DNA of 34,906 nucleotides from Syntrophorhabdaceae bacterium. Its GTDB lineage: Bacteria > Desulfobacterota > Deferrimicrobia > Deferrimicrobiales > Deferrimicrobiaceae. Positions 1 through 34,906 of this stretch are shown here, piece after piece. Both the position numbers and the translations under genes were made by a program. Where the stretch lies: positions 1-34,906 of the forward strand of contig WRHP01000016.1 in the NCBI GenBank assembly GCA_009783195.1, in the 5' to 3' direction. The notes under the pieces are model-generated. The model searched no databases, was not told where the DNA came from, and saw only the letters and a list, made by a program, of their open reading frames with translations. Every line of letters starts with the position of its first letter. The first letter of the stretch is position 1.

Positions 1-2192
1 GTTTCTCGGCCTTCATGTAGAGCGGTAATAGGGTCGAAGCTTGAGCCAGACGGATAAATACTTATATTGTTATATGAGGTTCCAACAACCTGATCCAAAG
101 TTTTGCCTATGACTTGTAGTGCGGTGTTATTCATATAAATAATTTTATGATTCATATCAATGATAGAAAGTGGTTCGGTTACGCTATCAACGATGCTGTC
201 GGCCATTTCATCAAATGAGTCGGCAAGCACGCCAAACTCATCCTTGATGTTTGAGCGAAGCCGGAACTGCCGCTCTCCCATGCGGAACCGGGATATGCCG
301 CGCAGCATCAGGTTGATATTGTCTGTCAGATAAGACGATAGAATAATGGCGATCAGAATAATCAACACGAATAAAACTATGCTTGTGGCGACGAGTTTAA
401 TTGCGTAAGTCAGCAGAGTGCTGTCAATGGCTTTTGTAAGTTTTTTTTCCGTATCGCGCGCCGGGGCCGTGAAATCTTCAATGCCCGAACCAATGGTTAC
501 AAAGGCAAATCCGCGCCTGGAGCCGTTTTGGTTTTCTGGAGAGTACTTGCCAGTATAATAAGGAATTGCGCCGGCGGTAGTCGGTTTGTAAATACCGCTC
601 CACAGAATATAAAACGAGCCGGAGCCGCCGCTTTCCGTAAGGTCCATCCAGCCTGTGCATTGCGGGGCGTTGTTCAGATATCGTCCGTCGAGACCGACAA
701 AGCCCGCCTTGGTAAGTTTGCCGGCAGGTTTTTTTGAGCGCGATTGCCTGTCTTTCTCTCCTGTGTTGGTGTTTATTATTTTTTCGCCAAATTGCGGCAA
801 AATACTTCTATTGTCTTTATTTGCCTCATAGAAAGCTCCCCAGCTTGTGCCTTCCGACTCCTTGCTGAGATTATCCCAGGCAGGATTATCTTCTAACCAT
901 TTCGCGCCGCCCGCGTCATACCATACCTGAAAAGGAGTACCTGTTTTCGGCGCTCCAGTATCCGCGTCTGGTGTTCCTTCGAGCCACGGAGTCTGTGGTT
1001 CGCCTGTAAAAGGGTTGTACCCGATTATGGAATGATGTCTTGGATGGCATATGTTGCGGCATTTGTAATCCCAGATAAACGCGTAATTGCCATCGTACGC
1101 GTTAGGGATCGTAATGTAGCGCTTATTCATCGGAGTAATATGGTCAACAAATGTCATTATATGGTTATGGTTCAAGGCAATGGTGGCATAACCTATAATT
1201 TTTCCGTTGTTTTTGGTGACCGGTGTTGCCCAGCGTATAATGCCTTCAAAGCGCTGGCCGACGGGGTTCTCCTCACCCGCATAGGCTTGTTTTTTAGCTA
1301 TTTCAATAAACTCTTCAGGTGGGAGATTTCCGATTTTTTGCAGCAAATCATAATTTGGGTGTGTCTTGGGAACATCGTTCAGGAATACTCCTGGCGCGTA
1401 CATTCCAATATAGTTTGTGCCGACATACGCGCCGATTACATCAGAAACATAAATCTCTCCAGGTTTTAATTTTTTTAATTCTTCAAAGTAATTTTCCGCT
1501 TTTATATAAGTGTTGGCCTTGTTGGATACGTTAACTTTCTTTGGGTTTAAGGGATAATTCTTTTTTGATGAATGCGGAGATGTGTATTTATATAATTCAT
1601 TTCCACGTAAATCAATAAATGTTACTTCGTCATATAGGGGGATACTTCCATGAAATTGCTCTAAAAAATCAGGCGCTCTGTATTGAAAGCTGCTTTTGTG
1701 CATTATGTCATTATTTTCTTTGTTTGAAGATACATCTGTTGGTCCGTCATATTTAAACGGTTCTTTTTCTACCCATGACTTGCCGTCCTTTGCAAGCACC
1801 CATTCTCCTTGTTTTGTAATCTTGCGATTTCTGCTTTCGGAGAAGGCTTTGTAGGCTTTGTCTGAAGGGGGAAGATTTGCAAGTAAAAGTATATCCTGAT
1901 CACGTTGATAGAGAAATTTTGCAATGGCTATTGACGTATCAGTAGTCATTCTCTCTATGTTTTCTCTTGCACTGTCATTTAGCGCTTTTGCGGAGTCGGT
2001 GACGGCGATATTGCTTAGCATATTACCCAACGAAGCGATCTGCTTTAGCGCAATAGCCGTAAGTAAGAGAATAGGGATAGCCATGATGGCAAGGAAAATA
2101 AGTATTAACTTTGGGCGCAGCTTTAAATTAAGCCTATTTAATAGAGATCTTAACCCTTTTATTTGATTGAATGAATTATACGGCATAGACAT
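1..2192 (-). CDS. Cache-HAMP-PAS sensor protein, truncated by window edge
   Basis: An uninterrupted minus-strand frame of about 730 codons runs off the left edge, so the 3' end and output domain are missing. From the N-terminus I read a transmembrane helix (about residues 30-50, rich in I/L/A), then a very large extracytoplasmic region of about 530 residues with a Cache-type layout (repeated GxxxGY and WATPV-like stretches). A second transmembrane helix follows at about 600-625, then a HAMP linker (SRFRMGERQFRLRS, DEFGVLADSFDEMADS) and the start of a PAS domain (EPLSIIDMNHKIIYMNNTA). Proteins with this layout detect small extracellular molecules and end in a kinase, cyclase, phosphatase or chemotaxis domain; which one cannot be told. 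I chose the ATG at 2192 because GGGAG lies 5 nt upstream; in-frame ATGs also occur at 2186, 2195 and 2204. The gene is AT-rich compared with the centre of the window. Confidence 0.85.
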   Translation of the reverse strand, partial: MSMPYNSFNQIKGLRSLLNRLNLKLRPKLILIFLAIMAIPILLLTAIALKQIASLGNMLSNIAVTDSAKALNDSARENIERMTTDTSIAIAKFLYQRDQDILLLANLPPSDKAYKAFSESRNRKITKQGEWVLAKDGKSWVEKEPFKYDGPTDVSSNKENNDIMHKSSFQYRAPDFLEQFHGSIPLYDEVTFIDLRGNELYKYTSPHSSKKNYPLNPKKVNVSNKANTYIKAENYFEELKKLKPGEIYVSDVIGAYVGTNYIGMYAPGVFLNDVPKTHPNYDLLQKIGNLPPEEFIEIAKKQAYAGEENPVGQRFEGIIRWATPVTKNNGKIIGYATIALNHNHIMTFVDHITPMNKRYITIPNAYDGNYAFIWDYKCRNICHPRHHSIIGYNPFTGEPQTPWLEGTPDADTGAPKTGTPFQVWYDAGGAKWLEDNPAWDNLSKESEGTSWGAFYEANKDNRSILPQFGEKIINTNTGEKDRQSRSKKPAGKLTKAGFVGLDGRYLNNAPQCTGWMDLTESGGSGSFYILWSGIYKPTTAGAIPYYTGKYSPENQNGSRRGFAFVTIGSGIEDFTAPARDTEKKLTKAIDSTLLTYAIKLVATSIVLFVLIILIAIILSSYLTDNINLMLRGISRFRMGERQFRLRSNIKDEFGVLADSFDEMADSIVDSVTEPLSIIDMNHKIIYMNNTALQVIGKTLDQVVGTSYNNISIYPSGSSFDPITALHEGRE

Positions 2193-2978
2193 CATAACTC
2201 CCATTGGCTAAAGACAGTTATGATTGAGCGTGATTGTCGAGGTAAATCCAATTCATGTTTTATCCGTGTTGCATCATTAGCCTTCATATTATGCCGCTTG
2301 TGTTTCGCGGCATAATAAATTACATTTGGCGCCAAGATATTGTCAAAGTTGATGTTTTCTTGTTGATGCGTAGAGCGGATATGCTGTTTGCGAATAATTT
2401 TCATGGCGTATATTTGCAGAATACCCGCTTTTTGTCAATCATTATTAATTAGCAGAATAATAGTTTACAGGTAATATTCCCGTGCAGCAACACAATAAAG
2501 AGATATGCCTCGGAAGGGCGGACGATTACCGGACAAATCATGCTCATGCTGAATATATCTTCCAGGATGACGTTTCAAAAAGAGCGGGGGGGATCGCGGA
2601 CAGCTTCCGTGGAGTTTCGTGGATCGATCGATAGTTTATAAATCCTGTTTGTCCATGCGCTCCAAAAAAATTCTTTGCCCGCCGCGCGGTTTTGCGCCCG
2701 TGGCGGTTTTGCCGCCAAAGCGGTCGCGCGGGAAGCGGCCAAGGGTGGTATTGACGATGCCGGTGTGTTTTCGGACAACAGCGGTTTCAAGAAGCAATGT
2801 CAAATATGTAATGCCACGTATTGATTCTTACAGATTTGTTCTTCCGGAATTTGTTTTGCGCAGAAAGCATATAGCCAAATACCATAAAAAACAATTACTT
2901 ACGGAGCAAAATTCCTTTTGGGGTCTTTGGTATAAAAGATGCTCTTAAGTAAATCGAAATAAAAAACGGGAGGCGGCA
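2193..2978. other. Gene-poor spacer with possible gene remnants
   Basis: No convincing gene fills this stretch. The left half (to about 2500) is AT-rich and holds the palindrome listed separately. The middle (about 2640-2810) is abruptly GC-rich. On the minus strand it reads as a roughly 50-residue open stretch ending in a stop near 2635 (...GGQRIFLERMDKQDL) without a start codon or ribosome binding site, which could be the decayed tail of a gene. Short ORFs on either strand here have no plausible initiation signals. Confidence 0.4.
2287..2317. promoter_or_regulatory. Perfect 11-bp inverted repeat upstream of the Cache sensor gene
   Basis: TATTATGCCGC at 2287-2297 and GCGGCATAATA at 2307-2317 are exact reverse complements separated by 9 nt. 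No T-run follows on either strand, so it is not a typical intrinsic terminator. It lies about 95 nt upstream of the sensor start on the minus strand. It could be an operator for a dimeric regulator or an mRNA leader hairpin. The function is inferred from position only. Confidence 0.5.
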
Positions 2979-3149
2979 ATGCGGATCCTTCGTGAAAAAC
3001 ACGGCAAAACGATAGTACAAAGAGAAATCAGCATGGTGATGAAAAAGGCTTATTGCGGATTCGAGCGCCTTGAAAAAGAGCACGAAGAAAAAATTCAGGC
3101 GTTGTTGGAAGGCGTCCGTAACGGACGGATGGGAGCCCAGGCTGCTTGA
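2979..3149 (+). CDS. Small uncharacterised protein, 56 aa
   Basis: A short frame starts at an ATG preceded by an excellent ribosome binding site: GGGAGG at 2968-2973, with 5 nt spacing. It ends in TGA at 3147-3149. The product is soluble, highly charged and probably mostly helical (MRILREKHGKTIVQR..., then a Glu/Lys-rich centre FERLEKEHEEKIQALLEGV and a short basic tail). It has no signal peptide, membrane segment or cysteine motif; the single Cys is at position 26. I do not recognise a family. It stands alone between noncoding stretches. The Shine-Dalgarno sequence and even codon use argue that it is translated; its short length keeps confidence moderate. Confidence 0.5.
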   Translation: MRILREKHGKTIVQREISMVMKKAYCGFERLEKEHEEKIQALLEGVRNGRMGAQAA

Positions 3150-3290
3150 TCCGATAAAGGTCAGCCGGTTTTCCTGCCCGGCGCGGTTGGTGTAGCTCGG
3201 AAGCGATCAGCTAACCCCGCTGTTGTTTTTGCCGCAACCGCTATCGCCACGCGGCCATCCATACCCAAACTTCCACACTACTTTCTGTAT

Positions 3291-3322
3291 TAACCCAGAT
3301 TCGTTATTAGGGATAACATTGT
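3291..3322 (+). repeat. Truncated copy of the dispersed repeat
   Basis: ATTAACCCAGATTC followed by GTTATTAGGGATAAC matches the two outer parts of the repeat at 18083-18139 but lacks its centre (TCATCAGG...TAATGA). It faces the full copy at 3355-3413, so its first 14 bases form an imperfect inverted repeat with GAATCTGGGATTAA at 3399-3412. It is best read as a deletion derivative of the same element. Confidence 0.45.
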
Positions 3323-3354
3323 CCGCTGTGATTGATGTCACCCAAATCTTCCTC

Positions 3355-3413
3355 AGGTTGCTCTACTGGCCATCATTAGAAATTAATACCTGATGAGGAA
3401 TCTGGGATTAATT
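3355..3413 (-). repeat. Dispersed intergenic repeat, copy 1 (about 58 bp)
   Basis: Read on the minus strand this matches 18083-18139 on the plus strand over almost 60 bp. The shared core is TCATCAGG.ATTAATTTCTAATGA.GGC, then TAG.GCAACCT. The start is also related (ATTAAtCCCAGATTC against ATTAACCTGGATCTG). It lies just downstream of the namZ-like gene, as the other copy lies just downstream of the HerA-like gene. It carries no coding sequence and resembles a small non-autonomous mobile or REP-like element. A truncated copy is at 3291-3322. Confidence 0.6.
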
Positions 3414-3450
3414 GACTTGCGTCGCGTGTTTGGCATGGATGGCAAATGTT

Positions 3451-4662
3451 TCAGTAGAGCAGATGCCGGGAACGTCTTTTCCCAAACGCGCGTTCTTCAC
3501 GCGTCCAGGCCGCGCGCATTGTCCGCCATCTGCCGCCGCGCCCGATAACTTCGCGCTCCCGGCTGGAACCGCAAAGCAGGTCGAACGCGAGAGTGCCGCT
3601 GACAAATTCGTAGGGTTCGGTTCGCCAGCGAAACCGCGCGGGTGATTGGGAGCGCGCCGCCGCTATACAGGCAATTCCTGTTCGAAATGGAAGGAACGCC
3701 TCCGGGTCGCGGACATGTATCTCGACGCCGTGGCAGCGGGTCTTGGCGTGCTTGTCCCATGTAGGGACAAATTGGATTGGCCTGAAAATCACGCCCGGCA
3801 GCTTTTCCTGCTGCAATATTTCCGTCAACCGGTCGGAGTTTAACCACGGCGCTCCAAACAGCTCGAATGGCCGTGTCGTGCCGCGTCCTTCGCTCAAGTT
3901 TGTGCCTTCAAGGAGGCACATCCCCGGATAGACAAGCGCTGTTTCAGGCGTGGGCATGTTCGGCGACGGAAAAACCCACGGGAGTCCGGTGTCCCGCCAT
4001 GACATTTCACGCTTCCATCTGTCGCAAGGGATTACCGTAAGCTCAAGATCAAGTTCCAGCTCTTCTTTGTATAGGAGCGCCAGTTCGCCGACGGTCATGC
4101 CGTGCCGTGCCGCGATGTCGTGCGCTCCGCAGAAGGATTCATAACCGGGCTGAAGCGCCGGTCCTTCGACCGCGATGCCGTTGATCGGATTGGGCCGGTC
4201 AAGGACGAAAAAGGCCAGGTTGGCTTTGGCCGCGGCTTCCATGCAAAAGAGCATGGTTGCCTGATATGTATAGTATCTGGCGCCGATGTCCTGGATGTCG
4301 AAAACAAGGGCGTCGAGCCCCCGGAGCATCTTCTCCGTTGGCCTCAAAGAAGTCTGGCTGTTTCCATACAGGGAATGCACTTTCACGCCGGTCTTTGGGT
4401 CACGCTCGTTTCTAACCGCTTTCATGTACTGTGCGTCGCCACGTATACCGTGCTCCGGCCCAAAAAGCGCTGACAGGCGTACCCCTGGCGTTCCTGCGAA
4501 CAGATCCGCCGCGTGCCTCAGTTTTTGGTCAACGGCGGTCGGGTTGCAGATAAGTCCCAAGGACAGTTTCTTTACGGGAGCGAACCGGCGGGCCGCCAGA
4601 ACATCCAGGCCGGACAGGACCGGTTTTTTTCCGCGTTTTCTGTAAAGAGAGGTGGTTTTCAT
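3451..4662 (-). CDS. namZ: Exo-beta-N-acetylmuramidase NamZ-like (DUF1343)
   Basis: The product belongs to the DUF1343/NamZ family, which removes terminal N-acetylmuramic acid from peptidoglycan fragments. Family landmarks are present: LGLICNPTAV near the start, the LFGPEHGIRGD block with the proposed catalytic Glu, VFDIQDIGARYYTY, FFVLDRPNPI, WVFPSPNMPT and EGTNLSEGRGTTRPFE. The C-terminus (FDLLCGSS...RSRHLLY) aligns end to end with the family pattern, so the gene is intact at about 403 residues. I chose the ATG at 4662 because similarity begins soon after it. An in-frame ATG at 4761 would add 33 unconserved residues from the spacer, and its GGAG directly abuts the ATG. No signal peptide is visible with either start, unlike many secreted NamZ proteins, so it probably acts on imported muropeptides in the cytoplasm. 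Confidence 0.85.
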   Translation of the reverse strand: MKTTSLYRKRGKKPVLSGLDVLAARRFAPVKKLSLGLICNPTAVDQKLRHAADLFAGTPGVRLSALFGPEHGIRGDAQYMKAVRNERDPKTGVKVHSLYGNSQTSLRPTEKMLRGLDALVFDIQDIGARYYTYQATMLFCMEAAAKANLAFFVLDRPNPINGIAVEGPALQPGYESFCGAHDIAARHGMTVGELALLYKEELELDLELTVIPCDRWKREMSWRDTGLPWVFPSPNMPTPETALVYPGMCLLEGTNLSEGRGTTRPFELFGAPWLNSDRLTEILQQEKLPGVIFRPIQFVPTWDKHAKTRCHGVEIHVRDPEAFLPFRTGIACIAAARSQSPARFRWRTEPYEFVSGTLAFDLLCGSSREREVIGRGGRWRTMRAAWTREERAFGKRRSRHLLY

Positions 4663-4762
4663 TTTCCGGCAAGATACCACATCCGGCGGCAAGAGATGAT
4701 AGATGGGCGGCTTCTTTCGCTCGAAACACTTACTGTCGGGCTCGCTATCGCTTCGCGCCATC

Positions 4763-5072
4763 TCCTTTCAGGGACGTCTTGCTCTCCATCCCTGGCGAGC
4801 TGTGACTGCAGACTCCTTGCTCTCGGCGTCCCTGCCTCCGCTTCGGAGTCTATGCCCCTTCCGGGAGAGGCGCTGCGCGATAACGCTGGCTCGCAAGCAT
4901 GCGAATTTAGGTTACGAAACCGTGTTGCTTTACTGCCGCACCTGGCCGAAAGAGGTCTCTCGCTCAATACAGCCCGCCCATAACTACTGGAGTTGAGCCC
5001 ATTTAGTCAGGCATTTCCCGCGTAAAAACCGCATCACTTGAAGCGGACAGTATTAATTCTGGAAATGGAGAT
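4763..5072. other. Spacer between namZ and the cytochrome terminator
   Basis: This GC-rich stretch shows no convincing gene. Open frames across it are short, low in complexity (Arg/Ser/Pro/Ala-rich) and lack ribosome binding sites. Nothing recognisable is encoded. The possible N-terminal extension of the namZ-like gene borders it. Confidence 0.4.
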
Positions 5073-5111
5073 GAAAAAAGGGCCCCGGAAGATTACCTTT
5101 TCCGGAGCCCC
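5073..5111 (-). terminator. Intrinsic terminator of the nitrite reductase gene
   Basis: Read on the minus strand, GGGGCTCCGGAA and TTCCGGGGCCC form a GC-rich stem with one bulge around a loop of about 9 nt, followed directly by TTTTTT. It lies about 30 nt past the stop codon of the octaheme cytochrome gene. That placement and shape are those of a rho-independent terminator. Confidence 0.85.
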
Positions 5112-5140
5112 GTTATAAGTTGAGTCTTTTTTGCGGCGCG

Positions 5141-6871
5141 TTATCTGGCGATAGCCTTCTTGCCCATCGCGTCCCCTATTATCTTGATTCCTTTCTTTGA
5201 CTCGGTGATGGATTGCGTAATCGCCTCGCGAGCCTGCTGCGGGTTATGGAAGCCGTCGGAGTTCTCCGCTGTCCACCACTCCCACAGGATGTGCGCTTTG
5301 TCGTGCTGCGTCTGCGCCGCCTTTATCACGTTATCGGCCACCCCGGCGTTGCGGGCCTGAGCGATTTCGTCAATCAGCATGGCGAGCCAGAACTCGGCTT
5401 TCCGCAATCTTGCCTTGAAGTAGTTGCGAACCGATTCGATCTGGTAAACCGCCTGATCCGGCGTCATATCCGGGTGACACTCGGATGTGATGCAGGTGCC
5501 CTTTATAGCGGTTTGAGGGCTGGCCGACCAGTGCGATGTGTAAACTTTGCCTTTGGCGTTTTTCACCTTGGGGTTGTGGCAGGCGGTGCAGCCGATCCCA
5601 AGCTTGTGGTGCTTGGAACCCCAGTAAGTTTCCAACTCAGGATGTTGCAGTTTTAACAGAAGGGCGCCGGAAAGCGTGTGTCTGAAGTCACGGAAGCCCA
5701 GTTCATTGTAGTGGTCGTATATCTCATTTACGCCTTTGAGCGGATAGTGGTTTGTCCGTGGATCGCTGGCTTTGATGGACGGCTCTCCGGTTTTGATGTC
5801 GAATCCTGGGTTGCAGTTGTACTCAACGTGGCACTGTCCGCACTGCAACACGCTGTCGTAGCGGTCCAGGATGGCGATTTTGCGGTATCCGTTGCGGAAA
5901 TCCACTACCCTGAACTGCGTGGCGTTAGGGTCTTTGTGCCAGAGCGTGTCTTTCTCCGGACGTGTCAGCGCCTGGATCATGGCGTCGCGGACGATCCGGG
6001 GTTTTGCGGCGTGCGGGTCGTGGCAGGTGAAGCAGTTTAACGCGTTGTTCAGATCTTTTACGAACTCGAGAACGTTAGATGTGCGGTCCCACTTTGCCTG
6101 CGGATCTTTTTCTCCCAGGTATTTCCATGTAAGGATCTGGTCCTGCGTCTTGCACTGCATGCAGGTGGGATTGGCCGCCGCCGCCGTTTCCGTCATGATC
6201 GCCTTGTGTTCCTTGATGTCCGGGAAGGCGTCTTTCATGACGTCCCATGCGCCCAAGGGGCCGGGCATTGACACGTATTCCCAGCCGTTCTTTGGCTGGA
6301 AGCGGCCTCCGAACGAGCGGTCGGCCAGGAACTGGTCAATCAGGCTGAAGGCGTGGCTTCGCGTGCCGGAATGCTCCTTGGTGAAACCGTGCCCCATCAT
6401 GAGCTTGTCCCAAAGCGGATTGGGGGAGCGCTCTGTCGGGAGCGATTTGTCGGTCCGGACTCGCCTGTGAAGGTTGGAGTTGTTCATGCTCATGAACTGG
6501 TCGGAGTGGCAGCGGCCGCATGTCTCTTGCCCCATGCGTGTGACAGGTTTTACCTGGCTGTCTTTGAGGTGGTCCGCCGCTTTGTCGTGGCAGCTTACGC
6601 AGTTGTTATTTGCGTGTTTCCCGCCTTCCTTGAGTTCCTTGATCTCTCCGTGGCATTCGTAGCAGTTGTTCTGGTTAACCGGCTTGTCCGTAAGCCGGCC
6701 TTTGACCGCTGCGGGCGGTAACACGTAATTGCCGAATGCCTCTTTCTCGGAAATGATCCCGGCGCTTTTTGTTTGGGCAGCGGCTTTGCCGGGAGAGGCT
6801 TGGACCCATGCGGCGGAAAAAACAAGCGCTGCGACAGACAACACTACAGCAAACATTCGTAGGCGATTCAT
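5141..6871 (-). CDS. Octaheme nitrite reductase (ONR, TvNiR-type)
   Basis: A 576-residue periplasmic c-type cytochrome that probably reduces nitrite to ammonium with six electrons. A signal peptide (residues 1-25, ending VQA) is followed by eight haem sites: C70YECH, C91VSCH, C118GRCH, C237MQCK, C280FTCH, C344GQCH, C428TACH and C460-x4-C465H. The CxxCK site is the lysine-ligated catalytic haem of NrfA-like enzymes. Three extra N-terminal haems make this the octahaem form known from Thioalkalivibrio. QCHVEY carries the active-site Tyr351, and Cys353 two residues on matches the Tyr-x-Cys pair that is cross-linked in TvNiR. R171 in RSHAF corresponds to the NrfA RGHAY arginine. The last haem site is the unusual CX4CH. 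No nrfH-like partner is adjacent. The start has GGAG 9 nt upstream, and a terminator closes the gene, so it is a single-gene unit. Confidence 0.92.
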   Translation of the reverse strand: MNRLRMFAVVLSVAALVFSAAWVQASPGKAAAQTKSAGIISEKEAFGNYVLPPAAVKGRLTDKPVNQNNCYECHGEIKELKEGGKHANNNCVSCHDKAADHLKDSQVKPVTRMGQETCGRCHSDQFMSMNNSNLHRRVRTDKSLPTERSPNPLWDKLMMGHGFTKEHSGTRSHAFSLIDQFLADRSFGGRFQPKNGWEYVSMPGPLGAWDVMKDAFPDIKEHKAIMTETAAAANPTCMQCKTQDQILTWKYLGEKDPQAKWDRTSNVLEFVKDLNNALNCFTCHDPHAAKPRIVRDAMIQALTRPEKDTLWHKDPNATQFRVVDFRNGYRKIAILDRYDSVLQCGQCHVEYNCNPGFDIKTGEPSIKASDPRTNHYPLKGVNEIYDHYNELGFRDFRHTLSGALLLKLQHPELETYWGSKHHKLGIGCTACHNPKVKNAKGKVYTSHWSASPQTAIKGTCITSECHPDMTPDQAVYQIESVRNYFKARLRKAEFWLAMLIDEIAQARNAGVADNVIKAAQTQHDKAHILWEWWTAENSDGFHNPQQAREAITQSITESKKGIKIIGDAMGKKAIAR

Positions 6872-6923
6872 CTTCGTCTACTCCGGTAATAGTATTTGGC
6901 GGCGAAAATACCGACCACACATA

Positions 6924-6943
6924 AGTATATGGCAGTATATGGC
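6924..6943. promoter_or_regulatory. Tandem 10-bp repeat upstream of the nitrite reductase
   Basis: AGTATATGGC occurs twice head to tail, about 55-70 nt upstream of the cytochrome start, and GGCCATATTGG follows at 6947-6957. Exact adjacent repeats in a short promoter region suggest binding sites for a regulator. No FNR, NarL or NsrR consensus is clearly matched. It is a candidate site only. Confidence 0.3.
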
Positions 6944-6959
6944 TGCGGCCATATTGGTT

Positions 6960-7832
6960 TCAACGGGAAGATGCTTCTTTGATCCGGTCGAGCTCCGAAA
7001 GCGCCTCTTTAGCTTCCGCCGGCATGTTTCCACCGCGGCTTACCTGCGCCGCTCTTTCGTAAAAAGCCATGGCTTCGGCGGTTTCCCCCTTGGCAAACGC
7101 CGCCGCGCCCAAAGCCCGCAGGTCTGACGCTATTTTTGCGCTTTCCGCCAGTTCCTTGTCGATTTCCAGCGCCGCAAGGTAGCGCGCTTGCGCGCCTTGC
7201 GGATCGCCTCCCGCAAGGGTGATGTCTCCGATCAGCCGCAGGGAATTGGCTTCCTCGGCGCGTTCTCCGGATTTCTTGTTGGACTCCAGAGCTGCAATGG
7301 CCAACGGGAGCGCTTCGCCTGTTTTTCCTTCCAGAAAGAGAATACGGGACAGCAGGTTTTGCATGCGTCCCGAATACGGCTTCTTTTCGACCGGAATGGC
7401 TTTTCTCGCCCAGTCTTCCGCGTCCTGCAGGCTGCCAAGGGCCAGTTCCACCTTCGCTTTCTCAAACGCCGCTTCCGTGAAAAGCGGATTGTCTGGAGAT
7501 ACTATTCGCAGCGCCTCTTCAATCCGTTCTTTCGCAAGGGGAAGCTCTGTTTTTTGCCGGTGGACTCTTGCCAGATTGAGGAGCGAGACCGCGATGCCGT
7601 CGAAATCTTCTATGGACCGGTTTATCCGTAGCGATTCCTCAAACGCCATGATCGCGCCATCGTGGTTGCCGCGATTTTCGGCTTCCAGCCCGCGCTTGTT
7701 CCACGACAGGGCGTGCGCCCGCGCGGGCGGCACGGGGATTGGAGCGGGGTTCGAACATCCGCACACGGCGACGGCGGCAAAAAGGCAAAGGAGCAGCGCC
7801 GCGGCGCGGCAGCTTCGGTAGCCGCTATTCAT
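6960..7832 (-). CDS. TPR-repeat lipoprotein, last gene of the Mla operon
   Basis: A 290-residue predicted lipoprotein. A hydrophobic N-terminus ends in VCGC, a plausible lipobox with the acylated Cys at about residue 26, followed by a Pro-rich linker (NPAPIPVPPARA). The rest consists of helical hairpins of tetratricopeptide type, for example WNKRGLEAENRGNHDGAIMA, LNLARVHRQKTELPLAKERI and LRLIGDITLAGGDPQGAQAR. TPR proteins act as binding scaffolds. The reading frame overlaps the end of the MlaD gene by 8 bp, so it is translationally coupled to the Mla system and probably serves it at the outer or inner membrane. The partner is not known, and the substrate role is inference from context. Confidence 0.8.
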   Translation of the reverse strand: MNSGYRSCRAAALLLCLFAAVAVCGCSNPAPIPVPPARAHALSWNKRGLEAENRGNHDGAIMAFEESLRINRSIEDFDGIAVSLLNLARVHRQKTELPLAKERIEEALRIVSPDNPLFTEAAFEKAKVELALGSLQDAEDWARKAIPVEKKPYSGRMQNLLSRILFLEGKTGEALPLAIAALESNKKSGERAEEANSLRLIGDITLAGGDPQGAQARYLAALEIDKELAESAKIASDLRALGAAAFAKGETAEAMAFYERAAQVSRGGNMPAEAKEALSELDRIKEASSR

Positions 7833-8766
7833 GGCTGTCTCCCGGAACGATGCCCGGTTTGCCTTCCGCGGGTATGTAGTTGCGGAATGGCCACATCTTC
7901 TTTATTCCGCCCACGATGTCGTTTGTATTCGATACAAACTCTTCTGTTTCGATAAGGAGCGGATAGAACCTCGGCGCTGTTTGCTCGGCGGTTTTCCGCA
8001 GCAGCAGGGAGGTGTTTTCCATGTTGGACAACGCTTCTTCCGCCTTGTCGATCAGGATGGGGAGCCTTTGGCTTACGTTGTCTGCCACAAGCGACAAGGT
8101 ATTGGCCATAACGGAGAGATTGTCGATGAGGACCGCGGCTTTTTCGGCATCGTTGATTCCAGTCTGAAAGAGGCGGTCCGCGTGGCTGCGCGTTTTCTCG
8201 AAATCGGATGTCAGCCGCTCGATGTTTGCCATCGTCAGCTTTATATCGCCTTGCGGGTCGTTGACGTAGGAAATCGTCTTGTAAACTTCATTCAACAGGA
8301 TATCGACGGACTCGCGCATTCCAAGCGCGATTTCATTCAGAGCGTCCTGTTTATGGAAACGGATGAACTGGCCTTCTTCAAGAGGCGGCAGATTCGGCGA
8401 GCCTACGGAAATGTCGATGATGCTGGTTCCTATAAGCCCCTCCTGCATCATGGTGGCTGACGAGTCAACACGGACCCACTTCGAATATTTCCGATCGACC
8501 AGAATTTCGACGAGCACCTTTGCCCGGTCGTCGAGGGAAACCTTATGAATTCTCCCGATCAGAAAACCGGAGAGCTTGACAGGCATGCCTTTATTGAGGC
8601 CGGCTCCCGTATCGGACTCGAACTTGAGGAGGTATTTTTTATCGAACAGGTCGATGTCGGTTCCAAAATAAAAGACCACCGCGATGGCCGCGATTACGGC
8701 TCCGACGACAAAAGCTCCGATAAACGCCTCGATGTGCTTGAAGCGGGGGTCCTGTTCCATTTTCAT
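7825..8766 (-). CDS. mlaD: MlaD-family (MCE) substrate-binding protein
   Basis: A 313-residue MCE-domain protein of the Mla intermembrane phospholipid transport system. One N-terminal transmembrane helix (about residues 13-35) anchors it in the inner membrane. The MCE domain follows (about 40-120), with YLLKFESDTGAGLNKGMPVKLSGFLIGRI and GLIGTSIIDISVG as landmarks. After residue 160 comes a long helical, coiled-coil-like region (about 160-290), longer than the C-terminal tail of E. coli MlaD, which probably forms part of a tunnel or needle. It overlaps the upstream MlaF-like gene by 4 bp and the downstream lipoprotein gene by 8 bp, so the four genes are tightly coupled. Confidence 0.9.
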   Translation of the reverse strand: MKMEQDPRFKHIEAFIGAFVVGAVIAAIAVVFYFGTDIDLFDKKYLLKFESDTGAGLNKGMPVKLSGFLIGRIHKVSLDDRAKVLVEILVDRKYSKWVRVDSSATMMQEGLIGTSIIDISVGSPNLPPLEEGQFIRFHKQDALNEIALGMRESVDILLNEVYKTISYVNDPQGDIKLTMANIERLTSDFEKTRSHADRLFQTGINDAEKAAVLIDNLSVMANTLSLVADNVSQRLPILIDKAEEALSNMENTSLLLRKTAEQTAPRFYPLLIETEEFVSNTNDIVGGIKKMWPFRNYIPAEGKPGIVPGDSHE

Positions 8767-9425
8767 GATAGCTTTCCCTCGGACAAGTTTAATACGGCTG
8801 CCGGCGTGTTGCCGAAAATTGCGCTTTGGTGTGGGGACAGGAATACGGTGGCCCTGTCTGGTTTTTCCCGGTGGAAATCAAGCGCCATGCTAAAAAGCTC
8901 TTTTCGCTCGGCCTCGGGGAGACCCTCTCCCAGGCGGTCGTAAATAACCACTTCCGGGTTGACTGCGATTACACGCGCAAGGCCGACCGCCGCGCACTGG
9001 GCTTCGGAAAGCCGCCCTGGAGGCAGGAAGGGGTCGCCATCGTACCCGGTCTGGTTCAGCGCCCGGAGCGCTTTTTCCCAGATAACATCGGTGCTTTCGG
9101 CGGAATGGTACAACAGCGGCAGGGCGACATTTTCGACCGCTTTCAGGTTCAGGATCAGCCCGCCTCCGTGGAGATAAACGCCGATTCGCGAGCGGAGTCT
9201 GTGCAGCTTTAACCCGGCAAGGCTTCCGGGGTTCTCTCCCAGCAGGACGATGTTTCCTCTGTCCAGAGCCCGCATTCCGAGTAAAGCTTCAAGCAGAAGA
9301 ACACAATTCCAGGCCGACCCGGTGATGATTTCCGTGACGGATCCTTTTTCAAAGTTGTGGTTTGCCATCTGGAGGACCGGCTCCAGGACCGCGTTGACAA
9401 GCCGCAACGGCGCCGTCTTGTTCAT
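8763..9425 (-). CDS. Degenerate MlaF-like ABC ATPase subunit (probable pseudo-ATPase)
   Basis: By position (between mlaE and mlaD) and by residual similarity this 220-residue protein is the MlaF ATPase of the Mla transporter, but nearly every catalytic motif is lost. The Walker A place reads ITGSAWNCVLLLEALLG (34-50): the GxGKT lysine and threonine are Val42 and Leu43. The Q-loop glutamine is His86. The signature LSGGQ is LSEAQ (139-143). In Walker B the Asp is kept (D163) but the catalytic Glu is Arg164 (VVIYDRLGEGLP). Only the switch histidine (H199) remains. The overall ABC fold length, coupling region (LILNLKAVENVALPLLY) and frame are intact, so it is not a broken gene. It overlaps both neighbours by 4 bp. 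It may be a structural clamp for MlaE, with energy from another ATPase or none at all. Confidence 0.82.
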   Translation of the reverse strand: MNKTAPLRLVNAVLEPVLQMANHNFEKGSVTEIITGSAWNCVLLLEALLGMRALDRGNIVLLGENPGSLAGLKLHRLRSRIGVYLHGGGLILNLKAVENVALPLLYHSAESTDVIWEKALRALNQTGYDGDPFLPPGRLSEAQCAAVGLARVIAVNPEVVIYDRLGEGLPEAERKELFSMALDFHREKPDRATVFLSPHQSAIFGNTPAAVLNLSEGKLS

Positions 9426-10198
9426 CGGAAAGTTACCAGCGCCGCGACCGCGTCGATGACGAAAACCAGCAGGAGGCTTCGCATGACTCCCTTGGTTGCC
9501 GCGACCGGGATCTGCGTAGCGCCTCCTTCAACCGAGAGTCCCTGGTAACAGCAGACCGCCGCGATGGCTATGCCGAACACGAAACCCTTCAGGAGAGAAA
9601 CAAAAATTTCTCTCAGCGTGGAAAACTGGACAAGACCTTGCTGGAATTCCGCAAATGGAATATTCCAGATTATGGAGCCGACGAAGAACCCGCCGTTGAT
9701 CGCCACGAGTTCGGCGTAGAGTGTGAGCATAGCCACAGATGCCGCCATTCCCACGACGCGGGGCATGACGAGGTAGCGGGTCGTGGGGATCCCCATCGCT
9801 TCGAGCGCCCAAAGCTCATCGTTGATCTTCATCGACGCGAGTTCGGCGGCTACGGCGGCGCCGCTGCGAGCGATCACAATCACGGCTGTGAGAACCGGCC
9901 CGACCTCGCGGACGACGACCCAGACAAGAACCATCCCTATAAGCGGGGCGCCTTCCGCTCCGGCGAAGAAGATGATCTGCGTGATGATGAGGGTGCCGAT
10001 CAGAAAAAAGAGGGCCACTATTACAGCCCACGCATGGACGCCGGTGAACAGGATCTGTTTCATGAGAACGCGCGCCACCGGGCGAAAGTCGCTCCGCAAA
10101 AAACCCCTCAACTCAAGAAATGACCGGAAGACGATAAGGGCGACTTCCCCCATGAAGATAAAGGGGGCGGTTGTTTTTCGTCCGATCGCCGTTAGCAT
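9422..10198 (-). CDS. mlaE: MlaE-family lipid transporter permease
   Basis: A 258-residue polytopic inner-membrane protein of the MlaE/YrbE permease family, the first gene of the Mla operon. It has an N-terminal amphipathic region, then about five transmembrane helices. The family signature GPVLTAVIVIARSGAAVAAELASMK lies at about 110-134, followed by NDELWALEAMGIPTTRYLVMPRV, the segment that contacts the ATPase. Length and motifs are normal, so the membrane part looks functional even though its ATPase partner is degenerate. AGAGGA lies 8 nt before the ATG. It starts about 170 bp after the cyclase gene, with no strong terminator visible between them, so read-through from the upstream operon is possible. 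Confidence 0.92.
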   Translation of the reverse strand: MLTAIGRKTTAPFIFMGEVALIVFRSFLELRGFLRSDFRPVARVLMKQILFTGVHAWAVIVALFFLIGTLIITQIIFFAGAEGAPLIGMVLVWVVVREVGPVLTAVIVIARSGAAVAAELASMKINDELWALEAMGIPTTRYLVMPRVVGMAASVAMLTLYAELVAINGGFFVGSIIWNIPFAEFQQGLVQFSTLREIFVSLLKGFVFGIAIAAVCCYQGLSVEGGATQIPVAATKGVMRSLLLVFVIDAVAALVTFR

Positions 10199-10369
10199 GA
10201 GCGGTCCTCTTTTTTAGGAAAGGCCAGGTGATAGATTGAACTTCTTCAGAAAAACATTCCTGCCCGCGGTTTTTCGCCGCCGCGCCGATTTTACCGAAAA
10301 AAAGATGGTGCTGAAAACACGGCTAATATCTTTGCGGGGACCTTTTTTGAAGAGTATAACTGCCCGCAT

Positions 10370-12517
10370 CTATTTGTCCGTCATGACCCAAACGCCGTCC
10401 CATTGTTGTGGGGGATGCTCGATCATTGCCCTGCATTTGCGCGCGTATGACGCCGCGGCGGGATCGGTTCCTTCGGTCGAGAGGAAAATATCCAGCGCCG
10501 TCTGAAAATCTCCCGTGTTGAAAGCCCGCAAGCCGTCGGCAAAAGAGGAAAACTCCTGTTTGCGGGTTTCAAAGTCTTGATGGGAAAGCAGCTCGAAAAC
10601 GCGTACCGGCTCTTTTCTCCCAACGACGGCAACGCGCGAGATATTACGCGCCAGGAAGCGGTCTGGAAGCGCCTCCCGCAGGCTTTCGGAAGCAAGGATG
10701 TATGTTCCAAACTGCTTGTTGATCCCTTCGATGCGCGAGGCCAGGTTGACGGCGTCTCCGAGGATGGTGTAGTCGAATCTGCTGCTTGACCCCATGTTGC
10801 CGACGACAGCCGCTCCGGTATTTAGGCCAATTCGCATGAAAAGATCTTTTCCTGTCCGCTCCCGGATGCCCGGACGAATCGAAGCGAGTTTTTCCTGGCA
10901 GCGCAGCGCCGACCGCGCGGCCCGCTCCGCGTGGTCTGGCTGGTCTATTGGCGCGTTCCAGAAGGCGATGATGGCGTCGCCTATGTACTTGTCCACGGTT
11001 CCGCCTTCCTCCTGGATGATGTCTGTCATCGCAGACAGATATTCGTTGAGCAAAGCCGTCAGCTCCTCCGGGTCAAGCCCTTCCGAGATGCCTGTGAACC
11101 CCTGGATGTCGGAGAAAAAGATCGACACAATGCGCTTCTCGCCGCCTAGCTTGAGCCGTTCGGGGTGTTCGATAAGCTGGTCGATGACGGCGGGGCTCAA
11201 ATATTGCCGGAACGCGCCCTTGATAAACCTCTTCTGTCTGCCTTCCGTGGCGTAGTTCACCGTGAACGCTCCCAGAAGCGAAAAAGAGACAGCCGCCTCC
11301 TGTACGACCAGCGGCAGCCAGCATCCCGAAAAACAGGCCGACAGGCAGATGATCGAGGGCAGCGGGAGAAAGACGGCGCACAGGAGCAGGCTTTGCCAGG
11401 CTTTCCGGGAGAAGAGGACCGCAAAAGACGAGAAAAGCGTAAGCAAAAACGCCGTGGCAAACGTGGCTATCGGGCCCGCGGCAAAAACAAAATCTCCCTC
11501 CATAAGGTTGTCAAGCGTGGTGGCGTGGATCTCGGCTCCGGGGAAGACGCCGCCAACGGGGGTTGGCCGCAGATCGAAGAGCCCCGGCGCGGAAAAGCCG
11601 AAGATGACATGGCATTCCCGGAACGCGTCCGGGTCTTGAATGACAGGCGGCTCTCCGGCCTGCTCCCTGAGTTCGGACTGGATCACCGCGGCGGCGCTGT
11701 AGTGTCTATATGTTGTTCCGGACGCTCCGCGAAAACGGAGAATGGCGTTGCCGTGCGCGTCGATCGGGATTTTCTTGCCGTCTACGAAAATCGCTCCCTC
11801 CCGGATCTCCATGCGCAGCCCGGAGGAAGAAACCATAAGGGGCGCAAGCGCGAAGGAGGGGATTGTCTTGCCGTCAAAAATGCGGAAGAGCCTCGCGCGC
11901 CGATAGATGCCGTCGGTGTCCGGGTCGTGCTGGACATCTGTCAGCGCAAAGGAGGGGGCGGCGATTTCGGGTATGGGGAAAAGTCCGCGCGAAGCGGCGA
12001 CGCCGCGCTTCTTTCCGGCGGACAGCCATTGCTCAAGCCCCTGGATAGCAAGTCCGGGTGCCGGATAGCCGTCGGGCCAGGAAGCCGCGCTGCCCGATGT
12101 TTCGCCAAAGTGCGTCGCGGCGATGAAGTTTCCCGCGTTTCCGATGGCTTCGCCAAGCGCCGCATCGTCTTCGGGTCCATAAAAGGAAGGTTCTGTATAA
12201 AGGACATCAAAGGCGATGCTTTGCGCTCCGGCGCGTTGCAGGTAGGAGATGATTGCGCTGTAAACCTCACGAGGCCAGGGCCAGGGCAACCCGTTTTCTT
12301 CTTGAGCCCAGTCGAGGCTTTGCTGGTCGAGCATGATGAGGCGAATCCGGTCAGTGGAAGGGGAAGGCCGGGCCGCAATGTTTATCCGCCAGTCCCATGT
12401 GCGCAGTTCCCACCGTTCGAAGGCGCCGGTTGCCCGCAAAAGAAACGCGAGGGCGACGGAGACGATGGCCACCGCCGCCCCCGATACGGCTTTTTTTTGC
12501 GCGGGCGTCAAGTTCAT
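10370..12517 (-). CDS. CHASE2-domain adenylate cyclase (class III)
   Basis: A 715-residue membrane-bound class III nucleotide cyclase. It has one transmembrane helix (about 12-28), an extracytoplasmic CHASE2 sensor (about 35-340), three transmembrane helices (about 345-420) and a catalytic domain (about 460-650). Metal-binding Asp470 (FFSDIQGF) and Asp514 (YIGDAI), and transition-state Asn591 and Arg595 (NLASR), are present. Lys510 with Thr584 (DYTILGD) is the Lys/Thr pair seen in cyanobacterial CyaC-type adenylate cyclases, so cAMP is the likely product. A short TPR-like tail follows (about 660-700). The gene starts 8 bp after the M48 peptidase gene and closes the SH3-M48-cyclase operon. CHASE2 ligands are generally unknown. 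Confidence 0.9.
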   Translation of the reverse strand: MNLTPAQKKAVSGAAVAIVSVALAFLLRATGAFERWELRTWDWRINIAARPSPSTDRIRLIMLDQQSLDWAQEENGLPWPWPREVYSAIISYLQRAGAQSIAFDVLYTEPSFYGPEDDAALGEAIGNAGNFIAATHFGETSGSAASWPDGYPAPGLAIQGLEQWLSAGKKRGVAASRGLFPIPEIAAPSFALTDVQHDPDTDGIYRRARLFRIFDGKTIPSFALAPLMVSSSGLRMEIREGAIFVDGKKIPIDAHGNAILRFRGASGTTYRHYSAAAVIQSELREQAGEPPVIQDPDAFRECHVIFGFSAPGLFDLRPTPVGGVFPGAEIHATTLDNLMEGDFVFAAGPIATFATAFLLTLFSSFAVLFSRKAWQSLLLCAVFLPLPSIICLSACFSGCWLPLVVQEAAVSFSLLGAFTVNYATEGRQKRFIKGAFRQYLSPAVIDQLIEHPERLKLGGEKRIVSIFFSDIQGFTGISEGLDPEELTALLNEYLSAMTDIIQEEGGTVDKYIGDAIIAFWNAPIDQPDHAERAARSALRCQEKLASIRPGIRERTGKDLFMRIGLNTGAAVVGNMGSSSRFDYTILGDAVNLASRIEGINKQFGTYILASESLREALPDRFLARNISRVAVVGRKEPVRVFELLSHQDFETRKQEFSSFADGLRAFNTGDFQTALDIFLSTEGTDPAAASYARKCRAMIEHPPQQWDGVWVMTDK

Positions 12518-12525
12518 GATCGTTA

Positions 12526-13437
12526 TCAGATGTTTTTCAACGCTTTCTCGAATCTGGCGCGCCGGGCGGGCGATTCCGTAAGCTGTCCACGGGCGGAAGG
12601 CGGCAGGTCCGAGATCCGGCTGGCGGGGGAAGGATGTGTTTTCACAAAATCCGCTCCGCCGGGTTTGAGCTTCTTTTCCATTTCACGCAGCATCGCGGCC
12701 AACGATGACGGATCGTAGCCGACCCTGGAGAGCATTTTTATGGCGGCGGCATCGGCCTCGCGCTCGAACCCGCGCGAGTACCCGTTGTTGACCATGGTGG
12801 AGGTAATATCGCCGATTGAACTTTCGAATGTGCTGGTCAGGCTGGCAAGCTCCTGTTTGCCGAACGCCTTTGTTCCCTCGACCGCCAAGATTTTAAGCGC
12901 TTCCAACTTGCGGTTTTTCTCGATCGCCTGGATGCCGTGATTGAGTTCCACATGGCCGATTTCATGTGCCAGTACCGCCGCGATTTCGTCTTCGTTTTTG
13001 CACAGGCGCAGTATTTCCCGCGTGACGAAGATCAATCCGCCCGGCGCCGCGAAGGCGTTGATCTCGTTTGAGTCGAGTATCATGAAGTGGTATCCGCCGA
13101 ACGTTTCCGGCCGGTCGGATGCCTGCGCCAGCGCAAGACCTATCAGGTTAATGTAATTTTCGGCCTGGGAGTCGCCGTATGGCTTGTATTTGGCGAGCAG
13201 GGTGGCTCCGACGGACCGGCCGATGTAATATTCCTGCTCCGGCGTGAAGTCTTCGGCCGCTTTTGAAATTGCCGTGGCGCTGCGGTTGATCGAGTCGGCC
13301 TGTTCTTTCGTCATGACTCCGGTTGACTGTCCCACCGTGGTGCCGACCCGCGCTACTTCCTCGACGACGCATCCCCACAAAACCGCGATGGATACCGCCG
13401 CAATCAGCCGCACGGTGTTATAGAGGCGTATTTTCAT
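12526..13437 (-). CDS. M48-family metallopeptidase, predicted lipoprotein
   Basis: A 303-residue zinc peptidase of the M48 family (BepA/LoiP/YcaL-like periplasmic type). The N-terminus ends in VLWGC, a plausible lipobox with Cys23. The zinc site is H158EIGH162, with the third ligand in the FEREAD motif (E225). NAFAAPGGLIFVT, a strong M48C landmark, lies at 128-139, and HPSPASRI near the end is also typical. These enzymes degrade or refold misassembled envelope proteins. The start ATG overlaps the stop of the SH3 gene by 4 bp, with GGGAG about 8 nt upstream. Association with an SH3 protein and a CHASE2 cyclase suggests envelope surveillance (inference). Confidence 0.92.
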   Translation of the reverse strand: MKIRLYNTVRLIAAVSIAVLWGCVVEEVARVGTTVGQSTGVMTKEQADSINRSATAISKAAEDFTPEQEYYIGRSVGATLLAKYKPYGDSQAENYINLIGLALAQASDRPETFGGYHFMILDSNEINAFAAPGGLIFVTREILRLCKNEDEIAAVLAHEIGHVELNHGIQAIEKNRKLEALKILAVEGTKAFGKQELASLTSTFESSIGDITSTMVNNGYSRGFEREADAAAIKMLSRVGYDPSSLAAMLREMEKKLKPGGADFVKTHPSPASRISDLPPSARGQLTESPARRARFEKALKNI

Positions 13438-13931
13438 CGGGCGTCTCCCGAACCGTCGGTCAGGCCGCCTTCTTTCAAAAACGCGGCGATCCGCTCCTGC
13501 GGAATATCGGTCGCCTGCATCCGGTCGATGGCCGAGAAGTCGAGGTCCCGGTTGCGCGCCTTGAACTCGGCTTCGACTTCCGCGTTGAAGCCTTTGCCGG
13601 CAAGCGCAAGTTCGCCGCCGGAAGCGGCTACCTGAGCATCTTTGGACCCGGCCTGAAGGGTGATTCGCTTATCGGTCAACGCGGAGGAGTGTATCCATCC
13701 GGAGGAGCTTTTTGTCGTCGGGCCGATCCGCATCCATGCGTCTTTGCGTTCAAGCACCTCGACGCGGTCCCCATATTCGAGTGTTGAGACGATTTTTCCG
13801 AGAAAGGCGGGAGTTGCCCGGACATCTCCTTTTTTTACCTGGACGCTCATCATTGTTCCGGCGGATACAATGCCGGAAAATGCCAGAAAGAAGGCGAGAA
13901 CAAGAAAAAGCGAAATGATGCGCGGTTTCAT
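13434..13931 (-). CDS. Secreted bacterial SH3-domain protein
   Basis: A 165-residue protein with a signal peptide (residues 1-24, ending VSA) and one bacterial SH3 domain (about 28-90: VQVKKGDVRATPAFLGKIV, YGDRVEVLERKDAWMRIGP, GWIHSSALTDK). The rest is a charged, mainly helical tail (FNAEVEAEFKARNRDLDFSAIDRMQ) often seen in proteins encoded beside M48 peptidases. SH3b domains bind peptidoglycan or peptides. AAGGAG lies 6 nt before the ATG. It is the first gene of a three-gene operon with the M48 peptidase and the cyclase, and it diverges from the phosphodiesterase-like gene at 14067. Confidence 0.85.
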   Translation of the reverse strand: MKPRIISLFLVLAFFLAFSGIVSAGTMMSVQVKKGDVRATPAFLGKIVSTLEYGDRVEVLERKDAWMRIGPTTKSSSGWIHSSALTDKRITLQAGSKDAQVAASGGELALAGKGFNAEVEAEFKARNRDLDFSAIDRMQATDIPQERIAAFLKEGGLTDGSGDAR

Positions 13932-14066
13932 CGCTATCTCCTTAAACGTTTTGTTCTTGTGTAATAGTATCTCAATTTACGCATTCAGTTCCTGGAAGCG
14001 GGAGAATAATCGGATTTCAAGCCGCGCGGATGGCAGCAAAGCGAAAAAGAAGGAGGATCTTAAAAG
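13932..14066. promoter_or_regulatory. Divergent promoter region between cyclase operon and MBL-fold gene
   Basis: These 135 bp separate two divergent transcription units. Each start has a clear ribosome binding site (AAGGAG for the minus-strand SH3 gene, AAGGAGG for the plus-strand gene). The promoters of both units must lie here or overlap the genes. No obvious CRP-type palindrome (TGTGA-N6-TCACA) is visible. Confidence 0.5.
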
Positions 14067-14834
14067 GTGAAGATCAAGGCGTTGGGAGTATCGGGCTCCG
14101 GAGGGTCCAGACATAACAGTTCCTCCTTTCTGGTGGACGGGGTACTTCTTCTCGATGCCGGAACTGTGGTTGGCGAGTTGAGCGCCAAGGAAGAGAACCG
14201 CATCCGCCACATCCTTCTTACCCACGCTCATATGGACCACATGAATGGAATTCCGTTTCTGCTGGCCAGCCGCGCCGGCAGCGGAACAGGAACTCCTGTT
14301 ACCGTAGCGGGCGGGAAGGAAGTTCTGGGCGATATCCGAAGGCATATTTTCAACGGCAGGATATGGCCTGATTTCTCGAAGATTCCATCCAAAGAAAGCC
14401 CATTGCTTCTTTATAAGACGCTGACACAGACACGCTGCTGCCGGATCGACGGCTACACGGTTGCCATGGAGCGTGTCAACCACACTGTCCCGGCAAACGG
14501 TTTCATCGTGGCAAACCAGGCGAAAAAGGCGGTCGCCTATACGGGCGATACCGGCCCAACCGACCGGTTCTGGAAGCGGATGGAGGAGTTTGACGTAAAG
14601 GCGCTGATTACGGAGATCTCGTTTCCGAACCGGTTTGAAAAGATTGCTCGAATGAGCGGACACCTCACCCCGGCCATGCTGGAAGAGGAGATCCGGAAGA
14701 TTTCCCGCCCGCCGGAGAAGATCTTCATCATGCACATGAAGCCGCCGTTTGAGCGGGAGATACGGGCCGAAGTCCGGAAGCTTCGGCGCAAAAACCTAAG
14801 TATTCTCAAAGATGGGGACGAGATCGTTATCTGA
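14067..14834 (+). CDS. MBL-fold hydrolase, class II cyclic-nucleotide phosphodiesterase-like
   Basis: A 255-residue cytoplasmic metallo-beta-lactamase-fold protein. The metal motif LTHAHMDHMNGIPFLLAS (51-68) closely follows the class II 3',5'-cyclic-nucleotide phosphodiesterase pattern HxHxDHxxG. Later metal-site candidates are NHTV, YTGDTGP (about 158-164), SGHLTP and MHMKP. It starts with GTG at 14067, with AAGGAGG 10 nt upstream. The gene diverges from an operon ending in an adenylate cyclase, so cAMP hydrolysis is an attractive role. The MBL fold is certain from the motifs; the substrate is inference. RNase Z-like or other hydrolase activities are the main alternatives. Confidence 0.82.
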   Translation: MKIKALGVSGSGGSRHNSSSFLVDGVLLLDAGTVVGELSAKEENRIRHILLTHAHMDHMNGIPFLLASRAGSGTGTPVTVAGGKEVLGDIRRHIFNGRIWPDFSKIPSKESPLLLYKTLTQTRCCRIDGYTVAMERVNHTVPANGFIVANQAKKAVAYTGDTGPTDRFWKRMEEFDVKALITEISFPNRFEKIARMSGHLTPAMLEEEIRKISRPPEKIFIMHMKPPFEREIRAEVRKLRRKNLSILKDGDEIVI

Positions 14835-14951
14835 CATAGCTGATTTGTGGAAAGGGCGAGCGGCTGACGGCGAACTCACGGTTAATCCGGCGTTACCCCG
14901 TTAGTATGACAAAACATTGCTTTTTTGTTGGTTTTAGCATACAAGTGGGGC

Positions 14952-15770
14952 ATGGGCGCTTTTGACCGTTATCTTGATACGCAGCTTTCCCACGGCAAGG
15001 CTTATTTCAGTCGGGAAGAGGGGTTGCAGGCGCTTGGCCTAAGTCCGGAAGCTTTTACAGCCGCAGCGACTCGTTTGATCAAGAAGCGGCGCTTGGTCAG
15101 TCCCCGAAGGGGCTTCTATCTAATTCTTCGGCCGGAGGATCAGATCGCCGGCGCTCCTGATCCGGTCCGCTGGCTCGACCCGATGATGAAATATCTGGAG
15201 GTCGATTACCGGATTTCATTGTTGCGTGCGGCGGCTTTTCACGGTTCGTCACATCAGGCAGCGATGGTCTTACAGGTGATTGTTCCCCAACAACTTCGTG
15301 ACTTCGAAATCGGCCGCCATCGGCTTCAGTTCATCTGTCAGACGATAACTGTGTTCGCAAAGGTCAACCAAACGGACTGGCTTGGGCAGATCAAGAGCGA
15401 AGCTGGTTTTGCCAAAGTGGCGGGCGTGGAGTTGACCTTGCTTGACGCCGTACGCTATTTCCACAAAGCCGCAGGCATCAACAGTGTAGCGCAGATTGTG
15501 AAAGACCTTGGCGCAAAGGCCAATCTGCGCAAATTGGCCAAAGCAGCGGCGTACTACGAAAACGCCTCTGTGCGTCGTCTTGGATATCTGCTCGACCGGG
15601 CCAACCACGTCCGTCAGGCAAACGTTCTGAAACCGTTCGTCCGTCAAGCGAAGTCCCAGAAGCCGCTCGACCCTTCAGTCAAGCCGCTTCTGGAATCGTT
15701 GGCTTTGATCAAAGAAAAAGACGACAAATGGAAACTCATCATCAATGAATCTTTAGAGACTGATTTTTGA
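14952..15770 (+). CDS. abiEi: AbiEi-family antitoxin (type IV toxin-antitoxin, abortive infection)
   Basis: A 272-residue protein of the AbiEi family. The N-terminal winged-helix domain (YFSREEGLQALGLSPEAF, IKKRRLVSPRRGFYLILRPED) is typical of these antitoxins, which repress their own operon. The C-terminal domain follows, with YRISLLRAAAFHG and GVELTLLDAVRYFHKAAGI. I chose the ATG at 14952; an in-frame TTG at 14925 would add nine residues without a better ribosome binding site. It overlaps the toxin gene by 4 bp (TTGA). The pair protects populations from phage by abortive infection in other bacteria; no phage target can be read here. Confidence 0.88.
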   Translation: MGAFDRYLDTQLSHGKAYFSREEGLQALGLSPEAFTAAATRLIKKRRLVSPRRGFYLILRPEDQIAGAPDPVRWLDPMMKYLEVDYRISLLRAAAFHGSSHQAAMVLQVIVPQQLRDFEIGRHRLQFICQTITVFAKVNQTDWLGQIKSEAGFAKVAGVELTLLDAVRYFHKAAGINSVAQIVKDLGAKANLRKLAKAAAYYENASVRRLGYLLDRANHVRQANVLKPFVRQAKSQKPLDPSVKPLLESLALIKEKDDKWKLIINESLETDF

Positions 15771-16636
15771 TTCCCAACGCCTACATCCAGGCTTGGAGTA
15801 CAATAGCGCCTTGGCCCGATTCGCGCCAGGTTGAACAAGATCTAATCGTCTGCCGCGCATTGTGTGACCTGTTCAATGTACCTGCATTGAAGGGTAAGAT
15901 CGCGTTTCGTGGCGGCACCGCCATAAACAAGCTGCTATTCACGCAGCCGTTGCGTTACTCCGAGGACATCGATTTGGTACAAACTCAAGCGGAACCAATC
16001 GGGCCGACGGTCAATGCGATTCGCAATGCCTTGTTATGGCTAGGTAAATGCAACCGTGAGCAGGCGGGGCATTCGATGCATCTGGTTTTCAAATTTACGC
16101 CAGAATCCGACACACAGGCAATGTTGAAACTCAAAATAGAGATCAATACGCGCGAACACGATAGTTTTTTAGGATTCAAGTCATACCCCTTCGTCGTGAA
16201 TAGCGACTGGTACAATGGGTATGCAGAGGTTGTTTCCTTCGAGCCCGAAGAATTGTTCGGCACCAAACTGCGCGCTTTACTCCAGCGGCGCAAAAACCGC
16301 GACTTGTTTGACTTGCATCACGGGCTCGACCAGCTTGCGCTGGATGCGGACACGCTCATCGCCTGCTTTGATCATTATCTGGCTCTGGAGGGTAATCCTG
16401 TCAGTCGTGCGGAGGCTGAACAGCGCATGCTTGAGAAGCTTACGCGCAGTCTCACCGAAGACGTTGCTCCGCTATTACCAGCAGGAATAAAGTTCGACGA
16501 TGGCGATGCGATACGTGCTTTTGAGCGAATATGGAAGGAACTGGTTGTTCGTATCAAAGGGAATGCTTGGAAGCTTACGGATACGGTTATTGAGGAGTTG
16601 CGCCAGAAGAAGTATCCGGGATTGTTGCACGGTTAA
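15767..16636 (+). CDS. abiEii: AbiEii-family nucleotidyltransferase toxin
   Basis: A 289-residue DNA polymerase beta-fold nucleotidyltransferase of the AbiEii/AbiGii/MenT family. The motif FRGGTAINKLL (47-57) and the metal-binding S65EDIDL with Asp67 and Asp69 are intact. The third family motif, RRKNRDLFDL, lies at about 171-180. AbiEii-type toxins bind GTP, and MenT relatives add nucleotides to tRNA acceptor stems. The only start giving the full domain is TTG at 15767, which overlaps the antitoxin stop (TTGA), so translation is coupled and toxin output probably kept low. All catalytic residues are present, so the toxin should be active. Confidence 0.9.
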   Translation: MIPNAYIQAWSTIAPWPDSRQVEQDLIVCRALCDLFNVPALKGKIAFRGGTAINKLLFTQPLRYSEDIDLVQTQAEPIGPTVNAIRNALLWLGKCNREQAGHSMHLVFKFTPESDTQAMLKLKIEINTREHDSFLGFKSYPFVVNSDWYNGYAEVVSFEPEELFGTKLRALLQRRKNRDLFDLHHGLDQLALDADTLIACFDHYLALEGNPVSRAEAEQRMLEKLTRSLTEDVAPLLPAGIKFDDGDAIRAFERIWKELVVRIKGNAWKLTDTVIEELRQKKYPGLLHG

Positions 16637-16648
16637 CTGAAAATACTT

Positions 16649-16750
16649 ATGGGCAGAAAAAATATAATGATTTTTCATGCTGTAGTATTGCTTGTTTGCG
16701 TGTTTGCCGGGGTGTGGATAAATAAAGTTATTATTCCTTACGAGGCATAG
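16649..16750 (+). CDS. Possible 33-aa single-span membrane peptide
   Basis: A short frame begins with ATG at 16649 and ends with TAG at 16748-16750. After a basic start (MGRKN) there is one continuous hydrophobic helix (IMIFHAVVLLVCVFAGVWI) and a short tail. This is the layout of small membrane proteins or type I toxin peptides. There is no strong Shine-Dalgarno sequence before it, and it begins only 12 nt after the AbiEii stop. It might be a real peptide or a chance frame in AT-rich DNA. Confidence 0.3.
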   Translation: MGRKNIMIFHAVVLLVCVFAGVWINKVIIPYEA

Positions 16751-16837
16751 CATTGGGTATGTAATTGCCTGGCGGATTCATCTGATGCGGAAGTAGCTCT
16801 GAAATCAATAAAGTTTAAACAAAAGAGAGACGGAAAG

Positions 16838-17362
16838 ATGAATTGTAAATTTGTAATGTACGAGGCAATGTTTTTTTTGCTTTTTTTGTCAACGCCTGTA
16901 CATGCGGATTGGCTTTATAAGTTTGTTGTTTACGATTGTGACAAGGGTAAGGATTTGATTAACATTAAATATGTCGCCAAATATAACGAAGAAGGGAAAA
17001 AGATTGATGATAATAAAGACGAAAATACGATCAACCCGTGGGAGCTGGTAGATGGTGATGAGGACATGAAAATAGTAGAAAAGAAAGAAATTGTAAAAAA
17101 GTGCCAGTTAAGCGGAGGAAATTATGATGTGACAATAGGACCATCCCCAGGAAACGAGGGTAATGTGCTTGGCCGTTGCGGCGCTAGTATGTCCGCATGG
17201 GTATCTATCAAAAAGGAAGACAAAGAAATTTATAAAGGTTCTTTTGAGGGAGATTGCCACTATAGCGATAATGAAATGATGCCAAGAGAAATAACGGTTA
17301 TTGGAAAAACAGCGGAAATATTGATTAAAAAAGGGATCCAGGGGAAACTTGGATGGGATTGA
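16838..17362 (+). CDS. Secreted hypothetical protein, 174 aa, AT-rich gene
   Basis: I do not recognise a family. The protein has a signal peptide (residues 1-23, ending VHA), then a polar, Lys/Asp/Glu-rich domain with four further cysteines (in YDCDKGK, KKCQLSGG, GRCGASM and GDCHYS) that could form two disulfides in the periplasm. The motif NYDVTIGPSPGNEG and the beta-rich spacing suggest a small beta-sandwich. The ATG is preceded by a purine-rich GAGAGACGGAAAG. The gene is clearly more AT-rich than the core genes and sits between an AbiE pair and a RelB/YoeB pair, which suggests horizontal acquisition. Its job is unknown. Confidence 0.7.
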   Translation: MNCKFVMYEAMFFLLFLSTPVHADWLYKFVVYDCDKGKDLINIKYVAKYNEEGKKIDDNKDENTINPWELVDGDEDMKIVEKKEIVKKCQLSGGNYDVTIGPSPGNEGNVLGRCGASMSAWVSIKKEDKEIYKGSFEGDCHYSDNEMMPREITVIGKTAEILIKKGIQGKLGWD

Positions 17363-17435
17363 ACCCCGTTGTTATAAACGATGAATAGGGGTAGCCGCGT
17401 ACGGTTGTAGATAACGGAATTGGAGCAATAGCCTT

Positions 17436-17702
17436 TTATTTATCTCCATAATGCCCACGGCATTGAGAAATCTCGATAGCTTCATCCCCAATAATTCGAT
17501 AGACCAAGCGGTTTTTTCCGTCTATGCGGCATGACCACCATCCGGACATATCATTACGTAATGGTTCAGGTTTTCCGATACTGCCATGTTTGTTGCGCTT
17601 AATATCCTCAATAAGGTTGTTTATTCGTTTCAAGGTCTTTTTATCTTGGCGCTCCCAATAAACGTAATCTTTCCAGCCTGTTTCTGTGAAATTGATTTTC
17701 AT
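17436..17702 (-). CDS. yoeB: YoeB-family mRNA interferase toxin
   Basis: An 88-residue toxin of the Txe/YoeB family (RelE superfamily), which cleaves mRNA in the ribosomal A site. Family landmarks are WKDYVYWERQDKKTLKRIN (10-28), the catalytic Glu46 (KPEPLRND), Arg65 (NRLVYR) and His84 (CRGHYGD), matching E46, R65 and H83 of E. coli YoeB. Its ATG overlaps the antitoxin stop by 4 bp. The partner is of RelB/DinJ type rather than the usual YefM type. A second YoeB copy lies at 25482-25748. Confidence 0.93.
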   Translation of the reverse strand: MKINFTETGWKDYVYWERQDKKTLKRINNLIEDIKRNKHGSIGKPEPLRNDMSGWWSCRIDGKNRLVYRIIGDEAIEISQCRGHYGDK

Positions 17703-17977
17703 CCTTCCATCGCCCGCAATTCTTCAAGCGTTTTTGTGACAAATTTCCCATCGTTAGCTTCTTGAATAGATTGGCGTAATACCGCCATGTTTGTAGAACT
17801 ATAAAACGGGTCAGCCACGATGGAAAGTTCAAAGGGAATTTTTCCTTGCCGCAAAGACTGACGCACAAAAATATTAAACGCCGCCGACATGTTCAAGCCT
17901 AACTCGTTGAAAAAGATTTCGGCCTGTTCTTTCAGTTCCTTATCAATTCTAATATTCAGATTCGTAGTTTTGGCCAT
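17699..17977 (-). CDS. relB: RelB/DinJ-family antitoxin
   Basis: A 92-residue antitoxin with the ribbon-helix-helix N-terminus of the RelB/DinJ family (KTTNLNIRIDKELKEQAE, FFNELGLNMSAAFNIFVRQSL). The C-terminal helical region (about 50-92) should wrap and inhibit the toxin. I start it at ATG 17977, which has AAGGCGG 7 nt upstream and gives the normal family length; a longer in-frame start at 18049 would run into the operator. It is the first gene of the toxin-antitoxin operon and should repress it together with the toxin through the upstream palindrome. Confidence 0.9.
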   Translation of the reverse strand: MAKTTNLNIRIDKELKEQAEIFFNELGLNMSAAFNIFVRQSLRQGKIPFELSIVADPFYSSTNMAVLRQSIQEANDGKFVTKTLEELRAMEG

Positions 17978-18030
17978 GATATAACCGCCTTTCTGTCGAC
18001 TTAGTTTGCTCGACAAGAATACGGTGGCAT

Positions 18031-18066
18031 ATATTACGCGCAATGTCAATACAATGCGCGTAATAT
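18031..18066 (-). promoter_or_regulatory. Operator palindrome of the RelB/YoeB operon
   Basis: ATATTACGCGCA (18031-18042) and TGCGCGTAATAT (18055-18066) are exact 12-bp reverse complements with a 12-nt spacer. They lie about 55-90 nt upstream of the antitoxin start. On the coding strand the spacer holds TTGACA. The arrangement fits an operator for two ribbon-helix-helix dimers. The role is inferred from position and symmetry. Confidence 0.65.
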
Positions 18067-18082
18067 TGGCGATTTGAAAATA

Positions 18083-18139
18083 ATTAACCTGGATCTGTCA
18101 TCAGGCATTAATTTCTAATGACGGCTATTAGGGCAACCT
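18083..18139 (+). repeat. Dispersed intergenic repeat, copy 2 (about 57 bp)
   Basis: It matches the reverse complement of 3355-3413 closely: ATTAACCTGGATCTG, then TCATCAGGCATTAATTTCTA and ATGACGGC, ending TAGGGCAACCT. It lies between the RelB/YoeB operator and the end of the HerA-like gene. Presence of two full copies and one deleted copy within 15 kb suggests a family spread through the genome. Confidence 0.6.
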
Positions 18140-18153
18140 ATGTGTTTTGCGCC

Positions 18154-20613
18154 TTATTTCATGGCCGGGACGCAGGCGCCCTTGTCGTTGCGCCAGTAAG
18201 GAAACCACGCCAGCGCCACAAGGGAAACGGAAACATCGGTTTTTTTCGGGCGAAGCTCGTATTTATCCAGTTCTTCGGAAACAGGGTCAACCGCCGCTTC
18301 CGCTTCGGCTATCTCCTGCTCCATCTGGGCTTTCAGGTCATCTAACTGCTTGCGCAGCGCCTGGATGTTTTCTTCCGCCCGCGCCACATCCTGCGCCTCT
18401 TTGATCATTCGCCCCGCTCCGCGCGCGGTTGTCGCGGTTCGTCCGAGCGTGGATTGGCTCAAGGCTTTCCGGCCGGTGAGGGCGGAGAGAATGGCGGCGC
18501 CAAAAGAGATGGCGGTCTGCAGCTTCTGCTGCCCGGCTTGGCTCTTTTCCTTCTCCAATGTTTGTCCGGCGCGGCGGAGCCGATCTTCGAGCGCGGCCGT
18601 TTTCGGCGCGTATTTCTGGCGAAGCCGCTCTATACGCGCGTCCCGCTTTTCCCTGGCGGCCTGTTGCATTCGAATACGGAAGTCGCGCTCTGTTTCCTCC
18701 GGCTCTGACACAAGTCCGGTCCCTGGGCTTTTCAAAAGCTCAAGCTTGCGGCTCCGATAGATACACTCCTTTAAAGCTGTTCCCCACGCCGCGTAGCTTT
18801 TTGCGGAGGAAGCTTCGGATGGCAATTCGGCGAAAGAGGCGTTTTGCAGGCGCGGGAGTTTTTCGAGTTCATTTTCTTTCGCGTCGATCTCGCGCGCTTC
18901 ATCCCAGTTGATTTTCGCGGTTCCAGCGGAAAAGTCTGAAAGAAGGCAAATATCTTTTTTCGCGGAGATCCCGATCTTTGCGTCGGAATAATAAGCCGTT
19001 CCCATTCCCAGCAGCGCCGGTTCGTAGTAGAGAACGCTGTTTTCCGGCTGCGGAACGCGCGTCGGCAGGAAGATCTGTGGAATATCGGGAGAGAGCGCCG
19101 GACGCGCGGAAGCGGGCGCGGCAAACACCGGAGCCACCGGGGTGACAGGCGCAGGCGTGGGCGCGGCCTGCGTTGCCGTAGCGGAAGATGTCCCCGCGGC
19201 TTTTACCGGGTCCATCAGAAGCTTGATCTGTGACCGTGTCAGCGGTCCACGCAGATATGACAAGGTCCATCGCGTCTGAAAGATCACAGGGGCGTTTTCA
19301 TGCACGTTGTTCATCAAAAAGACCCGCTGGCCAAGGGTTGAAAGCGCTTTTTCAATCTGTTTGCGATCAAACCCGCCGGAGGCGCCCGCGGCTGCTCCTT
19401 CAAGCCCGTCGAGCACCCGCTCCTTGTCGCGCTCGGTCTGCAGGCGGCCGATGAACCAGGTTCCCGTGTTAGACAGCCCTTTGTAGTCGAGGTCCACAGG
19501 GTTTTGCGTGGCAAGGACGACCCCCAGCCCAAACGCGCGCGCCTGCTTGAGAAGCGAAAGCAGCGGCGTTTTCGACGGAGGGTTGGCCACGGGAGGAAAG
19601 TACCCGAAGATCTCGTCCATGTAAAAAAGCGCGCGCAGACTGGAAGTGCCCGGCTGTAAACGCACCCAGCCCAGGAGCTGAGTCAAAAGGAGAGTGACGA
19701 AGAACATCCGCTCCGAATCGCTCAGGTGCGCGATCGAGAAGATCGAGACGCGCGGTTTGCCCGCCTCCGTGTGGAGTATCCGGCCGATGTCGAGCGGTTC
19801 GCCATCAAGCCATGTGGAGAAGCCCGGCGCGGCCAGCAGGTTATTGAGCTTCATCGCGAGCGAGAACCGCTCTTTCGACGGGAAGAACGACTCAAGATCG
19901 AGTACGCCGACGCGGGAGACGGGCGGCTCCTGGATCGCGTGGATCAGGCCGGCCGGATCGAGATCCCGCTCCTGCTTCCAGGCGTTGTCAAAGATCGTGG
20001 AGAGAAGGATGTGCTCCCGGCTACGGATAGGGTCGGCATCGACACCCAGGAGGTTTAAAAGCCCGGTTGTTGTGGAGCCGATCCGCTCCACCAGCAGTTC
20101 CGCGTCTTCGACAACGGCTTTGCCGGGGAACGCAAACGATTTAAGGATGGAGACCGGAATCCCGGCGGTGCTGCCGGGCGTATAGACGGCAAATTCGGCG
20201 GAGTCTTTTAGTTTACGGATACGATCTCCGCTTTGCCCCCAGTCCTCCAGCCCTTTCTTCCAAAGAGACGCTTGCGATGCCGCGTACTCGGCGGGCGACA
20301 TTCCTTTGCGATTCGCGTCATCCTCGTTGATCCATGGCTGGAAGTCCTGGCCGCGCAGTTCCGGGAATGTGAGCAGCATATTGGAAAGATCCCCCTTGGG
20401 GTCCACCACGATAGCCGGGATGCTGTCTATTGCCGCCTCTTCAAGGAGGGAAATGCAAAGGCCGGTCTTGCCGCTGCCGGTCATCCCCACGCATATTGCG
20501 TGAGTGACGAGATCCTTCGAATTGTAGAGGATGGGCTCCGCCCCCAAGGTTTTCGTTTCCAGGTCATATTCGCGTCCGAGGTAAAAGACTCCCAGTTTTT
20601 CGAAGTCTTGCAT
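18154..20613 (-). CDS. HerA-like ATP-binding protein with long coiled-coil tail
   Basis: An 819-residue P-loop ATPase of the HerA/FtsK superfamily (DUF853/DUF87-like). Walker A is G43MTGSGKT50, Walker B is ALFYMDEIF (328-336) with D333-E334, and ATQNP (368-372) is the sensor-like polar motif. A Pro/Ala-rich linker (about 480-530) joins a C-terminal region with a long charged coiled coil (about 640-795). Relatives are hexameric DNA translocases in repair or defence, but the partner nuclease NurA is not encoded nearby, so substrate and role are unknown. I chose ATG 20613 because AAGGAGG lies 5 nt upstream; an in-frame ATG at 20685 lacks one. It is encoded alone. Confidence 0.87.
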   Translation of the reverse strand: MQDFEKLGVFYLGREYDLETKTLGAEPILYNSKDLVTHAICVGMTGSGKTGLCISLLEEAAIDSIPAIVVDPKGDLSNMLLTFPELRGQDFQPWINEDDANRKGMSPAEYAASQASLWKKGLEDWGQSGDRIRKLKDSAEFAVYTPGSTAGIPVSILKSFAFPGKAVVEDAELLVERIGSTTTGLLNLLGVDADPIRSREHILLSTIFDNAWKQERDLDPAGLIHAIQEPPVSRVGVLDLESFFPSKERFSLAMKLNNLLAAPGFSTWLDGEPLDIGRILHTEAGKPRVSIFSIAHLSDSERMFFVTLLLTQLLGWVRLQPGTSSLRALFYMDEIFGYFPPVANPPSKTPLLSLLKQARAFGLGVVLATQNPVDLDYKGLSNTGTWFIGRLQTERDKERVLDGLEGAAAGASGGFDRKQIEKALSTLGQRVFLMNNVHENAPVIFQTRWTLSYLRGPLTRSQIKLLMDPVKAAGTSSATATQAAPTPAPVTPVAPVFAAPASARPALSPDIPQIFLPTRVPQPENSVLYYEPALLGMGTAYYSDAKIGISAKKDICLLSDFSAGTAKINWDEAREIDAKENELEKLPRLQNASFAELPSEASSAKSYAAWGTALKECIYRSRKLELLKSPGTGLVSEPEETERDFRIRMQQAAREKRDARIERLRQKYAPKTAALEDRLRRAGQTLEKEKSQAGQQKLQTAISFGAAILSALTGRKALSQSTLGRTATTARGAGRMIKEAQDVARAEENIQALRKQLDDLKAQMEQEIAEAEAAVDPVSEELDKYELRPKKTDVSVSLVALAWFPYWRNDKGACVPAMK

Positions 20614-20791
20614 GGCTTCCTCCTTGATGGGGCGTAGTCGGTTCCACTTTATCGGCGGATATTGGTTAAGGGAAATGTTTTTCAACAGACCCCGTCGGTT
20701 GGCGAAATATGCCGGACCCGGTAATGATTTCCATCAAGGGCGGTTTTGCCATTGTCCCTCAAGATTAAAACAGCCAGGTTTGTGTTTTAAA

Positions 20792-20870
20792 GCCCAGGCC
20801 GGGCATTTTTCGCCTTGAGATCGGGAGACGGCCGTTTTAGCGGCCCGCTATTTGGTCCTCAAGAGGCGAA
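20792..20870 (+). promoter_or_regulatory. Structured leader of the hybrid histidine kinase gene
   Basis: Upstream of the kinase gene, TTCGCC-TTGAG (20809-20819) pairs with CTCAA-GA-GGCGAA (20858-20870). Inside it, GGCCG and CGGCC (20830-20845) form a second hairpin. GCCC...GGGC (20792-20804) with a following ATTTTT precedes them. A weaker hairpin CGATA...TATCG (20905-20918) with T6 at 20924-20929 comes next, before the ribosome binding site. The order resembles an RNA switch with an attenuator, but it matches no riboswitch consensus I can recall. Function is inferred. Confidence 0.35.
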
Positions 20871-20964
20871 GATAAAATTATTTAAATATTTTTTTTGTAT
20901 TGTCCGATAAACCTATCGAAGATTTTTTGATTACTGTTGGCAGAAATAAAGAGGAGACGCGCTT

Positions 20965-23082
20965 CTGGATAGAGAACGGATACTTATAGTTGACAACGAG
21001 CCGCCGGCCAAAGAAGCCCTCTCGTTGTTTCTTGTGGACAAAGGGTTCCTTGTTCTTACAGCCGACACCGCGGAAGAAGGACTGGAGTGGGTAGAAGGAG
21101 CCGCTATTTCTGTTGCGATGATCAGCTTTGAACTTCCGGAGATGAGCGGCATCGAGCTGCTTGCGGAGGTCAAACGCCGTTCTCCGTCAACCGAAGTCGT
21201 GATGATGACAAGCGGTGATTTAACGGATTCGGCGATCGAAGCGATTCGTAAAAACGCGTATGGATGCATCCGGAAACCTTTCGATGATCTGGAGCGCCAG
21301 TGCGTCATGGTGCGTCAGGCGCTGGAAAAACACCTCCTTACGTTAAGAAACCATGAGTTAAAGAAGGAGTTGGAGCGCCAGAACCAAAAGCTTGCGTTTG
21401 CCTTGAAGCGGCAAAAAAGCCTGATTGACGCCGGGCGGGCGATGGGCGGCATTCTCGCTATTTCAGACCTTCTCGACTACTTTGTGGAGTGCGTTGCCGA
21501 CGAACTGGATGTAGAGCGCGCTTCACTGATGCTGCTGGACGAAACGACCGATGAAATGCGAATCGTCGCCCATAAGGGATTGTCCCCCGATGTTACGCGC
21601 GACGCCTGTCTGAAGGTTGGAGATGGAATTGCGGGAAGCGTAGCCCGTGAAGGGAAGCCGATACTGGTTACTGATGTTGAATCGGACCCGCGTGTAGGGA
21701 AAGGCCTCGAATCGACCTCCGCAAGTTCATTCATATCCGCGCCGATTGTCTTGAGTATTCCGATCCTGATCCGCGAGAAAGTGCTTGGCGTGATTAACGC
21801 TACGAACCGCCGAAACGGCGCGTCGTTCGATGAAGATGACATGACGTTCCTCTTCAGTCTGGCGGGGCAGGCGGCGGTGGCGATCGAGCGGGCGCGGCAG
21901 TTCGAAGAGCTGCAAGGAGCTTACAAGAACCTGCAGGACGCGCAAAAGAGGCTTATCGAATCGGAACGCCTCAAAGCGATTGGGCAGATCGCGGGCGGCG
22001 TAGCGCATGAGTTCAACAACCTGTTGTCCGGAGTGCTAGGCCAGGCTGAAATGCTTCGGATACACATGTCGGCGGCGCCGCCTGATATAAACGCGTCGCT
22101 CAAGCGGGCAAGCCTGATCGAATCCCTTGCCCAGCAGGGCGCCGCCGCGGTGCGGCGGATACAGGACTACACCCGGATTCGCAAGGATGCGCCGTCCGGC
22201 GTCGTAGACATTAACGCGGTGGTGCGAAATGCTTTCGATGCCACGCGCGGGAAATGGGATGACGAGTGTCAAAAGCGAGGGATTAATATTTCTGTCCGGC
22301 TGGAAACAGGGACGGTGCCGATGACGGCGGGGGACGAAACAGAGCTGACTCAGGTGGTGAGCAACCTTATCCTGAACGCCGTTGACGCATTGGGCTCCGG
22401 AGGAGACATCGTCTTGACCACATGGTCGGACGAGAAGGAAATATTCCTCTCTGTGACGGACAGCGGCGTGGGGATGGCGCCGGAGACCCAGCGACGCATC
22501 TTCGAACCGTACTTTACGACCAAAGAGCGCGGTCAAGGGCTGGGAATGGGCGTCATCTACGGGATCGTTACGAGACATCAAGGCGAGATTATAGTGCGTA
22601 GCGAGGAAGGGAAGGGGACCACGTTTGAATTGAGGCTTCCGATTATCGTCTCTTCGGCGGAAGAGTGTCCGGATGGACCGGAAAAAGCGGTTGCCGACCC
22701 TGCTCGCGTTCTTTTGGTTGACGACAGCGATCTCAACCGGGAACTGTTCGGAAATTATCTCTCACAGTTGAGGCACGAGGCGATTTTGGCGGCAAACGGC
22801 ATGGAAGCTCTTTCTATTCTCAAACGGGAACGGGTGGATCTTGTGATAACTGACCTGAATATGCCTGGATTGACTGGATGGGACGTAGCCGAAATGGTGA
22901 AGAAACGGTACCGGGATGTTCCGGTGATTCTGATCAGCGGCTTGGCGATACAGCAGGACGAGCCGCGGATCGCGGAATCCGGAGTCGATTACGTGCTTCA
23001 GAAGCCATGCGGCATGTCAAGGTTCCAGGAAGTTGTCCAGAAGACAATCGCGTCCGCGGCGGCGGAGCGAAAAAGCGGGTAA
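20965..23082 (+). CDS. Hybrid sensor histidine kinase: pseudo-receiver, GAF, HisKA, HATPase, receiver
   Basis: A cytoplasmic kinase of about 705 residues. The order is an N-terminal receiver (1-125), a short coiled coil, a GAF domain (about 160-310), HisKA with phospho-acceptor His348 (GGVAHEFNN), HATPase (NLILNAVDAL, DSGVGM, FEPYFTTKERGQGLGMG) and a C-terminal receiver with intact Asp630 (ITDLNMPG) and its Lys. In the N-terminal receiver the phospho-acceptor position is Ser54 (ISFELPEM), so it probably cannot be phosphorylated, although Lys104 (IRKPFD) remains. The frame opens after TAA at 20947 and has no ATG, GTG or TTG before the receiver core. CTG at 20965, 8 nt after AGAGGAG, is the best start and keeps ILIVDNEP; starting at TTG 21025 would delete the first strand of the receiver. 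No transmembrane segment is present. Confidence 0.85.
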   Translation: MDRERILIVDNEPPAKEALSLFLVDKGFLVLTADTAEEGLEWVEGAAISVAMISFELPEMSGIELLAEVKRRSPSTEVVMMTSGDLTDSAIEAIRKNAYGCIRKPFDDLERQCVMVRQALEKHLLTLRNHELKKELERQNQKLAFALKRQKSLIDAGRAMGGILAISDLLDYFVECVADELDVERASLMLLDETTDEMRIVAHKGLSPDVTRDACLKVGDGIAGSVAREGKPILVTDVESDPRVGKGLESTSASSFISAPIVLSIPILIREKVLGVINATNRRNGASFDEDDMTFLFSLAGQAAVAIERARQFEELQGAYKNLQDAQKRLIESERLKAIGQIAGGVAHEFNNLLSGVLGQAEMLRIHMSAAPPDINASLKRASLIESLAQQGAAAVRRIQDYTRIRKDAPSGVVDINAVVRNAFDATRGKWDDECQKRGINISVRLETGTVPMTAGDETELTQVVSNLILNAVDALGSGGDIVLTTWSDEKEIFLSVTDSGVGMAPETQRRIFEPYFTTKERGQGLGMGVIYGIVTRHQGEIIVRSEEGKGTTFELRLPIIVSSAEECPDGPEKAVADPARVLLVDDSDLNRELFGNYLSQLRHEAILAANGMEALSILKRERVDLVITDLNMPGLTGWDVAEMVKKRYRDVPVILISGLAIQQDEPRIAESGVDYVLQKPCGMSRFQEVVQKTIASAAAERKSG

Positions 23083-23180
23083 AGCCGCCCTCGGGAGTTT
23101 TCGAGAGCGCAGCCCAAAGCGACCACGGTGATGCGCTTGTCCCTTTGGCCGGGAGATTTGAATACGGTGGATAAGCTGAC

Positions 23181-23206
23181 GGAGAGCGAGAGCGTCTCCT
23201 TTTTTC
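23181..23206 (+). terminator. Likely intrinsic terminator after the hybrid kinase
   Basis: GGAGA (23181-23185) and TCTCC (23195-23199) pair around a 9-nt loop, followed by TTTTTT. It lies about 100 nt past the kinase stop and before rph. The stem is short, so strength is uncertain. Confidence 0.5.
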
Positions 23207-23337
23207 TTTCCACGAAGCGGTCATGAGACAACCGGGTAAATAACAATTGCCGCCGGAAGTGTTTTTGATGGTAGATTCGCAGGACACGGATCTTGCGTTA
23301 TGCGTTTTTACTGGCGGTTTTCCGCACTGGAGATGAT

Positions 23338-24072
23338 ATGGGGATCGTAAGGATCGGCGGCCGCCGTCCTGAAGATATACGGGTGATCGAGGCGATACCA
23401 GGGTTCCAAAAGGCGGCGGAGGGGTCGGTATTGTTTTCGATGGGGGGTACGCGGGTATTGTGCGCCGCCACGATCGAAGACCGGGTGCCGCCGTTTATTC
23501 GCGGAACGGGGAAAGGCTGGGTTACCGCCGAATACTCGATGCTGCCGCGCGCAACGGACACACGGGTTGCCCGCGAGGCGCGAACGGGAAAGATACAGGG
23601 ACGGACCTACGAAATCTCGCGTTTGATCGGGCGGGCGCTGCGGGCGGTGGTCGATTTCGAAGCTCTGGGAGAGCGGACGATCACGATTGATTGCGACGTG
23701 CTACAGGCCGACGGAGGGACGCGCACGGCTTCCATTAACGGAGGCTGGATCGCGTTGGCGCAGGCGTGCCGCAAGCTGGTGGAATCGAATCATACGGCGC
23801 GAAACCCGCTGCTTGACCATGTTGTCGCGGTGAGCGTCGGGATTGTGGACGGACAGGTTATAACCGACCTCGATTATTCAGAAGACTCAACGGCGGAAGT
23901 GGACATGAACGTTGTTATGACAGGAGACGGACGCCTGATTGAGGTGCAAGGGGCTGCGGAGCGGGAGCCGTTTACGCGGGAGCAGCTTGACGCGATGCTG
24001 GCCGCCGCGGCTAAAGCGGGAAATAGCATTTTCGAAGTCCAGCGCGAATGGGCAAAAGGCAGTACCGAATGA
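23338..24072 (+). CDS. rph: Ribonuclease PH
   Basis: A 244-residue phosphorolytic exoribonuclease that trims the 3' ends of tRNA precursors. Family landmarks include [10 protein letters not shown] at the start, [52 protein letters not shown], the catalytic [19 protein letters not shown] and [19 protein letters not shown]. The start is ATG 23338, with GGAG 5 nt upstream; an earlier in-frame codon at 23293 has no support. It overlaps rdgB by 4 bp (ATGA). The rph-rdgB pairing is widespread, and a tRNA gene follows directly. Confidence 0.97.
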
Positions 24073-24689
24073 AGCTTGTGATCGCCACGAAAAGCCGTGA
24101 AAAGGTCACGGAAATCCGCTCCGCGATAGATCCGGCGCTCAGAAGGTTCCAGAAAGATATCGAGATAGTGCCGCTGTTTGATATGCCTCCAGTGCTCTCG
24201 CCCGAAGAAACAGGGCATACTTTCGCGGAGAACGCGAAAATCAAGGGGCTTTATTACGCGGATAAACTCAAAGCGCTTTGCATTGCGGACGACTCGGGGC
24301 TTTCAGTGGAGGCGCTGCGCGGGAAGCCGGGTGTCTATTCCGCCCGGTTTGCGGGTGTCAACGCAACGGACGAGCAGAATATCGCGCTTTTGCAGGAGCA
24401 GCTATTAGAGCATCCGAGGCCGTGGCGGGCGCTATTTGTGTGCGTGGCGGTAGCGGCGCTTCCGGGCGGCCGGGTGGTCGCCCAGGCTACCGGCGCTGTG
24501 CAAGGAGAGATTTTGTCGGCGCCACGCGGAAGCGCCGGGTTTGGCTACGACCCCGTGTTTTTCGTTACCTCGCACGGGAAAACGATGGCGGAGCTTTCTT
24601 TGGAAGAGAAGAACCGGGTCAGCCATCGGGGCGCGGCCATGCGTTCGCTCGTCGCCGAAATGAAAAACATTGGGATCTTGCCGACATAG
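24069..24689 (+). CDS. rdgB: XTP/dITP pyrophosphatase (RdgB/HAM1)
   Basis: A 206-residue nucleotide house-cleaning enzyme that hydrolyses dITP, XTP and related noncanonical purine nucleotides to monophosphates. Landmarks are [16 protein letters not shown] at the N-terminus, [10 protein letters not shown], the metal-binding [34 protein letters not shown] and [18 protein letters not shown] near the C-terminus. All signature residues are in place. Its ATG overlaps the rph stop as ATGA, so the two are translated together. Confidence 0.97.
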
Positions 24690-24774
24690 CGTGCCTTAAG
24701 CCGTAAAGCCGCGGTGTTATGGATTGGCGGCGCATCGTGGTAAACTCCAATGACGTGTCAAGTGGGCCGGGTGT

Positions 24775-24851
24775 CGGGACGTGGCGCAGTTTGGTAGCGC
24801 ATCTGCTTTGGGAGCAGAGGGCCGCTGGTTCAAATCCAGTCGTCCCGACCA
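24775..24851 (+). tRNA. tRNA-Pro (UGG)
   Basis: A complete cloverleaf can be folded. The acceptor stem is CGGGACG/CGTCCCG, the D arm GCGC...GCGC, and the anticodon arm TCTGC-TTTGGGA-GCAGA with anticodon TGG. The T arm is GCTGG-TTCAAAT-CCAGT, and discriminator A is followed by an encoded CCA at 24849-24851. It lies 85 nt after rdgB, in the same direction. Confidence 0.97.
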
Positions 24852-24877
24852 ACTTTCACCAAAACGCGGCCGCACGA

Positions 24878-25318
24878 TCAGATCGAGAAATTCTTGTTCC
24901 GCAATCCTTCGTAGTAGTTCCCATGTTTTGCCGTGAATTGCACGACGACAAAATCCGGGTCCAGCGGTCCCTGCGGGTAATACATTTTCATAAAGTCCTG
25001 CCAAAACGACCGCCGCAAATCATCGTCCCAGGACAGCGTGGCGTCTCCCGACAACATAACGCCCCGGCAAACCGTTATGCCGCCTGCGTCGGCTGCAAAC
25101 TCGTAGGCGTACAGGCAGGCGCGGGTATCGCTTCGCAATGCATCTGTTCGCCTTGCCGATGTATTACTGCAGAACCAAAACTGGTGCATGGCGTCGTTTC
25201 GGATTTTCATCATTGCTTTGATCTCCGGCGCGCCGCCAGGGCCAACGGTTCCCAGCATCATGATTGACGCCCGTTCTATCAGCGCCGCAGCCTGTTGTTT
25301 CGCTTCATTTTCTGTCAT
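24878..25318 (-). CDS. Pyridoxamine 5'-phosphate oxidase-family protein
   Basis: A 146-residue split-barrel flavin-binding protein of the PNPOx-like family (general stress protein 26 type). The N-terminus (IERASIMMLGTVGPGGAPEIKAMMKIR) and centre (FWFCSNTSARRTDALRSDTRACLYAYE) match the family, and the end (DPDFVVVQFTAKHGNYYEGL) is typical. Members bind FMN, F420, haem or related cofactors, so the reaction cannot be assigned. The start is ATG 25318, with AAGGAG 6 nt upstream; the in-frame ATG at 25354 is less likely. It is convergent with the tRNA-Pro gene. Confidence 0.88.
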   Translation of the reverse strand: MTENEAKQQAAALIERASIMMLGTVGPGGAPEIKAMMKIRNDAMHQFWFCSNTSARRTDALRSDTRACLYAYEFAADAGGITVCRGVMLSGDATLSWDDDLRRSFWQDFMKMYYPQGPLDPDFVVVQFTAKHGNYYEGLRNKNFSI

Positions 25319-25481
25319 AAAAATCTCCTTGTTTGAATATTTCGCCGGCGGCAAAAGCTACTGAAAACAGCGCTGGAGCCGCTTGGCGCATACGAGGTAA
25401 AGCAAAAGAATAAAACCGGAACTTTTGCGATTCTAAACCATATCATGAACTTGAAAGACTCGCCGGACGCTCAAAGCAGCT

Positions 25482-25748
25482 TTGCTGGACGCAACTTTTA
25501 TGGCTGATAGCAGTTTTGCGGACTATTTATACTGGCAAAAACAGGATAAAAAAACCTTACAACGTATAAACCAGCTTATAAAAGATATCGAGCGAAAATC
25601 TTATGGTGGGATTGGAAAATCAGAACCATTGAAAGGCAATCTATCCGGTTTTTGGAGCCGCCGAATAGATGAGTACAACCGTCTTGTCTATCGTATTGTC
25701 GATGACAATTGTCAGATTGCTCAATGTAAAGGCCATTATGATGATTAG
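25482..25748 (+). CDS. Second YoeB-family toxin, apparent orphan
   Basis: An 88-residue YoeB relative, clearly similar to the toxin at 17436-17702 (both share DY.YW..QDKKTL.RIN.LI.DI and NRLVYRI). Glu48, Arg67 and His85 (CKGHYDD) occupy the catalytic positions, so it should be active. TTG 25482 restores the first beta-strand (LDATF); ATG 25500 would remove it. No RelB- or YefM-like antitoxin is recognisable upstream. A short open frame (about 25340-25505, ending ...SSFAGRNFYG) overlaps the toxin start but resembles no antitoxin I know and lacks a clear start. The toxin may be decaying, or it may use an unrecognised or distant antitoxin. Confidence 0.8.
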   Translation: MLDATFMADSSFADYLYWQKQDKKTLQRINQLIKDIERKSYGGIGKSEPLKGNLSGFWSRRIDEYNRLVYRIVDDNCQIAQCKGHYDD

Positions 25749-25810
25749 CAAATAAAACGGAATGCGCTTTCCTTCGGTCGCGTCAATTGGGTCTGGTAGA
25801 GCGAACCGCC

Positions 25811-26122
25811 TCAACGTTTTCCCGGAAATGCTTTTACATATCTGATTTTTAGATCTGGGAACGCAGTTACGAACTGAATTGTGAAATCCGGAGACGCAGT
25901 GACCATCTGCCATTCCCCGCAACTATTTGGGAATGCGTTGACAAGCTTTACATCCAGATCCGGAAACGCCCCGACAACCTGCACTTTGAGATCGGGATGG
26001 GCATTGACCTCCTTGACGCGTCCATGAAGGCGGATGCCCTTGACTCTACACTCCGCTGACCATACGCTGCCGGCCAGGGAAATGGTAATCGCCATCGCAA
26101 GCGCAACTATGAATAATCGCAT
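25811..26122 (-). CDS. Secreted repeat protein resembling the 7(1) septoil-knot family
   Basis: A 103-residue protein with a signal peptide (1-23, ending WSA). The mature part is built almost entirely from repeats of about 14 residues with the pattern V..V.AFPDL.VK.V: HPDLKVQVVGA, FPDLDVKLVNA, FPNSCGEWQMVTA, SPDFTIQFVTA, FPDLKIRYVKA, FPGKR. Cysteines in ECRVKG and NSCGEW could form one disulfide. This layout fits a small beta-repeat protein and resembles the recently named septoil-knot family predicted to form a seven-crossing knot; that assignment is from memory and moderate. The ATG follows a G-rich GGGGGTTGGGGC. Its function is unknown. No neighbouring gene suggests a partner. Confidence 0.75.
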   Translation of the reverse strand: MRLFIVALAMAITISLAGSVWSAECRVKGIRLHGRVKEVNAHPDLKVQVVGAFPDLDVKLVNAFPNSCGEWQMVTASPDFTIQFVTAFPDLKIRYVKAFPGKR

Positions 26123-26506
26123 GCCCCAACCCCCAGTGTAACGACCGTTCTATCTGACAGGTTATGGCTTACGGTTATTGTTGTGTTCAGCCACAACCGT
26201 CTATTTGCTGCTTGTTGCCAATTAACATCATATGCCAAACGGCTGCTATTGCGCGTTACTTTTGCGCCTTATTCGTATGCCGGCTTCCATTGCCAGCGAC
26301 CTCTCCCTGTTTTCAGTGCAGTCCTAAATGTGAGGCTTCGGCAAGGTTATGAGAGCTTCCAGCGGCGATAGACGGCAATAGAAAATCCGCGAACCACCCG
26401 GACATCATCCGATGCGGAATCAGGAACCTCCGCCTTATCAAGGTTTCTGTGGAAAAACGGCGCAAAAGGTTGAAAATACATTCAGCTTTTTGACGGAGGA
26501 AGCCTC
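26123..26506. other. Spacer without recognisable genes
   Basis: The 384 bp between the repeat protein and the next membrane protein hold only short frames without ribosome binding sites. Nothing recognisable as an RNA gene, terminator or repeat was seen apart from the ribosome binding site GGAGG near 26495, which belongs to the downstream gene. Confidence 0.4.
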
Positions 26507-26986
26507 GTGAAAACAAATCAGGCTGAAACCTGTAAAACTGATAAAACCAGATATTACCGGCTTATCATCAGCGCTTTTTTGGGTGTTTCAGCCATCCTGC
26601 TCACTGCTTTGGCTATTTCGGAAATCAGGAACTTTCGTTTGTTGCGGCAAAGTGAACACGTCGTCGAAGCCCGCGTCACAGATTGGCGGACTTTTACAAA
26701 AGGCGGGAGGCGTTATTGCATTCGCTATACGTTTGTTGTCGACGGCGCCGAGGCTTCGCACGCTGACTCCACCGGCAGAAAGAATCTATGGACGAAGGTT
26801 CCAGAAGATGTGTGGCACAAAACGAAGACAACGCGGACGATAGACGTGCGATACGTCCCGGATAATATTTTCAACAATATCCCCGTCTGCATGCCCATAA
26901 GGTTTGTCAACGCATACGCCGCCATAGGATTGGGCGTCATGTGTTTTGTAATGGCCGTGGTGATGTGGATTTGCCCATGGGATTAA
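26507..26986 (+). CDS. DUF3592-like membrane protein
   Basis: A 159-residue inner-membrane protein with two transmembrane helices (about 19-41 and 133-155) flanking a periplasmic beta-rich domain. The domain pattern, VVEARVTDWRTF...YCIRYTFVVDG...RTIDVRYVPDN, is that of DUF3592-type proteins, whose role is unknown. It starts with GTG at 26507, with GGAGG 7 nt upstream. Two cysteines occur outside the helices. It is encoded alone between two gene-poor spacers. Confidence 0.72.
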   Translation: MKTNQAETCKTDKTRYYRLIISAFLGVSAILLTALAISEIRNFRLLRQSEHVVEARVTDWRTFTKGGRRYCIRYTFVVDGAEASHADSTGRKNLWTKVPEDVWHKTKTTRTIDVRYVPDNIFNNIPVCMPIRFVNAYAAIGLGVMCFVMAVVMWICPWD

Positions 26987-27475
26987 CACGCGCAAATCTT
27001 TCTGACCGCGTTAATGCGGTATGCCGAAAACTGAACGACGGCAAAAAACCGACAGAGATCACCTTGATTTAATAAAGAGCATGAGAATCATCAAGTTTTA
27101 GGAGCCTGAAAGTTCCTGTAACAAGCAGTGCCTGTGTCCGGGCAGCGGTTTTTATGCTTGGCTTATAAGACCTGGGGGCGATTGAATACAGGATCCGCAA
27201 AGGAAAAAGGTCCCAACAAACACTTTTACTGCTCTTTGCCCTTCGCTGTTTGCGCGATGCTTTGTAATCATGAAAATAGTTTAATAAAAGAAAGGGGTCA
27301 AATTTCAACGCCGCGTACCGGATTCCGAAGGAGAAATGATTATATGTAGCGGATCTGATACAACGTGCGCCAAGTCTTGCCTAAAGGTAGAATGGGTGGA
27401 AGCGAGCGGCGCAATCCTCGGGAAATGAACACCGGCGGTTCGCTGATCTTTCCCGAATGATGGAGGGACAAAGAC
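26987..27475. other. Spacer, no clear gene; possible 30-aa leader ORF
   Basis: No convincing gene fills these 489 bp. GAAGGAG followed by ATG at 27336 opens a 30-codon frame to a TGA at 27426-27428, but the spacing to the start (2 nt) is poor. An AAAGGGGTCAAATTTCAACG stretch near 27291 resembles sequences seen beside REP-type elements, on recall only. No TPP-riboswitch motif was found, although a TenA-like gene follows. Confidence 0.35.
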
Positions 27476-28147
27476 ATGACACAAAGAGCTCAGCGGCTTA
27501 TTGCGGAATCGCGCAACGCCATTGTTTCCACAGAGGAACAGATTCTCCTTCATCCGTACCCGGAATCCTTGGAAAAAAAAGGGTTGGGAAAAGGAAAGCT
27601 TACGATGTTCGCGGTTCAGCAGCATTATTGTATGAAGCTCAATGTCAAATCTATGGAACTTGCGTTGGAACGCGTCTCTTCCCGCTACGCAAACGGTTTT
27701 ATGCTTGATATGGTCAACAACGCGCGCGCCGCGTTGGATGCGCTGGAACTTTTCAGCAAGTCGCTTGGATTGTCGGCGGAGATTCTGAATGCGGGAGAGC
27801 CGCTTTCCGGGGCAATCGCATATTCCTTGTATGTGAATTGGCTGGCGTCGAACAGGTCCGCGTCGGAACTTGCCGCCGCTTTCCTGGTCAATATGCCGTT
27901 GTGGGGCGCTAACTGCGCTCGCGTGAGCCGGGCGCTCCAGGCGAATTACGATTTCAAAAAGGAAGAAGTTGCTTTCTTCGACATGTTTGCCACCGCGTGC
28001 CCTGAACTGGAGATAAAAGGGCTGGAGGTGATCGAAGAAGAACTGGAACATGGGGCGGACCCGGTGTTAATACGGCGGTCTGTCCGGCTGCTCCAGCGGT
28101 ACGAGCTGATGTTCTGGGATACGATGTGGGAGCGGTCACGGTGCTGA
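27476..28147 (+). CDS. TenA/PqqC/CADD-superfamily protein
   Basis: A 223-residue all-helical protein of the haem-oxygenase-like fold. The family pattern is recognisable: FAVQQHYCMKLN (the Yl.QD..Y helix), AYSLYVNWLASNRSASELAAAFLVNMPLWGANCARV, and the C-terminal LLQRYELMFWDTMW. In thiaminase II (TenA) a PC motif carries the catalytic cysteine; here the place reads MPLW, so thiaminase chemistry is unlikely. PqqC- or CADD-like oxidase activity, or a non-catalytic role, are alternatives. The ATG follows GGAGGGACAAAGAC. ettA follows 44 bp downstream in the same direction, so the two may be cotranscribed. Confidence 0.7.
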   Translation: MTQRAQRLIAESRNAIVSTEEQILLHPYPESLEKKGLGKGKLTMFAVQQHYCMKLNVKSMELALERVSSRYANGFMLDMVNNARAALDALELFSKSLGLSAEILNAGEPLSGAIAYSLYVNWLASNRSASELAAAFLVNMPLWGANCARVSRALQANYDFKKEEVAFFDMFATACPELEIKGLEVIEEELEHGADPVLIRRSVRLLQRYELMFWDTMWERSRC

Positions 28148-28191
28148 ACCTGCGCGTGGGACGAACGCATTTTATCAACCGGGGGTTTTGA

Positions 28192-29868
28192 ATGGGCGTG
28201 CAGTTCGTCTATACGATGAAGGGGCTTGGTAAAGTCTACGGCCAGAAACACAAGGTTTTGGAAGACATCTGGCTGTCGTTTCTTCCGGGGGCAAAGATCG
28301 GCGTGCTGGGATTAAACGGCGCGGGAAAATCGACCTTGCTGCGGATCATGGCGGGAGAGGATCAGGAATTTTTGGGCGAGGCGGGACCGGCTCCCGGCGT
28401 AACCGTTGGGTTTTTGCCGCAGGAGCCGCGATTGACGCCGGGGCATACGGTGGCCCAGGCGGTTGAGGAAGGAGTCGCGCAGACCCGCGCGCTGCTTACC
28501 GCTTTTGAGGAGGCCAGCGCGAAATTCGCCGAGCCGATGGACGACGCGGCAATGGACAAGCTTTTGGCCGAGCAAGCCAGGCTGCAGGATGCGATCGACG
28601 CTTCGGACGCCTGGGAGCTTGACCGGAAACTTGAGATTGCGATGGATGCCCTGCGCCTGCCTCAAGGTGATACGTCGGTTGATACGTTGTCCGGAGGCGA
28701 GCGCAGGCGCGTGGCGCTGTGCCGTTTACTTTTGCAGCGGCCCGGCCTGCTGCTTCTCGACGAGCCGACGAACCATCTCGACGCCGAGTCGGTCGCGTGG
28801 CTGGAGCGCCACCTTTCCGAATATCCGGGTACCGTGGTGGCTGTCACTCACGATCGGTATTTTCTCGACAACGTTGCCGGCTGGATACTTGAGCTTGACC
28901 GTGGGCGCGGCATTCCATGGGAGGGAAACTATTCCTCATGGCTCGACCAGAAAGGGAAGCGGCTTGAGGTAGAGGAAAAGCACGCGACCACGCGGCGCAA
29001 GACGCTGGAGCGGGAACTGGAATGGATACGGATGGCGCCGCGAGCGCGGCACGCCAAAGGAAAAGCGCGTCTCAACGAGTATGAAAAGCTGCTTGGCCAG
29101 GACACGCTGGGCAATGTGGAAGCCGGCGCTATCTCGATTCCGCCGGGGCCGCGCCTTGGCGATCTGGTTGTGGAGGCGCAAGGGTTGTCCAAGTCGTACG
29201 GCGACCGGCTGATCTTCGAGAACATGACGTTTCGTTTGCCGCGCGGCGGCATAGTCGGCGTTATCGGACCCAACGGCGCGGGCAAATCGACTCTTTTGAA
29301 GATGCTTGCCGGACAGGAGACGCCGGACACCGGTACGCTTTCGATCGGGCCGTCCGCAAAGATCGCGTATGTTGACCAGTCGCGCGACGCCCTTGATGCA
29401 GGTAAAGCTGTCTGGGAAGAGATCTCCGGCGGAGCGGAGACGCTTGAACTCGGAAAGCGGAAAGTGTCTTCCCGCGCCTATGCGGCCGCATTCAACTTCA
29501 AAGGTCCCGACCAGCAAAAGCGCGTTGGCGAGCTCTCCGGCGGCGAGCGAAATCGCGTGCATCTGGCAAAGCTTTTAAAGAGCGGCGGGAACATCATCAT
29601 GCTTGATGAGCCGACAAACGATCTTGACGTCGATACGCTCCGCTCGCTGGAGGAGGCTCTTCTGGATTTTGCGGGATGCGCCATCATCGTGTCCCACGAC
29701 CGGTGGTTCCTCGACCGGATCGCCACCCACATACTGGCATTTGAGGGAGAGTCCTCGGTTATATGGTTTGAGGGGAATTACCAGGATTACGAAGCCGACC
29801 GCAAAAAACGGCTTGGAGTGGATGCCGATCAGCCTCGTCGTATCCGCTACAAAAAGTTTTCCCGGTAG
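28192..29868 (+). CDS. ettA: Energy-dependent translational throttle protein EttA (ABC-F)
   Basis: A 558-residue ABC-F ATPase, close to the standard EttA length. It has two nucleotide-binding domains. Walker A sequences are GLNGAGKST (about 40-48) and GPNGAGKST (about 360-368); signatures are [11 protein letters not shown] and [11 protein letters not shown]; Walker B regions are [15 protein letters not shown] and [15 protein letters not shown]. The linker between the domains ([27 protein letters not shown]) is the basic P-site tRNA interaction motif. EttA binds the ribosomal E site and slows translation when ATP is low. There is no membrane segment. The EttA arm region (about 95-140) is present. 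Confidence 0.96.
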
Positions 29869-29909
29869 CTTCGGCGGCTTACGGTTTGCTGCCCGCCGTG
29901 AGTGACGCT

Positions 29910-31361
29910 CTACGGCTTTGTTTCTTCGGCGTTGCGTGGAGCGATCCGGATTCGGGGGAACAGAAGGCTGACCAGGAATCCCGCCAGGGCGATGACCGCC
30001 ACCACATGAAAAATCGTCCCCATCCCGTCCCGAAGCGCGCCGAGGATACTTTCGACCATCGGCGGCGGGATTGTCGTCCGCTCCGCTCCCAGCACCTTGT
30101 CGGCTATGTCTATGGGTATGTCCCGCGCGGCAAGCGTTGCCGCGAGCAGGTTCCCCAGCATTCCGACCGCCAGGGTTCCTCCGATGGTGCGGCTGGACAT
30201 GGTGACAGCGGTGGCCACGCCACGGCGGTCCCATGGTACGTTTGACTGCACCGCGATCATGAGCGGCGGATTTGCGAGACCAAGCCCCAGCCCGTACACG
30301 AACATGGTCAGCCTGACAACCCACAGGTTCGCATCCGGGTTCAGCAGAAACGAAAGCCCTGTCGCGGCCAGTAAAGTAATCGCCTGCCCTGAACGGATGA
30401 GGATGCGGTAGCCAAGCCTTGGCAGCAGCCGGCCGGCCAGCGTTGAAGAGATAGGCCATCCGATTACAAGCGGGGCAATGGCGCTGCCGGCTTCGTATGG
30501 GGTCTTGGCAAGAATGATTTGAGTGTAAAGAGGGATAAAGGTGGTCGCCGACATCATCGCGGCTCCCATAAGCGCTCCGCCGGCCGAGGCCACCGCGATT
30601 ACTCGCTGCCGGAAAAGGTCAAGCGGTATGATCGGGTCCGCGACGCGGCGCTCAAGCCAGATGAAGGCGGCAAGCGTTGCCGCGGCGGCGGAGAAGAAGA
30701 CGATCCCTTCTCCGCGGACCCTGGTTCCAAGCAGCGTGAAGACAATTGTCATGGAAAGCAGAATCGCTCCCATCGCGTCGAGCTTGTGCTTTCGTTTGCA
30801 CACCGTCTCGTGGTAGGCGAAAAAGAGCGTTGCGGCGCATCCAAGCCCAAGCGGGATGTTTATGTAGAATACCCAGCGCCACGAGAGCAGTTGCACAATG
30901 GCGCCTCCAAGGACCGGGCCGGCCAGCCCCGCGACTCCCCACACCGCGCTCAATACTCCCTGGATCTTGGCCCGCTGGTGTACGTCGAACATATCGCCGA
31001 CGATGGTTAACGCGATCGGCTGTACAGCCCCGGCGCCCAACCCCTGTATTGACCGGAAAAAGATCAGCATGATCATGGAATCGGCGTGTCCGCATAAAAA
31101 TGATCCTGAAAGGAACAGGGCGATTCCAATGAACATTATGGGTTTGCGGCCATATATGTCGGCAAGTTTTCCGTAGATCGGCATTGTCACGGTGGCCGTG
31201 AGCAGATAGGCGGTAAAGATCCAGGCATAAAGGTTGATGCCGCCCAGATCTCCGACCGCGGTCGGCATCGCCGTCGATACGACGGTCATCTCCATGGCGG
31301 CCAAAAATATGCCCATGAGCAGGGCTGCTACGGTTAGCGTTCGGTTTGTGCGCGGGTGCAA
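29910..31361 (-). CDS. DHA2-family MFS multidrug exporter
   Basis: A 483-residue major facilitator of the DHA2 (EmrB/QacA) family with about 14 hydrophobic segments. AALLMGIFLAAMEMTVVSTAMPTA is the first helix with motif D1. GKLADIYGRKP is the A motif after helix 2, and GVAGLAGPVLGGAIVQLLSWRW is the antiporter C motif in helix 5. DHA2 transporters expel drugs or amphipathic compounds in exchange for protons. No membrane-fusion (EmrA) or TetR regulator gene is adjacent, so the substrate is unknown. It starts at 31361, only 6 bp after the draG stop on the same strand, so it may be the last gene of the draT-draG transcript. Confidence 0.92.
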   Translation of the reverse strand: MHPRTNRTLTVAALLMGIFLAAMEMTVVSTAMPTAVGDLGGINLYAWIFTAYLLTATVTMPIYGKLADIYGRKPIMFIGIALFLSGSFLCGHADSMIMLIFFRSIQGLGAGAVQPIALTIVGDMFDVHQRAKIQGVLSAVWGVAGLAGPVLGGAIVQLLSWRWVFYINIPLGLGCAATLFFAYHETVCKRKHKLDAMGAILLSMTIVFTLLGTRVRGEGIVFFSAAAATLAAFIWLERRVADPIIPLDLFRQRVIAVASAGGALMGAAMMSATTFIPLYTQIILAKTPYEAGSAIAPLVIGWPISSTLAGRLLPRLGYRILIRSGQAITLLAATGLSFLLNPDANLWVVRLTMFVYGLGLGLANPPLMIAVQSNVPWDRRGVATAVTMSSRTIGGTLAVGMLGNLLAATLAARDIPIDIADKVLGAERTTIPPPMVESILGALRDGMGTIFHVVAVIALAGFLVSLLFPRIRIAPRNAEETKP

Positions 31362-31367
31362 GGGTTT

Positions 31368-32294
31368 TTAAGATTCTCTCTTTCCGGAAAACAGCGGCGA
31401 CAGGTTTAAAAGGCGCAGGGCAAGCAGGGAGAGTTCGTCGCGCAGCGCGGGATCAAGGGCCAAAAGCCAGCGGGATGGGATAGCTTCGAGTCCGTACCTG
31501 GCGCCCGCGATCGCGCCGGCGATGGCGGCGGTCGTATCGGCGTCGCCTCCCCGGTTCACTGTTTTTATGAGACATTCCTCGAAGCAGCCGGTGGTGAAGA
31601 AGGCCTCCAGCGCCGTTCGCATCGTGTCCACGACGTAGGCGGTTGTGCCTCCATCGTAATCTTCAAACAAAAATTCCGGGTGACGATCAACCAGTTCATC
31701 CGCAACGGCCCGAAGCTTTTGCGCCGGATACCCAAGGATTCCCCACTGGACCATAATGCCCACGGCTACGCACGCGGCGTCGGACAGCGGATGGTTGTGT
31801 GTAAGCCGGGCCTGTTCCACGGCAAGCCGCGCCATCCCCTCCTCGTTTCCGAGGGAGAAAATGGCGACCGGGGCTATCCTCATGGCCGCGCCGTTTCCGG
31901 CGTCTTTTTTACCTGGCGGAACTTGCAACTGTCGTTTTGCGCGGTATCCTTCGATCCCACGCCGGCAGGTGACGCCGACATCCACCGGATTTCCTTCGAG
32001 CCATTGCGCGAAGCGGTCGGCGATTCCGACCAGATCCCATTCGCCCTTTGCCGCGATCGCGCGGGCGACGCATAAGGTCATCTCCGTGTCGTCGGTGACT
32101 TGCCCAGGGTCCAGGTTGAGCCATCCGCCGCCCACGATGTCTTTGTGAATGCCAAATTTTTCCCGTATCTGCGCGGGATTCATGAACTCCGTGGTGGCGC
32201 CAAGAGCATCCCCCACCGCCGACCCGAGCAGGACAGCCTGCGCGCGTTGTTCCATATCCGCCCTGGCGGGGATACTTCCGGCAAGCGGATTCAA
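31368..32294 (-). CDS. draG: ADP-ribosyl-[dinitrogen reductase] glycohydrolase DraG
   Basis: A 308-residue ADP-ribosylglycohydrolase. It removes ADP-ribose from the iron protein of nitrogenase and so reactivates nitrogen fixation. Metal-site signatures are VTDDTEMTL (66-74; Asp68, Asp69) and GGDADTTAAIAGAIAGARYG (249-268; Asp251, Asp253). GNGAAMRIAP (134-143) and THNHPLSDA (165-173) are also typical. The TTG at 32294 overlaps the draT stop as TTGA and has GAGGG 4 nt upstream; ATG at 32255, beginning MEQRAQAVLLGSAVGDALGA, is an equally good start by family comparison. Together with draT it forms a complete switch. DraG is normally held at the membrane by GlnK when ammonium is present. Confidence 0.93.
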   Translation of the reverse strand: MNPLAGSIPARADMEQRAQAVLLGSAVGDALGATTEFMNPAQIREKFGIHKDIVGGGWLNLDPGQVTDDTEMTLCVARAIAAKGEWDLVGIADRFAQWLEGNPVDVGVTCRRGIEGYRAKRQLQVPPGKKDAGNGAAMRIAPVAIFSLGNEEGMARLAVEQARLTHNHPLSDAACVAVGIMVQWGILGYPAQKLRAVADELVDRHPEFLFEDYDGGTTAYVVDTMRTALEAFFTTGCFEECLIKTVNRGGDADTTAAIAGAIAGARYGLEAIPSRWLLALDPALRDELSLLALRLLNLSPLFSGKRES

Positions 32295-33088
32295 AATTCC
32301 CTCACTATCACGTCGAAATCTCCTCCGATAACAAGCGATTCTTCCTCTTTTTCAGGGAGAATGCCTGGAAGGAGGTCCGAGCGGAAGAAGATCTTGGCGG
32401 CGGGTACGTTGGCTTCAAAAACATGGCTGCCAAACTCCCAGGCGTATTCGAACCGCCCGGAGAAGGAGTTAAGGTTGTTCATCCGGACCACGGCGCGCCG
32501 GTCGGTGGTCTCCTCAAGAAAAAGATAATCATGAATGTTGCGGATTCCACGGTAGAGCTGGAAAAAGAGTGTACCGGGGTGGCGTCGCGCCAACTCGTAC
32601 TGGACGTATTCATATACGAGGTCAAGCTGCGACTCGATTGCGTTGCTGCGCGCGCTCTCGCGCATCCGGTCTCCGAGATAGACCATGTATTCTTCGCATT
32701 CGGGGCTGTCGATCTTCCCGGAGTGGAAGACGGGAGGCAGCCCGAACCGGCTTTCAACCCAGCCTTTCAGGACCGCGCCTTCCTCAGAGTTGGCGTTGTG
32801 AATCCACCCGCGTAGGAAACGAAGATAATCGTTTCGAAGGGAACGCCGCTCGGCATAGGTTGTGCCGCCGCGCCATTTCCCGGCAAGGAAAACATGTTTC
32901 ATGTATTCGCGGAAATACCGTTCTCTTGTTCGCGGCGTTTTTATCAGGTCCATACGCGCGAAAAAAGAGTGATGGGCGATGCGGGCGCCCTGGATCTCCA
33001 GCGGCTGGGGATTCCGGTTGAAGTGCCGTGACGCAATCACCCACGAGGGATGCCGGCAGCGATTTAGCGGCAGGACCGACAAAGCCAT
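32291..33088 (-). CDS. draT: NAD(+)-dinitrogen-reductase ADP-ribosyltransferase DraT
   Basis: A 265-residue DraT. It transfers ADP-ribose from NAD to an arginine of the nitrogenase iron protein when ammonium appears or energy falls, switching nitrogenase off. The N-terminal signature LPLNRCRHPSWVIASRHFNRNPQPLEIQG, taken from residue 6 on, is diagnostic. Later landmarks include FFARMDLI, MKHVFLAGKWRG, RFLRGWIHNANSEEGAVLKGWVESRFG, LFFQLYRGIRN and WEFGSHVFEANVP. I chose ATG 33088, weakly supported by AAAGGA about 13 nt upstream; in-frame ATGs at 33124 and 33307 would add unconserved residues. The gene overlaps draG by 4 bp, giving a draT-draG operon. The nitrogenase genes are outside the window. 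Confidence 0.92.
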   Translation of the reverse strand: MALSVLPLNRCRHPSWVIASRHFNRNPQPLEIQGARIAHHSFFARMDLIKTPRTRERYFREYMKHVFLAGKWRGGTTYAERRSLRNDYLRFLRGWIHNANSEEGAVLKGWVESRFGLPPVFHSGKIDSPECEEYMVYLGDRMRESARSNAIESQLDLVYEYVQYELARRHPGTLFFQLYRGIRNIHDYLFLEETTDRRAVVRMNNLNSFSGRFEYAWEFGSHVFEANVPAAKIFFRSDLLPGILPEKEEESLVIGGDFDVIVREF

Positions 33089-33352
33089 TGAACTATCATA
33101 TTCCTTTATCGCTATTTTTCCCATTGGCGTATTGGGCCGGCGCTGTTGGCGAGGATGATGGAAATAACGGCGAAAACGTAGGAGATGCTGTTCTCTGTGT
33201 TCCGCCTGACTCCGTCGGCTTTCGTTCAAGACTCTCTTCTTAGGACAAGCCTCACATACCATCCCTGGTAAGTTTAGGTTGCAAGTCTTCCTTGACGAAA
33301 GTCTCACCGCTTTTGTTGCGGAAGCTCTGATAAATAGTTATTTGCTTGATTT

Positions 33353-33694
33353 TTGTATCCAAATGGATACCATTTCATCGTAAACATCTTCTACCAAACT
33401 GACATTTTTTCCGACTGGCTGAAAAGTCTCAAAGATATCAAGGCCAAGGCGCGGATTGCCGTGCGAATCAGATCGGCGGAGCTTGGTAATTTTGGCGATT
33501 GTGCTCCGGTAGGGAAAGGTATTTCGGAGATGCGCCTACACTTTGGACCTGGATACCGTTTGTATTTCTGGCGGCAAGGCAACCAGGTTTACTGGTTGCT
33601 GGCCGGAGGCGATAAAAGCTCGCAGGAGCGCGATATTGAGCGGGCTAAATCCTTAAAACGCGAAATCAAAGAGGTTAATCATGGTGAAGGTTAA
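33353..33694 (+). CDS. HigB/RelE-like toxin (addiction module killer protein)
   Basis: A 113-residue RelE/ParE-superfamily toxin of the type often called addiction module killer protein (HI1419-like). Diagnostic is the run RIRSAELGNFGDCAPVGKGISEMRLHFGPGYRLYF (read from residue 38 on), followed by WLLAGGDKSSQERDIERAK. The frame opens after a TGA at 33347; the TTG at 33353 is the only standard start before the domain. It lies in front of and partly within a palindrome. The antitoxin gene overlaps its end by 14 bp, and toxin-first order is normal for this subgroup. It probably cleaves mRNA on ribosomes. Confidence 0.88.
   Translation: MYPNGYHFIVNIFYQTDIFSDWLKSLKDIKAKARIAVRIRSAELGNFGDCAPVGKGISEMRLHFGPGYRLYFWRQGNQVYWLLAGGDKSSQERDIERAKSLKREIKEVNHGEG
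33355..33370. promoter_or_regulatory. Operator-like palindrome at the HigB start
   Basis: GTATCC (33355-33360) and GGATAC (33365-33370) are exact reverse complements with AAAT between them. TATCC/GGATA half-sites are used by helix-turn-helix antitoxins such as HipB, though with a longer spacer. It overlaps the toxin's TTG start, so bound antitoxin could block both transcription and initiation. This is inferred from sequence and position. Confidence 0.4.
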
Positions 33695-33959
33695 AAAATT
33701 TGACGCGGTTGATTATCTCGATAGCGAAGAAATGATGGCCGAGTATCTTACTGCGGCAATGGAAGATCCGGATCCAGATGTGTTTTTGGCAGCTCTTTCC
33801 GATGTGGCGAAGGCTCGTGGCATTGCGCGGCTTGCCAAGGATACAGGTCTTGGCCGGGAAAGTCTTTATAAAACGTTTTCTCCCGGCGCAAAGCCGCGCT
33901 TTGACACCATCGTGAAAATTACCAAGGCGCTTGGTATTCCTCTGGCTGTCAAATCTTGA
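33681..33959 (+). CDS. HigA-like helix-turn-helix antitoxin
   Basis: A 92-residue antitoxin of the HI1420-like (dnstrm_HI1420) type. It begins FDAVDYLDSEEMMAEYLTAAMEDPDPDVFLAAL, a family hallmark, and continues with a helix-turn-helix: GIARLAKDTGLGRESLYKTFSPGAKPRFDTIVKITKALGI (residues about 47-86). It starts with ATG 33681 inside the end of the toxin gene (14 bp overlap), with GAGG about 9 nt upstream. It neutralises the upstream toxin and probably represses the pair. Confidence 0.92.
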   Translation: MVKVKKFDAVDYLDSEEMMAEYLTAAMEDPDPDVFLAALSDVAKARGIARLAKDTGLGRESLYKTFSPGAKPRFDTIVKITKALGIPLAVKS

Positions 33960-34018
33960 AAGTGGCGCGTCCTAAAGAATTTTCGCAAGAAGACCAACAG
34001 ATTTTTTAGTCGCTGGCC

Positions 34019-34045
34019 GCAGGTTCGAATCCTGCGCGGCCTACC
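34019..34045 (+). pseudogene. Isolated 3' end of a tRNA gene
   Basis: GCAGG-TTCGAAT-CCTGC is a perfect tRNA T arm, and GCGGCCT followed by A and CC is an acceptor 3' strand. The matching 5' acceptor strand (AGGCCGC), D arm and anticodon arm are absent within 100 nt upstream. Such tRNA tails mark sites where integrases of phages or islands recombined (attL or attR). The amino acid identity cannot be read. Confidence 0.6.
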
Positions 34046-34130
34046 TGTTTATAACGCATAGAGATCATGACGTTCAGGACTTGATTCAATGCTCTGTAGT
34101 GTGGGCCATTGTCCATGTTCCGATAAGGGT

Positions 34131-34319
34131 ATGTCGAAAGATTTTGACCATAGGTTAAAAGCATTCTTTGGTTTACATCTTTGGGACGGATTTTATAAAG
34201 ATGATTATGTAGATGAGGTTTTGGCTTATGGTACATCTAAACGCAAAGACGTAAGGTGTATTAAAGATTTTAACATCGAAGAGTTGAAACAAATAATGCC
34301 TGCAAACAGCATAAAATAA
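34131..34319 (+). CDS. Small hypothetical protein, 62 aa
   Basis: A short AT-rich frame starts at ATG 34131 (MSKDFDHRLKAFFGLHLWDG...) and ends at 34319. The product is charged with aromatic clusters and no membrane segment, and its C-terminal part (CIKDFNIEELKQIM) is helical. AAGGG lies only 1 nt before the ATG; an in-frame ATG at 34089 has no ribosome binding site. I recognise no family. It lies just after the tRNA fragment and is followed by a strong terminator about 95 nt on, which supports a short transcription unit. Confidence 0.4.
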   Translation: MSKDFDHRLKAFFGLHLWDGFYKDDYVDEVLAYGTSKRKDVRCIKDFNIEELKQIMPANSIK

Positions 34320-34413
34320 AGCAGTTATTGGAAAATCAGCAATAAAAAATAATGTAATTTTCGCCACAAAAATAAGAGTTGAAAGAAAAATAAAGCAATG
34401 AAATGTAAGAGAT

Positions 34414-34437
34414 AACCCGCTTCTGCGGGTTTTTTCT
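34414..34437 (+). terminator. Intrinsic terminator
   Basis: AACCCGC (34414-34420), TTCT loop, GCGGGTT (34425-34431), then a T-rich run (TTTTTCTTTT). A perfect 7-bp stem with a tetraloop and T-run is a textbook rho-independent terminator on the plus strand, probably closing the small gene at 34131-34319. Confidence 0.88.
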
Positions 34438-34809
34438 TTTTCAATGGAATAATACAGATGCCGTTTTGCGGCAAAAATGGGGGACTTTTTGCGGCTTTGC
34501 CACATAGAAAACAGATTTTTTCGCCAATATCAAAGGGAAAAAGAAGCCGCCCTTGCCGGCCGGAGCGAGGCGCGATGTTGTGGGTGGTGTCCCATACTGG
34601 TGTTTTGATTGGTTTTTTATGTGCGTTGCTTTTTATATTAGTGCTATAATAATTAAATTCTTAAATTCGCCGGCGAACGGGCGGTTTTACTGCATTTACC
34701 GCCTGAAAACAACATGATACAAACAGCGACTTCATTGGTTTAATAAGATCGCCAGGAGAAGTTATATTTCAGAGGAAAGTATCAAGAAATAAATAAAGGG
34801 GTAAATAAT
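34438..34809. other. AT-rich spacer, no clear gene
   Basis: A 63-codon frame (34458-34649) ends in a hydrophobic stretch, VLIGFLCALLFILVL, but has no ribosome binding site and looks like chance. The stretch otherwise holds no recognisable feature. It ends in the AAAGGGG ribosome binding site of the partial gene at the right edge. Confidence 0.35.
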
Positions 34810-34906
34810 ATGGGTCTTGGAATTACGATAAAATTTCCTGTGGGGCAATGTTCAAAAACTGGCAAAGAATTTTATAAAAAATATTTTACCGGACTGCGGT
34901 CTGTTG
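34810..34906 (+). CDS. Start of an unknown gene, truncated by window edge
   Basis: ATG at 34810 is preceded by AAAGGGG at about 9 nt spacing. The frame is open to the right edge: 32 codons reading MGLGITIKFPVGQCSKTGKE and continuing with Tyr/Phe/Lys-rich residues. There is no signal peptide. Too little is present to assign a family. Confidence 0.5.
   Translation, partial: MGLGITIKFPVGQCSKTGKEFYKKYFTGLRSV

Follow-up and report, generated by a model that had tools for sequence, protein, structure and literature searches.

Three variants of Escherichia coli MlaF, K47A, E170Q, and ΔCTE, are each nonfunctional, and the C-terminal extension (CTE) of the protein holds MlaF dimers together in a handshake (PMC7367683). 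In the same organism, transfer of lipid from MlaD to MlaC is reported to be ATP independent and to be blocked by ATP hydrolysis (PMC10212509). The route by which phospholipids reach the outer membrane is disputed, as is a forward-running Mla; in E. coli, ATP hydrolysis keeps Mla retrograde. An MlaEFD-only system with an elongated MlaD is described for Veillonella parvula, for which an MlaD bridge has been proposed (PMC10665443). PqiABC and LetAB are MCE bridges that have no ATPase (PMC10897342, PMC12436622).

Here, we analyzed a 34,906-nucleotide stretch of DNA (the window) from a Syntrophorhabdaceae bacterium (assembly GCA_009783195.1, contig WRHP01000016.1). An earlier note had described in it an Mla lipid transporter whose only encoded ATPase has lost its catalytic motifs. 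We find that this protein, a pseudo-ATPase referred to below as pMlaF, belongs to one ancient clade of MlaF-like proteins that lost the nucleotide-binding and hydrolysis motifs but neither the ABC fold nor the segment following the Q-loop. An ABC transporter that is conserved with a dead nucleotide-binding domain (NBD) as the only one encoded in its operon is unusual in the ABC superfamily.

Operon layout and motifs of the MlaF-like protein

The operon lies on the minus strand in the order mlaE, mlaF-like gene, mlaD, and TPR lipoprotein gene. The first gene (9422..10198) encodes a divergent permease of 258 amino acids (aa) that matches PF02405 well above threshold (E = 5.9e-55; 186.6 bits versus a cutoff of 22.5) but falls below the cutoff of the TIGR00056 subfamily (146.2 versus 212 bits); its coupling-helix region is intact. 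pMlaF (8763..9425; PF00005, 31.9 bits versus a cutoff of 25) follows as a complete 220-aa frame without interruption. The MlaD protein (7825..8766) carries an MCE domain at residues 44 to 121 (PF02470, E = 2.8e-13, 50.4 bits), preceded by one N-terminal membrane helix (judged from a hydrophobic stretch in the sequence) and followed by a C-terminal extension of ∼190 aa; in relatives, the MlaD companion of pMlaF is of the same ∼320-aa type, with an N-terminal D-x-RF-x-x-LE motif. The last gene (6960..7832) encodes a TPR protein (TPR_12, E = 4.8e-21) with a lipobox-like sequence (...VAVCGC-SN) that is likely anchored in the outer membrane, and its homologue is found downstream of mlaD in nearly all carrier loci. 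Overlaps of 4 bp between mlaE and the pMlaF gene (ATGA at 9422-9425), 4 bp between the pMlaF gene and mlaD (8763-8766), and 8 bp between mlaD and the TPR gene (7825-7832) run along the whole operon, bearing out the earlier claims that all of the genes overlap and that the protein in the MlaF position is of full length and unbroken frame.

The motif columns of the window pMlaF were set by aligning it to the intact MlaFs of related genomes (n = 24). In this alignment, the Walker A Gly, Lys, and Ser/Thr are replaced by Asn40, Cys41, and Val42, the A1 Gly position by Thr35, and the Q-loop Gln by His86. Residues 139 to 143 read LSEAQ where the intact proteins have the signature LSGGM; the Walker B Asp163 is retained, the catalytic Glu is replaced by Arg164, and the switch His is replaced by Pro198. 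The losses of the Q-loop Gln, signature, and catalytic Glu had all been read correctly in the earlier note. So had the loss of the Walker A Lys and Thr, although the positions given (Val42 and Leu43) were wrong and should be Cys41 and Val42. As for the two residues said to remain, Asp163 is indeed kept; however, His199 lies one column past the switch position, in a column occupied by Arg, Arg, and Asn in relatives from the same family. The C-terminal extension that forms the dimer handshake of MlaF is also missing, with a median of 23 residues past the switch position in pMlaFs versus 52 in canonical MlaFs, and the window protein fails the cutoff of the NCBIfam MlaF equivalog NF008809 (56.7 versus 441 bits). 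Judged by these motifs, the window pMlaF is predicted to be an ABC-fold protein without a usable ATPase site.

An AlphaFold2 model built from the family alignment (pLDDT 93.1; pTM 0.90) has an intact ABC fold. Foldseek matched this model to the MlaF structures 7d06, 7ch8, and 7ch7 (PDB) at TM scores of 0.85 to 0.89, its best solved matches including LolD and the MlaFs of Acinetobacter baumannii, Pseudomonas aeruginosa, and E. coli; the top sequence-profile match of pMlaF in the PDB was likewise MlaF. The best-conserved part of the family is the segment GGGLILNLKAVENVALPLLYH (residues 87 to 107; 9105..9167, minus strand). Its family consensus directly after the Q-loop, GGLISNLKVxENVxLPLxYH, has a conservation of 0.73, compared to 0.40 at the former Walker A, and N93, L94, E98, N99, and L102 are invariant. 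In ABC proteins, the stretch that follows the Q-loop runs toward the coupling-helix cleft, where the NBD docks on the permease, and GGGLILNLKAVENVALPLLYH is the putative MlaE-docking region of pMlaF.

The surroundings of the operon vary among carriers. In the window, a CHASE2-adenylate/guanylate cyclase (10370..12517, minus strand; PF05226 and PF00211) is encoded 171 bp upstream of mlaE. Cyclase homologues occur near the divergent mlaE in seven other genomes (G001, G003, G174, G605, G221, G121, and G576) and beside the TPR gene in another (G173), and such a cyclase could possibly regulate the Mla locus. Two same-genus loci have, directly before mlaE and thus where the window has the cyclase, a cyclic-nucleotide-binding domain that ends an apparent MscS-type channel, as read from the sequence (L010, 1-702; L011, 2944-3645). 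Secreted proteins, some of them outer-membrane-barrel-like, are encoded upstream of mlaE in other families (L097, 2195-3959; L001, 4013-4996), and no Pfam family was found for them. Beyond the cyclase gene, the window encodes a BepA-like M48 peptidase (12526-13437, minus strand) that adjoins an SH3-domain protein (13434-13931), a pair that adjoins the cyclase in G001 and G003 too. On the other side lie a multiheme protein (5141-6871, minus strand), with a cytochrome c552 domain and an N-terminal c3/c7-like region and far under the NrfA cutoffs, and a NamZ exo-β-N-acetylmuramidase (3451-4761, minus strand).

A degenerate clade maintained with its own MlaE

The family was searched in relatives, in 395 genomes of the phylum of the window, and in 277 genomes of one class. 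The distribution survey thus covers that phylum; one further scan of genome contigs used a single query sequence and gave three hits (L001 to L003), among them one pMlaF (L001) and one canonical MlaF (L002). The pMlaF comes from Desulfuromonadales bacterium GWC2_61_20, and its protein is identical to the pMlaF of a surveyed genome of the window's phylum (G528), so that this phylum includes the Desulfuromonadales (NCBI: Thermodesulfobacteriota). In total, 46 distinct pMlaFs were found in at least 10 bacterial families of the phylum. None of the seven hallmarks is kept in 16 of them, one in 17, two in 10, and three in 3. The Ser-Gly of the signature and the switch His are each retained in 0/46. 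Six have a Glu at the catalytic position, and in these Walker A is absent; 11 have the Walker A Lys, with most other hallmarks gone. Some largely keep the P-loop (e.g., GGGGSGKTT in L013), and part of the clade could possibly bind ATP without hydrolyzing it. In contrast, 24/24 canonical MlaF paralogues from this genome set retain all hallmarks. Close relatives with intact GKT and Glu, named in the earlier note as a finding that would speak for decay or a sequencing problem, were not found in the clade (46/46 degenerate). A selenocysteine reading of an in-frame TGA in some relatives was rejected: in the three loci displayed in frame, the TGA lies upstream of the start codon.

In a maximum-likelihood tree, 19 pMlaFs formed one clade (support 100/99) apart from 24 canonical MlaFs and LolD outgroups; branches are long, and the position of the clade is less certain than its separation. 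The MlaE partners of pMlaFs formed a clade of their own (support 100/100) that matches the pMlaF clade. No intermediates with an intact site were found among the matches, which fall into two sets, one pairing a canonical MlaF with a canonical MlaE and the other a pMlaF with a divergent MlaE. Among 277 genomes of one class, pMlaF and divergent MlaE occurred together in 43 of the 46 and 47 genomes that carry one or the other, where ∼8 were expected (these counts lack phylogenetic independence). There were seven exceptions: a divergent MlaE scores just under the cutoff in four, pMlaF is frameshifted in another (G582), and the remaining two (G604 and G614) are incomplete assemblies. The association also holds where the genes are unlinked: several genomes of one family (f27) carry the divergent mlaE away from the pMlaF-mlaD-TPR operon (in G174, at a distance of ∼260 kb) and yet retain both parts (L085/L086 and L088/L089).

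Pairwise dN/dS of pMlaF was 0.12 to 0.29 for close pairs outside the bacterial family of the window and 0.24 to 0.58 within it, where values were also raised for MlaE and MlaD (0.29 to 0.53 for MlaD, close to those of pMlaF) and where canonical MlaF gave 0.18 to 0.44; several dS values in these comparisons are near saturation. Because canonical MlaF had a dN/dS of 0.03 to 0.04 in one genus, pMlaF is less constrained than its canonical counterpart. Nevertheless, pMlaF is under purifying selection and is not decaying: its values lie below 1, not near 1 as decay would predict, and with 46 degenerate proteins in one clade they uphold the earlier argument for selection. A pseudogene or a sequencing error, to which one might ascribe the faster evolution of pMlaF than of its partners in several pairs (dN/dS 0.13 to 0.22 versus 0.03 to 0.14) or the copy in G582 that is split over two frames (L178, 2373-3052; an assembly frameshift or a real lesion), is extremely improbable against full-length open frames that lost the same motifs in at least 10 families within one clade. 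Purifying selection and the near-strict co-occurrence of pMlaF with its MlaE oppose a pseudogene as well, and we reject sequencing error and decay on the strength of the conserved degenerate family and its dN/dS.

All 18 of the other carriers tested (17 with a genome completeness of at least 90%) encode at least one further MlaE, of the canonical kind, and the ATPase beside it was an intact MlaF wherever read. Selection maintains pMlaF along with its own clade of MlaE and its MlaD and TPR-lipoprotein partners, usually beside a normal, ATP-driven MlaEF. The window genome, which is 88% complete, yielded no second MlaE or MlaF besides the divergent MlaE and pMlaF, and the other matches to pMlaF in it were LolD/MacB-type ABC proteins or weak. 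The search for a second MlaF suggested in the earlier note was thus negative, and its phrase "only encoded ATPase" holds for the window assembly but not for the 18 other carriers. MlaC and MlaA also had no match in the window genome (88% complete) and do have matches in same-genus genomes; the absence of both, and of canonical MlaE, may reflect either gene loss or gaps in the assembly. In most other carriers, too, MlaA and MlaC had no match. Since this leaves most carriers and the window genome without them, the lipid path cannot rely on MlaA or MlaC, and a bridge formed by MlaD becomes plausible, as proposed for Veillonella (PMC10665443).

Energy source and direction of transport

We think it probable, on balance, that the pMlaF locus encodes a second type of Mla system, an MCE-type lipid conduit that works independently of ATP and of which pMlaF is a conserved pseudo-ATPase subunit. 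pMlaF would dock on the coupling helices of MlaE and, in a structural or gating role, keep MlaE accessible to lipids. MlaD, with its MCE ring and C-terminal extension, and the TPR lipoprotein, presumably acting from the outer membrane, would extend the path over the periplasm, and lipids would flow down their gradient with no use of ATP. Given that hydrolysis blocks MlaD-to-MlaC transfer in E. coli (PMC10212509), removal of the ATPase could favor anterograde flow, from the inner to the outer membrane. Taken together with the nonfunctional K47A, E170Q, and ΔCTE variants (PMC7367683), this makes an ATP-independent, possibly anterograde conduit the simplest reading of the pMlaF system. More tentatively, and with somewhat less confidence than doubt, we propose that a whole Mla lineage dispensed with ATP and kept its NBD as a fossil scaffold or gate, in a passive conduit, probably carrying phospholipid from the inner to the outer membrane, that runs parallel to the ATP-driven Mla of the same cell.

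Other arrangements would explain a dead NBD differently. Energy could come from elsewhere, for example from the proton motive force via MlaE or another inner membrane protein, with pMlaF as a scaffold; the PqiA/LetA systems, which lack an ATPase, may use the proton motive force or an unknown ATPase or be passive (PMC10897342). The pMlaF operon, however, holds no conserved candidate for an energizing protein, and we regard this explanation as unlikely. The canonical MlaE of 18/18 other carriers tested, with an intact MlaF adjoining wherever read, raises the prospect of a mixed dimer of pMlaF and canonical MlaF, that is, an asymmetric ATP-driven transporter like the heterodimeric ABC exporters with one degenerate site. 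Each composite ABC site is formed by the Walker motifs of one NBD and the signature of the other. Because 46/46 pMlaFs have lost the signature and most have also lost Walker A, Walker B, or both, neither composite site of such a dimer would be intact. Moreover, the extension that holds MlaF dimers is absent from pMlaF, and the window genome (88% complete) is without canonical MlaF and MlaE. A mixed dimer is therefore quite unlikely, and the earlier proposal of a true ATPase partner encoded elsewhere is weakened. It is less probable still that pMlaF is a regulatory gate, not a passive scaffold, that senses a signal such as a cyclic nucleotide or another ligand in its degenerate pocket. The cyclase that neighbors the divergent mlaE not only in the window but also in several families of relatives, and the cyclic-nucleotide-binding protein preceding mlaE in two same-genus genomes, are consistent with such a gate; yet the cyclase is missing from many other carrier loci, and the pocket residues show no new conserved pattern of the kind that a new binding site would need (0.40 at the former Walker A). 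Of the two mechanisms that the earlier note had offered, we favor a conduit that is passive or otherwise powered, given that the signature is lost alongside Walker A and B.

If the ATP-independent conduit is real, nearly all carriers tested have both a normal Mla and one without an ATPase. The "passive anterograde" model could then be tested directly, and the natural system would reveal roles of an NBD other than burning ATP.

Comparison with described systems

A literature search, which most subscription journals lay outside, found no description of a pseudo-ATPase Mla or MlaF. pMlaF shares its fold and its gene position between mlaE and mlaD with the MlaF of the MlaFEDB systems of E. coli, A. 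baumannii, and P. aeruginosa; unlike that protein, the window pMlaF lacks the Walker A Lys/Ser, Q-loop Gln, signature, catalytic Glu, switch His, and C-terminal handshake extension. The MlaEFD system of V. parvula is similar in its MlaE-F-D set, in an MlaD longer than that of E. coli, and in the absence of MlaA and MlaC, which holds for most pMlaF carriers; however, the accessible part of that report mentions no loss of MlaF motifs (PMC10665443), whereas the systems described here have a dead MlaF and an added TPR lipoprotein. PqiABC and LetAB resemble the proposed conduit as ATPase-free MCE bridges, Pqi also having an outer membrane lipoprotein, but their membrane protein is PqiA or LetA, with no NBD-like subunit, where the pMlaF operon has MlaE (PF02405). 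NBDs with substituted catalytic residues are also found in TM287/288, BmrCD, and MsRv1273c/72c; in those transporters, one composite site is competent, whereas the only NBD encoded in the window operon is dead at every motif.
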